Positions 1-64,000 of a stretch of DNA of 64,000 bases are shown piece after piece. The DNA lies in the NCBI RefSeq assembly GCF_002210295.1, contig NZ_MWQH01000001.1, positions 930,001 through 994,000 on the forward strand. Reading direction: 5' to 3'. The notes beneath the pieces were generated by a model, which saw only the letters and a list, made by a program, of their open reading frames with translations, searched no databases and had not been told where the DNA came from. Each line of letters begins with the position of its first letter. Within the stretch, counting starts at the first letter, position 1. The position numbers and the translations under genes are program-made. The DNA comes from Fibrobacter sp. UWB5 (GTDB lineage: Bacteria > Fibrobacterota > Fibrobacteria > Fibrobacterales > Fibrobacteraceae).

Positions 1-121
1 GCAAAACATCGCCTGCGCACGCCCTGCACACGCGCACTGCGTGCGTACTCTCGTTCTCGTCAAGGGTAATGGTGCCGACCGAAATCAGCGGGCAATAAAA
101 GCGACTATCGGGTGTCTTCAT
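1..121 (-). CDS. rsmE: RsmE 16S rRNA m3U1498 methyltransferase, N-terminus only
   Basis: This reads leftward from ATG at 121 and runs off the window, giving 40 residues. The visible peptide starts MKTPDSRFYCPLI and continues with LDENESTHAVRV and a GDVL turn. That is the PUA-like N-terminal layout of RsmE (R-x-Y/F, then H-x-x-R-V, then G-D-x-L). RsmE methylates U1498 of 16S rRNA using SAM. The start is supported by TATCTTTG (127-134, minus strand) five bases upstream, a leaderless-type promoter. It is divergent from the HAD gene, with only 37 bp between the two ATGs. The identification rests on 40 residues and the catalytic SPOUT domain lies outside the window. Confidence 0.72.
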   Translation of the reverse strand, partial: MKTPDSRFYCPLISVGTITLDENESTHAVRVCRACAGDVL

Positions 122-126
122 GTAAC

Positions 127-134
127 CAAAGATA
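127..134 (-). promoter_or_regulatory. TAnnTTTG promoter element of rsmE
   Basis: TATCTTTG on the minus strand ends five bases before the rsmE ATG. It matches the Bacteroidetes-type -7 consensus TAnnTTTG and implies a leaderless or near-leaderless transcript. Confidence 0.5.
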
Positions 135-158
135 GAATCTTTTGCTATTTTGAGGAAC

Positions 159-959
159 ATGCCGAAGCGCACCCCTATAAAAGCTGTCGTATTTGACCTC
201 GACGGAACCTTGTACCTGAGTGGCCGCCCCTACCCGAAGGCGGTCAAGACGGTTTGCCGCGTCGCCAAGCAAGTGCCTGTCTACTATTTGAGCAACAATA
301 CCAGCAAGTCGCCGGTCTTCTACGAAAACCGCCTCAAGGTCATGGGGCTCCCGCTGGCCGACGATGCCATTATTTCGGCTTTGTACCTTTCGCTCGACGC
401 CATTCACGAAGAAGGCATCAAGAACGTGTTTTTCTTTGCAAACCCCGAAGTCACGGAATGGTTTGCCGCGCAAGACACGACGCTGAACCTGCGTCCCGAT
501 GTCAAGGACACCGAGCTGGTGCTGATCGCTTACCATAACAGCTTCGACTACCGCGAACTTTGCGAACTGTCGTTCCGCGTGCAGCGCAAGATCCCGTTCT
601 GGGTCACGCATACCGACTTCGTCTGCCCCGATGCAAACGGCCCCGTGCCCGATATCGGAAGTTTCATGGCGCTCCTCAAGACTGCTTACGGCGTAGAACC
701 TGAACGCAGCTTCGGTAAGCCGAATCCTGCCATGCTTTCGGGCCTTCTCAAAAAGTACCAGCCCGAAGAGATTCTGTTCGTGGGCGACCGCCTGTATACG
801 GACTTTGAACTCGCCAAGCGCAGTGGCTGCCGCTTCGTGCTCCCGCTCTGTGGCGAAACCAAGCAGCAAGATCTGGACAAGCTGACCGTCAAGCCCGAGT
901 TTGTTGTCGACATGGTGAGCGATATCGATTTTGATTCATTCTTCAAGGGTGAAATCTGA
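159..959 (+). CDS. HAD superfamily (subfamily IIA, NagD-like) phosphatase
   Basis: 266-residue cytosolic phosphatase of the HAD-IIA group, which hydrolyses small phosphate esters. All four HAD motifs can be seen: DLDGTLY near the N-terminus (nucleophile Asp and acid/base Asp), LSNNTS (motif II), the Lys in GKPNP (motif III) and GDRLYTDFELA (motif IV acidic pair). The C2-type cap between motifs II and III and the total length fit the NagD/pNPPase family. I chose ATG at 159 over an in-frame TTG at 150 because TATTTTG at 146-152 looks like a promoter element and leaves no room for the longer form. The substrate cannot be told from sequence. The lipoprotein gene follows 20 bp downstream and may be cotranscribed. 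Confidence 0.85.
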   Translation: MPKRTPIKAVVFDLDGTLYLSGRPYPKAVKTVCRVAKQVPVYYLSNNTSKSPVFYENRLKVMGLPLADDAIISALYLSLDAIHEEGIKNVFFFANPEVTEWFAAQDTTLNLRPDVKDTELVLIAYHNSFDYRELCELSFRVQRKIPFWVTHTDFVCPDANGPVPDIGSFMALLKTAYGVEPERSFGKPNPAMLSGLLKKYQPEEILFVGDRLYTDFELAKRSGCRFVLPLCGETKQQDLDKLTVKPEFVVDMVSDIDFDSFFKGEI

Positions 960-979
960 TTTTAAAAAATGGAGAAAAT

Positions 980-1954
980 ATGATTAAGCACTTTGCAAAT
1001 TTTGGAATCCTGGGCGCTTTCGCCTTGGTGTCGTCTGCGGCTTTGGTGGCTTGCGGTGACGATTCCTCTTCCGGAATTTTCAGCATGGAAAAGTCCTTCG
1101 AGATGGTTCTCGACAAGGCAAAGTATGACTACAACAAGAAGGATTCTACCTTCAAGCGTATTGAACCGGTCTGTAAAGAAGGCACGCTCGGTAACTTGGT
1201 CGGACCTGCCGAAGCCGACATGTGGGATACCCTTACATACAAAGCCTACGAAAACAAGGGCATTATTACCATCATGAAGGGTAAAGATGTCGTGGGTAAG
1301 TATAACCTCAGCGATGGTTCTTTCCCGAGGGCTTTCTGGGGTGATGAAGAAAACACCTCCAAGAAGATCCAGGGCGGTTACCGCCTGAACAAGAAAAACG
1401 TGATGAACCGCGTGATTCGTTACGACGGCAACTGCTTCATGAAGGATTACTATTCCGTATTCAACAAAGAAGTCAACGCGATCGAAAATATCGATGCCAA
1501 GCTCAAGGAATTCTACGCCCGTTTCCAGACCAAGGAAGGCCCGGTGGACGACAAGCAGATGCTGGCCGACATTCGCGCCATCGACTGCGATGAACTTTCC
1601 TTGTACGACGGTCTCGTAAAGATTCGCGTCCAGGACTTCAAGGAATCCCAGGGCAGAATCATCATTTCTTACGACAAGCGTTCTTGCAATGTGGACTTCC
1701 ACCTGCGTTACGCCTTCGAACAAAAGGATTGCGAAGCCGCCTATGCCGACTACAAGGACAGCAAGAGCAAGGAAACGTTTGATTTCAACGATTTCTTCTT
1801 TGACGTCACTTACAGCGGCAATGACGAAGAATACTGCCTTGACTACCTGATTCTTGACCTCAAGAAAGAAAAGGGAATTCCGACCACCAAGTCAATCCAG
1901 CCGGGCGAATTCGCACGCGGCATCGTGAAATTGATGGTCAACGGCATGAAATAA
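980..1954 (+). CDS. Putative lipoprotein, unknown function
   Basis: 324 residues. The N-terminus is a lipoprotein signal peptide with lipobox LVAC (Cys about residue 25), followed by GDDSSSG, the acidic/Ser linker common on Fibrobacter lipoproteins. The mature part is charged and Lys/Asp-rich with four to six Cys, and has no domain I recognise. The start is set by GGAG at 971-974 before ATG 980. It follows the HAD gene closely, so an operon is possible, but no functional link is evident. Downstream is a hairpin shared with the convergent FISUMP gene. Confidence 0.7.
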   Translation: MIKHFANFGILGAFALVSSAALVACGDDSSSGIFSMEKSFEMVLDKAKYDYNKKDSTFKRIEPVCKEGTLGNLVGPAEADMWDTLTYKAYENKGIITIMKGKDVVGKYNLSDGSFPRAFWGDEENTSKKIQGGYRLNKKNVMNRVIRYDGNCFMKDYYSVFNKEVNAIENIDAKLKEFYARFQTKEGPVDDKQMLADIRAIDCDELSLYDGLVKIRVQDFKESQGRIIISYDKRSCNVDFHLRYAFEQKDCEAAYADYKDSKSKETFDFNDFFFDVTYSGNDEEYCLDYLILDLKKEKGIPTTKSIQPGEFARGIVKLMVNGMK

Positions 1955-1978
1955 AAACAGAAAGCTTCTAAAAACAGA

Positions 1979-2000
1979 AAGGCTCCCTTGCGGGAGCCTT
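1979..2000 (-). terminator. Hairpin terminator between convergent genes
   Basis: AAGGCTCCC (1979-1987) and GGGAGCCTT (1992-2000) form a 9-bp stem with a TTGC loop. The T-rich tail lies on the minus-strand side (TTTCTGTTTTTA), so it mainly serves the FISUMP gene. It may also stop the lipoprotein transcript. Confidence 0.7.
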
Positions 2001-2020
2001 ACTAATATACGGGTAAAATC

Positions 2021-2719
2021 TTAGCGGAGGTCGGCCACGCAGCGAACGTAGAGGCCTTTAGAGAGGCTTTCGTCGGTGCGGTTGATGCTGTGGGCCATGC
2101 TGCGGAATTCCCAGGAGCGGGCGGTGTTCTTTTTCACCTTGGAAGCAGACCAGTAGTGACCGGTGTTATCGCCTTCGCAGTAACCGTCCCAGTCCTTGCA
2201 GCCGCCCTTGCCCAGGTTGTTCCAGTCCAGCTTGGACTGATCTTTCTGGTAGTCGCGCCATTCGCCGTCGTTGGGGAGGTGCCAGCCGTTGGGGCATGCC
2301 TTGGAGGCTTCCTTATGGCTGTAGAAACGTCCGAATTTCTTGCAGTTGCCTTCGTCTTCGAGCAAGCACTGCTTGGGGGTAGAAAGGCTATAGGAGAGAT
2401 TGTTCTTCATCCATGCCTTGTCGCCACGAATTTCAACTTTGTAGGTCTTGCCGTCGCGGGTGTCGGTGAGCGTGTTGCCGTCCTTGGAAATGTTCTTGCT
2501 TTCAAGGGCGAGCGCAAAAAGTTCTTCTTCGCTCAAATTCTGCTCGGGCTGTTCAATCTTGGCGGCTTTGCCCTTGTGGACCAGGTTCGTCTTCTTGACA
2601 GACACCTTCGTCATCTTGTGCATGCCCATCTTCTTGGGACCGGCAGCAAAGCTAGCGCCACAGCAAAGGGCGAGAACTGCAGTTGCAGCGACCAGACGAT
2701 TGAACTTGATACCAAACAT
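2021..2719 (-). CDS. FISUMP-domain secreted protein
   Basis: 232 residues with an N-terminal signal peptide (hydrophobic AATAVLALCC stretch, cleavage near SFA-AG). The C-terminal half carries the Fibrobacter succinogenes major paralogous domain signature: KTYKVEIRGDKAWMKNNLSY, then CPNGWHLPNDGEWRDY, and a terminal GLYVRCVAD. This family resembles C-type-lectin-like sulfatase-modifying folds and is greatly expanded in Fibrobacter, but its role is not established. A Lys/Met-rich stretch precedes the domain. I chose ATG at 2719 over ATG at 2725 because AGGAG (2727-2731) has a 7-nt spacer to the former and only 1 nt to the latter. Confidence 0.85.
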   Translation of the reverse strand: MFGIKFNRLVAATAVLALCCGASFAAGPKKMGMHKMTKVSVKKTNLVHKGKAAKIEQPEQNLSEEELFALALESKNISKDGNTLTDTRDGKTYKVEIRGDKAWMKNNLSYSLSTPKQCLLEDEGNCKKFGRFYSHKEASKACPNGWHLPNDGEWRDYQKDQSKLDWNNLGKGGCKDWDGYCEGDNTGHYWSASKVKKNTARSWEFRSMAHSINRTDESLSKGLYVRCVADLR

Positions 2720-2802
2720 TTCCATACTCCTGAGGCATTTTGTTGCGCCTACACTTTTGAATATATACAGGAGTTTTTGGAAAAGATTCTTACAAATTTA
2801 TT

Positions 2803-3609
2803 TCAAAATCGGAGTGTGACGCCGGCAACATTCGGCCCTACCCAAAATGAGTACTTTTCGTCCCGTTTTTTGTGCATCTCCAGGATTCCGATGCTGACAC
2901 CGGTTCCAACAAGCGCTCCGACCAGCACGTCTGTAAAGTAATGTTTACCCGCGGCGATGCGGAGTACGCTTTCGATGGTGGCAAGCGAGTAGGCCGATGC
3001 CCTCATGATTCCTTTGTAGGGGGAGTTCGGGTAGGCCGTCCTGAACCATTGGTCGGTAAAGGTGGCGACTGTAAAAGCGGCGGTGGTGTGCCCCGAAAAG
3101 AACGACCCGTAGGCCTCCGATTTGGCGCTTTCGGCCTTTTCACGCCCTTCGCCCGATTCTGCATACATGTAGGGGCGGGGCCAGATTTCGAGCGAGCGCA
3201 TGGCCACGTTGATTCCGTTTCCGATGCCAATGGCCTGGAAAAACATCAAGGTGAAGGTGGCGAATTCACCCCCGGTGGAGCTTCCGTCGTGCCAGGCGAT
3301 GCCGCCGACCACCAGCGGGGCAATGGCTAAAACGGACCCGATGTCGCTCGCCTTGTCGGCAGATTCGCTGTAGCGGCCGGCCAGGGGCTTGTCCCAGGGC
3401 AAAAGGTCGTCTTTGTCTTTCATCGTTTCGGGGGTCTCCATGCGGGAATAAGGGAACATGCCGATTCCGAACATGCCGCCCGCGGCCAATGTGACCGGGA
3501 TATCGTTTTCAAGGTTCAGCTCGTATGTAGGGCGTTCCACTTCAGAAGCTTGCGCAAAAACCATCAGGAACAAAATACCTACAATCAATGACCTTTTGAA
3601 AATTCGCAT
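2803..3609 (-). CDS. PAP2-family membrane-associated phosphatase
   Basis: 268 residues beginning with a hydrophobic signal sequence (MRIFKRSLIVGILFLMVFAQ, cleavage after AQA). The PAP2 motifs appear in order: WPRPYM (motif 1-like), FFSGHTT (motif 2, catalytic His) and RIAAGKHYFTDV (motif 3, His and Asp). PAP2 proteins dephosphorylate lipid or inositol phosphates, often undecaprenyl pyrophosphate or phosphatidic acid. Most of the chain is only moderately hydrophobic, and the C-terminus ends in TLRF, an outer-membrane-protein-like terminal Phe. That suggests a periplasmic or outer-membrane-associated form. The substrate is uncertain. Confidence 0.8.
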   Translation of the reverse strand: MRIFKRSLIVGILFLMVFAQASEVERPTYELNLENDIPVTLAAGGMFGIGMFPYSRMETPETMKDKDDLLPWDKPLAGRYSESADKASDIGSVLAIAPLVVGGIAWHDGSSTGGEFATFTLMFFQAIGIGNGINVAMRSLEIWPRPYMYAESGEGREKAESAKSEAYGSFFSGHTTAAFTVATFTDQWFRTAYPNSPYKGIMRASAYSLATIESVLRIAAGKHYFTDVLVGALVGTGVSIGILEMHKKRDEKYSFWVGPNVAGVTLRF

Positions 3610-3664
3610 ACAGCCCCTAAGCTAAAAAAATTATATTGCTTTATCGTAAACGAATGGAGCTTTT

Positions 3665-4612
3665 GTGGCAGATTCTTTAAATACTCGCGAACCGATTGTA
3701 CCCAGCATGGACCTTTTCGGAGCCATTTCCGACGAAATGCGCCTCAAAATCCTGTTGCTTCTGGACCAGGCGGAATTCACCGTCAACGAAATCAAGGATA
3801 TCCTGGATATCCACCAGAGTAACGCGAGCCGCCACCTGGCAAAGCTTTCTGCTTGCAACTTGCTCAAGGACCGCCGCGACGGCATCAAGGCCTATTACCG
3901 CCTGAGCGAAGAACTGTACCTGAGCACCCGCATGCTTTCGATGATCCGCGATGCCTACGAAGAACTCCCGGACAAGGATATTCTCAAATGCCGTGCCGCC
4001 CAGGTGCTCGAAGACCGCACCGACAAGACCAAGGGCCAGATCCACAAGCTCGACCAGGCGGGCGGTAGCCTCAAGGCGCAAATCAGCCTGTTCGGTCGCC
4101 TCATGTACCCGTTCGAAAACGCGGTCGATGTGGGCTGTGGCGAAGGCGGCGATCTCACGCTCATACTCTGCAACAGCTGCAAGCGCGTAACTGCCCTCGA
4201 CTACGACCCGAAAATCATCAGCGGGCTCCAGAAGATTTTAAAGCAGAAGAACATCCAAAACGTGACGCCCAAGGTGGCCGACATGGTCAGCACGGGTCTG
4301 CCCGACAACTTTGCCGACCTCGTGCTCATGAGTCAGGTACTTCACCACGCCAAGGACCCGCGCCTTGCCCTCAAGGAGGCGGTCCGTATCCTCAAGCGCG
4401 GCGGAACTCTTGCCCTGCTTGACTTGGCTCAGCACAAGGAAGAATCCTTCCGCACCACGCACGGTCACATTTGGCTTGGCTTTGACCGCAGTCAGCTAGA
4501 ATTCTTTGTGAAGGAATTCAACTGCGATGTCGTCTCCAGCGAAATCATCCCGAGCGAAAACGAAGTCGACAAGAAGCTGCCCGTCATTTGCATGATTCTG
4601 AAAAAGAAGTAG
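3665..4612 (+). CDS. ArsR-type regulator fused to SAM methyltransferase
   Basis: 315 residues with two domains. Residues about 15-80 are an ArsR/SmtB winged helix (ISDEMRLKILLLL, then QSNASRHLAKLSACNLLKDRR). Residues about 150-265 are a class I methyltransferase with motif I VDVGCGEGG (154-162), an LDYDP acidic turn and QVLHHAKDP (UbiE-like post-I region). Such ArsR-methyltransferase fusions occur widely and are often linked to methionine/SAM or metalloid metabolism, but the target here is unknown. Translation starts at GTG 3665, preceded by GGAG at 3656-3659. No Cys metal-binding pair of the classical ArsR type is visible in helix 3. Confidence 0.82.
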   Translation: MADSLNTREPIVPSMDLFGAISDEMRLKILLLLDQAEFTVNEIKDILDIHQSNASRHLAKLSACNLLKDRRDGIKAYYRLSEELYLSTRMLSMIRDAYEELPDKDILKCRAAQVLEDRTDKTKGQIHKLDQAGGSLKAQISLFGRLMYPFENAVDVGCGEGGDLTLILCNSCKRVTALDYDPKIISGLQKILKQKNIQNVTPKVADMVSTGLPDNFADLVLMSQVLHHAKDPRLALKEAVRILKRGGTLALLDLAQHKEESFRTTHGHIWLGFDRSQLEFFVKEFNCDVVSSEIIPSENEVDKKLPVICMILKKK

Positions 4613-4618
4613 CGGACA

Positions 4619-4698
4619 TGTCATCCTGAGTTAAACGAAACTTAGAACTTTAGTTCTCTAGTTGAGTTATGCCCTTTGGGTAGAAGCGAAGGATCTCT
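4619..4698 (+). repeat. Intergenic modular repeat, copy A
   Basis: Layout: TGTCATCC at 4619-4626, a central imperfect hairpin CTTAGAAC-TTTA-GTTCTCTAG (4641-4661), and GGATCTCT at 4691-4698 followed by eight T residues. The same order (TGTC.TCC, CTTAGA hairpin, GGATCTC) recurs at 9548-9629. The left ATCC and right GGAT can pair, and the T run may make this the terminator of the upstream gene. Confidence 0.55.
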
Positions 4699-4780
4699 AC
4701 TGATTTTTTTTCACATTTCTTGTTGCGCCGAGCGAAAAAATTGTATATCTTATAGGTAGAGCTTTTTATAGGAGAATATC

Positions 4781-4903
4781 ATGGGTAAGATTATCAAGTA
4801 TGTCGCAATTGCCGCCGCTTGCATTATTTCGGCATTTGGTGTGTATTGCCTGATCAAGTATTCTTCTGCCGACGACAAACTCGAAAACAAGTCGGAAGAT
4901 TAA
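4781..4903 (+). CDS. Small single-pass membrane protein (40 aa)
   Basis: ATG at 4781 is preceded by GGAG (4771-4774) at a 6-nt spacing and by a TATATCTTA promoter-like stretch near 4743. The product MGKIIKYVAIAA... has one hydrophobic segment (about residues 7-26, with two Cys) and a short charged tail ending KSED. It is followed by a good terminator at 4930, so it looks like a complete one-gene transcription unit. I do not recognise the family. Confidence comes from the start signals and terminator, not homology. Confidence 0.6.
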   Translation: MGKIIKYVAIAAACIISAFGVYCLIKYSSADDKLENKSED

Positions 4904-4929
4904 TTTTACGTTTATTTTTGTAAATGAAT

Positions 4930-4954
4930 CGGCTATGCAATATAGCCGCTTTTG
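4930..4954 (+). terminator. Intrinsic terminator of the 40-aa gene
   Basis: CGGCTAT (4930-4936), loop GCAAT, ATAGCCG (4942-4948), then CTTTTGTTGTTT. Confidence 0.75.
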
Positions 4955-5010
4955 TTGTTTGTACAGACAACTGTCTATTTCCTACCGTCTACTTTAACTA
5001 AATTAACTGC

Positions 5011-7791
5011 ATGAATTTCCTAAACAAGAAGCCCGCATTTTTTGTGGCGGTTTCCGCCATTTTCCTTGGAATTTTGCTGATCGTGTTCCGCGACTTTGCG
5101 TTCGACCCGAACCAGCTCATGCTCAACAGCGACCAGCTGAACGGTATCGGTAGCCGCATTCTGCGTGCCGAAAGTGCCGTGCTCACGGAATGGGACGATT
5201 CCCGCCTGGGTGGCGTGCCCACGATCGATGCCTTGTTCGCCGACGCTTACCATCCGCTGGTATGGGTGCAGTTCCTGATGGATCCGGCCCGCGCCGTGGG
5301 CTTCAAGTTTATCCTCACGCTGTGGGTGGCCTTCATGAGTGCCATGGCTCTCGCCTGGAACCTGACGGGGAACCGCTGGTGGGCGGGCCTCCTCGGCATG
5401 CTTTACGCTTTTTCGCCGGAATTTTTCACCTACCTCTACGGCGGCCACGATGGCAAGATGATGGTTTTTGCGATTGCCCCGCTTTCGCTGCTCGCTATCA
5501 GGAAGATTGTGCGTTCGGGTAGTGTCCCTTACATGATTGTACTTGCGCTCTCGGTCGCGTGGATGATTCTCGGTTCGCACCTGCAGCTCACTTACTTGTT
5601 CCTGTGGGGAGCCGGCCTTTACACACTTTACGAAGTCGCCTTCCATTGTGATGCCCTAAAGACTCGCGGCAAGCGCCTTGGCCTTGCGGCAGTGGGCCTC
5701 GGTTTTGGACTTGCGCTTTCTTGCTTCCAGATTGTGCCGCCCTACATGTACACCACTACGCAGTCGGTGCGCGGCGACGACAGCCATACCAATTATGGCC
5801 ACGCCGTCAGCTGGTCCTTGCACCAAGAAGAAATGGCGCAGATTCTGTTGCCGGGCTTTGTGGGCGTAGACGTTTACGAACAGAACGAAAAGACGGGCGA
5901 CCTCGAAGGCTCCTCTTTCGTAAGCTTCTCCATGGATGAATACCGCAAGCTGCAGGGCGGCTCTCCGTTCTACTGGGGCCACAATGCGTTCAAGCTCGAC
6001 CACAACAATGCGGGCGCGCTCCTTACCTTCCTCGGATTCCTTTGTCTGTTCCTGCCGGGCAAGCGCCGCTATGCGGCTTTCTGGGGCTTGGGTGCTGTCG
6101 TAGCTTTGAGCTACGGCATGGGCGACCATTCTCCGCTGTTCAAGCTGTGGTACAATGTGCTCCCCGGTGTCAAGAACTTCCGTGCTCCGGGCATGGCCCT
6201 GTTCTGGTTGCCGCTGTTGCTGGTGATGATGGCTGGCCCGGTTCTCAAGGCTTTGAGCGCCGAAGGCAAGACTCCTGAAGAAGCCGCCGAAGCCGAAGAC
6301 AACCGTCGCGCCCTGTTGCATGGTTCTGCCATGTATGGCGTGCTCCTGGTGCTTGCCTTGATTGCCCGTTTTGCCTGGACAACCTTTATTGGCCCTGTCG
6401 GCTTGGTGGTGATGATTGTTTATGCCGCCCTCTGCCTTGGTGTGATGAGCCTCGATGACCAGAAGAAAAAGCTTACTATCGCCAACTTGACCGAGGCTTT
6501 CCAGAAGGGACTCCCGGGAACGCCGCGTGCACTGCAGGCTTGCATCTTTATTGGCTTTGCCTACCTCGGCGTGATGCTCATGAGCGGTCAGAAGCTCTTG
6601 GAAGACCCGATTACGGCTCCTTACTTTAAGCCGCTGAACGAAATCGTGATGAGTGCGACTGCCGGCAAGGCTGTCCCTGGCTTTGTGCTGGTGCTGGTGA
6701 TTGTCGCGGTGACGCTCTTTGTGGCCAAGTGGAAGGCTCCGGTGGCTCACAAGGCGGGCGTGCTTGCGCTTGCTGCTGGCATCGAACTCTTCTTTATCGA
6801 TGGCGCATTCATCCAGAATGTTCCTGCAAACGAATACCTGCAGCCGAACAACGCCGTGGTTGCCGCCATCAAGGCTCCGTACAAGGCGGATTCCCTGAAT
6901 ACGCCGCGCGTGCTTTCGCTTTCCCGAAACAAGGCTTTGAGCGGAAACATTTTCTCGCAGTATCACATGCGCAATGCCGACGGTATTCACGACAACGAGC
7001 TTGCGAGCTACCGCGTTTTCCGTGGCGGCCAGAATGATGCCAACTACTTGATGAATATCAATGACCCGACGGCAGTGCACCCGTTCCTCGACTTGATGAA
7101 CGTGGGTGCAATCGTTTTCGATAGCCGTCAGGGAACGACCTACATGCCGATTCCGACAGCGATGGGCGAGGCCTACCTCTACGGCGAAGCCGTGGTGATG
7201 GATGATTCCGCTGCCATCAAGACTCTCCAGACGCAGGCCGCCATTCGTGAACAGAAGGTTGCCGAACCGGTGACAGAACCTGTTGCAGACTCCGCCGTGG
7301 CGACCGCCGATAGCGCTACCGCTGATTCCGCAAGCGCTGTGGCTGCAAAGCCCGCCGCTCCCGCTGCGCCTGAATTCGGCGATGAACCGGGCAAGTTCTT
7401 CTACCGCGAAAAAGTTATTTTGTCTGAAACCCCGGAATTCGACGGCAAGGGCAGCGTGGCTGCCAAGGGCCCGATTCAGGGTTATGCAAAGCTTGTCGCA
7501 AGCCCCAAGATGGATACGCAGGTGTTCAGCGTGAATGCTGACCGCGAAGGCTTCATGGTTGTCGCGGGCAACTATCATCCGTACTGGAAGGCTTACGTGA
7601 ACGGCAAGGAAGCTAAGGTCTACAAGGCCTTTGGAACCTTGCGCGCCGTGCAGATTCCGGCGGGCAATTCCGAAGTCCGCATGGAATACCGCAGCGCTCC
7701 GTTCCACAAGACCGTTTGGGTGAGCTTGGTTGCCGTCGTGCTGTTGATTGCCCTCGGCGCAGTGGCTGCCGTGCGTAGGTGCAAGAAGTAA
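5011..7791 (+). CDS. YfhO-like large polytopic membrane protein
   Basis: 926 residues. The N-terminal two thirds have about a dozen hydrophobic segments with an early extracytoplasmic loop containing DSRLGGVPTIDALFADAYHP. The C-terminal extracytoplasmic domain has GFMVVAGNYHPYWKAYVNGKEAKV and ends with one more membrane helix and a basic tail. This layout matches the YfhO family of GT-C-like membrane proteins, linked in other bacteria to glycosylation of teichoic acids or surface glycans. An Ala/Val/Glu/Asp-rich low-complexity insert sits near residues 750-790. Start ATG 5011 has no SD; TAAATTA at 4999-5005 is close enough for a leaderless mRNA. The substrate is unknown. Confidence 0.78.
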   Translation: MNFLNKKPAFFVAVSAIFLGILLIVFRDFAFDPNQLMLNSDQLNGIGSRILRAESAVLTEWDDSRLGGVPTIDALFADAYHPLVWVQFLMDPARAVGFKFILTLWVAFMSAMALAWNLTGNRWWAGLLGMLYAFSPEFFTYLYGGHDGKMMVFAIAPLSLLAIRKIVRSGSVPYMIVLALSVAWMILGSHLQLTYLFLWGAGLYTLYEVAFHCDALKTRGKRLGLAAVGLGFGLALSCFQIVPPYMYTTTQSVRGDDSHTNYGHAVSWSLHQEEMAQILLPGFVGVDVYEQNEKTGDLEGSSFVSFSMDEYRKLQGGSPFYWGHNAFKLDHNNAGALLTFLGFLCLFLPGKRRYAAFWGLGAVVALSYGMGDHSPLFKLWYNVLPGVKNFRAPGMALFWLPLLLVMMAGPVLKALSAEGKTPEEAAEAEDNRRALLHGSAMYGVLLVLALIARFAWTTFIGPVGLVVMIVYAALCLGVMSLDDQKKKLTIANLTEAFQKGLPGTPRALQACIFIGFAYLGVMLMSGQKLLEDPITAPYFKPLNEIVMSATAGKAVPGFVLVLVIVAVTLFVAKWKAPVAHKAGVLALAAGIELFFIDGAFIQNVPANEYLQPNNAVVAAIKAPYKADSLNTPRVLSLSRNKALSGNIFSQYHMRNADGIHDNELASYRVFRGGQNDANYLMNINDPTAVHPFLDLMNVGAIVFDSRQGTTYMPIPTAMGEAYLYGEAVVMDDSAAIKTLQTQAAIREQKVAEPVTEPVADSAVATADSATADSASAVAAKPAAPAAPEFGDEPGKFFYREKVILSETPEFDGKGSVAAKGPIQGYAKLVASPKMDTQVFSVNADREGFMVVAGNYHPYWKAYVNGKEAKVYKAFGTLRAVQIPAGNSEVRMEYRSAPFHKTVWVSLVAVVLLIALGAVAAVRRCKK

Positions 7792-7820
7792 ATCAGGAAT
7801 TGAACGTTGAAATAAATTTT

Positions 7821-7850
7821 AAAAGGACTGTTGTGAAACAGTCCTTTTTT
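7821..7850. terminator. Bidirectional terminator
   Basis: AAAAGGACTGTT (7821-7832), loop GTGA, AACAGTCCTTTT (7837-7848) plus TT. The A and T runs on both flanks let it serve both the YfhO gene and the convergent small gene. Confidence 0.85.
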
Positions 7851-7883
7851 GCGTTGTTGCGCTATTTTTGGAGACGTTCTTCC

Positions 7884-8099
7884 TTAGCCGATGCGTTCGC
7901 CTTTGTTGTTGGTTCCGGGGGGCGTCTTGATAAAGTAGATGACGCACGGGACAATGATGCAGGCAAAGTAGCAGACGCTCATGAAGTGGTTGAAGGCGTC
8001 GTTCATGTAGAGGCTTTCGGGTACGAGGAATTCGTTGATGGCCATCAGGACGGCGGCCACGGCGACTCCGACAAAGATGCGTGCGATCAGTTTGCTCAT
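7884..8099 (-). CDS. Small two-helix membrane protein (71 aa)
   Basis: Starts MSKLIARIFVGVAVAA and has two hydrophobic segments (about residues 4-22 and 38-57) separated by a polar loop with NEFLVPESLYMND, and a short Gly/Lys-rich tail. I chose ATG at 8099. An in-frame upstream start at 8201 would overlap the divergent TPR gene and encode a non-hydrophobic extension. It has no recognised family. It lies between a bidirectional terminator and the TPR gene promoter region. Confidence 0.55.
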   Translation of the reverse strand: MSKLIARIFVGVAVAAVLMAINEFLVPESLYMNDAFNHFMSVCYFACIIVPCVIYFIKTPPGTNNKGERIG

Positions 8100-8167
8100 G
8101 CCCTGAATGTAGTATTTCTTTGGCGCAAAGGGAATGCTTTTGGTGTAAAATTTGCTAAATTGAAAGC

Positions 8168-9541
8168 ATGAATATCCGAATTTCTGCGATTGCATTGGCA
8201 TGTTTGGTGGGTCTATCGTTCAGTGCTGACCCGCGAATGGAACAGGGCGCCCGTTTTGAGGCGAAAGGCGACTTTGAAATGGCTCTCGGCGAATACCGCG
8301 CCGTTCTGGCCGAAAATCCGCGTGATGCCGCCGCCTACTTTGCCGCCGCGCAAGTTCGCATGAAAATGAAGGATTACAGCGGGGCGCTTGCCAACTACCG
8401 CCTTGCTTATAAGTTTGAACCAACGATGAGCGCCGCTTACGAAGGTGCCGCCAAGGTTTATGAGGTTCTCGGTCAAAAGGCGAAGGCTGATGCCGAACGT
8501 GCCAAGGATCCGAAGAACAATCCGGTGGTAGAAGCCCCGATTGAAGCGGCTGCGGTTGCAGAACCAGCTCCGGAACCGGCCAAGGCTGAACCCGCCAAGG
8601 TCGCCGAACCCAAGCCGGAACCGAAGCCTGTGGAAGTGGCAAAGCCGGAACCTGCAAAGGTTGCCGAAGCTCCGAAGTCTGTCGAAAAACCGGCAGAAGT
8701 GGCCAAGGCAGAACCGGCGAAGGTTGATGCCGCCTCGAACGATCCGTTTGAAAAGGGCAAGGCTCTCTATGCCGAGGGCAAGTATAAGGAAGCCGCTCCC
8801 TTGTGGCGTGAAGTCTTGCGCAAGCAGCCTGGACACGCCGGTGCGTATTTCTACGCGGGTCTGACCCGTTACCAGCTCGGCGAAATGGACAAGGCTGAAT
8901 TCAACTTGAAGAAGGGCCTTGAATACAAGGATGAAGGCAACGACGCCAACTACTTCCTCGCCTTGATTGCAAAGAACAACAAGAAACAGGATCAGGAACT
9001 CAAGTTCTTGGCCGCCTACATGAAGAAGGCTGCTCCCAGCGCCAAGTACCGTGCCGCTGCCGAAGCCCGCATTGCTGAAATCAAGGCCGAAAAGGATTCG
9101 AAGAACCAGCCAGCCGCTGCTCCGGCAACCGAAACGGTTGCAAAGGTTGAAACGAAGGCTGCCGAACCCGCTCCGGCAAAGGCTGTGGAAGAAGCTCCGG
9201 TTGCAGAACCGAAGGTGGCTGACATTGCGGACGCTCCGTCTGGTGCTCCGACGATTGCTAATGCAAACTTGCTCTATAGCGCCGGTAGCATTGAAGCGGC
9301 TGTCAAGATGTACAAGGCTTTGCTTGAAACTGAACTGCAGCCCGAAGAACGTTACTTCACCATGCTGCAGTTGGGCAATGCATACCGCGAACTCCGCGAC
9401 TTCCATAGCGCCGTGGTGCGTTACCGCGAAGTGGTGCAGCAGTTCCCGGATTCTGACTGGGCTGCCGAAGCCGAACGTGCACTCGAAGATGCCGTGTGGC
9501 TTGAAAAGCACGCTTCCGAGCTCCCTCGCAGAACTAGATAG
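8168..9541 (+). CDS. Periplasmic TPR-repeat protein
   Basis: 457 residues with a signal peptide (MNIRISAIALACLVGLSFSA, cleavage before DPRM). It has three TPR-bearing blocks, about residues 20-110, 190-300 and 360-450. Recognisable TPR helices include DFEMALGEYRAVLAENPRDAAAY, KYKEAAPLWREVL and DFHSAVVRYREVVQQFPDSDWA. Long Ala/Pro/Glu/Lys linkers (about 115-190 and 305-350) connect the blocks, so the protein is probably extended in the periplasm. TPRs bind partner proteins; the last block resembles YbgF/BamD-like repeats. No partner is evident nearby. The start is leaderless-type: TAAATTG (8156-8162) is 5 nt before ATG. Confidence 0.85.
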   Translation: MNIRISAIALACLVGLSFSADPRMEQGARFEAKGDFEMALGEYRAVLAENPRDAAAYFAAAQVRMKMKDYSGALANYRLAYKFEPTMSAAYEGAAKVYEVLGQKAKADAERAKDPKNNPVVEAPIEAAAVAEPAPEPAKAEPAKVAEPKPEPKPVEVAKPEPAKVAEAPKSVEKPAEVAKAEPAKVDAASNDPFEKGKALYAEGKYKEAAPLWREVLRKQPGHAGAYFYAGLTRYQLGEMDKAEFNLKKGLEYKDEGNDANYFLALIAKNNKKQDQELKFLAAYMKKAAPSAKYRAAAEARIAEIKAEKDSKNQPAAAPATETVAKVETKAAEPAPAKAVEEAPVAEPKVADIADAPSGAPTIANANLLYSAGSIEAAVKMYKALLETELQPEERYFTMLQLGNAYRELRDFHSAVVRYREVVQQFPDSDWAAEAERALEDAVWLEKHASELPRRTR

Positions 9542-9547
9542 TTTGAT

Positions 9548-9629
9548 TGTCTTCCCGGGCGTTAGACCCGGCGGACAGCACTTAGAGCTTTGCTCTTTAG
9601 TGCGCATGGCCACCAGGGTGGGGATCTCC
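9548..9629 (+). repeat. Intergenic modular repeat, copy B
   Basis: TGTCTTCC at 9548-9555, hairpin CCGGG/CCCGG at 9554-9570, hairpin CTTAGAGC-TTT-GCTCTTTAG at 9581-9600, and GGGATCTCC at 9621-9629 followed by TTTT. It has the same module order as 4619-4698. Confidence 0.5.
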
Positions 9630-9650
9630 TTTTACGGATTCACAAAAATG

Positions 9651-9682
9651 AACGCTTGCAATCCTTATTGCAAGCGTTTTTT
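9651..9682 (+). terminator. Intrinsic terminator of the TPR gene
   Basis: AACGCTTGCAA (9651-9661), loop TCCTTA, TTGCAAGCGTT (9668-9678) and TTTT: an 11-bp perfect stem. Confidence 0.88.
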
Positions 9683-9725
9683 ACTTGCTACCGATTTTTT
9701 TCTTTGTGAAAAGGCTTCTTGAAAG

Positions 9726-9733
9726 TATATTTA
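9726..9733 (+). promoter_or_regulatory. TATATTTA promoter element of GH16 gene
   Basis: TATATTTA lies 28 bp before the SD-bearing start at 9762, giving a transcript with a short leader. Confidence 0.45.
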
Positions 9734-9761
9734 AGAGACAAGTGTTGGGCGAGGATTGGAT

Positions 9762-11306
9762 ATGAAAAAACGTTTTGTAATCTCGAGTATTGTGGCTTTG
9801 TCGGCGTCGTTCGCGTTCGCCGACCCGCCGGCGAATTTTAGCGGTTGGGAAAAAGTGTTCGAAGACAACTTCGACGGCACAAGCCTCGACAAGAAAAAGT
9901 GGAACCCCACATACAACTGGGGACCGACGCACAACCACCGCGCCTACTGCGCCGAAGAGAACGTCATCGTCTCCGATGGTACGCTCAAACTTAAAGGCGA
10001 AAAGAAAAAGCACCCCGATGCTAGCGGCAGAACGGCCAAGTTCAACGGTAAAGAAATCCCGGTTGACTACACATCGGGTGCCATCGATACCAAGGGCCAT
10101 TTTGAAGTCAAGTACGGTTACATTGAAGGCCGTTTCAAGGCCCCGTCGCAAAAGGGAACCTGGCCTGCGTTCTGGACGCTGCAAGATGGCTGGCCTCCCG
10201 AAATCGACATCTTGGAAATTCCTGCTTCGCGCAAACAGCACCATTACTACTTGCATTACACCGACCCCAGCTGGTACAGCAGCCATGGCTCGGCTTGGGA
10301 CCACGAAGCCTCTTTCGGCGGCCACAAGGATGACGACGTGGACCGTTCCGCAGGATTCCACAACTATGGCGTGGAATGGGACGAAGGCACACTCAGCTTC
10401 TACTTTGACGACAAGCGGTTCGCAAGTTACAACCGCCCGACCGAAATCAAGCAGCTTGCGGCACAGTACATCATCGTGAACCTGGCCATTGGTGGCTGGG
10501 CTGGAGATGACATTGATATCACGACCGATAAGCCTGCCTACTTTGAGGCAGACTGGGTGCGTGTGTGGCAGGCCAAGCCCGCAAAGCCTGATACGGTACG
10601 CATCTTCTCGATGAATTTTGGAACTTGCATGGTGCGGACTTCCGAAGACAAACTTGCGTTGGGTGACTGCAATGGCGACAATGCCGTCGCTACAATCACG
10701 CCGCTTTCTTCGACTACTTACCGCATCAACTTTGGCGACTTGTCCATTGACACTCCGAACGAGTCGACTGATGCCGGCATTACAATGGGCTTGTACAAGT
10801 GGAACGGTGGCGGACACCAGAAGGTCGTGATGGAAAAACAGTCCGGCTACGAAGGCTCCGTGGTGCGCATGAAGATGCAGCACAGTAACATGTACCTGCG
10901 TGCAACCACGGATGGCGAACGCGTGGTGCAGAGCTGGGCCGATGACTGGGAATGGAACCAGATGTGGCGCCTGCTCGGCAAGGACGATGTTGTTCCCTCG
11001 AAGGATACGACGAAGAAAGATACGTCTGTAACTGACACCGGCAAGACTGCGCTCCCGAATCTAGGCAATTTCGCAAACGTGTACGGAACCTCGGTGCATT
11101 ACGCCGACGGCCAGTTGTTTGTAGAACTGGCAAGTGCCTTCAAGAATGGCGCGAATGTGCTAATCCTTGATTTGCAAGGCCGCGAAATCTTGCGCCAGCG
11201 TGCGGAACATTCCGCAATTCTCGATGTGCAGTCGCTTGCTCCGGGAGTGTACCACGTGGTGGTGCGAAATAAAAACCGCACGGATATCCGGCGGTTCAAA
11301 AAATAA
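9762..11306 (+). CDS. Secreted GH16 beta-glucanase with C-terminal sorting domain
   Basis: 514 residues. Signal peptide 1-20 (cleavage AFA-DPP). The GH16 catalytic domain spans about 21-275, with the active-site motif EIDILE at 147-152 (nucleophile Glu147, Asp149, acid/base Glu152) of the laminarinase/lichenase type with the beta-bulge. The enzyme should cleave beta-1,3 or mixed beta-1,3-1,4 glucans. Residues about 280-405 form a beta-rich module I cannot assign, possibly carbohydrate-binding. The last 75 residues (VLILDLQGREILRQ ... LAPGVYHVVVRN) resemble a type IX secretion C-terminal sorting domain. Start ATG 9762 has GAGGA at 9751-9755; an upstream in-frame TTG is less likely. Confidence 0.9.
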   Translation: MKKRFVISSIVALSASFAFADPPANFSGWEKVFEDNFDGTSLDKKKWNPTYNWGPTHNHRAYCAEENVIVSDGTLKLKGEKKKHPDASGRTAKFNGKEIPVDYTSGAIDTKGHFEVKYGYIEGRFKAPSQKGTWPAFWTLQDGWPPEIDILEIPASRKQHHYYLHYTDPSWYSSHGSAWDHEASFGGHKDDDVDRSAGFHNYGVEWDEGTLSFYFDDKRFASYNRPTEIKQLAAQYIIVNLAIGGWAGDDIDITTDKPAYFEADWVRVWQAKPAKPDTVRIFSMNFGTCMVRTSEDKLALGDCNGDNAVATITPLSSTTYRINFGDLSIDTPNESTDAGITMGLYKWNGGGHQKVVMEKQSGYEGSVVRMKMQHSNMYLRATTDGERVVQSWADDWEWNQMWRLLGKDDVVPSKDTTKKDTSVTDTGKTALPNLGNFANVYGTSVHYADGQLFVELASAFKNGANVLILDLQGREILRQRAEHSAILDVQSLAPGVYHVVVRNKNRTDIRRFKK

Positions 11307-11320
11307 GAGCTTTGCAATGA

Positions 11321-11350
11321 AAAATGCCTCTCTGCGGAGAGGCGTTTTTT
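11321..11350. terminator. Bidirectional terminator
   Basis: GCCTCTC (11326-11332), loop TGCG, GAGAGGC (11337-11343), flanked by AAAA and a seven-base T run. It separates convergent GH16 and rlmI. Confidence 0.85.
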
Positions 11351-11359
11351 TGAAAGTCT

Positions 11360-12553
11360 TTAGACGACTTGTACGAGCAATCCCTTGAGGTACTGACCTT
11401 CGGGGAATGCCGTGTTCACGGGGTGGTCGGCGGGTTGGCCGAAGCGTTCAATGATTTGAACGCGCCGATGTGCATCGGCGGCGGCATCCGCGATAATCTT
11501 CTGGAACAAGTCCATTTCCATAAGGCCCGAGCAGCTGAAAGTCGCGAGCATGCCGCCTTCGGCCAAGAGCTTCATGGCGAGCAGGTTGATGTCCTTGTAG
11601 CCGCGGGCACCTTTCTGGAGGTTGTCCTTGCTTTCTACGAACTTGGGCGGGTCCAGTACGATGAGGTCAAAGGTTTCGGCCTTGTCGCGGCACTTGCGCA
11701 AGTACTGGAATACGTCAGCTTCCACGTGTGTGGCGTGGGCGGTGCTGAGCTTGTTACGCATGATGCCTTCCTTGGCGAGCTTGAGAGCGTCCTTGGATAC
11801 ATCCACCTGATAAACTTTTTCGCAACCGCCGCGGAGAGCGTAGAGCCCGAAACCGCCGGTATAGCAGAAGCAGTTCAGAACCTTCTTGCCCTTGGAAAGT
11901 TCGCCAATACGGCGGCGAGCGTCGCGCTGGTCCAGATAGTAACCGGTCTTGTGACCGTTTTTCACGTCGATGGGGAAGAGAATTCCGTTTTCGTTGATGA
12001 TGACCGGTTCGTCGGGCACTTCGCCGTAAACGCAACCGGTGCGCAGCTGCAGGCCTTCTTTTTTGCGCACGTCAGAATCGCAGCGTTCGTAGATGCCGCG
12101 GCAGTGCGTCTTTTCGGCGAGCAGTTCGTAAATGTCTTTGCGGTGGACTTCGGCGCCGGCGGCCAAGATTTCCACGGAATAAATGTCGGCGTACTTGTCG
12201 ATAATGCAGCCTGGAATGCCGTCGTTCTCGGCGTTAATCAGGCGGAAAGCGCTGTCCTTGTCTTCGATGTCGAAACCGCGGCTCTTGCGCGCGGCAATGG
12301 CGCGGTCGAGCAAGTCGCTAAAGAATTCGCGGTCAATGTTAGCCTTTTCGCCGAATGTCCAGAAACGCCCGCGGATCTGGGACTTGGGCGAGTACGCCGC
12401 AAGACCCAGAAAATCGCTCTTGTAGCTGTAAACTTCAACGGTGTCGCCAAGTTCCGGGTCGCCGATAACTTCGTCAACGGCTCCGCTAAAAATCCAGGGG
12501 TGGTAACGCAGTGCGGACTTTTCGCGTCCGGCTTTCAAGGTAATTGCTTTCAT
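11360..12553 (-). CDS. rlmI: RlmI-like 23S rRNA (cytosine-C5) methyltransferase
   Basis: 397 residues. The N-terminal PUA domain (about 1-75: LKAGREKSALRYHPWIFSGAV) is followed by an RlmI-like middle domain and a C-terminal Rossmann methyltransferase. Visible motifs are KNGHKTGYYLDQRDAR, VLNCFCYTGGFGLYA (SAM motif I) and FDLIVLDPPKF (catalytic DPPKF). The family methylates C1962 of 23S rRNA using SAM. Length and order are typical. Start ATG 12553 has TACATTTA (12559-12566, minus strand) five bases upstream and no SD, so it is leaderless-type. Confidence 0.9.
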   Translation of the reverse strand: MKAITLKAGREKSALRYHPWIFSGAVDEVIGDPELGDTVEVYSYKSDFLGLAAYSPKSQIRGRFWTFGEKANIDREFFSDLLDRAIAARKSRGFDIEDKDSAFRLINAENDGIPGCIIDKYADIYSVEILAAGAEVHRKDIYELLAEKTHCRGIYERCDSDVRKKEGLQLRTGCVYGEVPDEPVIINENGILFPIDVKNGHKTGYYLDQRDARRRIGELSKGKKVLNCFCYTGGFGLYALRGGCEKVYQVDVSKDALKLAKEGIMRNKLSTAHATHVEADVFQYLRKCRDKAETFDLIVLDPPKFVESKDNLQKGARGYKDINLLAMKLLAEGGMLATFSCSGLMEMDLFQKIIADAAADAHRRVQIIERFGQPADHPVNTAFPEGQYLKGLLVQVV

Positions 12554-12558
12554 GAAGG

Positions 12559-12566
12559 TAAATGTA
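12559..12566 (-). promoter_or_regulatory. TACATTTA promoter element of rlmI
   Basis: Minus-strand TACATTTA ends five bases before the rlmI ATG, a leaderless spacing. Confidence 0.45.
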
Positions 12567-12602
12567 GGAAAATTTTTGCTTTTAAAATAGGGTGCATTTT
12601 TC

Positions 12603-12610
12603 TACATTTG
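12603..12610 (+). promoter_or_regulatory. TACATTTG promoter element of VanZ-like gene
   Basis: An exact TAnnTTTG match eight bases before ATG 12619. It argues against the in-frame GTG at 12592, which lies upstream of it. Confidence 0.5.
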
Positions 12611-12618
12611 GCGCCACG

Positions 12619-13047
12619 ATGTTTGAAAGCGTGTTTGACAAATACCCCTTCTTTAGAGCCGTTCCCTGCGTGCTCTGCATGGCTATCATCTTTAAACTGT
12701 CTTCGCTCACGACGGAACAGCTTCAAGATTTCCCGCATGTTTGGGATAAGCTGGCTCACTTTTGCGAATACGCGACGCTTGCCGGCTGCTATGCCATGCT
12801 CTGGACCCGTAACGAATGGTCCAAGCGCCAGTGGCTGCGTGTGCTGGTGGTGGGAGTTCTCGCGCTTGCTTATGGTTGCACCGACGAATACCACCAGAGC
12901 TTTGTCGAGGGCCGCGACAGCAGCGTGCTCGATTTGGTTGCTGACTTGACCGGTGGCCTGATGGGTGGCGTTGTTTACGCCATTGTTACGCGAATCTTGA
13001 ATCGCTACGACCCGGTGTCCGAAAAACAGTCTTCCGTAGAAAACTAG
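12619..13047 (+). CDS. VanZ-like family membrane protein
   Basis: 142 residues with about four hydrophobic segments. The VanZ-like signature is present: DKLAHFCEYATLAG in the first half and YGCTDEYHQSFVEGRDSSVLDLVADLTGG in the second. VanZ-like proteins are small integral inner-membrane proteins of mostly unknown function, some tied to glycopeptide tolerance. The stop codon interlocks with that of convergent murB within the palindrome CTAG (13044-13047), leaving no room for a terminator between them. Confidence 0.82.
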   Translation: MFESVFDKYPFFRAVPCVLCMAIIFKLSSLTTEQLQDFPHVWDKLAHFCEYATLAGCYAMLWTRNEWSKRQWLRVLVVGVLALAYGCTDEYHQSFVEGRDSSVLDLVADLTGGLMGGVVYAIVTRILNRYDPVSEKQSSVEN

Positions 13048-13952
13048 AATTCTCCGAGCAAGATTATCTCGCGGTGCAGTTCAATGCCGAATTTCTCGGC
13101 GACTTTTTGCTGTACGTATTCGCTTAATTGCTTGATATCGCTTGCGGTAGCGCCGCCTGCGTTCACGATAAAGTTTGCATGCACGGTGCTGACTTCGGCA
13201 CCGCCTATGCGGTAGCCCTTGAGGCCTGCTTGCTCGATGTAATAGCCCGGCGCGATTTGTTGCGGCATGTCGGCGGTGCCATGCTCTAGGCGCTTGAAGG
13301 TGGAGCCTGCGTTCGGCATGTTCAGCGGCTGGCTTGCCTTGCGCTTGGCCATGCATTCGGCAAGTTCCGCTTCGAGGTCGGCAATTGTCTTGCTTTCAAC
13401 ACTTGCTGCTTGCAACTGGAATGTCGCCGAGAGAACAATCGCCTTGTTCTTCTGAAAAATACTTTGTCTATACCCGAAGGCGCAGTCGGCGTTAGAAATT
13501 TCGCGAATGTTTCCGTCGCTGTCAAGAACGGTGACTTGCGTGCAACAGGTTCCAATTTCTTGGCCGTAGGCGCCCGCATTCATGTAAATTGCTCCGCCCA
13601 AGGTTCCGGGGATTCCGGCGAGCTTGTGGATGCTTGCAAAACCCAACTTGAGTACATTGCGGGCGAACCTGCCGAGAGGGGTTGCCGCTCCGACCTTGAA
13701 CGCTCCGTTTCCTAAATCTTCGATGGCAGAAAATTCTCCGGCGAACGTGATGACAACGCCGTCAAAACCCTTGTCCGAGACAAGCAGATTCGTTCCGTTC
13801 CCTAAAATAAAGTAGGGAAGACCTTTTTCGCGGGCCATTTCCAGCGCGTTTTGAAGGTCTTGTATGGTTTCCGCCTTCACGTAATAGTGTGCGGACCCAC
13901 CCACTTTAAAGGAGGTGTGCTTGCTCATCAATTCGTTTTCGAGAATCTGCAT
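13044..13952 (-). CDS. murB: UDP-N-acetylenolpyruvoylglucosamine reductase MurB
   Basis: 302 residues. MurB reduces UDP-GlcNAc-enolpyruvate to UDP-MurNAc with FAD and NADPH in cytosolic peptidoglycan precursor synthesis. Features: HTSFKVGGSA at the start, FAD-binding LGNGTNLLVSD, IPGTLGGAIYMNAGAYG, the proton-donor Ser in PNAGSTFKR, and a C-terminal ANFIVNAGGATASDI with a conserved Glu near the end. Its length suits the type II (shorter) MurB class. I chose ATG 13952 because longer in-frame starts overlap the divergent primase-like gene, and TATATTTA sits four bases upstream (leaderless-type). Confidence 0.93.
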   Translation of the reverse strand: MQILENELMSKHTSFKVGGSAHYYVKAETIQDLQNALEMAREKGLPYFILGNGTNLLVSDKGFDGVVITFAGEFSAIEDLGNGAFKVGAATPLGRFARNVLKLGFASIHKLAGIPGTLGGAIYMNAGAYGQEIGTCCTQVTVLDSDGNIREISNADCAFGYRQSIFQKNKAIVLSATFQLQAASVESKTIADLEAELAECMAKRKASQPLNMPNAGSTFKRLEHGTADMPQQIAPGYYIEQAGLKGYRIGGAEVSTVHANFIVNAGGATASDIKQLSEYVQQKVAEKFGIELHREIILLGEF

Positions 13953-13956
13953 ATTG

Positions 13957-13964
13957 TAAATATA
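13957..13964 (-). promoter_or_regulatory. TATATTTA promoter element of murB
   Basis: Minus-strand TATATTTA ends four bases before the murB ATG. The divergent primase-like gene has TATATTA at 13984-13990, so both promoters fit in a 45-bp gap. Confidence 0.5.
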
Positions 13965-13997
13965 GCTTTGCCAAGAAAAATTGTATATTACCTCGCG

Positions 13998-15119
13998 ATG
14001 ACTAACGAGGAACTGAAACAATTTAAGTCGGCGATTTCGATCACCGCCGTCGCGCAGACCCTGGGAGTAAATGTGTCCCATGGCAAGTGCCATTGTTTCT
14101 TTCCGCAGCGCCACGCCCATGGAGACCGCACGCCTTCGGTTTCAATTTCCGAAGAACGCGGGACTTTCCGTTGCTGGGTTTGCGACGATGTTCGCGGGGA
14201 CGTGATTTCGTTGGTGCAGATTGTCAAGGATTGTGGCTTTACCGAATCGCTGAACTGGCTCATGGAACAGTACCCGTTCCTGGTGCCGGCCTCCGCCCGT
14301 AAAGAGATGGCGAAAATCGCGGAGCGCGCGGCCAATGCCGCTGGACGCCCGCATGCAGCTTCGTCCGTGGCTCGTATGCCCGAGATGGTCCGCCCGGTGG
14401 AACCCGAAGAGCCGCCCCTTGTATCCGAAGACGACCGCAAGAAAATCATCCTCTCGTTCCTCAAGCGTTTAAGCCCTGTTGACAATACGCCTGCAGGTAA
14501 GTGGCTCGCTCGCCGTCGCATCTACAAGCCCGTGTGGGACAAGATGCTTTTGCGCACCATTAGCAACTACGAAGAGGTGAACAACAGCCTCAAGGCGGAC
14601 TTTGGCGAGGCGGTGCTGAAGTACGTGGGTCTCTTTAACGACAAAGGGCATTTGCGTTACTACAAGCATCCGTTGATTTTCCCGTATCTGGATCCGCAGC
14701 GCCGTGCGTTCTATTTCCAGTCTCGCGCGATTGACAATACGGTGGTGCCCAAGGAACTCAACTTGCGTGGCACGGTGCCGTACCCGTACAACATGGTGGC
14801 GCTGGACCAAAAACCGGGCTGGGTCTATTTGTGCGAAGGCGTGGTCGATACGCTCACCTTTTTAGGACAAAGGATCAATGCGGTCGGAATTCCGGGTGTC
14901 CGCAGCTTTAAAGTGGAGTGGTTGAATCTTTTTAGAAACAAAAATGTGGTACTTTGTCTGGATCACGATGAAGCGGGCCGCTCTGGTATGGAATATATCG
15001 GCAACTTGTTCACACAAGCGGGCATTCATAATGTAATTTTAGGCGAAGGAATGGAAAATTTGCCCACGGCCATGAAAGAAGGTGAAGACATCAATGATTG
15101 GTTCGGAGGAAAGAAGTAA
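13998..15119 (+). CDS. DnaG-like primase-related protein (CHC2 zinc finger plus TOPRIM)
   Basis: 373 residues. Residues about 25-75 form a CHC2-type zinc ribbon (CHCFFPQRHAHGDRTPS, then FRCWVCDDVRGDVISLV), as at the N-terminus of DnaG. A linker of about 100 residues follows. Residues about 270-345 form a TOPRIM fold with VYLCEGVVDTLTFL (catalytic Glu) and LCLDHDEAGRSG (DxD-like). It is far shorter than DnaG (about 600 aa) and lacks an obvious helicase-binding C-terminal domain. It resembles plasmid- or phage-type primases, yet it sits among cell-wall genes. Its stop overlaps the mtgA start (TAATG), so the two are translationally coupled. The real role is unknown. Confidence 0.78.
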   Translation: MTNEELKQFKSAISITAVAQTLGVNVSHGKCHCFFPQRHAHGDRTPSVSISEERGTFRCWVCDDVRGDVISLVQIVKDCGFTESLNWLMEQYPFLVPASARKEMAKIAERAANAAGRPHAASSVARMPEMVRPVEPEEPPLVSEDDRKKIILSFLKRLSPVDNTPAGKWLARRRIYKPVWDKMLLRTISNYEEVNNSLKADFGEAVLKYVGLFNDKGHLRYYKHPLIFPYLDPQRRAFYFQSRAIDNTVVPKELNLRGTVPYPYNMVALDQKPGWVYLCEGVVDTLTFLGQRINAVGIPGVRSFKVEWLNLFRNKNVVLCLDHDEAGRSGMEYIGNLFTQAGIHNVILGEGMENLPTAMKEGEDINDWFGGKK

Positions 15120-16153
15120 TGGATAAAGTGAAGTTGTATTTCGGTAAGGTCAAGGACTTTTTTAAGTGGTTTGTTGGAACCAAGTTTGCGAAGATAGCTG
15201 GGTTTGTACTCAAGTGGCTTTACCGTACAATCAATTTCATTATCCGTCAGGCCTTGTTGATTCTGATTATCTATTCGGCCATTTTCTCGGTGGCAGCCTC
15301 TTACGCCTTGTACCGCGCCTTTATTTACGGCTACGATATTTACGATGGCGTGGCGCAACTCAAGGATGCCCAGCCTGAAATGAGCAAGTACATGGAGGCC
15401 CTGCGCGATTCGAACCCGAATATCGAAATCAAGCATACCTACGTACCACTCGATTCTATCAGCCCGTACCTGCGCAAGGCGGTCATTGCAAGCGAAGACG
15501 CCGGCTTCTACTTCCATCCGGGTTTTGACATTCGTGCCATTGCCGAAGCCTTGGACGCAAACCAGATGGCGGGGAAGACCAAGTTCGGTGGCTCCACGAT
15601 TACGCAACAGCTCGCAAAGAACTTGTTCTTGAGTGGCGAACGCTCCTTCAACCGCAAGTTCAAGGAGCTTGCCTACGCGCTCTTGATGGAACATGAGCTT
15701 GGCAAGGACCGCATTCTGGAACTGTACCTGAATTACGCCCAGTGGGGCAAGGATATCTTTGGCTGCCAGGAAGCCTGCCGCACCTATTACAAGAAGAACT
15801 GCGCCAAGCTGAGCGTAGACCAGGCAATCAACCTGGCCGCCATGCTCGCAAGCCCGGGCAAGCATCACCCGAACATGCGCGAAAGCCAGTTCATGGCCAA
15901 GCGTCGCGCCGTGATTTACCAGAACATGTTCCCCAAGAAGGATAGCGTGCTGGTGGATTCCTTGCGCCAGCTGATGGCTCCGATTCCCAAGGACAGCTCC
16001 GCGAAGGGAGCGAAGGCATCGGAAAAATCTATGGAAAAGGCCCCAGCTAAAAACCTGGACAAAAAGCCCGAAAAGGCTTCGGAGAAAAATCCGTCGAAGA
16101 CTTCTGAAAAGTCGGCGAAGGCTCCTGCGAAAGCCTCTACAAAAAAGAAATAA
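15119..16153 (+). CDS. mtgA: Monofunctional biosynthetic peptidoglycan transglycosylase
   Basis: 344 residues. An N-terminal amphipathic stretch and one membrane anchor (about residues 35-62) lead into a GT51 domain with ASEDAGFYFHPGFD (catalytic Glu), GGSTITQQLAKNLFL and LLMEHELGKDRILELYLN. It polymerises lipid II glycan strands at the periplasmic face. No transpeptidase domain follows. Instead the last 60 residues are a Lys/Ala/Glu/Ser low-complexity tail ending KASTKKK. Start ATG 15119 shares its A with the upstream TAA; GGAGG lies about 9 nt before. The chain is longer than E. coli MtgA because of the tail. Confidence 0.9.
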   Translation: MDKVKLYFGKVKDFFKWFVGTKFAKIAGFVLKWLYRTINFIIRQALLILIIYSAIFSVAASYALYRAFIYGYDIYDGVAQLKDAQPEMSKYMEALRDSNPNIEIKHTYVPLDSISPYLRKAVIASEDAGFYFHPGFDIRAIAEALDANQMAGKTKFGGSTITQQLAKNLFLSGERSFNRKFKELAYALLMEHELGKDRILELYLNYAQWGKDIFGCQEACRTYYKKNCAKLSVDQAINLAAMLASPGKHHPNMRESQFMAKRRAVIYQNMFPKKDSVLVDSLRQLMAPIPKDSSAKGAKASEKSMEKAPAKNLDKKPEKASEKNPSKTSEKSAKAPAKASTKKK

Positions 16154-16160
16154 AAGTTTC

Positions 16161-16168
16161 TATATTTG
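16161..16168 (+). promoter_or_regulatory. TATATTTG promoter element of argG
   Basis: An exact TAnnTTTG match 33 bp before the argG ATG, which has its own AAGGA SD. This is the leadered type of start. Confidence 0.5.
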
Positions 16169-16201
16169 ACTTGTCTAAAATTTTCTTAAAGGACGCTAAA
16201 A

Positions 16202-17473
16202 ATGGCTAAGAAAGAATCCAAGAAGAAGGTTGTCCTCGCTTATAGCGGTGGACTCGATACTTCCATCATCATCCCCTGGCTCAAGGAAAACTACGACTGC
16301 GAAGTGATCGCTTTCGCTGCCGACCTCGGTCAGAACGACTTCCCGGACGCTAAGGCCCTCGAAGACAAGGCTCTCAAGACTGGCGCTTCCAAGTGCTACG
16401 TTCTTGACCTCAAGAAGGAATTCCTTGAAGACTACGTTTGGCCGACCGTTCGCGCCGGTGCTAAGTACGAAGGAACCTACCTCCTGGGTACCTCTTTCGC
16501 CCGTCCGCTCATCGCCAAGTATCAGGTGAAGATTGCTGAAAAGGAAGGCGCCTACGCTGTTGCTCACGGTGCTACCGGTAAGGGTAACGACCAGGTCCGT
16601 TTCGAACTGACCTACGCCGCTCTCAACCCGAAGCTCGAAATCATCGCTCCGTGGAAGGACCCGAAGTGGACGTTCCATAGCCGCGAAGACGCTATCGACT
16701 ACGCTGCCGCTCACAAGATTCCGCTGAACGGCATCAGCAAGAAGAAGATTTACTCTGAAGACGGTAACCTGTGGCACCTCTCTCACGAAGGTGGCGTTCT
16801 GGAATTCCCGGAACAGGAACACAAGTACGAATTCCTCAAGCACACCAACACGTACGAAAAGGCCCCGAACAAGGCCGATCACGTGACGATTACCTTCGAT
16901 AAGGGTAATCCGGTGGCTATCGATGGCAAGAAGATGGGTGCTGTCGAACTCCTTGAATACCTGAACAAGATTGGCGGCAAGAACGCTTGCGGTCTCTTGG
17001 ACATCGTTGAAAACCGCCTCGTCGGCCTGAAGAGCCGCGGCGTGTACGAAACTCCGGGTGGCACGCTTCTGTACAAGGCTCACGAATGCCTGCAGCAGCT
17101 CGTGCTCGACAAGGAAACTTTGTTCGAAGCCCAGAAGATGTCTATGACCTATGCCAACCTCGTGTACAATGGCCAGTGGTTCACTCCGCTCCGCCAGGCT
17201 ATGGACGCCTTCTTCGCTGAAGTGAACAAGGTTGTTACCGGTGACGTGACCCTCAAGCTCTACAAGGGTAACATCATTCCGGCCGGCATCAAGAGCCCCT
17301 ACAGCCTCTACGACATGGGCCTCGGCGGATTCACCGACGTTGACATGTACGACCAAAAGGACGCAACGGGCTTCATCCGCTGCTACGGCCTCCCGCTCAA
17401 GACGCGCGCCCTGTTGCTCGGCAACAAGACCAACGTCGACTTCGGCAAGCCGGTTGTTCTTCCGAAGAAGTAA
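16202..17473 (+). CDS. argG: Argininosuccinate synthase
   Basis: 423 residues. It joins citrulline and aspartate with ATP in arginine biosynthesis (cytosol). The N-type ATP pyrophosphatase P-loop [12 protein letters not shown] is at about residues 10-21. Other family blocks are [26 protein letters not shown] and the C-terminal tetramerisation region. The chain is slightly longer than the usual 400 residues. Codon use is strongly biased (CTC, GGT, AAG), suggesting high expression. SD AAGGA precedes ATG 16202. A strong terminator follows, so it appears monocistronic; no other arg gene is in the window. Confidence 0.96.
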
Positions 17474-17490
17474 TCGGAAAAGATAATTGA

Positions 17491-17526
17491 AAAAAATCCC
17501 TCGGTTCAAAACCGGGGGATTTTTTT
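17491..17526. terminator. Bidirectional terminator
   Basis: A-rich arm and CCCTCGGTT, loop CAAA, ACCGGGGG and a seven-base T run. It lies between convergent argG and the gene at 17534. Confidence 0.82.
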
Positions 17527-17533
17527 ATTTCTA

Positions 17534-18037
17534 CTAAAATTCAAACATGTATCCGGCTCCCCAGAGGAGCTTTTTTACATCATGTTCCCTGTATCGGTTG
17601 ATAGGGACGCTAATTTGTGTGTACAGCCCGTAAAGGTGAGCCCAAAGTTCAAGCGAAAGGTCGGCTGTTTCTTTATAGTTGTAGGGGAAGGTGTACCTGC
17701 CTTCGTTTGCCTTGTTGATTTCCTGGTGCAATTTGTTCGGGGCTTCGGCGTATTCGTAACCAAGACCAAGGCCTGTGTCAAAGTGGAACGGGAGTTCTTT
17801 AAAGAAGGTCCAGAGCAGGCTGCCGCGGTAGCCGCACCAAAAGTGATTTTCGCCTTTACTCATGCCCATTCCCTGCAGGTAGACCATCAAGTTGTTGTAG
17901 CCAACGCCTCCAATCAGCACGACAGGGGTCTGATTGCGAAGGCCCGCTCCGGCGCTAAAACGCCAGTCTCCGGCGTGGCTAAATACTGCAACAAAAAGGA
18001 CTACAAAAAACAGGGGTCTAAAAACAGTGCGAAACAT
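17534..18037 (-). CDS. Small outer-membrane beta-barrel-like protein
   Basis: 167 residues with a signal peptide (MFRTVFRPLFFVVLFVAVFSHA, cleavage near HAG). The mature chain alternates polar and hydrophobic residues with many aromatic residues and Gly (GYNNLMVYLQGMGM, LGLGYEYAE), and ends GAGYMFEF with a terminal Phe, as in outer-membrane barrels. No family recognised. Start ATG 18037 has TATATTTG (18042-18049, minus strand) four bases upstream, so the mRNA is probably leaderless. Confidence 0.65.
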   Translation of the reverse strand: MFRTVFRPLFFVVLFVAVFSHAGDWRFSAGAGLRNQTPVVLIGGVGYNNLMVYLQGMGMSKGENHFWCGYRGSLLWTFFKELPFHFDTGLGLGYEYAEAPNKLHQEINKANEGRYTFPYNYKETADLSLELWAHLYGLYTQISVPINRYREHDVKKLLWGAGYMFEF

Positions 18038-18041
18038 AGTC

Positions 18042-18049
18042 CAAATATA
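18042..18049 (-). promoter_or_regulatory. TATATTTG promoter element, leaderless type
   Basis: Exact consensus on the minus strand, four bases before ATG 18037. Confidence 0.5.
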
Positions 18050-18151
18050 GACAAAACATACGATTATACTCGCAAAAACCTGTTTTTATTCCTATATTGT
18101 TTTGCATAAAACTCGGCCCGCCGTAGCACGGACCACAAAAAAGGAATCAAT

Positions 18152-19024
18152 ATGAAGATGAAATCACTTATCAAGGCTTGCGCATTTGCTTGCGCTTTCG
18201 CCGCTCCTGCAATGGCTGAAGGTGGCATGTTCGAAGGGGCTCTCCCCGAAAACTGGACTGCCGACGTTGTCGCAGCTGTTCGTTATAACTGGTACAACTT
18301 CAGCAACTGGCAGAAGGACGGTACCTCCAACTACACTTGGCTCGTGACCTACGATGCCGACGTGCAGGGTAAGTGGAAGGTCGCTAACTGGCGTAACCTC
18401 ATCGACATCGACCTCGGTCAGACATGGACTAAGGGCGTGGGTAAGCGCAAGTCCAACGACCGTCTCTTCTGGGAATCTATGCTCGACTTCAACATGACCG
18501 AAGTCCTGAAGCCCTATATCGGTAACCGCTTTGAAACTCAGTTCATGGCCGGCTACGAATACAGCGAAGACGAAGATGGCAACGAAGTCAAGAAGGCAAT
18601 TTCCAGCTTCATGGATCCGGCCTACGAAACTCAGCTTGCCGGTCTTGCTTACGTTCCGAACGACAACTTCTCTCAGCGTATCGGTTTTGCTAACCGCATG
18701 ACCATTTCTAACGGTTACGGTTACGCCGACGACAAGGATACCGAAAAGTTCGAAAAGTTCCGTGACGAACCCGGTCTCGAATCTATCACCGAAGCCAAGT
18801 ATGCCTTCTCTGACATCGTGAGCTTCAAGACCCGTCTGTGGGCCTTCTGCAACTTCGAAGGTGTCGAAAAGATTGACGGCCTTTGGGAAAACCTGCTCTC
18901 CGTGATGATTGCACCGCTCGTTGAACTCCAGGTTGGCTTCGATATGGCCTACGACTGGGATCTCGACGAAGATACGCAGTACAAGAGCATGGTGCTCTTC
19001 GGCCTGACCTGGCGCTGGTTTTAA
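18152..19024 (+). CDS. Outer-membrane protein, DUF3078-like
   Basis: 290 residues with a signal peptide (KACAFACAFAAPAMA, cleavage before EGGM). The mature protein has NWQKDGTSNYTWLVTYDADVQGKW, then WRNLIDIDLGQTWTKG and RKSNDRLFWES, the motif order of DUF3078 proteins, predicted beta-barrels of the FCB group. It ends LFGLTWRWF with a C-terminal Phe, the expected barrel signature. Codon use is highly biased, like argG, suggesting an abundant protein. SD AAGGA precedes ATG 18152. The molecule transported, if any, is unknown. Confidence 0.68.
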   Translation: MKMKSLIKACAFACAFAAPAMAEGGMFEGALPENWTADVVAAVRYNWYNFSNWQKDGTSNYTWLVTYDADVQGKWKVANWRNLIDIDLGQTWTKGVGKRKSNDRLFWESMLDFNMTEVLKPYIGNRFETQFMAGYEYSEDEDGNEVKKAISSFMDPAYETQLAGLAYVPNDNFSQRIGFANRMTISNGYGYADDKDTEKFEKFRDEPGLESITEAKYAFSDIVSFKTRLWAFCNFEGVEKIDGLWENLLSVMIAPLVELQVGFDMAYDWDLDEDTQYKSMVLFGLTWRWF

Positions 19025-19056
19025 TTAGAAACCGGGTCGCTCGGCTCTATCGCATG

Positions 19057-19086
19057 AAAAAAGTCCCCGTTCGGGGACTTTTTTGT
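19057..19086. terminator. Terminator after DUF3078-like gene
   Basis: AAAAAAGTCCCCG (19057-19069), two-base loop, CGGGGACTTTTTT (19072-19084). The A and T flanks make it work in both directions. Confidence 0.88.
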
Positions 19087-19096
19087 TTTTGAAGTC

Positions 19097-19126
19097 ATGC
19101 TGACGCAGGTCAGCATCGGCTTTTTT
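19097..19126 (+). terminator. Second, tandem terminator
   Basis: ATGCTGAC (19097-19104), loop GCAG, GTCAGCAT (19109-19116), then CGGCTTTTTT. It is a backup to the one 40 bp upstream. Confidence 0.65.
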
Positions 19127-19130
19127 ATTT

Positions 19131-19760
19131 CTAGCCCTTGGCTTCTAAATCCGCTTTCATGGCTCGAATGGCGTTGCCGCGGTGGCTGATGCCTTTCTTT
19201 TCTGCAAGTTCCATCTGCGCGAAAGTGCGGTCAAATCCGTCGGGAACGAATAGCGGGTCGTAACCGAATCCCATGTCGCCAACGGGCGCGAAGTTGATTT
19301 GTCCGCGGCACTCGCCTTCATAAATCTTGGGTTCGCTCACAGTCCACTTGCCGTCCACTTCGGCGGCTTTCTGGTAAGAGAGTGCGCAGAAGTAGCGGGC
19401 GCTGCGGTCCTTGACGCCTTCAAGCTTTTGCATGAGCTTGTCGTTGTTCGCCTGGTCGTTGCCATGGTAGCCGCAGTAGCGGGCGCTGTAAATGCCGGGT
19501 TCGCCGTTCAAAGCGAATACTTCCAAGCCGGAATCGTCGGCAAGAACGCTTGCCTCGATATGCTTTTCGCAAAGCCACTTGGCTACCGAGCTCGACTTAA
19601 TGATCGCGTTTGCTTCGAACGAATCGCCGTCTTCAACGATATCGTCTGTAAAGCCGATGTCCTTGAGCGTCTTGAATTCCTTGTTCTCGGTTCCGAGAAT
19701 GTGGGCGAAGTCCCTAATCTTCCCGGGATTTCCCGTCGCGATAACAAATAAATGCTTCAT
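19131..19760 (-). CDS. rdgB: RdgB/HAM1 XTP/dITP pyrophosphatase
   Basis: 209 residues. It hydrolyses non-canonical purine nucleoside triphosphates (dITP, XTP) to monophosphates, cleaning the nucleotide pool. Signature blocks: FVIATGNPGKIRDF at the N-terminus, VLADDSGLEVFALNGEPGIYSARY in the centre, and GDMGFGYDPLFVPDG ... ISHRGNAIRAM at the C-terminus. ATG 19760 is the start that places ATGNPGK at the usual position; longer in-frame starts would add a basic, unconserved extension. The TM2 gene lies upstream on the same strand. Confidence 0.94.
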   Translation of the reverse strand: MKHLFVIATGNPGKIRDFAHILGTENKEFKTLKDIGFTDDIVEDGDSFEANAIIKSSSVAKWLCEKHIEASVLADDSGLEVFALNGEPGIYSARYCGYHGNDQANNDKLMQKLEGVKDRSARYFCALSYQKAAEVDGKWTVSEPKIYEGECRGQINFAPVGDMGFGYDPLFVPDGFDRTFAQMELAEKKGISHRGNAIRAMKADLEAKG

Positions 19761-19816
19761 CTTAAAAGATCTCTCGTCTTTCGTCTGTAGGCTCATTGAG
19801 CCGTTCTTTTGTCTAA

Positions 19817-20008
19817 TTAGTAGTGTTCCGGTTTCATCACGATAAGGATAGCGTCGACAACGACACCTACGCCACAGAGACCGCCTGTGCAAAGCCAAAG
19901 GATTCCGGTCCAGATTTTACCTTCGTAAAAGCGGTGCAGTCCCAGATAGCCGAGCAAAATGCAAAGGGCTAGGGCAATCCATTTGTTGTGTTCACCTTGT
20001 GCGGGCAT
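19817..20008 (-). CDS. TM2-domain membrane protein
   Basis: 63 residues: a short polar N-terminus (MPAQGEHNK), then two helices joined by GLHRFYEGK, the TM2 signature, and a second helix with the Gly/Cys-rich CTGGLCGVG turn followed by DAILI. TM2 proteins are small membrane proteins of uncertain function. I chose ATG 20008 over an in-frame start at 20038 because AGAGG lies 4 nt upstream and the -7 element TATATTTG (20036-20043) overlaps the longer form. Confidence 0.82.
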   Translation of the reverse strand: MPAQGEHNKWIALALCILLGYLGLHRFYEGKIWTGILWLCTGGLCGVGVVVDAILIVMKPEHY

Positions 20009-20035
20009 AAGACCTCTTTTTGTTTTTGTGCGACC

Positions 20036-20043
20036 CAAATATA
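20036..20043 (-). promoter_or_regulatory. TATATTTG promoter element of TM2 gene
   Basis: Exact consensus on the minus strand, 27 bp before the SD-bearing start at 20008. Confidence 0.45.
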
Positions 20044-20091
20044 GAAAAAGCGGACTCTTGATTTTTCTAAATTTATTGATGGATAATTGCT

Positions 20092-20736
20092 ATGTTCCAC
20101 GTATTCAAGCACGAACTGCGACTGATTTTTAGGGATCCGCGCTTCTGGATCCCCTTCGTTATCCCGCCCGTGATTTTGGCGGCTAGCCAGGGCATAGCCG
20201 TGTCGCGTTACGGTGGCCAGATTATGGAGGGCATGCAGGGCTACATGATGCTCTTGCTCGGTTGCCTCATGGCGCCCATGGGCTCGCCCCTTGCTGGCGA
20301 TACTTTTGCGGGCGAACGCGAACGTAATTCCCTAGAACTCCTGCAACTAGCGCCGATTGCTCCTGCAAAACTCTTCTGGGGCAAGCTTCTGGCGATTCTT
20401 CCGTTTCCGGTGGTGTTTGCGTTGCTCGCACAGTTCGGTTACTGGGTGTCGCATCCTGAAATTTCGACGATGTCTGCGGTGGCATCTGTTCTCGGGGCGC
20501 TTTCGGCGGTGCTTCTCACGACCTCATTTTCGCTTGTCGTTTCGCTCCGCGTTAAGACGGTCCGGGCTGCGACTCATCTGACTTTGTTTCTTATCGTGCC
20601 GCTATTGCTGTTGGTGCAGCTCGGCCACGAGGCTTTCTTGAGCGGGCTGTTCGTGCCTGTCGTAACGCTTGTCGTGTCGGTCTTGCTGAGCATTGCGGCG
20701 ACTTTCACGAGCATGCGAAAGTTTGTAAGCTTGTAA
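20092..20736 (+). CDS. ABC-2 type transporter permease, no adjacent ATPase
   Basis: 214 residues with six hydrophobic segments. The first 20 residues (FKHELRLIFRDPRFWI) and GERERNSLELLQLAPI after helix 2 match the ABC-2/CcmB-type permease pattern, where the latter forms the coupling region. The substrate is unknown. Normally an ATP-binding subunit gene is adjacent. Here the next gene (18 bp downstream) encodes a lipoprotein, and upstream lies the divergent TM2 gene, so the ATPase must be elsewhere if this is functional. Confidence 0.75.
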   Translation: MFHVFKHELRLIFRDPRFWIPFVIPPVILAASQGIAVSRYGGQIMEGMQGYMMLLLGCLMAPMGSPLAGDTFAGERERNSLELLQLAPIAPAKLFWGKLLAILPFPVVFALLAQFGYWVSHPEISTMSAVASVLGALSAVLLTTSFSLVVSLRVKTVRAATHLTLFLIVPLLLLVQLGHEAFLSGLFVPVVTLVVSVLLSIAATFTSMRKFVSL

Positions 20737-20753
20737 TGTAATAGAGGAAAAAT

Positions 20754-21302
20754 ATGAAAAAAGCCCTTTTTGCCATCAGTTCCTTAGTGCTTGCGCTTGC
20801 CTTTACGGCCTGCGGCGATTCTTCATCCGGTGCGTCCGATTCTGATCCGTCTAACGGAGGAAAACCTTCCGCAAAGGGTAGTTTCCCGCAAAATGGCGAT
20901 CCGGAATTTTATTGCTATGCAACTAGTGGAACCGATGAAGATGGTAAAATCTGGGGACAGATCAAGTTGAATATCCCGAACTATAAGGGACATGTAGAAA
21001 GAATTACTTTTGATGAAACCGGCAATGGCACGCAATATTATGAACAGTCCTATTACAATTTGAATTCGTATAATAAAACGGCCATGTGCCTTGAATTCGA
21101 ACAGGGTATCGAAGAAAAATCAAGGAAAAGGAATTTCACTGAAACACACTGCGAAAACGGAGTCTCTTACTTTGTAATATCTTTCCAAGGCGCGCCCATA
21201 AATGAACTTATGATGCACGCGACGGAGTTCGAAGAAGATTGCGAACAATACAAGCGCGAGTGGGAAGACGGCGAATACGAAGAATACCAGAAAAAACGTT
21301 AA
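20754..21302 (+). CDS. Putative lipoprotein, unknown function
   Basis: 182 residues with lipobox FTAC (Cys about residue 22) followed by GDSSSGASDSDPSNGG, a Ser/Asp/Gly linker. The mature part is acidic with four further Cys and ends in a Glu/Tyr/Lys-rich segment. The family is not recognised. SD GAGG is about 7 nt before the ATG, 17 bp after the permease stop, so an operon with it is likely. Its stop TAA shares the TTAA palindrome with the stop of the convergent gene. Confidence 0.68.
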   Translation: MKKALFAISSLVLALAFTACGDSSSGASDSDPSNGGKPSAKGSFPQNGDPEFYCYATSGTDEDGKIWGQIKLNIPNYKGHVERITFDETGNGTQYYEQSYYNLNSYNKTAMCLEFEQGIEEKSRKRNFTETHCENGVSYFVISFQGAPINELMMHATEFEEDCEQYKREWEDGEYEEYQKKR

Positions 21303-22186
21303 TCCTTCAAGTAAACGCTTCGCCCGTCGTTCAACATCAGGATGACGGGCAATTCTTTTGCTATAAAAACGCCGTCATTCAAAAGGCCGCTTTCTATCAG
21401 TTGGCCGTTCAAGCTGAAAGCCCTGTATGGGGCGTTAGGCTTGGCGCCTGCAATCTGGTAGCGGTTTTGGCCGAGTTTCGTGAAACTGAACCTTGCCTGC
21501 GAGAGTCCCGGGATTGTGGTAGTAATAGTGTCTGCCGCGAACCTGTAATCTGGGCAGAAGTTCAGCGTGTCGAGGAGGAAGGCGTGTATTCCGGCCACAG
21601 CCGAGCTTGCTAGCGGTACATCAGCCTTGTCGATATCCTTACCGTCGTTTCTCCGTCTTAATTCTGGCGGGTTGAATTCGCAGCCGGAGTAGCCCCTTTC
21701 TTTCCAATAGTATCTACCGCAGAGCTCAAAAACGTGTTCCACCAGAGAATCAGCCTGTTCCGCCGTGCCTTTGAAAACGCCCGCCTTTTGCAGCCGTGCG
21801 AACTCGTCTTTGAATACAGCGTCGTGATGCACGCTGAAAAGCGAATCAACGAAGTCGTCTTGGTTGCTGGAATAGGCGACGCGTGCCACCTTGACTACTT
21901 TCTCGGAGGCAATTACAATCATGGTGGAGTCAAGCTCAGACCTGTACATCCATACCGTGTCGACACCGGAAGCATTCTTTACGGCAGGTTCGCGATTATC
22001 CATCTTGGAGAGGTTCAGGTAGCTGCCCTCGAACAGGTAGAGAGCCACTGCTGGGTATTCGAAATAAGCTCCAGTGCTTCCAGACTCCCTGACGGGTGGC
22101 TCGTAGCTGCATTCCGCTGCCTGTAGGGTTGCGGTTCCGATGCCTGCGGCAAAAGCTCCCGCAAATAGAAATTTTGTGAAATTCAT
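21299..22186 (-). CDS. Secreted protein of unknown function
   Basis: 295 residues with a signal peptide (FLFAGAFAAGIGTATLQA, cleavage before AEC). The central part has CGRYYWKERGYSGCEF and other Cys that could pair. The last 70 residues (FTKLGQNRYQIAGAKPNAPYRAFSLNGQLIESGLL ... LPVILMLNDGRSVYLKD) resemble the beta-sandwich C-terminal sorting domains of type IX secretion substrates, though the match is loose. No catalytic motif seen. It overlaps the convergent lipoprotein gene by four bases at the stop codons. Confidence 0.62.
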   Translation of the reverse strand: MNFTKFLFAGAFAAGIGTATLQAAECSYEPPVRESGSTGAYFEYPAVALYLFEGSYLNLSKMDNREPAVKNASGVDTVWMYRSELDSTMIVIASEKVVKVARVAYSSNQDDFVDSLFSVHHDAVFKDEFARLQKAGVFKGTAEQADSLVEHVFELCGRYYWKERGYSGCEFNPPELRRRNDGKDIDKADVPLASSAVAGIHAFLLDTLNFCPDYRFAADTITTTIPGLSQARFSFTKLGQNRYQIAGAKPNAPYRAFSLNGQLIESGLLNDGVFIAKELPVILMLNDGRSVYLKD

Positions 22187-22270
22187 ACTCTTTTCTCCTT
22201 TTAGTCCATCTTCAAGAAATAGTAAAAAAAGAGAGCCGTTTTCGAGCCTAGCAAAAACGAGTGATTTGAG

Positions 22271-22438
22271 TCAACGGATGCTGCCGTTTTCCTGCTCGTC
22301 CCGCAGCATGTTCGAAGCGGCGGACTTGAAAATACTCCTCATGAATTCGTCGTAGCCGGGTTCACCCTTCTTGGGGTGGCGCCTGGGGGCGCTGGCTGCG
22401 ATCCTTTTCTTCAGTTCGAGAATTTCCTTTTCGTCCAT
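22271..22438 (-). CDS. Small basic protein (55 aa), unknown
   Basis: MDEKEILELKKRIAASAPRR followed by HPKKGEPGYDEFMRSIFKS: helical, charged, no signal peptide or membrane segment. ATG 22438 has AGAGG five bases upstream. The in-frame extension upstream is hydrophobic and lacks start signals. No family recognised; probably cytosolic. Confidence 0.5.
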   Translation of the reverse strand: MDEKEILELKKRIAASAPRRHPKKGEPGYDEFMRSIFKSAASNMLRDEQENGSIR

Positions 22439-22663
22439 ATTGGCCTCTTTTTTTTGTAATCCTGTTAAATATCGCTTGCTTTGCAAGAATTGTAAAGAAA
22501 TCCCTGAAAAAAACAAGTGCACGCTTGGAGTCCCTATTCCAAGTTGAAATAAAAAATTTTAGAGAAAAAGAAAAAAAAAGGTTATATTATAAACTACATC
22601 ATGCTAAAACTCGCTTGGCGTGTTGTGCAATAATTAGCGAGAAAACATATTAAGAGGTGCTTT

Positions 22664-23083
22664 ATGAAAAAAATCTTTCTTTTGGGAATGATGATGTGTT
22701 TCCTGGCGGTTGTTGGATGCAAGAAAAGTACGGCATGTTGGTACCCGGTTGATGGTGGGCACATAAATTTGGATAATGTAAGCAGGATAACTTCGGAAGT
22801 GCAGGTGCTTTTAATTGATGACCAATATAATCGTGATACAATTATAGACGGTGTTATCAGTAAGGAGAATATAAATGCTGCTATCAGTAAAATAAAAAAT
22901 AAGCAGAAGGAATATGAACGCATAAATTATCACGCATCGATCATTTTTGATAATTTTACCGTCAAACTTCAAACTATGGATGATAAACAGTATTTCCCGA
23001 ATGGTTGGACAAGCGACGACGACATTATAAAATTGCTGAAATTATGGTTGTCAGCAAAAGAAGATGTTGATTCAATGTTGTAA
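22664..23083 (+). CDS. Putative lipoprotein, AT-rich
   Basis: 139 residues with lipobox VVGC (Cys about residue 19) followed directly by KKS. The mature protein is polar with many Ile, Asn and Asp, and no known domain. SD AGAGG is about 7 nt before ATG. The gene and its 220-bp upstream region are clearly more AT-rich than the neighbours (poly-A runs, AAA/ATA/AAT codons), which may mean recent acquisition. It is convergent with valS, with a terminator between them. Confidence 0.6.
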   Translation: MKKIFLLGMMMCFLAVVGCKKSTACWYPVDGGHINLDNVSRITSEVQVLLIDDQYNRDTIIDGVISKENINAAISKIKNKQKEYERINYHASIIFDNFTVKLQTMDDKQYFPNGWTSDDDIIKLLKLWLSAKEDVDSML

Positions 23084-23089
23084 AAAAAA

Positions 23090-23117
23090 AGGTGCCCCAA
23101 TCGGAGCACCTGTTTTA
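23090..23117. terminator. Terminator between lipoprotein gene and valS
   Basis: AGGTGC-CC (23090-23098) pairs with GG-AGCACCT (23103-23111) with one mismatch. It is flanked by an A run and TGTTTT, so it works in both directions. Confidence 0.7.
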
Positions 23118-23139
23118 ATTTTGTTGGCTTGTCGCAGAA

Positions 23140-25887
23140 TTACTTCAACTCTTTAAGAGCTGCTTCGTTCTTCGCGATAATGTCCTGCTGCGTAGCGAGC
23201 TTGGTGCGTTCGGCGTTCACCACTGCTTCGGGGGCGCCGCTCACGAATTTTTCGTTCGAGAGCTTGCGTTCGATGCTGGCGGCGAATGATTTGGCCTTCT
23301 CGATTTCCTTTTCGAGGCGGGCGATTTCTGCAGCCGGGTCGAGGATACCTTCGAGCGGAATGTAGAGTTCGCCACCGGGCACCACGGCGCTGGCGCTGAA
23401 CTTCGGCTTGGCGGCCTTCACGGCGACGCTCAGGTCAGAAAGACCCGAAAGTTCGGTGATGATTGCCATGCAGTCCTTCACGCTTGCTTCTGTTGCGGCA
23501 TCGTCGACGCTCACCACGGCGTTCAGCTTGGTAGCGGGGCTCACGTTGTAGCGGCCACGCACGCCACGCACGCTTTCCACCACGGCGAATGCCTGGTCGA
23601 ATGCGGCTTCAATCTTGGCGTCAATGAGCGATTCGTCGGCCTTGGGCCATGCGCGGCTGATCACCATTTCGCTGCCTTGGAACAGGATGCTGTTGAGTTC
23701 TTCGGTAATGAACGGCATCACCGGGTGGAGCAGGTCGAGCACGTTCTTCAGCACGTAGCTGAGGATGGCCATGGCGTTCTTCTTTTCGGCGGTGAGCGTT
23801 TCGCTGTTGATCACGGACTTCTTAATCTCGAGATAGCTGGAGCAGACGTCGTCCCACACGAAGCGGTACAGGAACCCGGCGAGTTCGGCGAAGTGGTATT
23901 CTTCGAGCATGCGGGTGGCGTCCTTGATGGTCGTCTGCAGGCGGCTCAAAATCCACTTGTCTTCCAGGGCGAACAAGCTCTTGTCCATCGGGAGTTCGGC
24001 GGCAAGCGCGCCGGCCTGTTCGAGCTGCGGGTAAAGGAAGCGGCAGGCGTTCCACAGCTTGTTGCTGAAGTTACGGCCGATTTCGAACTTTTCGCTGGTG
24101 TTGATTTCGCGGCCATCCGGCTGCTTTTCCTTCTTCACCGGCAGGCGCACGTCCTGGTTGTCGGTGCAGAGGCTAGCCATCACAAAGCGCAGAGCGTCGG
24201 TACCGTACTTCTCTTCGATATCCATCGGGTCCACGCCGTTGCCCTTGGACTTGCTCATAGTCTGGCCATTGCCGTCCAGAATCTTCGGGTGGATATAGAC
24301 CGTGTGGAACGGAACCGTGCCCATGTTTTCCTGGCTGAAGAGCACCATGCGGGCGACCCACAGCGTAATGATGTCGCGGCTTGTCACGAGCACGCTGGTG
24401 GGGTAGTAGCGCTTGAGCGTGTCGGTGTTTTCCGGCCAGCCCATGGTAGAATGCGGCCAGAGTCCACTGGAGAACCACGTGTCGAGCACGTCTTCTTCCT
24501 GCTTGAGTTCGTGACCCGGAACGGCGTCTTCCTTGAGGTCTTCTTCCTGGCTGCACACGAGGTAGCCGCCGTTTTCGGCCTTGTAGAAGTAGATGTCGTC
24601 GCGGCCCGCGAATGCGGCCTTCAGTTCGTCTTCGCTAGCATCGGTGTGCCAGATAGGAATGCGGTGGCCCCACCAGAGCTGACGGCTGATGCACCAGTCG
24701 CGCTTTTCAGCAAGCCAGTCCAGATACTTGTTGGCGTAGCGTTCCGGGATAATCTTGATTTCGCCCGACTTCACGGCGTTCATTGCGTTTTCGGCGAGCA
24801 CGTCCATCTTCACGAACCACTGGTCGCTGAGGTACGGCTCGATCACAGTCTTGGAACGGTCGGAGTGGCCCACGTCCATTTCGTGGTCTTCCACCTTGAT
24901 CAAAAGTCCGAGTTCTTCGAGACCTGCCACCACGGCGTCGCGTGCGGCCTGGCCCTTGAGTCCCTGGAACTTGCCGGCGTTCTCGTTCAGGCTGCCGTCA
25001 TCGTTCATGATGTTGATCATCGGGAGCTTGTGGCGCAGACCCGTCGCATAGTCGTTCGGGTCATGAGCCGGAGTCACCTTCACGGAACCCGTACCGAAGT
25101 CCTTGTCCACCAAGATAGCGTCGGCAATCACCGGGATTTCGCGGTCAACGAACGGCACCTTCAGCATCTTGCCGATGAACTGTGCATAGCGTTCGTCGTT
25201 CGGGTGCACGGCGAGGGCGGTATCGCCCATGATCGTTTCCGGACGTGTGGTCGAAACGGGGATAAATCCCGAACCGTCGGCCAGGGGGTACTTGAACGTC
25301 CAGAAGTGGCCCTTCACGTGTTCGTAGTAGATTTCGTCGTCGGCAACGGCGGTCTGGAGCTTGGTATCCCAGTTCACTAGGCGCTTGCCGCGGTAAATGA
25401 GGCCCTTCTTGAACAGGTTGAAGAAGGCGTGGCGCACGGCCTTTGCGCAAACCGGGTCCAGCGTAAAGCGCTGGCGGCTCCAGTCGCAGCTAACGCCCAG
25501 GCTCTTGAGCTGCTTCGTAATGCGGGCTTCGTATTCGTCCTTCCACTTCCAAATGCGTTCCACCAGGGCGTCGCGGCCAATGTCGTGGCGGGTCTTGTGT
25601 TCGTCCTGGAAAAGGCGCTTTTCGACCACGGCCTGCGTGGCGATACCCGCGTGGTCCGTACCCGGAATCCACAGCGTGTCGCGGCCGGTCTTACGGCGGT
25701 AGCGTACCAAAATGTCCTGGAGCGTATCGTTGAGCGCGTGTCCCAGATGGAGCGCGCCGGTAACGTTCGGGGGCGGAATCACGACCGAGAACGGTTCGCC
25801 CTTTCCGCTGGGTGCAAAACTGTTATTCTCAGCCCAGGTCTTATGCCATCGGGCTTCCACATCTTTAGAATTGTAACGAGTTTCCAT
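23140..25887 (-). CDS. valS: Valyl-tRNA synthetase
   Basis: 915 residues, class I synthetase. The HIGH-type motif PPPNVTGALHLGHAL is near residue 40, with IPGTDHAGIATQ downstream. The editing domain is in the second quarter. RDIITLWVARM and the KMSKS-type motif TMSKSKGNGVDP come near residue 545. The C-terminus has anticodon-binding and Val-tRNA arm coiled-coil regions (AEIARLEKEIEKAKSFAASIERKL). Length and order are standard. Start ATG 25887 lacks an SD; TAAATTTG (25896-25903, minus strand) is eight bases upstream. Confidence 0.97.
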   Translation of the reverse strand: METRYNSKDVEARWHKTWAENNSFAPSGKGEPFSVVIPPPNVTGALHLGHALNDTLQDILVRYRRKTGRDTLWIPGTDHAGIATQAVVEKRLFQDEHKTRHDIGRDALVERIWKWKDEYEARITKQLKSLGVSCDWSRQRFTLDPVCAKAVRHAFFNLFKKGLIYRGKRLVNWDTKLQTAVADDEIYYEHVKGHFWTFKYPLADGSGFIPVSTTRPETIMGDTALAVHPNDERYAQFIGKMLKVPFVDREIPVIADAILVDKDFGTGSVKVTPAHDPNDYATGLRHKLPMINIMNDDGSLNENAGKFQGLKGQAARDAVVAGLEELGLLIKVEDHEMDVGHSDRSKTVIEPYLSDQWFVKMDVLAENAMNAVKSGEIKIIPERYANKYLDWLAEKRDWCISRQLWWGHRIPIWHTDASEDELKAAFAGRDDIYFYKAENGGYLVCSQEEDLKEDAVPGHELKQEEDVLDTWFSSGLWPHSTMGWPENTDTLKRYYPTSVLVTSRDIITLWVARMVLFSQENMGTVPFHTVYIHPKILDGNGQTMSKSKGNGVDPMDIEEKYGTDALRFVMASLCTDNQDVRLPVKKEKQPDGREINTSEKFEIGRNFSNKLWNACRFLYPQLEQAGALAAELPMDKSLFALEDKWILSRLQTTIKDATRMLEEYHFAELAGFLYRFVWDDVCSSYLEIKKSVINSETLTAEKKNAMAILSYVLKNVLDLLHPVMPFITEELNSILFQGSEMVISRAWPKADESLIDAKIEAAFDQAFAVVESVRGVRGRYNVSPATKLNAVVSVDDAATEASVKDCMAIITELSGLSDLSVAVKAAKPKFSASAVVPGGELYIPLEGILDPAAEIARLEKEIEKAKSFAASIERKLSNEKFVSGAPEAVVNAERTKLATQQDIIAKNEAALKELK

Positions 25888-25895
25888 AGTGCGGG

Positions 25896-25903
25896 CAAAT
25901 TTA
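25896..25903 (-). promoter_or_regulatory. TAAATTTG promoter element of valS
   Basis: Exact TAnnTTTG match on the minus strand, eight bases before the valS ATG (leaderless type). Confidence 0.5.
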
Positions 25904-25935
25904 GAAATTCTCACGCATTATGGCAAAAAGGATTA

Positions 25936-25966
25936 TATAAAAAGGGGAGGGGAAAGCCTTCCCCTC
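25936..25966 (-). terminator. Terminator of the restriction-modification gene
   Basis: Reading leftward, GAGGGGAA (25966-25959), loop, TTCCCCTC (25954-25947) is followed by CCCTTTTTATATAA. It sits 70 bp past the stop. Confidence 0.72.
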
Positions 25967-25997
25967 GCTCGCACTACGTTGCTCGCTTCCCCTTCGA

Positions 25998-26022
25998 GCG
26001 GGGCCTCAAACGCCGGCCCCGC
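25998..26022. repeat. GC-rich inverted repeat after the R-M gene
   Basis: GCGGGGCC (25998-26005) and GGCCCCGC (26015-26022) form an 8-bp stem with a 9-nt loop, just past the R-M stop codon. It could stabilise the mRNA 3' end or mark an exchange boundary, since it is much more GC-rich than the gene. Confidence 0.5.
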
Positions 26023-26033
26023 AACGCCCTGGC

Positions 26034-29000
26034 TTACATCTCATCCAATTTCTGCATCAACTTGTGGGTTTCGAGAAGGATGGCGATGATCTTGCGGTAA
26101 TGCGAGATGTCGTCGTATGTAAGGGTGCGGTTTTTGCGGTCCTTGAGCCACTTTTGGGCGGGTTGGTAGCCACCAATGTAGAAGTTCCAGGCTAGTTCAG
26201 AAACATTCGCAAAATACTGCGTCTTGTTGATGTAGACCTTACCGTAGTTGTCATTCCCGGCTTGACCGGAAATATCCTTTTTATACTTAATATCCGTTAC
26301 GGCATTGTTACCATCGATATCGAAGGAGGTTTCCTGCGGAGGAATTTCTTCCATCAGGTGCAATTTGCGAAGTTTATTGCCGATGGAAACGGTGCGTTCA
26401 AATTCTTCCTTGTTTTCGGGATAAGGAATACGTGGGAAATCGATTTTCAGAAATTCCCTATATTTTTCGCGATAGGACGGAGTATGGAGTACTCCATAGA
26501 TATAATCGAAGATTTGCTCCGGAGATAATTGGCATCCTACAAGTTTTTCAATTTTTTTCAAAATCTTTCCATCTAGATTAGGGTTACGCGATTCTCCAAG
26601 AGAAAATTCCTCTTCTGTTGGATATAGATACAGAGGAAAAACATAATCATTATCTTTAGGAGACAATAACGTTTGATCTACAGGTTTGTTAGCCAGGAAA
26701 TATGTTGACGCATAATCTCTATTTATACGGACAAGGCATAAACAAATATTGTCCTTTTCAAAATGTTGAAATATGTCGTATCTCGGATAAGCAATAAACC
26801 CCTTTGTTTTCTTAGAATAGTAGGTATATCGTTCATCAAACAATCTATAAAGAACCTTTTGAACGTTCCCATTTTTTTCAAGCACATCTTTCTTAGCCGA
26901 CTCAACGGTCCAATCGCGTCCATCTTTTAGTTTATATTTTTTCCGTATCGAATCAACATCCATTCTTTCCATATCGGAAAGTACCGCGCAGACGTCCTTC
27001 TCATTGAAATGAATTGTTAACGAATCACGTTTCGTTTGAAAACCAGACACAAATTTTTTCATCAACTCATCAATTTTAAAACCCTTATCATATTTTTCTA
27101 TCTCTGAAAAATCTTTCGGGACAAAGAAGTAATACGGGTCAAATGGTTTAAGTTCCTGCCAGGGAACATCCTTTAACGAGTGAGTTTGAAGGTAACGGTA
27201 TTTTTCTGGACGTTTGCCAAAGAGTTCATAGTGATAAACTTTGGCTAGGGATTCTTCTGTTCCAGAACTACAACCCTTTTTCACAAAAATATTAATGCTT
27301 ACGCCTTGCATGATATCAAAAACATTTTCATCTTTGTCCCCATCAGGTGTAGTTTCTTGTTTTCGAGTATCACCATGCAAATTCAGAATATATATATCGT
27401 CAAATATTTTCATTAAAGAATGACGCATTTTTCGATGAGTGATACCATCGACAAAACTGTTATTTGAGATATAGGCAACAATTCCTTCCCCATTTTTTTC
27501 TACATAATAGTGAGCCAAACGTATAAATTTAATATAGTCATCATTTAGATTTATCTTCTTCTCGTTCAATCCCTTTTTATACTCTTTCAAGAGATTTGTT
27601 ATCCAGGTTCCCTTGTTACTACTACTTGCACTATAAGGCGGGTTTCCTATCATCACCATTACTGGAGTATCGCGTTTGACAATATTCGCCTCATTTGCTT
27701 CTTGTGCCAACCATTGCGCAAACAGTGTACCTGTATCGTGACCGCATTCTTCAAGGGAATTAGTAAGGAATACGCGAAGTCGCTTGTCCTGTTTTGCCTT
27801 GTAGCCAGTCTGCGCCAATACCATGTCCAATTTCAAATGAGCAACGGCGTATGGAGCCATCATGAATTCAAAACCATTCAGGCGCGGCACCAGATGTTCT
27901 TCCACATAGTTTTGCCAAGCGCCCTTCTGGTTTTCCATGCCGGAATATATCTTGCGGACCACTTCGGCAAGGAATGTTCCCGTTCCAGTTGCAGGATCAA
28001 GAATTTGAACTTTATGGTACTCGCGCGTTTCGTATTTCTTGTGGTCTTTGGTACGATTATCCGTATATAGGTTCGAAGTCTGCCGAACCGTCACCTTGCT
28101 CGTGTCGGCAAGCCCATCACTCAAATTGAAGCGGGATTTCAAAATTTCGTCAACGGCATTGACGATAAAGTGGACAACGGGTTCTGGCGTGTAGTAAACA
28201 CCACAGGCTTTTTTCTGCTTGGGGTCGTAATAGCGTAGAAAATGTTCGTAGAAGTGAATCATGGGGTCGGCTTGACCCGTGGTCTTTCCAAAATTCTTCA
28301 TGACCTTCGGCATATCCGTCACTCGGAAAGTTTCCGCAAGATCATCAACAATCCACGCAATGCTTGTATCTACATCGAATGCGGCGACATTTTGGAAAAC
28401 CTTGCGCAAGAACGGATTTGTCTTGGGAATGAGTATTGCCGCTTCTTCCCGACTAAATGTGTCGGGAGTGTCATCATGGAGCCTTGCCGCAAACATTCCA
28501 TATACAATAGTTTGTGCATAGATGTCAGCAAAGGCTCGTTCCGTCAAATCGTGAATTAAATGGTCTTTGAAAGCAGCCCATTGTCCCTTCAAATCTCCGG
28601 ACTTTTCGTTACCGGCATCAAGAGTCTTTTCAATAACTTCGGCGAGGAGGCGCGCCTTGGCGGCCATCATCTGCGCCAATTTTGTAGAACTTGTAATCTT
28701 CTGCGGCATTGATTCCGCGAGGTGTTCCACCATTTCCAAAAACATCGGAACATTGGCGCCTATTAGCGCAATCTTATTTCCTCTGATTTCTGCGATACAA
28801 ATGCTATTGACAAATTCGCCATTTTCATAAAGATGGAAATCAAGGTAATCCGTGAAAAGGATATGGTCCAGCGATTTTTTGTATCGATTAAATTGCGCCT
28901 TGTGCTGGCGGTTACCATCCAGGTCGCTATCACCGATGTCCTTTGCCTCTACGAACGCAACTGGAATTGATGTTGCACCATTCCCTTTTGCAATAATATA

Positions 29001-29189
29001 GTCCGGCGCTCCGCATTCTATCCGACTCGGCTCATTTGTAATGGTAAATTTGGGGAGCAAATCGCCAAGCAGTTTTGCAAGTGCCGGGCGGTAACTGTGT
29101 TCGGTCGCCTTGCCCGTAGAAAATTGCTTGGAAACCTCGTCGATGTACTGTGCGACGGCTTGAATCTTGCTTTTGTCCAAATCGGCCAT
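26034..29189 (-). CDS. Single-chain type IIG/IIL-like restriction-modification enzyme
   Basis: 1051 residues. The N-terminal nuclease has a PD-(D/E)xK pattern: APDYI at 61-65 and FVEAK at 79-83 (Asp63, Glu81, Lys83). A helical linker follows, then the adenine-N6 methyltransferase: YYTPEPVV (332-339), SAM motif DPATGTGTF (398-406) and catalytic NPPY (516-519). The last 450 residues look like a target-recognition region and are more AT-rich than the N-terminal half, as expected for a swapped specificity module. No helicase motifs are present, unlike type I or ISP enzymes, and no separate specificity gene is nearby. It should cut unmethylated foreign DNA and methylate the host. GGAG lies before ATG 29189 but is masked by a hairpin. 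Confidence 0.87.
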   Translation of the reverse strand: MADLDKSKIQAVAQYIDEVSKQFSTGKATEHSYRPALAKLLGDLLPKFTITNEPSRIECGAPDYIIAKGNGATSIPVAFVEAKDIGDSDLDGNRQHKAQFNRYKKSLDHILFTDYLDFHLYENGEFVNSICIAEIRGNKIALIGANVPMFLEMVEHLAESMPQKITSSTKLAQMMAAKARLLAEVIEKTLDAGNEKSGDLKGQWAAFKDHLIHDLTERAFADIYAQTIVYGMFAARLHDDTPDTFSREEAAILIPKTNPFLRKVFQNVAAFDVDTSIAWIVDDLAETFRVTDMPKVMKNFGKTTGQADPMIHFYEHFLRYYDPKQKKACGVYYTPEPVVHFIVNAVDEILKSRFNLSDGLADTSKVTVRQTSNLYTDNRTKDHKKYETREYHKVQILDPATGTGTFLAEVVRKIYSGMENQKGAWQNYVEEHLVPRLNGFEFMMAPYAVAHLKLDMVLAQTGYKAKQDKRLRVFLTNSLEECGHDTGTLFAQWLAQEANEANIVKRDTPVMVMIGNPPYSASSSNKGTWITNLLKEYKKGLNEKKINLNDDYIKFIRLAHYYVEKNGEGIVAYISNNSFVDGITHRKMRHSLMKIFDDIYILNLHGDTRKQETTPDGDKDENVFDIMQGVSINIFVKKGCSSGTEESLAKVYHYELFGKRPEKYRYLQTHSLKDVPWQELKPFDPYYFFVPKDFSEIEKYDKGFKIDELMKKFVSGFQTKRDSLTIHFNEKDVCAVLSDMERMDVDSIRKKYKLKDGRDWTVESAKKDVLEKNGNVQKVLYRLFDERYTYYSKKTKGFIAYPRYDIFQHFEKDNICLCLVRINRDYASTYFLANKPVDQTLLSPKDNDYVFPLYLYPTEEEFSLGESRNPNLDGKILKKIEKLVGCQLSPEQIFDYIYGVLHTPSYREKYREFLKIDFPRIPYPENKEEFERTVSIGNKLRKLHLMEEIPPQETSFDIDGNNAVTDIKYKKDISGQAGNDNYGKVYINKTQYFANVSELAWNFYIGGYQPAQKWLKDRKNRTLTYDDISHYRKIIAILLETHKLMQKLDEM

Positions 29190-29191
29190 GG

Positions 29192-29214
29192 CGGCTCCAA
29201 TGTTGCGAGAGCCG
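29192..29214 (-). promoter_or_regulatory. SD-masking hairpin before the R-M start
   Basis: In the minus-strand mRNA, CGGCTC (29214-29209) pairs with GAGCCG (29197-29192) across an 11-nt loop. The SD GGAG (29198-29195) lies in the second arm, two bases from the AUG. This would lower translation of the enzyme. Confidence 0.5.
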
Positions 29215-29243
29215 TTCCTTGTTGCGCCTCGATTTCCACAAAT

Positions 29244-29387
29244 AAAAAAGGCGTGGAGTCGTAGGCTTACCGCTATCGAGGGCTACCACACCCTGTTGCA
29301 TAATAAGCACAAACGACCCACGCCCCGATTGGGACGTGAGCGTTCGTCTTATCCTCATGCAACTTGAAAGTGGTAGTTTCGATAGCG
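29244..29387 (-). ncRNA. Structured leader RNA or small RNA upstream of the R-M gene
   Basis: Minus-strand transcript. A 117-nt rod (29387 to 29271) is built from arms, given in plus coordinates: 29379-29387/29271-29279 (9 bp), 29370-29376/29283-29289 (7), 29357-29363/29295-29301 (7), 29348-29352/29303-29307 (5), 29344-29347/29313-29316 (4), and an apical 29331-29338/29319-29326 (8 bp, AAUC loop). The mispairs become G-U wobbles only on the minus strand. After the rod, 29262-29250 followed by U6 can pair with 29324-29313 instead, forming a terminator that excludes the apical part of the rod. Either an attenuator of the R-M gene or a free RNA. No known RNA family recognised. Confidence 0.6.
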
Positions 29388-29524
29388 AGAATAAGAGACG
29401 AATCTCAAAAATTCCGGTCGCTCCGAACCATTCGGTACGGGGCTATGTCAACTGCAATATAGATTATTGGAATGGCGAAAGATGACTTTTGGTCATTTTG
29501 TGGATAAAAATAGCCAAATATTGC

Positions 29525-29547
29525 AAAAACCGACCCAAGTGGATCGG
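29525..29547 (-). terminator. Terminator of the SIMPL gene
   Basis: Minus strand CCGATCC (29547-29541), loop ACTT, GGGTCGG (29536-29530), then TTTTTG. The U-G pair only forms on this strand. Confidence 0.75.
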
Positions 29548-29592
29548 CTCTTGCTGATTATGCAATTCAGGTGTGACTAGCAAGAGTGATTA

Positions 29593-30237
29593 CTACTCCA
29601 AATACCAGACTGTTTCAACGGTATCTCCTGCTTCAATATCTTCAGGAGTATAATCGATTGGGCTAGCTCCAATACAATGTTCATCGCATAATTGTCCATC
29701 GTCATGAACATCGATCTCAATATGCCGTTTGGAGTAATCAACACTTACAATTCCGCCCAGTTTATGTCCGAGAGTCGTGGCGATAACCTCGGCTTTTTCG
29801 CGTGCGTCCTTGACTGCGGACTCAAGAATTTGCAGTTTGGCATCATGAGAATCTTTCCTAATGAAAGATATATTCACTTCGAGTTCAGGCCATGCTGTTC
29901 CCAGGGCTGACATGACTTTTGATGTAAGAATTCCATCTAAAGGCAGTTCAATAGAGAGTTGTTGATTCAAATGATATTCGGTAAGCCACCGGACATCCTT
30001 GCTAATCCATTCCCGATGTTTTTCTATTGAAAAATCCGATGTTTTGAGAGCGTCTTTCGGAATCTTCAGTTTTTCAAGGGCTTCTCTCAAGCCTTTATTG
30101 CCTATGGAGGCTTCGTTATATGCCTTTTCATAGGAATCGTGTTTGGAATCTATAGAAAAGGTGAGTTTTGTGGTGTCAGGAGCAATTTTGACAAAGCCCG
30201 TTCCCATCACTCTAATGGTTTTCTGATTCTGTTCCAT
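29593..30237 (-). CDS. SIMPL (DUF541) domain protein, cytosolic-looking
   Basis: 214 residues matching the SIMPL/DUF541 pattern: IRVMGTGFVKIAPDTTKLTFSID at the start, YEKAYNEA, a central TEYHLNQQLSIEL and the helix DAREKAEVIATTLGHKLGGIVSVDYS. Most SIMPL proteins are periplasmic, but this one has no signal peptide (MEQNQKTIRVM). An in-frame start at 30276 adds only polar residues, and ATG 30237 has an excellent GGAGG SD. The function of this family is not settled (envelope stress or oligomeric rings). It lies between the R-M gene and a repeat-rich relict. Confidence 0.82.
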   Translation of the reverse strand: MEQNQKTIRVMGTGFVKIAPDTTKLTFSIDSKHDSYEKAYNEASIGNKGLREALEKLKIPKDALKTSDFSIEKHREWISKDVRWLTEYHLNQQLSIELPLDGILTSKVMSALGTAWPELEVNISFIRKDSHDAKLQILESAVKDAREKAEVIATTLGHKLGGIVSVDYSKRHIEIDVHDDGQLCDEHCIGASPIDYTPEDIEAGDTVETVWYLE

Positions 30238-30261
30238 AATAGCCTCCTTTTGGTTATACCA

Positions 30262-30269
30262 CAAATATA
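30262..30269 (-). promoter_or_regulatory. TATATTTG promoter element of SIMPL gene
   Basis: Minus-strand exact consensus 24 bp before the SD-bearing ATG at 30237. Confidence 0.45.
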
Positions 30270-30415
30270 TATTCATTTAATTGTCATAAAATGACAATTT
30301 GTGAAGAGAGTTTTACTTCGCGTATCTACAGATTTGTGGGACTCCACCAGAAAAGCTCGTCACTCGGCTTTCATTTTCGTGCGTTAGTAAATTGTCGATT
30401 TTGACTCAGGCTCAC

Positions 30416-30475
30416 GGAAAAGTATACAGGAAAGTACACAGAAAAGTGCATAGAAAAGTACACAGAAAATCGATG
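30416..30475 (+). repeat. 12-bp tandem repeat array 1
   Basis: Five consecutive 12-mers near AGAAAAGTACAC: units start at 30416, 30428, 30440, 30452 and 30464, the last diverged. The period keeps a reading frame. Confidence 0.8.
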
Positions 30476-30526
30476 TAATTTGTCAAATTGGCTCTAAAAA
30501 ACGCCCTAATTGATGAAAAAACTGCA

Positions 30527-30568
30527 AATGTCCAAGAAAAAGTCCATGAAAATGTCCAAGAAAATGAC
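30527..30568 (+). repeat. 12-bp tandem repeat array 2
   Basis: Units AATGTCCAAGAA (30527), AAAGTCCATGAA (30539) and AATGTCCAAGAA (30551), then a diverged fourth. Same period as array 1 but a different unit. Confidence 0.75.
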
Positions 30569-30630
30569 GGTATAAATGCCGGTGTAAACGAGTGAAATGA
30601 AGTAGTCACTTTCTGACATCTGTTTGAATC

Positions 30631-30638
30631 TATATTTA
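30631..30638 (+). promoter_or_regulatory. TATATTTA promoter element
   Basis: Lies 27 bp before the SD-bearing start at 30665. Confidence 0.45.
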
Positions 30639-30664
30639 TAGGTGACTCTAGAAAGGAGGCTCCT

Positions 30665-31774
30665 ATGCAGACAGATAATGAAAATCGGGACTTGAAATAC
30701 TGCCGCTATTACCGTGGCGAACAGCGGAATCCGTATTTGGACTCCTTCAAAGATTGCGCATGGGAGGCCGAACAGTTGGCTAGTGAGCAGGTCTTTGATG
30801 AGGCGAAAGATTTCTTGTCATTTGTTGTGACGCACATTCCCAATAGGATTTCCAGTGGTGATGAACTGAATGTTAATCGCTATATAGCCTTTTTTGAACA
30901 TTGCTCTTTAGAAGAAAAACTTGAAATTGCAAGGGAATATGCAATAGGGGATGCCCTTCAATTCAAGAAACCTCGTGGACGAACTATTTTTGAAAGTCAT
31001 TCAGATGCGGGTTTCTATACTCCTGAGACAATTGATATGGGTGTTCTGCTCTATAGCGACGGGCGAGTCTATATTAAGAATGCTGTGCCGGAAGGCTGCG
31101 GTTGCCTGAATTTGCTGCAGGACGGGCAAGATCCCTGCACTCAGGTGTATTTTTATGCAGGGAAATACAAAGAAACTGCCGATGTGGTCAAGAAACTGAT
31201 AGATGAAAACTGGGAACGTATTTCCACATTGCCTTCAAAAATTGATGATTTTGTTTGTGATGGCGGCTTTTCGCACTATAAATTCTTGAGCAAACATTTT
31301 AGGGGAATGATTTATGGCCAAACGGAAGAATCAAAGGCTATTGAAACCTTCCATAATCAGGTACTCAATATTTTCTATAGGATGAATGCTCCTTCCTACG
31401 ATTGGCTTGATGTTACGACCGATGTTGAAGCTTTCGTCGAACAATGGGGTGCTTTGTTGGATGAAATTGATGCTGATGAAACCCATGCAAAGGTATATGA
31501 TTTTATCGAAAGTGGTCGGTTTGATGAAGACTGTCGAAATCTTGGTTTTGAAATGGATTGTTTTGAAAGTTTCGAGAAGCTTTGCAACTGTGATTCTGAA
31601 AATACTTTAGGCAACTCGTATAAAGAATTGTTTGCTGTTTGTTCGGATTATCATGTTTTAGGTAATGCGATTTTTAGCCAGTGGCGTTATTACAACCACT
31701 GGGCTGATGATGTAAAAGCGGAATTTGATGCCGAATGGTTCAGGCTTGCGTTTAAGCGGCTGCTAGAGTTGTAA
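30665..31774 (+). CDS. Unknown cytosolic protein (369 aa)
   Basis: No signal peptide or membrane segment. The N-terminus has KYCRYYRGEQRNPY, a Cys/Tyr/Arg motif, and the middle has AVPEGCGCLNLLQDGQDPC with clustered Cys. The chain is acidic and helical, ending AFKRLLEL. A very good SD (AGGAGG) precedes ATG 30665. AT content and codon use (GAT, TTT, GAA) are higher than in the housekeeping genes, so it likely belongs with the accessory block. I recognise no family. The position beside an R-M gene is suggestive of a defence or mobile-element link but proves nothing. Confidence 0.65.
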   Translation: MQTDNENRDLKYCRYYRGEQRNPYLDSFKDCAWEAEQLASEQVFDEAKDFLSFVVTHIPNRISSGDELNVNRYIAFFEHCSLEEKLEIAREYAIGDALQFKKPRGRTIFESHSDAGFYTPETIDMGVLLYSDGRVYIKNAVPEGCGCLNLLQDGQDPCTQVYFYAGKYKETADVVKKLIDENWERISTLPSKIDDFVCDGGFSHYKFLSKHFRGMIYGQTEESKAIETFHNQVLNIFYRMNAPSYDWLDVTTDVEAFVEQWGALLDEIDADETHAKVYDFIESGRFDEDCRNLGFEMDCFESFEKLCNCDSENTLGNSYKELFAVCSDYHVLGNAIFSQWRYYNHWADDVKAEFDAEWFRLAFKRLLEL

Positions 31775-31797
31775 AAACAACAAGTATTCCTGATAAC

Positions 31798-32835
31798 CTA
31801 GTTTTCTTCGTCCAAGCAGCGTTTGATTTGCTTGCGGATATATTCCTTGTGCGTGTCGATTCGTTCCTGGTAACGCGGGTTTACCGTCGTGTCAACATCG
31901 CAAATCTGCTTCTTGGCGAGAACATCTACATCTGCATAAGAACGGCTGATATGTACGTCTGCCAAACAGTTGGAATCGCTTTCCGAAAGGTTGTTCTCTG
32001 CCGCATTCTTGGCGCTGTCCAAGAGATCGTTCATGTCTTTTTCGAAGACTTCTTGCATCTCAGAATAAGTGGCGAAATCGTTCTTTTGGCAGAGCGGAGA
32101 CGGGGTCGGAACGCTGCTGCTGGATTCCGGCTCCGGTTCTGAGCTGGAACTCGATTGAAATTTCTCGGGATACTTTGCTCTATACTCTTCTTCGGTATAG
32201 AGAATTTTATCCCCATCAACATAAAAATTGGCGGGATATGTTTGCCCATCGGAACATTTATATACCGCAGTTCCCAAATCTCGATGTGTACATGTGTTAC
32301 TAGGCACCCCATAAAGAGGAACATCGTATTCGTCTAGGACGGCTTTTGTTTTGTCTTCGAGGGAATCTAGCTGCTCAAGGGTTCGGGTCTGGTTATTGGC
32401 AAGTTGTTCCTTTTTCCACCTGACTGTGGATTGATGGTCTTGTCCGTCAAGACATTCGAATGTGGCTCCGACAAAGTTTTCCCAAGCGCAGTGGATGCTA
32501 GGGTCGCTTGCAAGCCTATAGGGCATCGAAGGGTCATAGCTGGAGCTAGACTCGGCTTCACTGGAGCTGGACTGGACTTCTTCGGCGGAACTTGAACTTT
32601 CGCAAGCGTCGGAACTAGAAACGGCGCCCGAATCAATGTCGTAAACGGGTCTGACTCCATAGAGCGTGTCGGTTTTGATTCCGTCAAGGTCGTCGGGCTT
32701 GACGATAGAATCGGGTAGAGTTTCGTTGTTGTCTCCGCCGGTTACAGAGACGCTTTCGCTATCGCCGCCGCAGCTTACCCAAAAGAACGCGGTTGATGAC
32801 AACAGGACCTTTTTCCAGTGTTTGCGAATGTTCAT
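31798..32835 (-). CDS. Ser-rich lipoprotein
   Basis: 345 residues with lipobox WVSC (Cys about residue 22), then GGDSESVS. Two Ser-rich linkers (ESSSSAEEVQSSSSEAESSSS near 80-98 and SSSSSEPEPESSSS near 230) separate regions that contain paired Cys motifs (HCAWENFVGATFECLDGQ and CTHRDLGTAVYKCSDGQ), two similar modules with the pattern C...G..(F/Y).C.DGQ. Poly-Ser linkers are typical of Fibrobacter surface proteins. Function unknown; surface display or substrate binding is a guess. SD GAGGAG precedes ATG 32835. Confidence 0.7.
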   Translation of the reverse strand: MNIRKHWKKVLLSSTAFFWVSCGGDSESVSVTGGDNNETLPDSIVKPDDLDGIKTDTLYGVRPVYDIDSGAVSSSDACESSSSAEEVQSSSSEAESSSSYDPSMPYRLASDPSIHCAWENFVGATFECLDGQDHQSTVRWKKEQLANNQTRTLEQLDSLEDKTKAVLDEYDVPLYGVPSNTCTHRDLGTAVYKCSDGQTYPANFYVDGDKILYTEEEYRAKYPEKFQSSSSSEPEPESSSSVPTPSPLCQKNDFATYSEMQEVFEKDMNDLLDSAKNAAENNLSESDSNCLADVHISRSYADVDVLAKKQICDVDTTVNPRYQERIDTHKEYIRKQIKRCLDEEN

Positions 32836-32861
32836 AAGTTCTCCTCGATTTTCTATAATAG

Positions 32862-32889
32862 AAAAATACCCTTTTGCGAGGGTATTTTC
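32862..32889 (-). terminator. Terminator of the DUF4832-like gene
   Basis: AAAATACCCT (32863-32872), loop TTTGCG, AGGGTATTTT (32879-32888). The flanking T run on the minus strand suits the gene ending at 32938. Confidence 0.8.
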
Positions 32890-32937
32890 TACTAAAAAAT
32901 GATTTTGTTATGGATTATTTGTATAAAATCGTGTAAA

Positions 32938-34464
32938 CTAGCGGCTTAAAATGGGGTAGTAGGCGCCTTTGGCGGCCTTCCCCGGAACGTTACGGCCTTT
33001 GATGTCTGTGGCGCGGTTTTTGCCTGCCTCATAGCCGCGATTTCCCCGGCTTTCTGCAAAGCGACCCTTCCCGATGGCGGTGCTATTTTCGTCAAGGAGT
33101 CCTTCGATGACCGCAGCGCTACCGTCTAGGCTTGCCTTGTAGGGGATGGTCGCGTCTTTCAGAAGCTTGTCGCCGGTGATAGTGACTTCGGGTGATTCGC
33201 TGTCGCCGATTTGAATGCCTGCGATAGTAAAGGTTGCCTCTTTGCCGGGCAAAAGACCCTTAAGCGATTTTTCGCTGCGCACGCCCTTTACGGTTACGTA
33301 GGCGTTGTGATACAGCGGTGCAATGCCGATGTTCTTTACGCGCACGGCTGCAGAAATCTTGTTGACTGCGTAGCCTGTGATTTCGAACTTGTAGCCTGCA
33401 TAGGAACTGGCCTCGTACACGCGTTCCTTGGTGGCGTAACTGCCTTCGGGTGCGTCGTTGCCTATCACGTAGGTCATGTGGTACTTGGCGGCGGCATCTT
33501 CCCAGGTGACTCCGTAAAGGCCTGCCGGGTTCAGGAACTCGCGCTGGTCCTTTTCGGTGTAGTAGCTGACTTCGCCTCCGCCGGGAGCGGCTTTCCAGCG
33601 GTCCGTACCCAGGTCGCGCCAGTTTTTCTCGTTGTCGCCTTCGCCCTGCGAAATGTCGTGTTCCTTGTGCATGAAGGAATCGTCGAACAGCCCGAAATTG
33701 AGCCCGAGTAAGGTCTTGTTGCCTGCGACGGGCGTGTAGTTGTTGTCTGCCGCATCGATGGAGATGCTCCACGGGGTCTCTTCGAACAAACTATCAAGAT
33801 GCGTCAGGAATTCGGCCTGGTAGTCCTTGGTGGCGAAGTTGACTCCGAAATTGAGCTTGGTGCCGTAGATGTGATATTCGCCCCAGTGTCCGAAACCCGC
33901 CTGCACAAAGGCGATGCGCGGATCCTTGTCGTATTTTGCAGCAAAGTCGGTGTAGAACTGCTTGTAGAACCACAGGAGTTCCTTGTTGCTCCAGTCGGCG
34001 TAATAGGTGGGACCGTCGCCGCCCGGGTCTTCGGAATACGTCTCGGTGTAGGACTTGTTCGCCTTGATGTAGTTGGGGACTGCGGTAGCGCCCTCTACTT
34101 TTTCGGTGCAGCCCGATGCGTTCGTGATGGTTGCGCTCGGGTACTCGATGCGGAACCGCACGATGGCCTGGTGCCCGCGGCTCGCGATATCGTCGAGCAT
34201 CTTTTCGAAACTGCTCCAGTCGTAGTCAATCTTGTCGTCGGTCTTGTCCTTCACCACGGCGCAGGGGAGGCAGTACGAGAATTCGAGCGAGATGGATTTT
34301 TGAAGGTTCTTCTGGTCTTTTGCCTGGTCGGGCCAGAACACGATGCCCTTCATGGGTTCGAGCGATTCGATTTCCTTGTTGAGGGCAACGGAACGGTCCG
34401 CCGCGAATGATGCAGTTACCAAAAAGGCAACCGCGCTACCTGCGATTATCAAGTTTTTCACCAT
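32938..34464 (-). CDS. Secreted DUF4832-like protein, probable glycoside-hydrolase fold
   Basis: 508 residues with a signal peptide (NLIIAGSAVAFLVTASFA, cleavage before ADRS). The N-terminal 330 residues look like a TIM barrel: GIVFWPDQ, RFRIEYPS, IAFVQAGFGHWGEYH and a late WEDAAAKYH strand. A beta-sandwich follows (AVRVKNIGIAPLYHNAYV). The order fits the DUF4874/DUF4832 pair found on putative secreted glycosidases. The tail carries a basic motif (ATDIKGRNVP, then KAAKGAYYP) that is nearly the same in the GH18 gene next door. ATG 34464 with AGGAG is preferred over GTG 34470. Confidence 0.68.
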   Translation of the reverse strand: MVKNLIIAGSAVAFLVTASFAADRSVALNKEIESLEPMKGIVFWPDQAKDQKNLQKSISLEFSYCLPCAVVKDKTDDKIDYDWSSFEKMLDDIASRGHQAIVRFRIEYPSATITNASGCTEKVEGATAVPNYIKANKSYTETYSEDPGGDGPTYYADWSNKELLWFYKQFYTDFAAKYDKDPRIAFVQAGFGHWGEYHIYGTKLNFGVNFATKDYQAEFLTHLDSLFEETPWSISIDAADNNYTPVAGNKTLLGLNFGLFDDSFMHKEHDISQGEGDNEKNWRDLGTDRWKAAPGGGEVSYYTEKDQREFLNPAGLYGVTWEDAAAKYHMTYVIGNDAPEGSYATKERVYEASSYAGYKFEITGYAVNKISAAVRVKNIGIAPLYHNAYVTVKGVRSEKSLKGLLPGKEATFTIAGIQIGDSESPEVTITGDKLLKDATIPYKASLDGSAAVIEGLLDENSTAIGKGRFAESRGNRGYEAGKNRATDIKGRNVPGKAAKGAYYPILSR

Positions 34465-34540
34465 ACACACTCCTGTCGGGAATACCCGTTACTCTAAATC
34501 TATCGTGTTGAATGGCTTGAGTCAAGTAAAAAATATGAAC

Positions 34541-35752
34541 TTATTTCCCGTTTACCGGATAATATGCCCCGCGTGCGGCTTTTGGGGGAACATTACGTCC
34601 TTTAAGATCGGTGGCGCGGGTTTTGCGCCTGTCATTGCTCATGGCCTTGTTGTGTTTTGGCCTGATGGCGGCGTTCGCGTCCTGCAGTGCGATGTAGATG
34701 CTGTCGAGAATCGGGTTGCCTGTGCCTTCGATGTAGTCATGCGAGACTTCCCACACCATGATTCCGGCATAGCCGTTTTCCTTGACCCAGCGGCTCTTGA
34801 CGGCAGAAGAATGCGGGTCTTCGAAGGTGACGTATCCGGTTGAAGAGACGCCGTAAGGTGACACGGAGACGCTGTCGAAAAAGAATTCCCATTCGGGGTT
34901 CGCGACGATGTCCTTGTACGGGACCTGCTTTGCCGTGCCCTTGGTAAAATCGGTGCCGGGACCCGTTGCGCCCTTGAATTCAAATCCGAACGAGGGAATG
35001 CCGAAGACCATCTTTTCGGTGGGGACACCGCGCTTTTTCCAGTAGTCACGGGTCTGTTCCCACGACCAGGTGGTGTAGCCTTCGTGCGGGTAGAGCGGTG
35101 AATCGAACATGGCTTTTTCGTCCCAGTCGCCGGTGATATCGTAGGTCATGAACCCGAGCCAGTCCAGGTTTTTCACGAGGACTTCGGGCGTGAAGTATTT
35201 CCCGTAATACTGCGAGCAGGGGAGCGCTGCTGAAAGGCTCTTGCCTTCGGGGAGTGCGGCGCGGAGCTCTGTGAGCAGCTTGTTGTAGGCGATGGTGTCG
35301 GCGTCGGGCACGGGATTGTATTCCCATTCCCAGTCCATGTCGAGGCCGTCCAAGTTGTGGTCGGCGACGAATTGCACGAGGTTCGCGATGAACTTTTGGC
35401 GAAGCGCATCATCCGATGCGACGGGTACGAAATTTTCGCTTTGTCCGCCACCGCCGAGCGAGACGATAACCTTGGTGCCTACATCATGCGCAAGCGTTAC
35501 CATGGAATCAAGCGCGCTCGGGTCGTCAGCGGCATCGCCTTTAAGTGAACCGTCCGTGTTCGGCGTTATAAAGCTCCACAGCACGTGCGTCAACTTTTCA
35601 TACGGGACTTTGTCTACCGTGTAGGCGGGCTTATGCCATTTTCCCCAATCCGGGTAATAGCCGATGAACAGGGGTGCTGCCCACGCCGTAGAAATTCCGG
35701 CGATGGTGAAAAGGGCTGTCGCGAAAATTTTGCCGATTTTGATTCTCTTCAT
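34541..35752 (-). CDS. Secreted GH18 chitinase-like enzyme
   Basis: 403 residues, signal peptide 1-25 (cleavage AWA-APL). The GH18 barrel runs to about residue 360: GYYPDWGKWH, VIVSLGGGGQ (SxGG motif) and the catalytic motif LDGLDMDWE (134-142, proton donor Glu142). It should hydrolyse chitin or similar beta-1,4-GlcNAc chains by substrate-assisted catalysis. Near the C-terminus it carries the same basic tail as its downstream neighbour (ATDLKGRNVP, KAARGAYYP). ATG 35752 starts the signal peptide; a longer in-frame start at 35818 would add a non-hydrophobic leader. It lies 76 bp before the DUF4832-like gene and may share its transcript. Confidence 0.9.
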   Translation of the reverse strand: MKRIKIGKIFATALFTIAGISTAWAAPLFIGYYPDWGKWHKPAYTVDKVPYEKLTHVLWSFITPNTDGSLKGDAADDPSALDSMVTLAHDVGTKVIVSLGGGGQSENFVPVASDDALRQKFIANLVQFVADHNLDGLDMDWEWEYNPVPDADTIAYNKLLTELRAALPEGKSLSAALPCSQYYGKYFTPEVLVKNLDWLGFMTYDITGDWDEKAMFDSPLYPHEGYTTWSWEQTRDYWKKRGVPTEKMVFGIPSFGFEFKGATGPGTDFTKGTAKQVPYKDIVANPEWEFFFDSVSVSPYGVSSTGYVTFEDPHSSAVKSRWVKENGYAGIMVWEVSHDYIEGTGNPILDSIYIALQDANAAIRPKHNKAMSNDRRKTRATDLKGRNVPPKAARGAYYPVNGK

Positions 35753-35882
35753 ATTCTGAAAATAACTTTTTTTGGGACGATTTTGCCCGACTCCTTCAAT
35801 AAAAGCGAAAAAAGGCATTTGTGTTGTTGTGTCTTACATCACTTAAACAATCTTTTACCTATGAATTACAAAGGCCGGTATA

Positions 35883-35890
35883 TATCTTTA
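35883..35890 (+). promoter_or_regulatory. TATCTTTA promoter element of the CotH gene
   Basis: Ends four bases before ATG 35895. Leaderless spacing on a surface lipoprotein gene. Confidence 0.45.
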
Positions 35891-35894
35891 GAGC

Positions 35895-38885
35895 ATGAAG
35901 ACCAGAAAATTACTTTTTTTGGATGTATGGTTTTCTTTGGTCTTGGCGAGTGTGGTGGCTTGCTCGGACAGTAGCAGTTCTGGAACGAGTCCAGAATTAA
36001 TTATAAGTGAAGACGGTCAGCCGATTCCCGCAAGTTCGGGAGCCGTTTCCGATCCGTCAAATCCTCAGACGGGATTGTCTTCGTCTTCTAAGGCGGATTC
36101 CCACGAAGGGCCGCTCCCGGGTGAAGACCCGGGCATGGTTGCTATCGATACGACGGTGCCGTTTATCGGCAATTTCCCGGTGATTTTCTCCGAAGTTTCG
36201 CCCTCGAATGCAAACTTTAAAGATAACGACGGCAATGACCCCGGCTGGCTCGAACTCTACAATACAAGCGATGCTCCGGTAAGCCTGAAGGGCGTTGCCT
36301 TGAGTAACGATGCCAAGTACCCGCGTCGTTGGGTCTTTGGCGATGCGACTGTGCCTGCGAAGGGTCACATGATTGTGTTCCTTTCGGGCAAGAACTACGC
36401 CGACTATATTCCGCCTTCGGATTCGGTCAATATGATTGGTACCGATTGCAGTTCGGAATCTTCTGCCGGCGGGTTCGGCGCGTTCCCCGGTATGGGTGAC
36501 TGGGGCGGCGGCATGGGAGATTTCGGTGGTGGATTCCCCGGCGGTGGTGCCGGCGCTGGAGTCGGTGGCGCTGCTGCGGCGGGTAATACCGGAAATGCCG
36601 AAAATTTGCCCGGACAGTCTTCGCTTTGCTTTAACGAAGGTGGCGCAAACCAAATTGGCGCCGTCATGAAGGTGGCCCAAGGGGGTTCTTACACCCGCGT
36701 GGTCGTTAATTCCGGCGCAAAGCTTGGCGACGCTGACCAGCTCGTGATTCGTGGTTTTATCACCAAGACTCACAAGATTCGCGTCAACTTTAAAGAAGGC
36801 GACGATATTAGTGCTTGGGGTGGTAAGAATCTTCGCGGTACAGGCGATACGAGCTCGGTTTATTATGTGCGCCTTGGCGACAATGCGGCTGATCTCAAGC
36901 GTAACAATGTGACTGCGACGACTTTCGCGACCGAAACGCAGGGCTCCGAATCGACAACAATCAAGATTACGTCTTACATTGCCCGCAAGCGCGGCCATGA
37001 ACCGCATACGACCTTCAAGGCCGAAGACCGGGGCGGTGTACTTTACCTGGTGAGCGAAACAGGCGTGCTGGACTCCGTGCGCTATTCTGCAGTGCCTACG
37101 GGCGCCTCCTGGTCTCGCGATGCCGCAGGCAAATGGGGCTTTGCAACGCCTTCGCCTTATGGCAATACCGTGGGCGAAGTGTTTGCTGAACAGGCTCAGA
37201 CGAACGAAGTGAATATTCCGGCTTCCGGTTTCTATTCGTCACCGGTATCGGTCACGTTCCCGGCAGGCACTCGCTGCGAACAGGGCGGTACCGAACCTAC
37301 GGCGAATTCCCCGGTGGTCAACCAAACTTTGAACATCAGCGCAACAACAGTACTTCGTTGCCGTGTTTATACCGAAGGCTCTTACCCGAGTAACGAAGTG
37401 ATTCGTACTTACGTTTTCGGGCAGGCTCCTTCTGTTGCCGCCTTGTTTGTCACGACGGATCCGCTCTCGATGTTCAGTCCCGATACGGGCCTTTACATGA
37501 CGGGTAACGGTGCCGCCATGATGGACCCGAAGAAGGGTGCTAACTTCTGGAGCAACCGCGAACTCCCCGTCTATGTGGAGCTCTTTGAACCGGGTTCTCC
37601 CAAGACGCCTGCCTTTGGAATCATGGGCGACTACAAGATTTCGGGCCAGTATAGCCGCGCTAAAGAAAAGAAATCGTTCTCCATCACCTTGCGCGAAGAA
37701 TACGGCGACAAGCGACTCAAATACACGCTGTTCCCGGATTACCCTGAACTCAAGAAATTCAAGGCGTTCTCGCTCCGAAATTTCGGTAACAACTGCGGTG
37801 ATGACTATGTACGCGACCGCCTGGGAACCTCGATGACAGAAGGCCTTGGCGTAGATTACCAGCGTGGCCGTTACGTTGTTGTATATTACAATGGCACGTA
37901 CTACGGCGTGCACGATTTGCGCGAACGCAATAACGAATATTATTACGAAACCAAGTATGGTCTCGACGCCAATGACATTGACCTCATTGATGCGCAGAAC
38001 GAAGTGGGCGCAGGCTCTGCTACCGATTACAAGAACATGCTGGATTGGCTCCAGAGTAACGAACTCACAAGCGATGCCAACTACCAGAAGATTGCAGACC
38101 AGATAGACGTTGACAACTACATGAACTACATGCAGGCCGAAATGTTCCTGAACAATGGCGACTGGCCGCACAACAACATGAAAAAGTGGCGTGTTGCAAG
38201 CCAGAAGAGCAAATGGAAATGGTTCCTGTACGATGTCGACTTCGGTTTTGGCGTGGGCTACAATACGCAAAACGGCAACGTGTTTAGCTACGTGACCAAT
38301 CGAAACGGTACAAATGGCATGGGGATGATGCCGGGTATGGGTGGCGGCCAGCAGACGGGTGGCTCCATTTCGGAACACACGATTCTCATGATCCGCTTGC
38401 TCGAAAACGAAGGTTTCAAGAAGGCGTTCATCAACCGTTTCTGCGTGCTTCTGTCCATGAATTTTTCTGCCGACAGGCTCCTGAAACGCATCGAAGATTT
38501 GCAGTCCCAGGTGCAGGCCGAAGTTGCAGGCGATGCAGCCTTCTGGGGTTACGACGAAGCTTCGATGTCGAGCAATCTCGAAAAGATCAAGAGCTTTGCT
38601 CAGACCCGCCAGCAGACAATCATGAGCGAAATGGCGACGTTCTTTAGCTTGGGCGACCCCACTCCGGTAACGCTTTCAACGCAGGGCTCGGGCCATATTC
38701 TGGTGCATAACTTGGCGCTTGACCAAAGCTCGATGGCGGTGAACTTCTTTAGAGATGTCCAGGTGACCGTGACGGCGGTGCCTAACACGGGAGTCGTATT
38801 CGGAGGCTGGAGCGACGGCGTTCAGGAGGCAACCCGAACGTTTACCCCGGGCGAAGTGACAAGCGTCACTGCAACATTTAAGTAA
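35895..38885 (+). CDS. CotH-family lipoprotein with LTD domain
   Basis: 996 residues. Lipobox VVAC (Cys about residue 23) and a Ser-rich linker. A lamin-tail domain spans about 92-300 (VIFSEVSPSNANFKDNDGNDPGWLELYNTSD), interrupted by a Gly/Phe/Met-rich loop near 195-235. A chitobiase-C-like beta domain follows at about 430-515 (FYSSPVSVTFPAGTRC). The CotH kinase-like domain is at about 520-900 (KFKAFSLRNFGNNCGDDYVRDRLG, YVVVYYNGTYYGVHDLRERNN, FLYDVDFGFG). The C-terminal 75 residues form a bacterial repeat (VVFGGWSDGVQEATRTFTP). CotH kinases phosphorylate secreted proteins in spore formers; here the role at the cell surface is unknown. Confidence 0.88.
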   Translation: MKTRKLLFLDVWFSLVLASVVACSDSSSSGTSPELIISEDGQPIPASSGAVSDPSNPQTGLSSSSKADSHEGPLPGEDPGMVAIDTTVPFIGNFPVIFSEVSPSNANFKDNDGNDPGWLELYNTSDAPVSLKGVALSNDAKYPRRWVFGDATVPAKGHMIVFLSGKNYADYIPPSDSVNMIGTDCSSESSAGGFGAFPGMGDWGGGMGDFGGGFPGGGAGAGVGGAAAAGNTGNAENLPGQSSLCFNEGGANQIGAVMKVAQGGSYTRVVVNSGAKLGDADQLVIRGFITKTHKIRVNFKEGDDISAWGGKNLRGTGDTSSVYYVRLGDNAADLKRNNVTATTFATETQGSESTTIKITSYIARKRGHEPHTTFKAEDRGGVLYLVSETGVLDSVRYSAVPTGASWSRDAAGKWGFATPSPYGNTVGEVFAEQAQTNEVNIPASGFYSSPVSVTFPAGTRCEQGGTEPTANSPVVNQTLNISATTVLRCRVYTEGSYPSNEVIRTYVFGQAPSVAALFVTTDPLSMFSPDTGLYMTGNGAAMMDPKKGANFWSNRELPVYVELFEPGSPKTPAFGIMGDYKISGQYSRAKEKKSFSITLREEYGDKRLKYTLFPDYPELKKFKAFSLRNFGNNCGDDYVRDRLGTSMTEGLGVDYQRGRYVVVYYNGTYYGVHDLRERNNEYYYETKYGLDANDIDLIDAQNEVGAGSATDYKNMLDWLQSNELTSDANYQKIADQIDVDNYMNYMQAEMFLNNGDWPHNNMKKWRVASQKSKWKWFLYDVDFGFGVGYNTQNGNVFSYVTNRNGTNGMGMMPGMGGGQQTGGSISEHTILMIRLLENEGFKKAFINRFCVLLSMNFSADRLLKRIEDLQSQVQAEVAGDAAFWGYDEASMSSNLEKIKSFAQTRQQTIMSEMATFFSLGDPTPVTLSTQGSGHILVHNLALDQSSMAVNFFRDVQVTVTAVPNTGVVFGGWSDGVQEATRTFTPGEVTSVTATFK

Positions 38886-38891
38886 GAAAAT

Positions 38892-38916
38892 AAGCTCGGC
38901 CAAGGCCGAGCTTTCT
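38892..38916 (+). terminator. Terminator of the CotH gene
   Basis: AAGCTCGGCC (38892-38901), AA loop, GGCCGAGCTT (38904-38913), then TCTTG: a 10-bp perfect stem with a weak T tail. Confidence 0.75.
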
Positions 38917-38951
38917 TGTATTTTGCAACTAGGATTTATCCGCTAAATTTC

Positions 38952-38959
38952 TATATTTA
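38952..38959 (+). promoter_or_regulatory. TATATTTA promoter element of der
   Basis: Six bases before ATG 38966. An earlier ATG at 38961 runs straight into TGA, so it is not the start. Confidence 0.5.
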
Positions 38960-38965
38960 CATGCG

Positions 38966-40408
38966 ATGAAATTACCTGTCGTATGTATAGTAGGGCGCCC
39001 GAACGTGGGCAAGTCCTCGCTCTTTAATCGTATCTTGGGGCGTCGCGCCGCTGTCGTGTCTGACCGCGATGGTGTGACCCGCGATCGCCATTACCAGAAT
39101 GCGAATTACAAGGGCCATGAATTTACGGTGGTCGATACCGGCGGATTCTTGCCGGACGATTCCATCGATGTGCTCGCCGATAGCGTACGCACCCAGATTT
39201 TTAACGCCGTCGAAGAGGCCGACCTGGTGCTCTTCATGGTCGATGTCCGCGTGGGCATTACCAAGCTCGACGAACAGTTTGCCCGCATGGTCCGCAAGCT
39301 CGACAAGAAGGTGATTCTTGTGGCGAACAAGAGCGAAAACGGTGCCGACCGTCAAGAAAGCTACGAATTCCTGAAGCTTGGCTTCGGGCTTCCGCGTACT
39401 ATCAGTGCGCTCACGGGCTATGCCTGTCTTTCGCTCATGGACGAAGTCATTGCCGTGCTTCCGACGCCTGTTCGTGGCGAACGCCGCGAAGAACGCCCGA
39501 TTCGCTTTGCCATTCTCGGCCGCCCCAATGCCGGCAAGAGTACACTCTTGAACCGCCTGCTGAACGAAGACCGCGCTGTGGTGTCCGATATTCCGGGTAC
39601 TACTCGCGATTCCATTGACTGCGACTTTGCGGTCGATGGCGTCAAGTTCGTGGTGACCGATACGGCTGGCCTCCGCAAGAAGGCGAAGGTCGAAGACGAA
39701 GTCGAAATTTTCAGCAACATGCGTACCCTCGAAAGCATTCGCCGCTCCGACGTGTCGGTGCTCATGGTCGATTGCACTCGCGGTCTCGAAGTCCAGGACT
39801 TCCGCATTATTACCGAAATCCGCAAGGCCGGCAAGGGCCTGGTGCTCGTGCTCAACAAGTGGGATATCTTCCCGGACAAGACCGAAAAGTCCTTTGACCA
39901 CATGGTCAAGGAAATGCTTGAACGCGAACCCATGCTTGAATACGTGCCGATCATTTCGGCAAGCGCCAAGGAAGGCCAGCGCGTCAACCGCATTGTCCAG
40001 GCCATTCAGACGGTGTATGCCAACTGCCGTCGCGTGCTTGGCCGCGACCGCGTGGCCGAAGCCTTTGCAAGTTTCTTGGAAAAGAATCCGGTGCCGAGCC
40101 AGAACGCCCGCGTGGTACAGCTGACTCGCGCCTGCCAGATTATGGTCGAACCCCCTGTGATTGCGATTGAAACCCGCACGCCGGAACTGGTGGCCGATTC
40201 TTACAAGCGTTACTTGCTCAAACAGTTTTACGAAGAATTCCAGCTGCAGGGCGCACCCCTCCGCTTGAACTTCGACCAGAAATTAACCCTTAGAAAGGAT
40301 GAAGATCTTGAACAGTTTACTGAGTCTTCCAATAGCGTACTTGCTGGGGTCAATCCCCAGCGCGATCTGGATCGCAAAAATCGCAAAGGGAAAGTCGTTC
40401 GACATTAG
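38966..40408 (+). CDS. der: Ribosome-assembly GTPase Der (EngA)
   Basis: 480 residues with two tandem GTPase domains: first G1 GRPNVGKSS at residues 10-18 with VDTGG and NKSE, second G1 GRPNAGKST near 186-194 with VTDTAGLR and NKWD. A C-terminal KH-like domain follows. Der acts in 50S subunit maturation and is usually essential. Length is normal. The last 110 nt are also the start of plsY in another frame, so the C-terminal residues (FTESSNSVLAGV ... KVVRH) are dual-coded. There is no SD; the start is leaderless-type. Confidence 0.95.
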   Translation: MKLPVVCIVGRPNVGKSSLFNRILGRRAAVVSDRDGVTRDRHYQNANYKGHEFTVVDTGGFLPDDSIDVLADSVRTQIFNAVEEADLVLFMVDVRVGITKLDEQFARMVRKLDKKVILVANKSENGADRQESYEFLKLGFGLPRTISALTGYACLSLMDEVIAVLPTPVRGERREERPIRFAILGRPNAGKSTLLNRLLNEDRAVVSDIPGTTRDSIDCDFAVDGVKFVVTDTAGLRKKAKVEDEVEIFSNMRTLESIRRSDVSVLMVDCTRGLEVQDFRIITEIRKAGKGLVLVLNKWDIFPDKTEKSFDHMVKEMLEREPMLEYVPIISASAKEGQRVNRIVQAIQTVYANCRRVLGRDRVAEAFASFLEKNPVPSQNARVVQLTRACQIMVEPPVIAIETRTPELVADSYKRYLLKQFYEEFQLQGAPLRLNFDQKLTLRKDEDLEQFTESSNSVLAGVNPQRDLDRKNRKGKVVRH

Positions 40409-40976
40409 AGATTACGGCTCCAAGAATGCGGGCCTCACCAACACGTTCCGCGTGCTCGGCTGGAAACCCGCACTCCCGGTAGTTTTTCTTGACTTGCTCA
40501 AGGGCTTTTTTGGACCGTGGATTGCCATGAGAATGTGCGAAGCCCAGGTGGCCGCCGGTGGTGCAGACTACTCCCATTGGGTGCCGCTTGTCGCAGGCCT
40601 CTTGGTCATTCTTGGCCACAGCTTTACTTGCTTTGCCGGTTTCCGCGGCGGTAAGGGCGTGCTTGCAGCCTTGGGCGTGTTCCTTGCCCTTTGCCCGATT
40701 ACGGCTCTTAGCGCTTTTGGTGTGTGGGCCATTTTCACGTTTGCATCGAAGTATGTGTCGGTGGGCAGTATTGCCGCCTGTGTGGCTCTCGGTGTGTTTG
40801 CTGTCATGGGCTACCTCAAGTTGCCGTTCCCGCCCGACGATATTAACCTTGGTCTGATGATTACCTGCCTTATTGTGGCCGTTTTTGTGATTGTGAAGCA
40901 CAAATCCAACATAAAGCGCCTTATGAACGGCACTGAAAACGGTTTTGGCAGCAAACGCAAGACCCCGAAGGCATAA
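40299..40976 (+). CDS. plsY: Acyl-phosphate:glycerol-3-phosphate acyltransferase PlsY
   Basis: 225 residues, polytopic inner-membrane enzyme that makes lysophosphatidate from acyl-phosphate and G3P. Motif 1 is YLLGSIPSAIW and motif 1b is DIRDYGSKNAGLTNTFRVLG; motif 2 GHSFTCFAGFRGGKGV and a later KLPFPPDD follow, with about five helices. Start ATG 40299 is needed to include the first helix and the GSIP motif, so the overlap of 110 nt with der is real. gpsA follows 42 bp downstream, so substrate supply and use are in one operon. Confidence 0.93.
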   Translation: MKILNSLLSLPIAYLLGSIPSAIWIAKIAKGKSFDIRDYGSKNAGLTNTFRVLGWKPALPVVFLDLLKGFFGPWIAMRMCEAQVAAGGADYSHWVPLVAGLLVILGHSFTCFAGFRGGKGVLAALGVFLALCPITALSAFGVWAIFTFASKYVSVGSIAACVALGVFAVMGYLKLPFPPDDINLGLMITCLIVAVFVIVKHKSNIKRLMNGTENGFGSKRKTPKA

Positions 40977-41018
40977 TTATTGTAGATTATAGGAAAAAGT
41001 GATAGGTAAGGATTTATT

Positions 41019-42050
41019 ATGAAGGTTACAGTTTTAGGTACAGGTGGCTGGGGCTTGTCTCTTGGCCAGGTGGTGTACGAAAATAAGAATGAAGTGATGT
41101 TCTGGACCAATTCCCAGGCCGAAGTAGACTTGCTTTCTACGGAACACCAGTACAAGGATAAACTTCCGGGCGTAATTTTCCCGGCCGACTTTAAGTATAC
41201 GACCGACATGAATGCAGCCCTCGAAGGCTGCGAAATGGTGCTGATCGTGGTGCCTAGCCAGTTTATGGGCGGTGTCGCCAAGAATCTTGGCAAGTGGACT
41301 CCGGCCAAGGGTAAGGAACCGGTGGTGGTTTGCGCAACGAAGGGTATTCTCGAAGGCACGAACCAGCTCATGAGCGAAGTCTTGCTCGAAAACGTTCCTT
41401 GGCTCACCGAAGACAAAATGGTTGCCTTTAGCGGTCCGTCGCATGCCGAAGAAGTCAGCCGCCATATTCTTACTGCGATTGTTTCTGCTTGCGTGAACGA
41501 AGAATCTGCCAAGCTCGTGCAGAAGACCATGAGCTGCTCTTATCTGCGCGTTTACACCTCTACCGATATCGTGGGCGTGGAACTCTGCGGTTCCGTGAAG
41601 AACGTGATTGCTATTGCTTCTGGCGTGCTTTATGGCCTCGAAGCCGGTGGCAAGTACAAGATTGGTGACAATACCCGTGCTGCCATTCTCACTCGCGGTC
41701 AGGCCGAAATGTGCCGCCTCGGTAAGGCTCTCGGCGCAAAGCCCGAAACCTTCGCAGGCCTTGCCGGCATGGGCGACTTGATTGTGACATGCCTTTCTCA
41801 GCATAGCCGTAACCGCTATGTGGGCGAACACATCGGTAAGGGCGAAACCATCGAACAGGTCCTCGGCGGCATGAAGATGGTGGCCGAAGGCGTTCCGACT
41901 TGCAAGAGCACCAAGGCTCTCGCCGACAAACTCGGTGTCGAAATGCCGATCGTGAATGCCGTTCATGCCCTCCTTTTCGAAGGCAAGAATGTGGACGATG
42001 TTATCAAGGAAATGTGGGGCCGCGAACTCAAGACGGAAGTCTGGGAGTAG
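41019..42050 (+). CDS. gpsA: NAD(P)-dependent glycerol-3-phosphate dehydrogenase
   Basis: 343 residues. It reduces DHAP to sn-glycerol-3-phosphate for phospholipids. The N-terminal Rossmann motif is VTVLGTGGWGLSL (the usual form is GAGAWG). The LIVVPSQF strand, VCATKGIL, SGPSHAEEV and VGVELCGSVKNVIAIASG with the catalytic Lys follow. C-terminal FAGLAGMGDLIVTCLSQHSRN is the substrate-binding Arg/Asn region. It directly follows plsY, which uses its product. A nested inverted repeat follows the stop and may end the transcript. Confidence 0.95.
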   Translation: MKVTVLGTGGWGLSLGQVVYENKNEVMFWTNSQAEVDLLSTEHQYKDKLPGVIFPADFKYTTDMNAALEGCEMVLIVVPSQFMGGVAKNLGKWTPAKGKEPVVVCATKGILEGTNQLMSEVLLENVPWLTEDKMVAFSGPSHAEEVSRHILTAIVSACVNEESAKLVQKTMSCSYLRVYTSTDIVGVELCGSVKNVIAIASGVLYGLEAGGKYKIGDNTRAAILTRGQAEMCRLGKALGAKPETFAGLAGMGDLIVTCLSQHSRNRYVGEHIGKGETIEQVLGGMKMVAEGVPTCKSTKALADKLGVEMPIVNAVHALLFEGKNVDDVIKEMWGRELKTEVWE

Positions 42051-42052
42051 TA

Positions 42053-42116
42053 TAGAACTTAGAATTTAGAGCTTAGAACTTAGATTATTTTTCTAAGCTC
42101 TACCAACTAAGTTCTA
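42053..42116. repeat. Nested inverted repeat (cruciform-like)
   Basis: Outer arms TAGAACTTAG (42053-42062) and CTAAGTTCTA (42107-42116), perfect 10 bp. Inner arms TAGAGCTTAGAA (42067-42078) and TTCTAAGCTCTA (42091-42102), perfect 12 bp. The four-base spacers (AATT, CCAA) do not pair and the loop is 12 nt. It shares CTTAGA words with the repeats at 4641 and 9581. It lies between the convergent gpsA and the gene at 42134. Confidence 0.8.
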
Positions 42117-42133
42117 CCAACTGAGCATCCCGT

Positions 42134-43600
42134 TTAGAATTTTAATAATAATCTTAAGTGGGTCGCAAATCCGTTACGGAATGCGGCCCCTTTTTCTGTT
42201 TCGAGGTCGCCGGATTTCTTTTTGGATTCTTGCTGTTTGCAGAAATCCTTGGAACCGGAAGAGCCTCCTTTGCCGGAGCCACCCTGACCTGAATTGCCGA
42301 TATCGGGATCTGCCTTGTCGTCGGGCAAGAATTCCTTGTAGCTGATGTATACCGGAATCAATTGCGCAATGCCGTAATCCAGGGCAATTGAGATTCTTCC
42401 TTCGCGGCGAAGCTCGAACCCGAGCGAAGCCACGCCGCCTGCACTCTTGAGTTCTCGCGTGTAGATTTCGTGTTGCTCGTTGTAGGTTACCAAGATCAGT
42501 GTTTCGATTTTCTTGTCGATGTCGAGAGTGCCGCTGGCGTAATACGCTTCGATTCCTGCGTTGGGGTTAATGGAATACTTATTCCCGAAATGCCATTGGT
42601 AAAAGGCTCCGCCAAAGATTCCGCTTGCGTCAAGGTCGGCGTCAATCCGGAACAATTTCTGTAAAAAGCTAAACGACAGCGATTTCAAGACGGAGGTGGG
42701 GAGAGCCCTGTTGGGCGCAAGCGATTCGTAAAAACGGTCTTGGTTGGCTTTTAGTTTGCCCGTAAGGTGGGCGTAATTCAAGTTCGTATTCAAGCTGCCG
42801 TATTGCCATCCGGCTTGAATCAGGTGGAGCCTTGCCTCAACCGGAAGGTACATAAAGCGTTTGCGGCTTTCTTCCTGCTGGAAAATCCCGTACAGGCGTG
42901 CATTGGCGTCGGCAAAAGAATACCCAAGTTGCAAATGATTCTTGCCGAGGGTTGTACCGTATTCTCCGTGCACTAAAAGAACGTTAATCGAATCTCTGAC
43001 GTAGTATTCTTTGTCCGGGTTTCTTGGCGACGACTGCAAGTACGTTCCCGATACTCCCAAATGGTGGATTCCCGGATTGAATTCAGCCGAAAGGTTCCGG
43101 TAGAACAGGTGCGATTCCCAGCTTACTGAAATCTCGGGAACGATGCTGCTGTAGTCTTCGGACGCCCACTTAATGTCGCCCAAGTCAACAACCCCGCGGC
43201 CAATGCTTGTGCCGACGCGGAACAGCGAGTCGGATCGGTGTATGGCAAGCGTTGATTTGATAAAGGGTAAACTGCTGACATCGACACCGAGGGTGATGTA
43301 CTTGAATCGGCTTTCAAAGCCGACGTTAGCAATGTCCAGGCTGTTGATACCCTTGGCGTCCCAATGGTCCTTTTTTTCGCTGTAGCGCCCTTGGTAGGTA
43401 ATGTGGCGCAGGTCGCCATAGACTTTCAGGTTTTCTGCTTCAAAGGAATCGTGGACTCCGCATTGCCTTGCCGAAAACTGCTTGTCGCTCATGTGCAACA
43501 AGAATAGTCCGCTGCAATCGGCGAAACCTACATTACTGAAAGAATGGGCCGCAATGCTTGCGACCCCAATAAAAAACAGTATTTTAACTGAGAACTTCAC
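42134..43600 (-). CDS. Outer-membrane beta-barrel-like protein
   Basis: 488 residues with a signal peptide (FSVKILFFIGVASIAAHSFS). Long runs of alternating residues with many Tyr, Gly and Ser and a last residue Phe (HLRLLLKF) suggest a barrel of about 18-20 strands. A Gly/Ser/Lys low-complexity loop (NSGQGGSGKGGSSGSKD) and a Lys/Glu-rich stretch lie near residue 440-470, probably an exposed loop before the last strand. Family unknown. It starts only 8 bp after the stop of the upstream lipoprotein gene, so the two form an operon and perhaps a complex. Confidence 0.65.
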   Translation of the reverse strand: MKFSVKILFFIGVASIAAHSFSNVGFADCSGLFLLHMSDKQFSARQCGVHDSFEAENLKVYGDLRHITYQGRYSEKKDHWDAKGINSLDIANVGFESRFKYITLGVDVSSLPFIKSTLAIHRSDSLFRVGTSIGRGVVDLGDIKWASEDYSSIVPEISVSWESHLFYRNLSAEFNPGIHHLGVSGTYLQSSPRNPDKEYYVRDSINVLLVHGEYGTTLGKNHLQLGYSFADANARLYGIFQQEESRKRFMYLPVEARLHLIQAGWQYGSLNTNLNYAHLTGKLKANQDRFYESLAPNRALPTSVLKSLSFSFLQKLFRIDADLDASGIFGGAFYQWHFGNKYSINPNAGIEAYYASGTLDIDKKIETLILVTYNEQHEIYTRELKSAGGVASLGFELRREGRISIALDYGIAQLIPVYISYKEFLPDDKADPDIGNSGQGGSGKGGSSGSKDFCKQQESKKKSGDLETEKGAAFRNGFATHLRLLLKF

Positions 43601-43608
43601 GAATTGTT

Positions 43609-45423
43609 TTAGTCAGCGAAATTCCAGACGCCTTCATAGTAGTCATCTTCATCTTCTTCAGATTCGGTGATGATGATGTTCCAGAACTTTTCAGCCGTCA
43701 TGCCGGGGAACACGCCGCCAAAAGTAAAGTCCGGGAAGTAGATGAGCTTGCTCAAGTCGCGAGCGGAGTAGTCCTTGATGACGTTGCCTTCAAGGTAACC
43801 GTTGTCGAGACCTTGCAGGGAAACTGTCTTTTTACCGCTAGCGTCGGTGAAGTAGAAGTAGTTTTCGGACTGGTACTGGTAAGCCGTCGCGAACTTGGAA
43901 ACTCCGTTTTCAACCTTACAAACTTCAGAACTCAGTTTTACCGGCGAAGGAACGAATTCTAGATCGTTGCTTCTGTAAGAGTCTTCAGTAATGGTGAAGG
44001 TAACCGTGCAGTTGTTGACGGTCGCTGTGTAGCAGTTATAGTAGTAGTCGTTTGCGTCTTCGATGTCCATGCATACTTCAGGGACTGCGGGGACGTCTTC
44101 GTAATACCAAGAATAATAGCTGCTCACCCATGCGTGGAAGCCCGTGAGAGTCATGGTCTTTGAAAGTTCGCTCATGATGGAAACACCGATTTCGTGTTCG
44201 GCGTAAGCCTTGCCGGTCAAGATGTCTGCCCAACCATAACCCTGATCCGGCTTGAACCATACAGAGGGATCGTTGACATGATGGTACGGCAGGTATTCTT
44301 GGAACCCGTCGGTGATTTCAAAGAACTTTGCGACATTGATGGTAATCTTGGAACCTTGCGGCAGCGTGACTTCGACGCCGGTGCGCAGGCCCTGGCGGTA
44401 GTATTCCAGAGAATCAATAGCCTTCTGGAAATCCTTGACGCTTACATCAGACATTTCGCCATCGCCTACAATGTAGGGGTCGTTCGTCTGGGTGGCGGTG
44501 CCGAGCTTGGATTCTTCAATGCCGTATTGCAGGCCGAGTTCCACGTAAGAAATGGCGCTGTCCAGCAAGTTCGGGATGTTCTTGTAGCTAGACTTCCAAC
44601 TGTCGTAAATGGTCGTGAAAGAGCTCTTCTTGTTCAAGAGGCTTTCGACTTGACGCATGCTGACTTTCGAGGTCTCGAATTCGTTGTAGTTCTCCAAGTC
44701 GTTCATCCAGTCGTAGTTGCCGTTTTCCGAGAAATCGATGTTCATGCTGGCGCCAAGCGTAAGGGCTGCCTTTGCAACGAACAGACCTGCAAGTGCCGGA
44801 GCAAATTCGCCGCGGTCCAGTTCAAAGGTGCGGTCCTTGTAGGTGTACTTGCAAGTAAAGTCCTTGTTGTTGACAATGTTTCGCATGTAGATGATTGCGG
44901 AATCCAAGGAGGGAATCGCCTCTGCCATGGCGGTCTGGGCAACGCTTGTAAGGAGCTTGCCGTCGGCGGTCATGAGGAGCCTGTTGTAGTCATTGACATT
45001 CATGTCGACAAGGTCGTTCTTGTTGCTCACGGTGTCGATGAATCCCTTGATTTCCTTGTTGTTCACAAGGTCGGTCACGATTCCGAGGGCGTAGCCGAGC
45101 TGGGCTTCGCAGCTGGCGGGGTATTTGTCGAGAACGGACTTGAAGGTGGCCTTGGTCTGGGCACTAATCACCTGGGCATTGTGGAAATCACCTTCGCCCA
45201 AACTCTGTAGAATGTCTACGATGTTTGCCTTGGCCGATTCAAGCTGGGCCTGGGCGTTGGCGTCGGTCATTTCCTGGCAACCGGAAACATTGAAACTAGG
45301 GGTGTCGGGCGTATCTGCTGCCGGGCTCGAGGGCTTGTCGTCGTTAGAACCACTGCTGCCGCAGCCAGCCAAAAGAGACATGGCGCCAAATGCGCAGACA
45401 AAGAGTTTGTTTGAAAATCCCAT
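43609..45423 (-). CDS. Large lipoprotein, unknown function
   Basis: 604 residues. Lipobox LAGC (Cys about residue 21) followed by GSSGSNDDKPSSPAADTPDTP, an acidic/Pro/Ser linker. The first 350 residues are helical with TPR-like spacing (ANIVDILQSLGEGDFHNAQVISAQTKATFKSVLDKYPASCEAQLGYALG) and may form a solenoid. The rest is mixed with Tyr/Trp-rich parts (YYSWYYEDVP) and an acidic end (ESEEDEDDYYEG). Cotranscribed with the barrel-like gene 8 bp downstream, so a lipoprotein-barrel pair is plausible. Confidence 0.68.
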   Translation of the reverse strand: MGFSNKLFVCAFGAMSLLAGCGSSGSNDDKPSSPAADTPDTPSFNVSGCQEMTDANAQAQLESAKANIVDILQSLGEGDFHNAQVISAQTKATFKSVLDKYPASCEAQLGYALGIVTDLVNNKEIKGFIDTVSNKNDLVDMNVNDYNRLLMTADGKLLTSVAQTAMAEAIPSLDSAIIYMRNIVNNKDFTCKYTYKDRTFELDRGEFAPALAGLFVAKAALTLGASMNIDFSENGNYDWMNDLENYNEFETSKVSMRQVESLLNKKSSFTTIYDSWKSSYKNIPNLLDSAISYVELGLQYGIEESKLGTATQTNDPYIVGDGEMSDVSVKDFQKAIDSLEYYRQGLRTGVEVTLPQGSKITINVAKFFEITDGFQEYLPYHHVNDPSVWFKPDQGYGWADILTGKAYAEHEIGVSIMSELSKTMTLTGFHAWVSSYYSWYYEDVPAVPEVCMDIEDANDYYYNCYTATVNNCTVTFTITEDSYRSNDLEFVPSPVKLSSEVCKVENGVSKFATAYQYQSENYFYFTDASGKKTVSLQGLDNGYLEGNVIKDYSARDLSKLIYFPDFTFGGVFPGMTAEKFWNIIITESEEDEDDYYEGVWNFAD

Positions 45424-45488
45424 GAATGAGTTCCTCCATTTTATTTGTTTACTAAGATAACAAAAAAAACAGAAGATGTAAAGAAATT

Positions 45489-46451
45489 TTAATTATTTTT
45501 GGACAAAGTGTTGTTTTTTGCCGCCAAAAGTACAACGGCCCCCTGTAAAGCCTGGAAAAGTAACGGAATGTAGCCCAAAAGTCCGGCCGAAAGCACGACA
45601 GGGGCGGGAATTCCGAGAATCCCGGTAAATAGGGCGACTTGAACGCCTTCGCGCACGCCGATTCCGTTCAAAGAAACCGGGAGCATCGAAATGACTATAG
45701 TAATACTTGTGAAAACGACAAGAATGCTGATGTCAATCGTTTGACCCACCGCTCTAAAGTAGGCGTAGGCCATAAAAAGGGTCAAAAGCTGCAGCCACAG
45801 GGAATCCAAAGACGAAAGCAAGACCTGCTTTTTGTATTGTCTATAAATAGACAGGCTCTTCTGCATTTTGGGAATGAACGTGAGTTTGTTCAAAATGACG
45901 GCCGGAACGGGGACCTTGTCCGAAAACAGGCAAAGAATCACAAATACCATGCAAACCAGCATCGCTATAATCATAACCAGGGTGTAGGCGAAAGGGACCT
46001 CGATCTGGCTTAAAGCAAAGGGGAGTGCTATAAAGAAGCACAGGAACATGGCCAATAGCCCTTGGATTCGCGACAGGAGTACCGCCGAAATCGATTGGCT
46101 CGTCTGGTTGAATTTTTTGCCGAAAGCAAGCGACTTGACGGCATCGCCCCCGAAACCCGTAGGCAGCAGGTTATTGAAAAAGTACCCCATGGCGGTGTAG
46201 GCGTAGTAAGTCTTGAACGGAATTTCGGGCCCTTGTACCGAAAGACCTTTCCAACGGTTCGCCTGGATAAGCATAATCAAGTTCGCGGCGACAAGCATCA
46301 AAAGGATCCAAGGAGTCATCGAAAGGCTCCAATTGTCTACGACGCTTGAAAATGGCACCTTGTAAAAGATATAGGCGAATCCTCCCACGCTTACGATAAG
46401 CTGGAATAAACGCTTTGCAAAGAGCTTGGTAGCTGTTTTATCGGTTGCCAT
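45489..46451 (-). CDS. Flippase-like (UPF0104 / LPG-synthase TM-domain) membrane protein
   Basis: 320 residues with about eight membrane helices. Family motifs: NRWKGLSVQG after helix 2, YFFNNLLPTGFGGDAVK, SAVLLSRIQGLLA, and MLPVSLNGIGVREG near the end. These match the TIGR00374/UPF0104 group, which includes the flippase part of MprF and proteins near glycosyltransferases that move lipid-linked substrates. Start ATG 46451 is favoured because TATTATTG at 46458-46465 (minus strand) sits six bases upstream. It is divergent from a methyltransferase gene. Confidence 0.85.
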   Translation of the reverse strand: MATDKTATKLFAKRLFQLIVSVGGFAYIFYKVPFSSVVDNWSLSMTPWILLMLVAANLIMLIQANRWKGLSVQGPEIPFKTYYAYTAMGYFFNNLLPTGFGGDAVKSLAFGKKFNQTSQSISAVLLSRIQGLLAMFLCFFIALPFALSQIEVPFAYTLVMIIAMLVCMVFVILCLFSDKVPVPAVILNKLTFIPKMQKSLSIYRQYKKQVLLSSLDSLWLQLLTLFMAYAYFRAVGQTIDISILVVFTSITIVISMLPVSLNGIGVREGVQVALFTGILGIPAPVVLSAGLLGYIPLLFQALQGAVVLLAAKNNTLSKNN

Positions 46452-46485
46452 TGAGCACAATAATAGTATTTTTGATAAAAAAATT

Positions 46486-46493
46486 TATATTTG
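46486..46493 (+). promoter_or_regulatory. TATATTTG promoter element
   Basis: Exact consensus 18 bp before the SD-bearing ATG at 46512. It sits back to back with the promoter-like element of the flippase-like gene. Confidence 0.45.
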
Positions 46494-46511
46494 CCTAAAA
46501 AAAGAGGTTTT

Positions 46512-47135
46512 ATGTACCCGAATAAAATTCGTTACGACATTGCCATGCTTGTTCCGAAAGATGCCAAGAGTGTTCTGGAAATTGGTGCCGGCTCTGGCAA
46601 GAACTGCGTGATTTACCCGAAGGATTCCTACAAGGTGGCTATCGAACCCGAAAACCGTACCGACTGCCAGACGGCGGATAATTTCCCGGGCGGTTTTAAC
46701 GAATACCACCATGTGCTTTACGAAGACTATAAAGAAGACCGCAAGTTCGACCTGATAGTCATGTGCGACGTGCTGGAACATGTGAACGATCCGGTAGACC
46801 TCATCAATTTCTGCAAGCAGCATTTGACTCCGGAAGGCCATATCCTCCTTTCGCTCCCCAATTTTATTTGCGTTGAAAACATCCTCAAGATTGTCTTGAC
46901 CAGGGATTTCCGCTATGTCAAGGTGGACCAGGGTGAACGTGCACTCGGCGTCCTTGATATCAACCACAAGACTTTCTGGACCAAAAAGAGCTTTATCCGC
47001 TTCGCCAAGGAAAATGGTCTCGAGGTGGAACGCATCGTGGGTATCCGCAAACAGCTCAAATTCATGCCCAATATCCTGGCCCATTTGAGTTATATCCCGT
47101 TCCAGTACGGATTTTTGACCAAAATTAAAAAGTAG
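46512..47135 (+). CDS. Class I SAM-dependent methyltransferase
   Basis: 207 residues. Motif I VLEIGAGSGKNCVIY near residues 22-36, an acidic residue in VAIEPEN, motif IV region FDLIVMCDVLEHVNDPVDLINF and post-motif GHILLSLPNF. This is the UbiG/methyltransferase-11 or -23 type acting on small molecules or glycans. ATG 46512 with AGAGG four bases upstream is preferred over the in-frame start at 46491. The neighbouring flippase-like gene and the later glycosyltransferase hint at cell-surface glycan modification, but that is inference. Confidence 0.82.
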   Translation: MYPNKIRYDIAMLVPKDAKSVLEIGAGSGKNCVIYPKDSYKVAIEPENRTDCQTADNFPGGFNEYHHVLYEDYKEDRKFDLIVMCDVLEHVNDPVDLINFCKQHLTPEGHILLSLPNFICVENILKIVLTRDFRYVKVDQGERALGVLDINHKTFWTKKSFIRFAKENGLEVERIVGIRKQLKFMPNILAHLSYIPFQYGFLTKIKK

Positions 47136-47222
47136 TTTACATTCCCACTTGCTTTCTACGTTGGAAAATATTATTTTCTTACAGTGAATGTTTACCCAGA
47201 ATAAAGGGGTGAAGGAGACAAA

Positions 47223-49157
47223 ATGAAAAAATGGTATGCAATCCCCGCGCTCGCCTCGATGGCGATGCTCGGAATGTTCGGTTGCTCCACCGAGTCGTCA
47301 TCGTCTTCGTTGACTGGCTCCGTGAGCGAAGAACAGAACGTGATCCGCGTGAATATCGCAGATGCCCAGACGCACCTCGCCAAGTACAGGCGTTCTGTTG
47401 TGGAATCCTGGGATCTTTCCGGTTCTACCGCTGATTCTTCGAAGACTGTGTCTGTCGATGTAGATACGACCCTGCAGAGTGACAACTTTGCGGTCGATGC
47501 AGACGTGCAGGTCGAAGACGATTCTACGTATACGGTTGCTTCTGCCGGCGTCGATGGCGACGGTGCCGCCTGGATGATTCAGGTTGAAGGTGGCGCTATC
47601 GTGTATTCTTGGCGTAACCATGGCGACGGCGACTGGCACAAGTTCAAGACCGACAAGCATATCGAAAAGAAGTCTCTTGCCAACGTGCGTATGGAACGCG
47701 CCGGTAAGATCGTCGTGTTCTGGGTCAACGGCCAGATTGTTGCCGCCTTCAAGGACGATTCCGGCAAGGTGGTCCAGGTGAGCGGCAAGCTTACGATTGG
47801 CTTTGATATCCTTGTTCCGGGCCAGTGCCACTGCAACAACGGCTCCGTGGAACAGATTGGCGTCGAAAATGTCGACGAAATCGAAGACACGCCGATTGAT
47901 TCTGTCCAGGTGATCGATACCGTGCAGACTGTGGTCGACACGATTGACCTTACCAAGGACACCGTGATAACCGAATGGATTGCCGAATGGGATTTCAACG
48001 ATCCTGAAAATGTCGGCCTCGATGTAACGGGTCACGGACATGATGCAATTGCTGGTGAAGGTACTGTTTCTTCGGATTCCGGCATTGCAAGTTTCGATGG
48101 CGAATCGGGTCTTAAGGTGTCTCTCGAAAATGACATCAAGATCAACGAATTCGTGGTCGAAGCCCGCGTGAAGCCGACGCAGTTCGGTACCATGCAGAAT
48201 ATTATTGTGGCCGAGCCTCCTGGACGTGGTGTTGACGGCTGGATTATCCGCATTGACAATGGCGTGCTTACGGTCCATCTCCGCGACACCGAAAAGGATT
48301 ACGACGATTGGAACGTTTTCCCGGGCAAGGAAATGGTTCTCAATGAATGGTGCGAAATCCGTCTGGAACGCAACGCCGACAGTGTCAAGTTGTTCCAGGA
48401 TGGCGAAGTGACGGTTGCCGTTGCCTATACGGGTGACCTGACTCAAATGGCCTACGACTGGAGTATCGGTTACGATGGCATGCAGCAGGCTTTCCATGAT
48501 CGCTACTTCATCGGTGAAATGGATTATATCCGCTTCGGTGTGTTCAAGGGCTTTACCGAAGGTGCGGTGGTAGCCAAGAATGAATGGCTGCTTGCTGCCT
48601 GGGAATTCAACGAACCGAAGTTTGTCGGCCTTGACCGTATGGCAAACAATTCTACGAAGGTTGCTGTTGGTAATCCGGTCGTTGCCGATACCACGCTTGT
48701 CCTCGATGGCAAATCCGGTCTGCCGATTAACCTCTCGAGAGTGTTCATGCGCAATACCTTCGCTGTAACCGCTCGCGTCAAGCCGGCTGAATTTGGCGAA
48801 ATGCAGAACATCATCGCTGCCGAGCCTCCTGGACGCTATGGCGATGGCTGGATTGTCCGTGTTGACAATGGCGTTCTCACGGTTCATTTCCGCGATGCCG
48901 ACGTCGACGGCACGGAATGGAACGTCCTCAAGGGTAAGGAACTTGCTCTTGGCGAATGGAACGATATCCGCGTGGAACGTACCGCCGACTCCGTGATTGT
49001 CTACCAGAACGGTCAGCGCACCGCTTGGGCAGGCGCCTCGGGCGATGTCTCTCAGCTGGGTTACGACATCGGTATCGCGTACGACGCTGTAAATCAGGCC
49101 AAGCACAATCGCTTCTTTAACGGCGAAATCGATTACATCCGCTACTACGGTCTGTAA
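47223..49157 (+). CDS. Lipoprotein with three LamG/ConA-like domains
   Basis: 644 residues. Lipobox MFGC (Cys about residue 21) followed by STESSSSSLTGS. Three beta-sandwich repeats: about 38-215, 250-440 and 455-644. The second and third are clearly duplicates, sharing MQNII.AEPPGR..DGWI.R.DNGVLTVH.RD and a YIRFG or YIRYYG end; the first is more distant and contains CHC in GQCHCNNG. Such folds bind or cleave carbohydrates. No catalytic pair stands out, so binding at the cell surface is more likely. SD GGAG precedes ATG 47223. Confidence 0.78.
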   Translation: MKKWYAIPALASMAMLGMFGCSTESSSSSLTGSVSEEQNVIRVNIADAQTHLAKYRRSVVESWDLSGSTADSSKTVSVDVDTTLQSDNFAVDADVQVEDDSTYTVASAGVDGDGAAWMIQVEGGAIVYSWRNHGDGDWHKFKTDKHIEKKSLANVRMERAGKIVVFWVNGQIVAAFKDDSGKVVQVSGKLTIGFDILVPGQCHCNNGSVEQIGVENVDEIEDTPIDSVQVIDTVQTVVDTIDLTKDTVITEWIAEWDFNDPENVGLDVTGHGHDAIAGEGTVSSDSGIASFDGESGLKVSLENDIKINEFVVEARVKPTQFGTMQNIIVAEPPGRGVDGWIIRIDNGVLTVHLRDTEKDYDDWNVFPGKEMVLNEWCEIRLERNADSVKLFQDGEVTVAVAYTGDLTQMAYDWSIGYDGMQQAFHDRYFIGEMDYIRFGVFKGFTEGAVVAKNEWLLAAWEFNEPKFVGLDRMANNSTKVAVGNPVVADTTLVLDGKSGLPINLSRVFMRNTFAVTARVKPAEFGEMQNIIAAEPPGRYGDGWIVRVDNGVLTVHFRDADVDGTEWNVLKGKELALGEWNDIRVERTADSVIVYQNGQRTAWAGASGDVSQLGYDIGIAYDAVNQAKHNRFFNGEIDYIRYYGL

Positions 49158-49178
49158 TTCTCGCTGACTAGTTTAAAC

Positions 49179-49186
49179 TATATTTG
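49179..49186 (+). promoter_or_regulatory. TATATTTG promoter element abutting a terminator
   Basis: Exact consensus immediately before the terminator hairpin at 49187. It would start the glycosyltransferase transcript within the hairpin. Confidence 0.4.
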
Positions 49187-49210
49187 AAGGGACCTGCGGG
49201 TCCCTTTCTT
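49187..49210 (+). terminator. Terminator of the LamG-like gene
   Basis: AAGGGACC (49187-49194), loop TGCG, GGTCCCTT (49199-49206), then TCTTGTTTT. Confidence 0.78.
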
Positions 49211-49223
49211 GTTTTAGGTGAAT

Positions 49224-50198
49224 ATGAGAATAGATGTCGGTATTATCAATTATAACGGCGGCTCTGAACTTTCGGAGTGCGTCAGAAGCTTGCTTGCACA
49301 AACGGAAAAAGTGCGAGTCCTTGTTTATGACAACGCCTCGGCCGACAATTCTATTCAGCTTTTGAAAGAACAGGGGCTCGACTGCAAGGTAATCGAAAAC
49401 TCCGAGAACTTGGGCTATGCGGGCGCCTGTAACGGACTCCTCGAAAATATGGACGCCGATATCCAGGTGCTTTGCAACATGGACCTGGAATTTGACCCGA
49501 CTTGGGCGGAAAATCTTTTGAAGTGTTTCGATCGCCATCCCGAAGCTGGTTCTATCGCAAGCCTCGTGATGGAAAAGAGCGGGGTAGTGAATGCCGTGGG
49601 CGTACAATTTGGCCCGGACTTGTTTGCCAAAAACGAAGCGAGCGGCTTGAATATCGCCGATGCCGATGTCCGCGAAAAAGAAGTTTTTGGCTGCTATGGA
49701 GCCGTGATGAGTTTCCGAAAGTCCGCAGCAAAGGCGGCTGGCAGAATGGATGCTAGTTTCTTCTTGTTCTTCGAAGAAACGGAATGGTATTTCCGCCATA
49801 ATCTTGCCGGGTACAGGACCATCTTTTGCCCCGAGGCGAAGGTCTATCATGAACGTTCCATGACGACGGTTCGCTACTCGCCGCGCAAGTTATTTTATTC
49901 GGAACGCAACCGCTTGCGTACCGCGGTCCGCTTGCTGCCGGCAGGCGATATCCTGAAGCTCCCGGTTCGTGGATTTGTGCGTTACCTGAATATGGCCAAG
50001 GGGGGTGTCCCCGGGCAGTCCGGCGATGGAAAAAAGCTTTCAAAAATTGCTATTTGTGGAGCCCTGGCGAAGGCTTGGTTGCAAGCTTTGGCAAAGCTTC
50101 CGGAAGAACTTTCTACCCGCCGCCGTTATCAAAAGAAATTCGGTAACGTCAGTGCTAAAGTCCGCGAAATTTTGGCCTTGTATCCGATTGCTGAATAA
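49224..50198 (+). CDS. Family 2 glycosyltransferase
   Basis: 324 residues. GT-A fold: VGIINYNGGSELSECVRSLL at the N-terminus, VYDNASADNS (nucleotide-binding Asp), NLGYAGACNGLL, a DxD-like region CNMDLEFDP, and FFEETEWYFRH (acceptor-side acid). This is the rhamnosyltransferase-like GT2 subgroup that builds O-antigen or other surface glycans. ATG 49224 follows AGGTG; an in-frame GTG at 49218 is possible. No sugar-nucleotide genes are near, so the sugar is unknown. The C-terminal 60 residues are basic. Confidence 0.88.
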   Translation: MRIDVGIINYNGGSELSECVRSLLAQTEKVRVLVYDNASADNSIQLLKEQGLDCKVIENSENLGYAGACNGLLENMDADIQVLCNMDLEFDPTWAENLLKCFDRHPEAGSIASLVMEKSGVVNAVGVQFGPDLFAKNEASGLNIADADVREKEVFGCYGAVMSFRKSAAKAAGRMDASFFLFFEETEWYFRHNLAGYRTIFCPEAKVYHERSMTTVRYSPRKLFYSERNRLRTAVRLLPAGDILKLPVRGFVRYLNMAKGGVPGQSGDGKKLSKIAICGALAKAWLQALAKLPEELSTRRRYQKKFGNVSAKVREILALYPIAE

Positions 50199-50218
50199 GA
50201 ACTTTCTAAATTGCAGGT

Positions 50219-53200
50219 ATGGCCTTTGTTCACCTGCAAGTTCATTCTGAATTTTCTGTTTTACAGTCTTCCGCCCGTCTAGACGGCATTTTGGCTGCCG
50301 CCGCCGCCGAAAACGCGCCTGCAGTCGCCCTTACCGACCATGGTGCCATGTTCGGTATTCTAGAAATCCAGACCCGTGGAAAAGACATGAACAAGGCCCG
50401 CAAAGAAAAGGGCCTCCCGCCGGTAAAGACAATTTACGGCTGCCACATTTATGTGGACACTTCGAGCGCAAACCAGAAAGATCCGATTACATTTGAGCGA
50501 TTGACGCTTCTGGTCGAAAATGAAGCGGGATATTACAACTTGCTCCGCATTGTGAGTTACCGCTACGAAGACGGTGACCGCTGGGCAGAAATCCCCTCGG
50601 TTCCGCTGTCGGTTATCGAAGAGCATAAAGAAGGCATTATTGCCATTGCAGGCGATTTCTTTAGCAAGTACGGCCAGAGTGTCGCGGCGGGGCGCAATAG
50701 CGTTGCCCGCGAATACATGGAAGCCCTCGACAAGATTTTTGACCACGACCATCTGTACATTTCGGTGTGCGACAACGGGGTGCCTCAGCAGAAACTGCTG
50801 AACGATTATAACGTTCAGTTGGCCGGTGAATTGGGCCGCGAAATTGTGGCGGTGGCAGACGTCCATTACATTAAGGCCGAAGATGCCGAAGCGCATAAGG
50901 TCTTGCGTTGCATTTCGCTTAAAGAAACGCTGAACGGCTTTGATGACAAGCGCTTTCCGACGGACAAGTTCTATTTCCGCAGCGAAGCCGAAATGGTGGA
51001 ACTGTTCGGGCATATCCCGGGTGCCATCGAAAATACGGTCAAGATTGCAGATCGCTGTAATTATACGGTCAAGACCGGTATCGGCGATGAATTCTGGCCC
51101 CGCTTCAAGATTCCTGAAGATTTCTTGGCTTCCGATGAATACCAGAACATCAAGGCCATCATGAAGGCGGAATACGACGCGGAATATCCGGTCGTACGCG
51201 AACGTGAACTCAAGGGTATCATCAAGGACAAAAAGAAAAAGGTGACGGCGACCTATTGTGCAGACAAGGGAATTGCCGAAGATGCCCTGACCGACGAAGA
51301 CAAGGCTGAAATTGAACGCCTGTCGCAGCCGGAATTTTTTGATGAAGACGACAATAAGGCTTGGGACAAGAGTGTGCGCCGTTGGTGTAAACCGGGCGGC
51401 GATGCCGACATTTATATTACGCACCTTTGTAATCAGCGTCTCAAGTGGCGATTCCCGAAAGAAGACTTTAAGTTCCCTGCCCACGAAACCGATGTGGCAA
51501 AGCGCATGTACAAGGAACTGAATTGTATTCGCAACATGAACGTGGCGGGCTACCTGTTGATTGTGTGGGACTTCATTAACTGGTCTCGTGAACATGGGAT
51601 TCCCGTGGGCCCGGGCCGTGGATCTGCTGCTGGTTCTCTGGTCACCTACATTATCGGTATTACCGACATCGACCCGCTGACTTTCGACCTCCTTTTTGAA
51701 CGATTCCTGAACCCCGAACGCGTGTCCATGCCGGATATCGATACCGACTTTGCGGACCGTGACCGCGGTCGCGTGATTCAGTATGTGACGGACAAGTACG
51801 GCAAGGAATGCGTGGGCCAGATTATTACCTACGGCATGCTGAAATCGAAGGCGGTGATTACCGACGTAGCGCGTGTCTTGGGACTTCCGCCTGCCGAAGC
51901 AAAGCAGATTACCAAGCTGTTCCCGCAGCGCACTTTGAACTTTAGCCTTAAGCAGGCTTGGACGGGTAAAGACAAGAAGGGCAACAACCTGGAAGATGGC
52001 TACAGCCCGGAACCTTTGCAGGCGATGATCAATAGCCGCGCCAGTTACCAGAACCTGTGGGATATCGCTAAAAAACTCGAAGATTTGCCGCGCCAGACGG
52101 GTGTGCATGCTTGCGGCGTGGTGATTACGCCGACTCCGATTTATAACCTTGCGCCTTTGTACCGTGCCGCCCCCGAAGATACGCCGGTGGTGATGTACGA
52201 CAAGCATTACGCCGAAGACATCGGACTTTTGAAGATGGACTTCCTTGGCCTTATCAACTTGTCGATCATTCAAGACACGGTGAACATGGTCAAGAAGAAT
52301 CGTTCGATTGAACTTGACATGGGTCATATTCCTTTGGATGACAAGGAAACGTTCGACTTGCTCGGCAAGGGGATGACCACGACGGTGTTCCAGTTTGAAT
52401 CTCCGGGTATGCAAAAGTACCTGCGCGAACTGAAGCCCACTCGAATCTTTGACTTGATCGCTATGAACGCCCTGTATCGTCCGGGGCCGATTGACCAGAT
52501 TCCACACTTTATTGCCCGTAAGAACGGCCAAGAAGAAATTGACTGCTATCACCCCGACTTGGAACAGGTGCTGGGTGAAACCTATGGCGTGATTGTGTAC
52601 CAGGAACAGGTGATGAAGCTTGCCCAGATTCTGGGCGGTTACACGCTGGGTGGCGCTGACAACATCCGCCGTATCATGGCTAAAAAGATGCCCGAAAAGA
52701 TGGCGAAACTCGAACCGGAGTTTTTCCAGAAATGCTTGGACAAGGGCTACGACAAGGCCATGATTCAAAAGGTGTGGAATGCGGTGCTCCCGTTCTGCGG
52801 ATACGCATTCAACAAGAGTCATGCGGCCGCTTACGCTTACGTGGCTTACCAGACAGCATACCTGAAGGCGCATTACGGCCCCGAATACATGGCCGCTTCG
52901 ATGACCTCGAAGATGGGTAAGACCGAAGATATCGTGACGATCATTCTGGAATGCAAACGCCTCGATATCGAAGTGGTGTCGCCCAACATTAACGCCTCCA
53001 TGGGCGAATTTGTGGCCAATACGGAAGGCCAGATCCTGTTTGGCTTGGCAGGCATTCGTAACGTGGGTATCGCAGTCGTCGAAGACATTATTGCCGAAAG
53101 AGAACGCCGCGGCAAGTTCAAGGACATCTTTGATTTCTGCAAGCGCGTGACCGAATACCAGGGCGAACAAAAAGAAAAACGCCCGCCCATGAACAAGCGC

Positions 53201-54079
53201 CTTATCGAAAGCTTGATTATGGCTGGCGCCCTCGACGAATTCCCGGGCAACCGCGCCGTACTCATGGCAACCGTAGACCGCGCCATGGAAGTGGCCTCCA
53301 GGTTCCAAGAAGATAAAGACCGCGGACAGATGTCGCTCTTTGACATGGGCGGCGGCGCGCCTTCTATGGATAGCTCTGCCGAAGTCCTCGAAGAAGCGGA
53401 AGAATGGTCTGCTATGGAAATGCTCAACAAGGAACGTGACGTAGTGGGCATGTTCTTGTCGGGGCATCCGCTCGATGAATTCCGCCCGGAACTGCAGGGC
53501 TTTACCTCTTGTTCCTTGGATGAAGAAGAACTGTCGCGCCATGTGGGCGGCACGGTTATTGTGGGCGGTGTGGTGACCAAGCTGCGTTCTATTGAAACCA
53601 AGAAGGGCGATACCATTGGCGTGGGGTCTATTCAGGATTTCCACGGCGACCTAGAAATGTTCTTTAAGAAGGACCTGTGGGAAAAGTTCCGCGATACGGT
53701 GGCGCTTGATGACCGTGTACTTGTCAAGGGAACCCTGGAACAGCAGCGCATGGGCGATGGCGTACAGATTATTGTCGAAGAAGTGATTCAGCTGGATCGC
53801 GTGCGCTCGGACATGGTGAGCCACATTCACATGGTCGTTTATTCTTCGATGATCGATGACAACTTCACCGACAAGTTGCTGACGGCCATGGAAAAGTACG
53901 AACCCTTCGAAGGCGAACGCGGTTGCGAAATCGTCTGCCATGTCGAGGCGGAATCCGGCAACGTGCATGTGCTTACCTTGAAGAACAAGAAGGTCGTTTA
54001 TACTCCGGAATTGCTGCAGTTCTTGCGTAAGGAATTGGGCGCCGCGAAGGTCTGGGTCTCGAATCGCGCCAAGCGGTAA
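50219..54079 (+). CDS. dnaE: DNA polymerase III alpha subunit
   Basis: 1286 residues. The PHP domain starts at FVHLQVHSEFS with ALTDHGAMFG. The palm has GPGRGSAAGS and catalytic PDIDTDF near residues 504-510. Fingers, the beta-binding region and an OB fold near 1070-1150 (GTVIVGGVVTKLRSI) follow. PHP motif I reads H-L-Q-V-H instead of H-L-H-x-H, so one metal ligand is lost, as in the E. coli enzyme (HLRVH), where proofreading is done by a separate subunit. The start is leaderless-type (TAAATTG, 5 nt gap). lpxB follows after 6 bp in the same operon. Confidence 0.96.
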   Translation: MAFVHLQVHSEFSVLQSSARLDGILAAAAAENAPAVALTDHGAMFGILEIQTRGKDMNKARKEKGLPPVKTIYGCHIYVDTSSANQKDPITFERLTLLVENEAGYYNLLRIVSYRYEDGDRWAEIPSVPLSVIEEHKEGIIAIAGDFFSKYGQSVAAGRNSVAREYMEALDKIFDHDHLYISVCDNGVPQQKLLNDYNVQLAGELGREIVAVADVHYIKAEDAEAHKVLRCISLKETLNGFDDKRFPTDKFYFRSEAEMVELFGHIPGAIENTVKIADRCNYTVKTGIGDEFWPRFKIPEDFLASDEYQNIKAIMKAEYDAEYPVVRERELKGIIKDKKKKVTATYCADKGIAEDALTDEDKAEIERLSQPEFFDEDDNKAWDKSVRRWCKPGGDADIYITHLCNQRLKWRFPKEDFKFPAHETDVAKRMYKELNCIRNMNVAGYLLIVWDFINWSREHGIPVGPGRGSAAGSLVTYIIGITDIDPLTFDLLFERFLNPERVSMPDIDTDFADRDRGRVIQYVTDKYGKECVGQIITYGMLKSKAVITDVARVLGLPPAEAKQITKLFPQRTLNFSLKQAWTGKDKKGNNLEDGYSPEPLQAMINSRASYQNLWDIAKKLEDLPRQTGVHACGVVITPTPIYNLAPLYRAAPEDTPVVMYDKHYAEDIGLLKMDFLGLINLSIIQDTVNMVKKNRSIELDMGHIPLDDKETFDLLGKGMTTTVFQFESPGMQKYLRELKPTRIFDLIAMNALYRPGPIDQIPHFIARKNGQEEIDCYHPDLEQVLGETYGVIVYQEQVMKLAQILGGYTLGGADNIRRIMAKKMPEKMAKLEPEFFQKCLDKGYDKAMIQKVWNAVLPFCGYAFNKSHAAAYAYVAYQTAYLKAHYGPEYMAASMTSKMGKTEDIVTIILECKRLDIEVVSPNINASMGEFVANTEGQILFGLAGIRNVGIAVVEDIIAERERRGKFKDIFDFCKRVTEYQGEQKEKRPPMNKRLIESLIMAGALDEFPGNRAVLMATVDRAMEVASRFQEDKDRGQMSLFDMGGGAPSMDSSAEVLEEAEEWSAMEMLNKERDVVGMFLSGHPLDEFRPELQGFTSCSLDEEELSRHVGGTVIVGGVVTKLRSIETKKGDTIGVGSIQDFHGDLEMFFKKDLWEKFRDTVALDDRVLVKGTLEQQRMGDGVQIIVEEVIQLDRVRSDMVSHIHMVVYSSMIDDNFTDKLLTAMEKYEPFEGERGCEIVCHVEAESGNVHVLTLKNKKVVYTPELLQFLRKELGAAKVWVSNRAKR

Positions 54080-54085
54080 AAGTAT

Positions 54086-55186
54086 ATGGCGTGCGGGCCG
54101 TACATTCTGATTTGCGCGGGCGAAGACTCCGGGGATTCCGTTGGCGAACCCTTAGTCAAGACTCTCGTTTCTCAAAATTTTGCCGTAAAAGGTTCGGGCG
54201 GCCGCCGCATGCAGGCGGCGGGAATGTTGCCCTTGGTCGATTTTGAAACCTTGCCGGTCTCTGGCTTTGGCGATGTCTTGCCCAAGTATTTCAAACTGCG
54301 AGAGAGTTTCAATGCGCTAAAGTCGGCGTTGGAATCGCCGGAATGTCTCGGGCTGATTGCGATTGACTATCCGGGCTTTAATATGAAATTGGTGGCGCGG
54401 GCGGGGGAGCTCCGCAAGCCCGCTTTGTATGTGGCGCCTCCGCAAGTGTGGGCCTGGAAGCGCAAACGCGCGAAGGTCCTTGCCGAAAATCCGTACGTCA
54501 AGCTCGCCGTATTCTTTGATTTTGAAGAATCGGTGTACCGCGAAGCCGGCTGTAACGTGGTCCGCGTCAAGCATCCGTTCGCAGAAATCCAAAATGCAGA
54601 TTGTCGCAGCGAGAATTTTCTCAACGAGAATCTTCGCGACGCCGCAAATCAGGTTCTCCTTCTTCCCGGAAGTCGCAAGGCGCAGGCGCTCCGCAACTTG
54701 CCTATTTATCTGAAAGCGTTGGAGAATGCTGAAAATGTGGTCGTGGTGGCGGCTCGTCAAGAACTGGTGAATGCTTTCAAGAAATATGATGTCCCCGTGA
54801 TTGTCGCTCCCCAAAGTGCGGCGGAGCGAATGGCTCTGTACCAAAGCGCAGAATATGCGTTGACCGCCCCCGGAACATCGACCTTGGAACTTGCCTTGTC
54901 GGGGGCTTCTTTTACGGTTTGCACCAAGCCCGATTTGTTGACTTATTGCTTGGGCCGTTTGTTTATCAAGACTAAATTTTTCGCATTGCCGAACATTATT
55001 CTGAATCGTCTTGTATTCTCAGAACACATCGTCCCCCCGTGGTCGGGGGTCGACGCTTGGTCGTTTACCAAGGTCAAAAAAGAAAATGTCGCGAAAGAGC
55101 TTTCAGAAAAGCTCTCCGTCGGGAAAAGTTTCGATCAATTAGCGCTTGAATTTCTTGGCCAGTTCGTCGAGCGTAAATCGCAGTAA
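54086..55186 (+). CDS. lpxB: Lipid-A-disaccharide synthase
   Basis: 366 residues, GT19. It joins UDP-2,3-diacylglucosamine and lipid X in lipid A synthesis at the inner membrane. Family motifs: ILICAGEDSGDSVG, GGRRMQAAGM, the LIAIDYPGFNMKLV strand, YVAPPQVWAWKRKR, LLLPGSRKAQ and LTAPGTSTLELALSG. It lies 6 bp after dnaE, so it is in the same transcript. Its last 48 nt overlap the 3' end of mutL on the other strand. It shows that the organism makes lipid A. No other lpx gene is in the window. Confidence 0.94.
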   Translation: MACGPYILICAGEDSGDSVGEPLVKTLVSQNFAVKGSGGRRMQAAGMLPLVDFETLPVSGFGDVLPKYFKLRESFNALKSALESPECLGLIAIDYPGFNMKLVARAGELRKPALYVAPPQVWAWKRKRAKVLAENPYVKLAVFFDFEESVYREAGCNVVRVKHPFAEIQNADCRSENFLNENLRDAANQVLLLPGSRKAQALRNLPIYLKALENAENVVVVAARQELVNAFKKYDVPVIVAPQSAAERMALYQSAEYALTAPGTSTLELALSGASFTVCTKPDLLTYCLGRLFIKTKFFALPNIILNRLVFSEHIVPPWSGVDAWSFTKVKKENVAKELSEKLSVGKSFDQLALEFLGQFVERKSQ

Positions 55187-57022
55187 CGTCGGGTGACCGT
55201 AGGGCGACTTGAGCGGTTCCTCGGTCAGCATGAGCTGACTAACGAGGGCGGCCATTTCTTCGGATTTGAGCTTGTCGCCAGCCTGGTAGGCGTTCGTGTT
55301 TGCCCAAGCCTTGGCAATGGTGTCTTGCACCTTGACCATGTCGCCTTCGCTTTTGCCCTCGTCACCGATGCTGTCCAAGAAATCCTTGACCGCCTTGATG
55401 GCGCGTGAAAGCGGGAGAGCGCTTGGAATGGCGCGAATCTGGTAGGTCTCGCCACCGAAATGCTCAATGTAAAAGCCCAAATGCCTGAACTGGTCTTCGA
55501 CGCTCTTGAGGGCTTCGACTTCAAGCTTGGAAAGTTCCAAGAGTTCCGGGAACAATAGCTCCTGGCTGTCCAGGGCGGCCCCGTTTCTTAAGGTTTCGAG
55601 CGCTTGTTCGTAAAGTACGCGAGAATGGGCCGCATGCTGGTCGATCACCAAAAGGCCGTTTGAATCTTCGCCGGCAATGTAGGTGTTGGCAATCTGGAAA
55701 AAAGTGGGCGGAACCCATTGGGTTCCCGGCTCGGGGGTCTCGTTTACCTTGCCTTCCAGCGAAATGACCTTGCCTGCTTCAGGCGTGCTGAACAAATCTT
55801 GAGCTAAATCGTTTTGCGGAGCGCTCTTACGGGGCTTTTCGTAAGTGAATCCTGCCGTCGGGAAATTCGACATTTCGGGAATGTCGCCGCTCGATTCCTT
55901 CGTGGTAAATTCCCTAGGGGTAAAGCTCGGAGCGGGGGGGGCAGCCGGCTTAGAAATCGGTTCTTCAAATCCGTAGGGGACTTCCGGCTTGCAGTCCTGG
56001 AGGTCGCTCAAGTCGATCAAGGGCGAATTGGCCTCCATATCCTTGGTAAAGGCGTCGCGAATGGCGTGGGACACCACCAAGAATACCAGATTTTGGTTGG
56101 CAAAACGCACTTCGCGCTTGGCGGGGTGCACGTTGACGTCAAATTCCATGTCCGGCATGTCTAAAAACAGTACCGAAACAGGCTTGCACTGGGCGCCGTA
56201 CGGCTCGTAGGCCTGCTGCACCGCCTTGCTGATCATCTTGCTTTCGATAGGGCGGTTGCGGATGAATAAAAACTGGTGGTTTCGCTTACCGTTGGTTTCG
56301 GTGGTGGGGGATACGTAACCCCAAACGTGTACACCGGCTTCGGTGTAGTCGACCGGCAAAAGCGCCTTTGCGATTTTTGAGCCGATAGCCTCGGCAATAC
56401 GGTTGCGCAGTTCGCCCGGAACTCCTGTAAACAAGGTCTTGTCACCGACCTTGTAATCAAAGCGGATTTCGGGGTGCGCAATAGCCGTTTTTAGAACAAC
56501 ATCGAAAATTCGGGTGCTTTCGGCCGTTTCGCTGCTCAAAAAGTTGCGGCGAACGGGGGTATTGTAAAAAAGGTTTTCGACCAAAAAGGTCGTGCCGCGG
56601 CTAGCCTGAACATCCTGTTTTTGAACAACGTTTCCACCTTCCAGGATAATTCGGCCGCTGTCACCGTCGTCGGTGGCGCTGGTTATGGTCAATTTGGACA
56701 CGGCGGCGATGGAGGCTACGGCTTCGCCTCTAAAACCATTTGTCTGCAAATGGAACAGGTCGTCTGCATTAAAAAGCTTGGAGGTGGTGTGCCTCAGGTA
56801 ACACAAATCCAGGTCGGCCTCGTTCATGCCTTTGCCGTTGTCGGTAACCTGGATTTTTTTCTTGCCGCCTTCTTCGATGGACACCTGTATACGGGTGGCT
56901 CCCGCATCAATGGCGTTTTCAATCAGCTCTTTTACGGCCGACGCGGGGCGCTCTATGACCTCGCCAGCAGCGATTTTATTGATGATTTCATCCGATAAAA
57001 CGTGTATTTCAGCCGATTTCAT
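55139..57022 (-). CDS. mutL: DNA mismatch repair protein MutL
   Basis: 627 residues. The GHKL ATPase N-terminus has IAAGEVIERPASAVKELIENAIDAGA, TDNGKGM and GFRGEAVASIAAVS. A Pro/Ser-rich linker spans about 350-420. The C-terminal dimerisation/endonuclease domain carries DQHAAHSRVLYE at 461-472. The family endonuclease consensus is DQHA-x2-E-x4-E; here the first Glu is Ser, though the final Glu is kept. MutL links MutS recognition to strand cutting. Start ATG 57022 is leaderless-type with TATATTTG (57027-57034, minus strand) four bases upstream. Its stop lies inside the lpxB 3' end. Confidence 0.95.
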   Translation of the reverse strand: MKSAEIHVLSDEIINKIAAGEVIERPASAVKELIENAIDAGATRIQVSIEEGGKKKIQVTDNGKGMNEADLDLCYLRHTTSKLFNADDLFHLQTNGFRGEAVASIAAVSKLTITSATDDGDSGRIILEGGNVVQKQDVQASRGTTFLVENLFYNTPVRRNFLSSETAESTRIFDVVLKTAIAHPEIRFDYKVGDKTLFTGVPGELRNRIAEAIGSKIAKALLPVDYTEAGVHVWGYVSPTTETNGKRNHQFLFIRNRPIESKMISKAVQQAYEPYGAQCKPVSVLFLDMPDMEFDVNVHPAKREVRFANQNLVFLVVSHAIRDAFTKDMEANSPLIDLSDLQDCKPEVPYGFEEPISKPAAPPAPSFTPREFTTKESSGDIPEMSNFPTAGFTYEKPRKSAPQNDLAQDLFSTPEAGKVISLEGKVNETPEPGTQWVPPTFFQIANTYIAGEDSNGLLVIDQHAAHSRVLYEQALETLRNGAALDSQELLFPELLELSKLEVEALKSVEDQFRHLGFYIEHFGGETYQIRAIPSALPLSRAIKAVKDFLDSIGDEGKSEGDMVKVQDTIAKAWANTNAYQAGDKLKSEEMAALVSQLMLTEEPLKSPYGHPTLLRFTLDELAKKFKR

Positions 57023-57026
57023 GCCC

Positions 57027-57034
57027 CAAATATA
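57027..57034 (-). promoter_or_regulatory. TATATTTG promoter element of mutL
   Basis: Exact consensus on the minus strand, four bases before the mutL ATG. Confidence 0.52.
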
Positions 57035-57132
57035 GCCTTTTGGGGGTATAATACGTATATTTTTGCTAAATTAATAGTCCGAAAAGGCTGAGTGGCGTTT
57101 TTCAAAATACCATTCAATAGAGTGAGGTAAAA

Positions 57133-58428
57133 GTGCTTTCTAACCTATTCCTTCAGTTGACTCACATTGAGTTGCTCATCTCGTATCCTGTCAAGGATAT
57201 CTTGACTCTCATTAAGCGTGACCCTCGTTTCAATGTCAAGTTGCTAAACGACATCTACTTCGAAGATTCGTTCGTGGATGAAAGTGTTCACCGTCTTATG
57301 ATGAACAATGTGGTAAACTGGCTCTATGAACGTGGCGAAAATCCGGACGAATTCGTACAGCGCATTATGGACCGTTGCGCCACTTTCGAAGCGATTCCCG
57401 CTCGTAGCGTGCTTCGTTCTTACCTTCCGTATGTTTCGCAGTTCTATGCAACTGAAGACGTCCGTCAACTCTGCCTTGATATTATTCCGAAGCGTTATCC
57501 GCTGCTTTCCAATGCGAAGTTCCTCCGCCGTGAACTGGTCGACGGTTTCCGCAAGGAATACTTCACCTACCGGTTTGACTCCCCGGGTATGCTGATTACG
57601 AACCCCATGCGCTGGTTCAACGGCTTGGTGCAGATCGGAGCTATTCTCCTGAATACGCCTCGCTACGAAAAAATTGAATATAAGGCTTGCCAGACCTCTT
57701 TTGTGGAAGCTCTTGAAAATCGTGTTGCTGCCGAAGTTCGCGATGGCTTTGTGTTTGTGAATGGCCGCCAGGTGGGCGAATACAAGACCTTTGGCGATTG
57801 CCTTGCCGAATATGGCCTCGAATGGGACTTCGAAGCCGAAAAGAAGATGGCCTGCATCCGCGCCACCGAAGATGTGGTGGACGAAAAGGTTGGCGCAGTC
57901 CTGATTCAGAAGGGTTGCTATTACGGCGCACCGGCTGGTGTGGTCTACTTTGATTACAAGGCCAATGTGGTGGCTCCGGAACCGTTCAACAAGCTCATGA
58001 GTGCCGTGGTTAAGCAGGAATTCGATTCCTGGGAACCGATCCAGAAGGCTCAGGAACAGCTCTTGGAAGCCATGAACGACTCCGTGACGATTATCTACTA
58101 CAAGAGCGACGATTCTATCTCGGTGAACAACAAGCACTTGATGCGTAACGTGCCTGCTCGAATTCTCCGCAACTTGCTGCGCGAATACAGTGCAACTGGT
58201 CGTGAAGAATTTGAAAACCGTGAATTCAAGCGCGATCCGTCTATTTGCATGGACCCGCTGCGTCCGAACTTCGAAAGCCGCTTGAACCGCGTGATTGCTC
58301 ATATCAACGGCTCCGACGATCCGGAACATCCGTCCGAAGGCGTGAAGAAGTTCTTTGAAATCGAACGCCATCGTCGCGGTGGATTCCGCTTCGTACCGAA
58401 GTGCAAGATTATTTTCCGCGAAGAGTAA
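57133..58428 (+). CDS. Unknown protein with possible C-terminal winged helix
   Basis: 431 residues, no signal peptide. It starts at GTG 57133 with GAGG upstream. The N-terminal half is helical (MLSNLFLQLTHIELLIS, VVNWLYERGENPDEFVQRIMDRC). The C-terminal 110 residues read like an OmpR-type winged helix: VPARILRNLLREYSATGREEFENREF, then SRLNRVIAHI and a final FEIERHRRGGFRFVP hairpin. A middle part (FVNGRQVGEYKTFGDCL) may be a second, degenerate copy. If so it is a DNA-binding regulator, but this is a by-eye inference. It is strongly codon-biased, so probably well expressed. Confidence 0.62.
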   Translation: MLSNLFLQLTHIELLISYPVKDILTLIKRDPRFNVKLLNDIYFEDSFVDESVHRLMMNNVVNWLYERGENPDEFVQRIMDRCATFEAIPARSVLRSYLPYVSQFYATEDVRQLCLDIIPKRYPLLSNAKFLRRELVDGFRKEYFTYRFDSPGMLITNPMRWFNGLVQIGAILLNTPRYEKIEYKACQTSFVEALENRVAAEVRDGFVFVNGRQVGEYKTFGDCLAEYGLEWDFEAEKKMACIRATEDVVDEKVGAVLIQKGCYYGAPAGVVYFDYKANVVAPEPFNKLMSAVVKQEFDSWEPIQKAQEQLLEAMNDSVTIIYYKSDDSISVNNKHLMRNVPARILRNLLREYSATGREEFENREFKRDPSICMDPLRPNFESRLNRVIAHINGSDDPEHPSEGVKKFFEIERHRRGGFRFVPKCKIIFREE

Positions 58429-58512
58429 ACGCCTGTTTACTAAATCCCAAATGTAATCGAAACGGATTTAGAAAATAAGCAAATTGGTAGTTCCCGCGGG
58501 CAAATAAATGGG

Positions 58513-58520
58513 TATATTTG
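58513..58520 (+). promoter_or_regulatory. TATATTTG promoter element of the candidate sRNA
   Basis: Exact consensus with no open reading frame following. The next feature is a folded stretch that ends in a terminator at 58658. Confidence 0.45.
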
Positions 58521-58658
58521 GAATCGTGAACGGTAGAAGGGTAAATCCTCAAACGACACTATCATTGCTCCCCTCCTGATAGGTTCAAGGTTCCACATAC
58601 CGATTCATATTTTCTCCTTCTTAGGAAAGGCTCCTCGTTAGAGGGGCCTTTCTTTTTT
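58521..58658 (+). ncRNA. Candidate small RNA with C-rich loop
   Basis: Between the TATATTTG promoter element and a strong terminator there are about 130 nt without a credible ORF. Helix 1 pairs TGAACGGTA (58527-58535) with TACCGATTCA (58598-58607, one bulged A). Helix 2 pairs CTATCA (58559-58564) with TGATAG (58577-58582), exposing the loop TTGCTCCCCTCC (58565-58576), which is complementary to SD sequences. The terminator is 58625-58636/58641-58652 with a GTTA loop and T6. C-rich loops of this kind are known in trans-acting sRNAs of other bacteria. I found no match to SRP, 6S, tmRNA or RNase P by eye. Confidence 0.55.
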
Positions 58659-58692
58659 CATTGACCGGATGGTCAATGAAAAAAGAAAGGCC
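58645..58692. repeat. Perfect 22-bp inverted repeat containing poly-T/poly-A
   Basis: Arms 58645-58666 and 58671-58692 are perfectly complementary with a GGAT loop. Each arm has GGCCTTTC, six T, then CATTGACC. It embeds the T tail of the sRNA terminator, so the second arm gives topB a matching minus-strand T run. Confidence 0.85.
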
Positions 58693-58708
58693 TTCGGCTC
58701 GGCAATGT

Positions 58709-58726
58709 CGGCAAACAAGTTTGCCG
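58709..58726. repeat. Small palindrome with AA loop
   Basis: CGGCAAAC (58709-58716), AA, GTTTGCCG (58719-58726). Confidence 0.7.
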
Positions 58727-58779
58727 CCGCTGCGCTCGCCTTACGGCCTTTTCTACGCCTGTTCTACGGCTCGGAAATG

Positions 58780-58795
58780 GCAATGCAAGCATTGC
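58780..58795. repeat. Small palindrome with AA loop
   Basis: GCAATGC (58780-58786), AA, GCATTGC (58789-58795), just past the topB stop. Same arm-AA-arm design as 58709-58726. Confidence 0.7.
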
Positions 58796-58806
58796 TGCTT
58801 CTCGGT

Positions 58807-61548
58807 TTATTTTTGAGAGATGACTTCGACGGTTAATTTGTTGAAGGCGAGTTTGCCGCCGTCGCGGATTTCAAGCGCTGCGCGGAAGGTCGTGTCGTTC
58901 TTCTTGAACGGCTCCAGAACCGGCGTGAACTTGTTTTTAAGCAAACCCTCCACTTCTTCATCGCTAAATTTGCGCTGGTAGAATACTTGCGGAATGCCAA
59001 AGCCACATTGCGGGTTCATGCACACGTAAGCGGCGTGATTCGCTTCGCCATTACCTTGGTTCGATGTCCCGGTGCGAAAACGCAATTGGTCTCCGCAAAC
59101 GGGGCAGGGAAGGTTCCTGTGGGCGAATTCAAAAACGGTGCGGCCCTTGTTCTCGCCTTCGCCCCATTTGAGGCGTGCGGCGAAATCAGAACCTTTCTTG
59201 CTCTTGAAATCTTGAATCAGCGGCGTCTCGCCGTTGGTAAAGAGCTCGTTTATTTCGGCGGCGGTAAGCGCATGGCCTGCGACAGTCTTGAATAGCGTGA
59301 ATTTGCAATCAACTCCATCGGTCGCGCTGGTGCAGAATAAGGCGTTTTTGTTTTCTTCGAGAATCGCGCCGCAGAGCGGGCACTTGTATTCTGTTTTTTG
59401 TCCGTGGAACTTGCCATCGCTTTCGAATTCAAATTGAATATTGAAATCCTTATCGACCGAAAGCTTCGCTGAAAATTCGGTGCCTTTCTTGCTCTTGAAT
59501 CCAGAAACCGGTCCGACGGTTTCGCCGGCGAGCAGTTTCTTGATCTCGGCGTGGGCAAGCATCTTGCCTGCCACGGTGTGCCCGAATCGGAATCCGCATT
59601 CGGGCTTGGGGCACACGTAGCCCCACGGGGCTACATCGAGCGCGCTCCCGCACTTGGGACATGGAATGCTTTCGGTTACGGTTTCGCGCTCGAACTGGCA
59701 GCCGTATCGCGCATGCAAATCGGCGAACAGCTGCTTCACGTATTCAACGATTCCGTCGCGGAATTCTGCAGGCGCGAGCACGCCCTTTTCTACTTGCGAA
59801 AGCTTGTATTCCCATTCGCCGGTCATTTCGGGCGACTTGACTTTTTCATCCATCAAGGCGATGACTTCGCGCCCGCGGGTGGTACTCACCAGGTAATTCT
59901 TTTGCGCTTCGATAAATCCGCGTTTCTTGAGCGTTTCGATAATGCCTGCTTGCGTTGCCGGCGTACCCAAGCCGCGGTCCTTCATGGCTTCGGCAAGTTC
60001 TTCGTTTTCGATCTGCTTGCCTGCGGTTTTCATCGCGGCCAGGAGCGTCGCTTCGGTATAGTACTTGGGCTTGCTCTTCTTTTTCTTTTGCAGTTCTACG
60101 CTGTCAAAAGGCGCGTGTTCGCCGACGGCCCATTCCGGGAAAGTTTCCACCAGGTTTGTAATTTCGTCGTTGTCGCCCTTGCCTTCGGACTCCCCGCTTT
60201 TTTCGCCGCTGGATTCGTCCTTCTTTTTCCCTTTCTTCTTTTCTTCCTTGACGAGGGCGCGGAATCCCAAATCCTCATTGCGCTTGAGCTTCAAACGGAA
60301 TAGGTCTTTTTCGGTGTTGAGCGCGATTTCCATTTCGTCCCACACGTACGGCTTCAGCCATGCCTGCACAAAACGCTCCTTGGCCAGGTCGTAAATCTTC
60401 TGCTCCATTTCGGGCAAATCGTTCGGGGCTTCTCCGGTGGGGATAATGGCAAAGTGGTCTGTCACCTTGCTTGAATTGATAAAGACGAAATTCTCGTCGA
60501 AGGTGCGGAAAATCTTTTGCTGCTCCGGGTTTGCCAATTTTTGAGCAAGGGCGTAGGCTTCTTGCTTCATGGTGTCGGGCAGGTACTGCGAATCGGTACG
60601 CGGGTAGGTGAGCAGTTTCTTTTCGTACAGGTTCTGCGCGCAATCCAGAACTTGCTGGGCGCTGTATTTAAAACGCTTGTTGCCCTCTTTCTGCAATTCG
60701 GTCAAGTCAAAAGGCTTTTGCGGGAACTGCTTCTTTTGCTGGGTATCGATTTTGGCGATCGCGGCTTCTGTCGGCGGATTGCATCGTGCCACCACCGCAT
60801 TCGCTTCCGTCTCTTTTTCGAAGACGGCGACTTTGTCGTCCTTGAGCAATTGGGCCTGGAATCCTTTCCATGTGCCCACGACGCTGTAGTAGTACAGTTC
60901 CTTGAATTGCTCCACGATGGTATCGCGTTCTACAATCAGGTTCAGGGTCGGCGTCTGTACTCGTCCCACCGAAATCATCTTGCCGCGCCCTGCGGTGAGC
61001 GTGTAGGCGCGTGTCGCGTTCAGGCCCACCATCCAGTCGGCTCGCTGCCTTAAGCGGGCTGCATAGCTTAAATTCAAGCGCTGGGAGGCGTCTTCCAAGT
61101 TCTTCCAGGCCTTGTCCAAGTCTTTGGCCACATAGCTGTTCACCCACAGGCGCTTGATGGTCTTTTGCTTAAAAGAGGGTGTGTAATCGAGCACCAAGTC
61201 AAAAATCAAGTTACCTTCGCGACCGGCATCCGCGCCGTTCACCAGAACGTCGGCTTGCTCCATCATCTGGCGCACCACATTCAGTTGCTTCTTGGTGCTC
61301 TCGATTTCCATGAGCTTGAATTTCTCGGGGAGCAGGGGCAAATTCGAAAGCCGCCAGCCGCCTTCGAATCCGGGGTAGGCGTCAAGAGGCGCAAGGGTAA
61401 TCAGGTGACCCACGCACCAGGTGATGCAGTGGTTCTTGCCAATCAAGCATCCGTCGCCCTGGGTAAATTTTTCCCCTTCCAACCGCTCCAGCATGGGGCG
61501 GTAGTGTTGGTTTGCGACAGACGGTTTTTCGGCGACAAGCAGGATCAC
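58807..61548 (-). CDS. topB: DNA topoisomerase III (type IA) with three C-terminal zinc-ribbon-like repeats
   Basis: 913 residues. The TOPRIM domain has VAEKPSVA (Glu7) and GADAGREG (Asp107, Glu111). The catalytic Tyr is Tyr315 in LLTYPRTDSQY. A Lys/Glu/Ser/Gly-rich charged insert interrupts the chain near residues 440-475. The C-terminus carries three zinc-ribbon-type units (CPKCG...CPKPECG, CPLCG...C, CPVCG...CMNPQCG), each followed by a similar topoisomerase C-terminal repeat (FKSKKG.(E/D)F.A.L). It decatenates DNA. It starts at GTG 61548, which overlaps the TGA of the upstream gene (GTGA), so the two are coupled. Confidence 0.92.
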   Translation of the reverse strand: MILLVAEKPSVANQHYRPMLERLEGEKFTQGDGCLIGKNHCITWCVGHLITLAPLDAYPGFEGGWRLSNLPLLPEKFKLMEIESTKKQLNVVRQMMEQADVLVNGADAGREGNLIFDLVLDYTPSFKQKTIKRLWVNSYVAKDLDKAWKNLEDASQRLNLSYAARLRQRADWMVGLNATRAYTLTAGRGKMISVGRVQTPTLNLIVERDTIVEQFKELYYYSVVGTWKGFQAQLLKDDKVAVFEKETEANAVVARCNPPTEAAIAKIDTQQKKQFPQKPFDLTELQKEGNKRFKYSAQQVLDCAQNLYEKKLLTYPRTDSQYLPDTMKQEAYALAQKLANPEQQKIFRTFDENFVFINSSKVTDHFAIIPTGEAPNDLPEMEQKIYDLAKERFVQAWLKPYVWDEMEIALNTEKDLFRLKLKRNEDLGFRALVKEEKKKGKKKDESSGEKSGESEGKGDNDEITNLVETFPEWAVGEHAPFDSVELQKKKKSKPKYYTEATLLAAMKTAGKQIENEELAEAMKDRGLGTPATQAGIIETLKKRGFIEAQKNYLVSTTRGREVIALMDEKVKSPEMTGEWEYKLSQVEKGVLAPAEFRDGIVEYVKQLFADLHARYGCQFERETVTESIPCPKCGSALDVAPWGYVCPKPECGFRFGHTVAGKMLAHAEIKKLLAGETVGPVSGFKSKKGTEFSAKLSVDKDFNIQFEFESDGKFHGQKTEYKCPLCGAILEENKNALFCTSATDGVDCKFTLFKTVAGHALTAAEINELFTNGETPLIQDFKSKKGSDFAARLKWGEGENKGRTVFEFAHRNLPCPVCGDQLRFRTGTSNQGNGEANHAAYVCMNPQCGFGIPQVFYQRKFSDEEVEGLLKNKFTPVLEPFKKNDTTFRAALEIRDGGKLAFNKLTVEVISQK

Positions 61549-62162
61549 GTTTCAACGTCCAAAAGAGATTTTTCCCAGGATTCCTTGGCGGCACGCAGTT
61601 TTTTGAGCGACTCGTCGTCGGCTCCACTTTGGTCGCGCATGTCCATAAGGTCGCGGTACCCTTGGGCGAGTACCTTGGCTTTAGGGTAGTCTTGAACTAG
61701 GGAGTCCAGTTCGTTTAGAATGGCCTGGTCCGAGTAAAGCCTCGCCACGCCTTCGAGCGAATGCAGAATGTAGTCCTCGCGACGGTTTTTTTGCTTGGCA
61801 AGCTTTGCTTCTTCAAATTCTAGGGGCAAAATCTTGTCGACCCATTCCGCTTCGGCCGTAAAGAGCTCGTTGTCTTCGGCAAGGGCGTCTTTTCGGCGGG
61901 TCAGTTCCTGCTGTTTTTTGATGAACGGCCTGTAAGAATCGATGTCTAAATCGACACCCTGTTTCTGGGAAAACTCTTTCAGATTTTTCAGGTTTGTTTC
62001 GGTCGGATTGTTCAAAAGGCATTCTTTCAAGACTGAAAGTTGGTCTTTGGCCGGAAGCTGCTTAAAGGATTCGCTTTTCATGCTCACATCCTTGATTTTT
62101 AGCCAAAAAATGCGCGCAAAGATGAGGGCCATTACGATGGTAAATAGGGTCGAAAACGTCAT
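61545..62162 (-). CDS. Membrane-anchored coiled-coil protein, unknown
   Basis: 205 residues. One N-terminal membrane helix (FSTLFTIVMALIFARIFWL), then a charged helical body with Leu/Lys/Glu repeats (KQLPAKDQLSVLKECLLNN, KLRAAKESWEKSLLDVET). Probably anchored in the inner membrane with the body in the cytosol. The stop overlaps the topB start by four bases, so it is made with topoisomerase III, but no functional link is known. Family not recognised. Confidence 0.68.
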   Translation of the reverse strand: MTFSTLFTIVMALIFARIFWLKIKDVSMKSESFKQLPAKDQLSVLKECLLNNPTETNLKNLKEFSQKQGVDLDIDSYRPFIKKQQELTRRKDALAEDNELFTAEAEWVDKILPLEFEEAKLAKQKNRREDYILHSLEGVARLYSDQAILNELDSLVQDYPKAKVLAQGYRDLMDMRDQSGADDESLKKLRAAKESWEKSLLDVET

Positions 62163-62304
62163 TATGGGCCATTATTTAGAAAAATGTGGAGACCTGTTAC
62201 GCTTGCAAGTAAAAAATAAGTGTTTTCTGGCACGAACTTCCTGCAAATGCTTTGTTTAAACGATTTTTCACAATAAAAAGTTAATAAAATGCAAAAAAAA
62301 GGTG

Positions 62305-62312
62305 TATATTTA
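62305..62312 (+). promoter_or_regulatory. TATATTTA promoter element of the fibro-slime gene
   Basis: Lies 49 bp before ATG 62362, leaving a short AT-rich leader. Confidence 0.45.
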
Positions 62313-62361
62313 AGATGGAATATTCTAAACCTATAATTATGGGTAAGGTGATTGGATTATT

Positions 62362-64000
62362 ATGAAATTGAATTCTGTTAAGCGTGTTGCACTTAGTGCG
62401 GCGTTGTTTGGACTTGTTGGGACTGTGACTTCGCAGGCAGTTCCGGTTGATCCCGAAAATCAACGCGAATTGGATATTATTATCCGTGACTTTAGTGTTG
62501 TTCACCCTGACTTTGAAAACTTCCAGGAAGAAGCTTATAACAGTATCAACCATGGTGGCGAATGTATTGGTAAAAGTTGCGTAGGCGAGTTCCCGAGTAC
62601 ATGGAACATTACTTATTCTGCAGATGCGGAATGGACGACTCGTCGCTCTAATTATCCTCTTTATGGTTGCGGTAACACCCAGACTCCCGAATACGGCGTT
62701 GCGGTTGGTGTGAATGGTTATCCGCACGATATCAAGACTCCCTCGGGCGCCGAGTCGACGACGCCTGACTATGTGCGTAGCGTGATTGACCAGACGGGTT
62801 ACGCTTGGTACGGTGAATTCAAGGATTGCGCTTACGATGCAAAGTTGAACCCGCTTGGCCTTAAGGTGATGCGTGGCTTGGTGGCAGACCTTTGTTCCGA
62901 TGCGTCGGGCACTTGGAGCGCCAAAATGAAGGATGACCAGAAGTCTTGCTCTAAGACATGTAAGACTCACTCCTGGTCTCAGATTGTCTATACGACTCCG
63001 GGCATGGTGAAACAGAAGCTGGTCTTCCCGCCTGATCCGGGTAATTGCAGTGCCGATGATCCGAGCAAGTGCGCCCTCGACATGTATGAACCGATTATTG
63101 AGAAAAATCGTCCTGCTTGCGATAATGGTTATTTTGAACAGTGGTATTTAGATGTCCCTGGCACGAATATGCGCACGAATACCATTTTGACCTTGGACAA
63201 GGATGCTGCTGATCCTGCTTACTTTGAAATTGACAGGAACTGGAACAACGGCGGCTACTTCCCGTTGGATTCCCTGGATGACAACCAGCTTCGCGTCATG
63301 AATAATAATGCGCTTGTTTTCCCGTTCATGAAAGAAAATCAGTTCGGCCCGCAGTCGCTGTCTATTTTCTGTCCGCCTTATAGTTACCAGTGGGCAAGCT
63401 CCCAGACCGATTACTTGGGTAGCGAAACGTCAGCCCTTTGCGATGCATGGCTTGCCAGTGGTGGCCCGAAGAACCCGGATGCTGCAATTGCTGCCGCATT
63501 GAGTGGCGCCGGAAAAAATGGTAACATGGGTCTTCGCCACTTGCGCAATTACGGCTTTACCATGATGGGTTATGCCGCATTCAAGTACAAGAAGGGCAAG
63601 AAAGAAGTCTTTAAGTTCACCGGTGACGATGACATGTGGATCTTCGTGGATGGCGTGTTGGTGGTTGACCTTGGTGGTACTCACCTTGCTGCTGCCGGTA
63701 CGGCCGATATGGACTACCTGTCTCAGATGGGTCATGGTTGCCATGCAGGCGATCCGCTGTTCGACTCTTGCGCCGTGAAGCTTGCTTCTGATGGCTCTTG
63801 GCTGGATGAATCCTGGCACCATCTGCACTTCTTCTATGCAGACCGTCAGTCCGATGGTTCTAACCTGCGTATCCGCAGCTCCCTTTCTGAACTAGCCCCG
63901 TCTCGCTATGGCCAGCCCGCTATCGGTAGCGTGTCTGCAAAGCTTGACTCTAACGGCAACCAGACTGTGACCATGTTCTTGAATACGACTTTGAACCCCG
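62362..64000 (+). CDS. Fibro-slime domain secreted protein, C-terminus outside the window
   Basis: 546 residues visible and still open at 64000. The signal peptide is MKLNSVKRVALSAALFGLVG to about residue 25 (cleavage near SQA-VPV). The mature part opens with LDIIIRDFSVVHPDFENF, a fibro-slime family start. Near residue 415 it has KFTGDDDMWIFVDGVLVVDLGGTH, then WHHLHFFYADRQSDGSNLRI, the PA14-like calcium-binding core (GDDDMWIFVDG). These proteins are known from Fibrobacter succinogenes, where they are surface proteins linked to adhesion to cellulose. Many Cys suggest disulfides. Start ATG 62362 keeps the signal peptide intact. Confidence 0.9.
   Translation, partial: MKLNSVKRVALSAALFGLVGTVTSQAVPVDPENQRELDIIIRDFSVVHPDFENFQEEAYNSINHGGECIGKSCVGEFPSTWNITYSADAEWTTRRSNYPLYGCGNTQTPEYGVAVGVNGYPHDIKTPSGAESTTPDYVRSVIDQTGYAWYGEFKDCAYDAKLNPLGLKVMRGLVADLCSDASGTWSAKMKDDQKSCSKTCKTHSWSQIVYTTPGMVKQKLVFPPDPGNCSADDPSKCALDMYEPIIEKNRPACDNGYFEQWYLDVPGTNMRTNTILTLDKDAADPAYFEIDRNWNNGGYFPLDSLDDNQLRVMNNNALVFPFMKENQFGPQSLSIFCPPYSYQWASSQTDYLGSETSALCDAWLASGGPKNPDAAIAAALSGAGKNGNMGLRHLRNYGFTMMGYAAFKYKKGKKEVFKFTGDDDMWIFVDGVLVVDLGGTHLAAAGTADMDYLSQMGHGCHAGDPLFDSCAVKLASDGSWLDESWHHLHFFYADRQSDGSNLRIRSSLSELAPSRYGQPAIGSVSAKLDSNGNQTVTMFLNTTLNP

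Follow-up and report, generated by a model that had tools for sequence, protein, structure and literature searches.

Among the systems closest to the RNA described here are the classical trp-type attenuators, in which four leader segments form either A:B together with a C:D terminator, or the B:C antiterminator that this combination excludes. The Fibrobacter RNA has the same arrangement, the same position in the leader and a U-tract, but differs in that no conserved leader peptide was seen, that a 40-bp rod, whose variable helices covary, is its antiterminator, and that dozens of unrelated genes share a single leader type. Expression of restriction-modification (R-M) genes is also regulated in systems that rely on C proteins or antisense RNA (EcoRI, EcoVIII, and others). 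In contrast, the Fibrobacter element is based on RNA structure and is common to type I, II, IIG, ISP, and III systems, and no C-protein gene was seen with it. RfaH, UpxY, and LoaP work via leader elements on several accessory operons (for LoaP, PMC12691694).

The window analysed here is a 64,000-nt stretch of Fibrobacter sp. UWB5 (contig NZ_MWQH01000001.1, positions 930,001 to 994,000), and one copy of the RNA family lies on its minus strand at 29461-29244. We consider it highly probable that this element is a cis-acting, bistable transcription-attenuator leader of ~205 nt, which would act in Fibrobacter as plug-in control of R-M and further defence genes, and whose long variant would do the same for Fib_succ_major surface genes. 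The element extends beyond the interval of the original prediction, with a start near 29449 (GACATAG) and a -10-like TATATT at 29461-29456. The features of the locus are as follows:

29456..29461, minus strand: promoter -10-like box TATATT (T frequencies across 116 copies; sequence)
29443..29449, minus strand: GACATAG, conserved leader start and probable transcription start (G before ACATAG in 94% of 116 ACATAG-bearing copies)
29420..29443, minus strand: P1 hairpin GCCCCGTACCGAATGGTTCGGAGC, variable and missing from some subclasses (alignments)
29387..29402, minus strand: segment A, UUCGUCUCUUAUUCUC, partner of B in the OFF state, with hairpin P2 (GAGA UUCG UCUC) also formed by part of it (OFF-structure helices 1-2; earliest stable fold of the growing chain)
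29381..29386, minus strand: a5', 5' strand of variable rod helix a, partner 29272-29277 (compensatory changes in every pair)
29366..29380, minus strand: h1 hairpin GAAA-CUACCAC-UUUC, its loop b5' complementary to b3' (OFF helix 3, rod helix 3)
29357..29363, minus strand: c5', 5' strand of variable rod helix c, partner 29295-29301 (both-side changes in 7/7 pairs)
29342..29356, minus strand: segment B, GAGGAUAAGACGAAC, partner of A (OFF) or C (ON) (both covarying structures)
29331..29341, minus strand: 5' strand of the rod's apical arm, GCUCACGUCCC (98% paired, rod helix 6)
29302..29324, minus strand: segment C, GGCGUGGGUCGUUUGUGCUUAUU, apical rod strand when ON and 5' strand of the terminator when OFF (rod helix 6, OFF helices 4-5)
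29295..29301, minus strand: c3', 3' strand of helix c (rod covariation)
29280..29293, minus strand: h2 hairpin GGGU-GUGGUA-GCCC, its loop b3' complementary to the h1 loop (OFF helices 6-7)
29272..29277, minus strand: a3', 3' strand of helix a (rod covariation)
29250..29269, minus strand: segment D, UAAGCCUACGACUCCACGCC, 3' strand of the terminator stem (98.7-99% paired with C, double changes in 9/16 pairs)
29244..29249, minus strand: U6 tract, predicted OFF-state termination site (T in 96-100% of 121 copies, five columns)
29192..29214, minus strand: SD-covering hairpin GGCTC..GAGCC (29213-29193), a feature of ISP-type genes outside the RNA family
26034..29189, minus strand: type ISP / IIG single-chain restriction-modification gene, 1051 aa (Pfam Type_ISP_C 2.1e-83, N6_Mtase; PADLOC REase_MTase_IIG 6.8e-300)

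Folding minus-strand 29400-29187 gave the rod of ~40 pairs that had been proposed upstream of the R-M gene, at -94.2 kcal/mol compared with -60.2 +/- 4.1 kcal/mol for 200 dinucleotide shuffles (z = -8.2), none of which reached the stability of the native fold. The proposed competition of a 12-nt segment and U6 for the apical rod strand was also confirmed: CGACTCCACGCC (29261-29250), followed by T6 (29249-29244), is complementary to GGCGTGGGTCG (29324-29314) in the rod's apical arm, the 12-nt segment being placed at 29261-29250. A third proposed part, the hairpin masking the SD, is present at 29213-29193, but does not belong to the RNA element, given that in the alignment only copies before type ISP genes have it. 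The type ISP / IIG gene is inferred to be the cargo regulated by the window copy, without expression data. A valyl-tRNA synthetase-like gene (23140-25914) lies on the same strand 120 bp downstream of the R-M gene (26034-29189), and read-through of the switched operon could therefore reach it.

Both structures were counted on an alignment of 121 distinct copies, which runs from 24 nt before the model start through the U-tract; the covariance model was built on 34 copies, with 21 of 44 predicted pairs compensatory. Across the alignment, 91.5% of cells in the rod were paired, both-side changes occurred in 25 of 41 pairs, and the covariation score was 0.458, compared with at most 0.092 when the rod was slid. 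The rod stood above 500/500 shuffles for cells paired, double-change cells, and score, and above all but 7 for pairs with double changes. The OFF alternative comprises a 14-pair 5' helix (A:B), hairpins h1 and h2, and the terminator C:D (11 + 5 pairs), a 16-bp stem that ends in U6. It was 94.2% paired, with double changes in 21/38 pairs, and was reached by 0/500 shuffles on any of the five measures. We note that these shuffle numbers are not probabilities, because the copies are related. The two terminator helices were 98.7% and 99.0% paired and had double changes in 9 of their 16 pairs (e.g., GUCG/CGAC to GUUG/CAAC and GCCG/CGGY). Changes of this type fall on a base that the rod leaves bulged and so provide independent support for the terminator; CUUAU/GUAAG to CUUGU/GCAAG is a further example of covariation. 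The covariation in homologous leaders whose absence would have refuted the original prediction is hence abundant for both structures. What is expected of an attenuator, namely mutually exclusive terminator and antiterminator pairings that are each conserved, and a U-tract directly after the terminator stem and upstream of a same-strand gene, was observed here. An A:D lock, in which the 5' flank would join the terminator strand, pairs in most copies but has almost no double changes, and we do not claim it.

We propose a mechanism in which termination in vivo, the default state, the physiological role, and the trigger are all inferred, as there are no transcript, 3'-end or reporter data. In the growing RNA, segment A is predicted to pair with B while hairpin h1 forms. 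Segment C would then displace A from B, and the long rod would assemble through helices a, b, and c, a step that the complementary h1 and h2 loops could nucleate. In the ON state, C would be unable to pair with D because it is held by B and the apical arm, and polymerase would read through. In the OFF state, A:B would persist and C:D would form a GC-rich terminator stem beside U6, with transcription stopping before the gene. The choice between the two states may be made by a trans-acting RNA-binding protein or by elongation kinetics, which we infer to be more likely than a metabolite.

A riboswitch that binds a metabolite (e.g., SAM, nucleotide) could control defence genes via the same terminator, and known transcription-terminating riboswitches do resemble the Fibrobacter RNA in their leader position, bistable terminator/antiterminator, and multi-copy regulon, as well as in the tandem second copy that the long class carries before type II R-M genes. 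However, the conserved, largely unpaired aptamer core by which a riboswitch would be recognised was not found among the 77 columns that are conserved at 90% or more in the 121 copies. Pairing explains 69 of these (35 in the OFF state alone, 17 in the rod alone, 17 in both), and the other 8 belong to the U-tract (5) or the P2 hairpin. This pattern argues for an RNA that rearranges, and with 69 of 77 conserved columns paired in either structure, no classical ligand pocket is evident from the alignment. The cargo genes also lack a common metabolic theme, the regulon being one of defence and surface rather than a single metabolic pathway. Nor was there a match in Rfam 15, either for the window at the gathering threshold or for the elements at loci L030, L033, L235, and L239 at E <= 0.5. 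We regard a metabolite riboswitch as quite unlikely.

Minimum-free-energy folds of the growing window leader gave A:B with h1 at chain lengths of 100-150 nt, and the rod once 160 nt was reached. In the window copy, the rod (-72.3 kcal/mol) was favoured over the OFF state (-58.1 kcal/mol) by ~14 kcal/mol, and over 121 copies the mean rod advantage was 5.5 +/- 10.3 kcal/mol, the h1/h2 loop-loop pairing being uncounted in both estimates. It is possible that the OFF state needs a helper, since the rod is the more stable in the window copy. As the rod is favoured at full length in these models, read-through may be the default unless something stabilises A:B, which remains an inference. The terminator loop is ~50 nt long; the element was not called by a simple terminator scan, and a simple promoter scan did not recognise it. 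The high stability of the rod, together with loop sequences common to the copies that could pair in trans, would also suit a leader that is mainly a stable or processed RNA, terminated or cut by RNase III and acting in trans (e.g., on other leaders via the h1/h2 loops), with read-through secondary. This seems unlikely to us, because every copy lies close to its downstream gene and in the same orientation, which points to action in cis, and because helices a and c covary within each copy.

The surroundings of the copies bear further on the attenuator. Relative to ACATAG, T was found at -9 and -8 in 93% and 91% of 116 copies and at -18 in 81%, with A/T-rich sequence between. This conserved -10-like box is the only promoter evidence upstream of the leader, and there are no transcription start data. 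The nearest downstream ORF (at least 100 aa) was on the element's strand in 127/127 distinct copies, at a median gap of 62 nt (112 copies within 150 nt), whereas the nearest upstream ORF was random in strand (56 same, 66 opposite). If the element were instead a mobile DNA repeat (MITE, REP-like, or integron-like recombination site) by which defence cassettes spread, with a hairpin formed in DNA, its orientation would be independent of flanking genes, which is not what the 127 copies show. The U-tract, the promoter-like box, and the G-U-tolerant covariation confined to one strand likewise speak against it, and the element was not found in phage and plasmid collections; in viral contigs, an exact 22-mer had no match and a degenerate pattern matched one contig without the element. 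A repeat would nevertheless account for a multi-copy imperfect palindrome with many copies within defence clusters, sometimes two in tandem, and recombination between copies is indicated by 11 leader pairs that are at least 93% identical yet lie ahead of unrelated genes. We hold such a repeat to be very improbable. The window leader itself is 99.4% identical to the leader of an MmeI-type gene. Judged by these near-identical leaders before unrelated genes, the leader recombines as a module, which suggests a modular switch acquired by new defence genes.

DNA-methyltransferase (MTase) or R-M operons were led by 94 of the 138 copies that have a downstream gene (about two thirds). This count is based on representative-annotated clusters and an NPPY-type motif, and the sample of downstream genes is biased toward high-scoring copies. 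The operons include type I hsdM, type III mod, ISP/IIG, MmeI, EcoRI-type, D12 and C5 MTases, and helicase-MTase, and the restriction-modification types led are I, II, IIG, ISP, and III. Other genes led are TPR-MazG-Schlafen operons, EndoU pairs, a DUF4417 operon, a NERD nuclease, giant Ig-domain proteins, and unknowns; in about one third of copies the downstream gene is non-defence or of unknown function. Conversely, 36 of 100 PF02384/PF01555 domain hits in 16 genomes had a same-strand element within 6 kb upstream (~0.6% expected), nearly all within 1.3 kb of the MTase domain hit. It can be inferred, in the absence of expression data, that the element controls a large minority of such genes but not all. 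The proposal of an attenuator or RNA switch is thus supported at the level of sequence by covariation of both structures, the invariant U-tract, the promoter-like box, and strict orientation over more than 120 copies. The RNA is not confined to this one enzyme, the leader being common to many unrelated defence and surface genes.

Several gene arrangements recurred around the elements. A three-gene operon (DUF4417-like 224 aa, 139 aa, and 118 aa) is itself led by an element and lies just before a second element that leads variable R-M genes (L030, L036, L038, L046, L049, L081, L094, and L101). It was considered as the regulator and rejected, as it is element-led and has no RNA-binding family. 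After several different R-M or defence operons (L030, L043, L046, L081, L083, L086, L092, and L113) there is an opposite-strand ORF of 445 aa, a possible marker of a hotspot at which defence cassettes are exchanged. Ahead of an EndoU-type nuclease with a 121-aa partner (L091, L128, L162, and L164), the element is divergent and lacks the usual A/B sequence.

Long elements of 190-220 nt accounted for ~47 of 115 in 16 genomes, with the extra sequence inserted in the apical loop, and the best pairing of their C with their D strands was between strands of that same class. In subclass L-A (C strand GGCGTGAGTTG, D strand CAACTCCACGCC), the cargo consists of type II R-M operons, including a Tsp45I-type enzyme and its MTase, a C5 MTase with AAA_5, and an MTase with GmrSD/HNH. 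Behind L-A comes a second, related half-rod (5'/3'), to which several copies before type II R-M genes add a strong intrinsic terminator (GGCGAGGAG..CTCCCCGCC-TTTCTTTTT), so that two attenuators would stand in tandem. One such tandem L-A is in the window's own genome (L033:8226 region, G000:C5:39227-39447). Tandem L-A was recorded at L033, L235-L253, L258, L270, and L271. Subclass L-B was located ahead of Fib_succ_major (PF09603) surface proteins in 8 of 10 loci tested, a placement that, without expression data, links surface variation to the same RNA switch. The L-B loci with Fib_succ_major are L239, L242, L254, L257, L260, L262, L263, and L266. At L239:4010-4060, downstream of the Fib_succ_major gene, there is an Rfam match to DUF3800-XI RNA (41.4 bits).

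With blastn, the element was found in 36 of 61 genomes, all Fibrobacter and usually in several copies. The covariance model extended this to 79 of 80 Fibrobacter genomes, including all 40 of good quality, at 1-18 copies each, and to nine genomes from three other genera of the same family. Weak matches were obtained in two other families, one in G106 (58 bits) and three in G053 (33-35 bits). The three G053 matches (L178, L180, and L182) lie in a different family of the phylum and could represent a remote branch of this RNA family. Elements on contigs labelled as Bacteroidales and archaeon MAGs (L199, L229) are probably mis-binned Fibrobacter. The RNA is undescribed in the literature that we searched, which did not cover subscription journals and supplements.

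It is possible, although we offer this only tentatively, that one RNA device gives Fibrobacteraceae genome-wide control of immunity and surface, in which a single trans signal would flip many copies together and turn on defence and surface genes. A phage-responsive RNA-binding protein could be such a signal, as could altered transcription speed. A common leader element before several accessory operons is also what RfaH/ops, UpxY, and LoaP act through, and a NusG paralogue of that kind could recognise the leader hairpin and provide processive antitermination for long operons. However, each of 8 genomes had a single NusG-domain gene, with no second NusG-domain protein found in any of them, and the Fibrobacter element differs in having a dedicated terminator built in. 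On this evidence from 8 genomes we rejected the explanation, to which we would give hardly any chance. The proposed attenuator family bears on the open question of how many horizontally acquired bacterial defence systems can be placed under common control. Here, a single RNA family absent from Rfam stands before type I, II, IIG, ISP, and III restriction systems and further conflict genes in almost all Fibrobacter genomes, and co-ordinated regulation of immunity by RNA becomes directly testable.

Follow-up and report, generated by a model that had tools for sequence, protein, structure and literature searches.

INTRODUCTION

Several bacterial small RNAs (sRNAs) act through C-rich segments: UCCC motifs in the staphylococcal RNAs RNAIII, RsaE, and SprD and in FsrA of B. 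subtilis bind Shine-Dalgarno (SD) regions, and the Listeria RNA LhrC uses three CU-rich sites, two in loops and one in a single-stranded stretch, to bind the SD of lapB, regulation for which Hfq is dispensable (PMC4132741, in the available part of the text). LhrC exposes UCCC motifs in its loops and also between helices, where the RNA is single stranded, and it blocks an SD (same source and part). The RNA that we describe here likewise exposes UCCC in a loop, with a CU-rich linker besides in the genus Fibrobacter, and may likewise block SDs; LhrC differs in being multicopy, whereas our RNA is single copy and occurs only in the Fibrobacteraceae. No homology to LhrC was found, and we therefore class the RNA as one that may work like LhrC, not as a member of that family; RNAIII, RsaE, SprD, and FsrA belong to other hosts, and no relation between them and our RNA was found.

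The window analyzed in this study is a stretch of 64,000 nucleotides from Fibrobacter sp. UWB5, in which an orphan transcription unit had been proposed at positions 58513 to 58658 on the basis of a promoter box, a folded RNA with an exposed C-rich loop, and a terminator. The Fibrobacteraceae live in guts and in the environment, and the Fibrobacter group comprises important cellulose degraders. A search of the Fibrobacter literature returned no sRNA study and none on this RNA; in their available portions, PMC2864571 names Fibrobacteres in a reference only and PMC9029176 in a table note only.

RESULTS

Architecture and covariation of the RNA

All three proposed elements were present on the + strand: a -7-type promoter box, TATATTTG (58513 to 58520); a predicted small RNA extending from about 58526 to 58658, as judged by fold, conservation, covariation, and promoter geometry; and an intrinsic terminator hairpin with a T-run (about 58624 to 58660), supported by covariation. 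The RNA folds at -46.1 kcal/mol, compared with a mean of -32.4 kcal/mol (sd, 3.6) for 200 dinucleotide shuffles, and thus lies 3.8 sd below the shuffle mean, with 0/200 shuffles as good. The helices of the original prediction are clear, but there are more than the two that it counted. The outer helix, P1/P1b, pairs GTGAACGGTA (58526 to 58535) with TACCGATTCAT (58598 to 58608); within it lies an asymmetric internal loop with a 5' side that reads GG-TAAAT-CCT (58540 to 58549) and a partner strand that reads AGG-TT-CC (58588 to 58594), and the hairpin is capped by an anti-SD-like, C-rich apical loop, TTGCTCCCCTCC (58565 to 58576), closed by the stem CTATCA/TGATAG. The RNA also has an unpaired CU-rich linker, TTTTCTCCTTCTTAGGAA (58610 to 58627), the final bases of which join the terminator stem; this second stretch had been overlooked. 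A long inverted repeat (58642 to 58693) spans the terminator and is probably a two-way terminator facing the converging topoisomerase gene (58807 to 61548, - strand); the topoisomerase has three C-terminal Toprim_Crpt repeats, and its adjacency to the RNA is confined to close relatives.

In alignment A3, which holds 75 genus sequences, 68 of them distinct (the alignments exclude L080, which lies at a contig end, and two truncated loci, L034 and L044), 25/34 base pairs carried changes on both sides, 96.4% of cells were paired, and 0/500 shuffles matched the covariation figures; structures slid out of register paired only 35 to 54% of cells. A3 was fitted to a covariance model, so these figures lean towards the drawn structure; unfitted alignments give the same base-pair exchanges. 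Changes on both sides were found in 10/10 pairs of the outer P1/P1b helices (helices 1 and 2) and in 5/10 pairs of the terminator hairpin, where 100% of cells were paired. In other genera, some with a hairpin of only about 70 nt, the outer stem varies freely, and what is kept is GGTAAATCCT together with the apical stem and its loop.

UCCC, the exposed motif of LhrC-like anti-SD sRNAs, occurs in 95/95 aligned apical loops, 80 of which read exactly UUGCUCCCCUCC. Alignment A5 used 29 of 36 nonredundant cores, leaving out L061, L070, L072, L073, L074, L079, and the second copy of L200; mean identity over 29 family sequences was 0.985 in the apical loop and 0.979 in the internal loop, compared with 0.896 in paired columns and 0.60 to 0.68 in the flanks. 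The loop is conserved and the stems covary, the reverse of the pattern, a drifting loop on freely varying stems, that had been named in advance as telling against a regulatory RNA. The linker, a further exposed CU-rich site, was invariant in 77/77 genus Fibrobacter loci, taking a group-1 form in 30/77 and a group-2 form in 46/77, and is absent from most other genera. It came to our attention because near-copies elsewhere lie antisense to lipoprotein-like ribosome-binding sites; its reverse complement looks like such a site.

Distribution

DNA searches located the RNA in 77/80 genomes of the genus Fibrobacter, including 40/40 for which completeness was 90% or higher and contamination 5% or lower. 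The covariance search suggested with the original prediction widened this range to 108/111 Fibrobacteraceae genomes and 11/11 genera when models R1 (built on 20 sequences) and R2 (a core model built on 29) were combined: R2 matched at an E value of ≤0.01 in 102 family genomes, and six more (G008, G035, G036, G053, G062, and G078), with cores too divergent for R2, were matched by R1 at an E value of ≤3.6e-11 or far lower. In the three genomes from which the RNA was missing (G015, G050, and G068, 81, 62, and 71% complete, respectively), any R1 match was no better than chance, and the neighboring gene, UP, was missing as well. At an E value of ≤0.01 there was no match in any of the 56 genomes of the phylum outside the family (0/56), and the exact 20-base loop pattern occurred in 56 stretches among 84,980 species genomes, all titled Fibrobacter, Fibrobacteraceae, Fibrobacterales, Fibrobacteria, or Fibrobacteres, in a scan whose coverage possibly excludes the window's own records. 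The RNA is almost always single copy. Genus g10 has a tandem pair; the second, diverged copy (L200:2234-2375 and L201:2234-2376) has the loop GUGCUCCCCUAU. Weak R1 matches in L211 and L212 are not the RNA and were not counted. In these loci of genus g11 (L211:2001-2107 and L212:1001-1103), the 3' end of another gene bears a CU-rich linker and terminator, TTTCTCCTCCTAGGGAAAGCCC, a module resembling the 3' module of the Fibrobacter RNA.

No Rfam 15 family reached its gathering score in the window. Below threshold, the best sRNA match came from suhB, which covered the linker plus terminator at 26.9 bits (cutoff, 41); LhrC, RsaE, and other Rfam sRNA models gave only below-threshold matches in the window, that of RsaE being at chance level (14 bits) and on the other strand. 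The locus is a previously uncatalogued predicted small RNA gene that is almost family-wide in the Fibrobacteraceae.

Promoter geometry and translation start types

Leaderless genes, as had been claimed, are a feature of this genome: among 94 box-bearing genes drawn from 360 upstream regions, the box lay 12 to 16 nt before the ATG in 20, a sharp peak with 0 in the complement control, and in a slightly wider bin the peak stood at 19 versus 2 of 310 in genome G042 and 15 versus 0 of 298 in G102. TATATTT was found upstream of genes 55 times in sense and 27 times in antisense orientation. Leaderless genes with a TAnnTTTG-type box, a box like that of Bacteroidetes-type promoters, occur on C1 of the genome and include the window's mutL (55139 to 57022, - strand). 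At the RNA loci, the distance from box start to the base at which the outer stem begins was 10 to 13 nt in 75/75 cases (13, 12, 11, and 10 nt in 37, 34, 1, and 3 loci, respectively), and by the distance rule of leaderless genes the RNA most likely starts at that base, near 58526 (±2 nt); its 3' end is placed at the terminator T-run. Upstream of the box, an ATAAG...GTAGTT block (58474 to 58492, + strand) is the column majority over 77 loci, and AAATAAG, about 40 nt from the box, is conserved at these 77 loci and is not general in the genome, other boxes showing no peak at about 40 nt.

SD-like sequences precede 38 to 55% of genes, depending on class, compared with 5 to 7% in a control region: 32/58 lipoprotein-like, 47/115 signal/transmembrane-like, and 157/417 other genes. 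They are somewhat commoner in lipoprotein-like genes; by these counts, however, most SD genes are cytoplasmic, and the proposed concentration of SD-led genes among surface and secreted functions is not supported. The counts agree with the description of SD sequences as less obvious yet detectable in Fibrobacteres in PMC3155529, which, in its available part, does not describe our RNA.

The neighboring gene UP

UP (57133 to 58428, + strand) lies directly upstream of the RNA in 77/77 genus loci and is adjacent in 12/20 fetched family loci, a set that includes the false matches L211 and L212. In L196 the RNA directly adjoins the stop codon of UP. In L205, L206, and L208, which have no UP, the RNA adjoins a mutL-like gene (so called from its likeness to the window's Pfam-supported mutL), as would be expected if UP had been lost from a mutL-UP-RNA arrangement. 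The 431-residue UP protein had no meaningful match in Pfam or NCBIfam. In an AlphaFold2 model (pLDDT, 88), residues 2 to 276 align to H-NOX domains with a Z of 9.3 over 171 aligned positions (rmsd, 3.4), and residues 319 to 431 align to the winged helix of BaeR with a Z of 9.5 over 95 positions (rmsd, 2.7), although Z values of this size can reflect common arrangements, and families missing from the structural comparison were not taken as evidence. Foldseek matches were weak (E value, 0.05; for the C-terminal domain alone, 4b09 at a probability of 0.90 and an E value of 0.11). We predict an H-NOX-fold N terminus joined to an OmpR/BaeR-like winged helix; UP may represent a new kind of one-component regulator, and it is possible that it regulates the RNA. 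More distant relatives of UP, mostly frames of about 450 to 485 residues, occur in other families of the phylum.

Target searches

Permuted loops paired as well as the native loop with SD-bearing starts in 1/40 cases in G000, 0/40 in G042, and 5/40 in G102. Overall, as had been predicted, the loop paired somewhat better with SD starts than most permutations did, but by functional class it mostly did not: in the three functional classes of G000, 14, 9, and 16 of 40 permuted loops were as good. For the group-1 linker, set against the SD plus start codon, 0 or 1/60 flank permutations were as good in four gene sets. Start-codon pairing of the linker, which at first looked strong with 0/60 for lipoproteins, turned out to reflect the oligonucleotide itself in all three genomes tested and was rejected as proof of targeting. 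The group-1 linker fits equally well in G102, whose own RNA is without that linker, and the group-2 linker shows no excess fit to SD-bearing starts; start-codon pairing is therefore not evidence of coevolution.

Extended linker complementarity was likewise discarded as proof of targeting: complements of 20 nt with up to 3 mismatches totaled 56 in 80 genomes, compared with 67 for a reversed-pattern control, both figures being sums and the 56 excluding the RNA itself. Two high-scoring candidate targets, presumably DUF1232-like and LemA-like, were also rejected, the SD being kept and the longer pairing lost in relatives (30 loci each, the genomes that matched numbering 59 and 70, respectively). 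No perfect complement of the loop close to a start was convincing, and neither the linker complement search nor the pursuit of the two candidates in relatives yielded a conserved target. Since there is no excess of complements and the candidates are not conserved, the mechanism set out below is a reasoned proposal and not a demonstration. The Hfq profile PF17209 had no match in the genome at an E value of ≤10.

DISCUSSION

We suggest, with a probability of about one-half, that the locus encodes a Fibrobacteraceae-specific, trans-acting anti-SD small RNA. The RNA would be transcribed from its own promoter box, starting at the base of the covarying long hairpin, and would expose the near-invariant C-rich loop and, in the genus Fibrobacter, the second CU-rich stretch before the terminator. 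One or both of these stretches may pair with G-rich SD regions and so, with no need for Hfq, keep ribosomes from binding a set of SD-led messages; those that are leaderless, having no SD, would escape. Where present, the UP sensor/winged-helix protein may control transcription of the RNA. The fully elaborated version, in which an Hfq-free RNA switched by UP, as an H-NOX-like sensor with a winged helix, sorts messages by their translation start, silencing SD-led and sparing leaderless ones, is speculative, and we consider it unlikely to be correct in all its parts.

A point against the anti-SD reading is the UAAAU internal loop, the conservation of which equals that of the apical loop and is left unexplained by SD pairing. 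Both elements might instead bind a protein, the apical loop acting together with the UAAAU/UU internal loop in a structural, sequestration, or housekeeping role to which the likeness to an anti-SD is incidental. The near invariance across genera of two separate unpaired elements (0.985 and 0.979), the single copy maintained throughout the family, and the failure of the linker complements and the two candidates to disclose a conserved target would all suit such an RNA; divergent members, however, have lost the UAAAU sequence and retain UCCC, and the mild excess pairing of the loop with SD-led starts is left without a role, so that we regard protein binding as possible but doubtful. A diverged 6S or SRP RNA is very unlikely: the 6S model (RF00013) has no match in the genome at an E value of ≤10, which leaves a vacancy, but the approximately 70-nt hairpin of some genera was judged too short for a 6S rod, SRP RNA (RF00169) exceeds its cutoff elsewhere, with its sole match at G000:C9:129427-129523, and the window gives no Rfam match at gathering score.

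The constant proximity of UP in the genus, its adjacency in 12/20 family loci, and the abutting stop codon in L196 raise the question of whether the RNA is a 3' untranslated region (UTR) element of UP, or a product derived from one, that acts only with UP. The interval from UP stop codon to box ranges from 41 to 168 nt, with a terminator-like hairpin in between in 4/77 loci, whereas the RNA's own box stands at its fixed distance in 75/75; moreover, 16 family genomes from five genera carry the RNA with no UP match. It is therefore not merely the 3' UTR of the gene at 57133, an explanation that had been put forward as a challenge to an orphan unit, and the 3' UTR account in any form seems to us improbable; the evidence supports the view that the RNA behaves like an independent sRNA gene. 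Least probable is a short leaderless coding gene. The original prediction saw no credible open reading frame, which is right for the family, but in the window's group a 17-codon frame, VNGRRVNPQTTLSLLPS (58526 to 58576), opens on a GTG located where the RNA is predicted to start. Of 72 sequences, 64 have the GTAAATC motif on which the count is based and 8 do not; the frame is open from a start in 29/64, but 35/64 either lack a start or run into an in-frame stop, and variation tracks base pairs.

In summary, comparative analysis of the locus adds a strongly supported sRNA family that, as judged in the window, lies outside Rfam 15 at gathering score. If the loop does work as an anti-SD, the mixture of leaderless and SD-led genes in this genome would make it a natural test case for regulation keyed to how translation is initiated.
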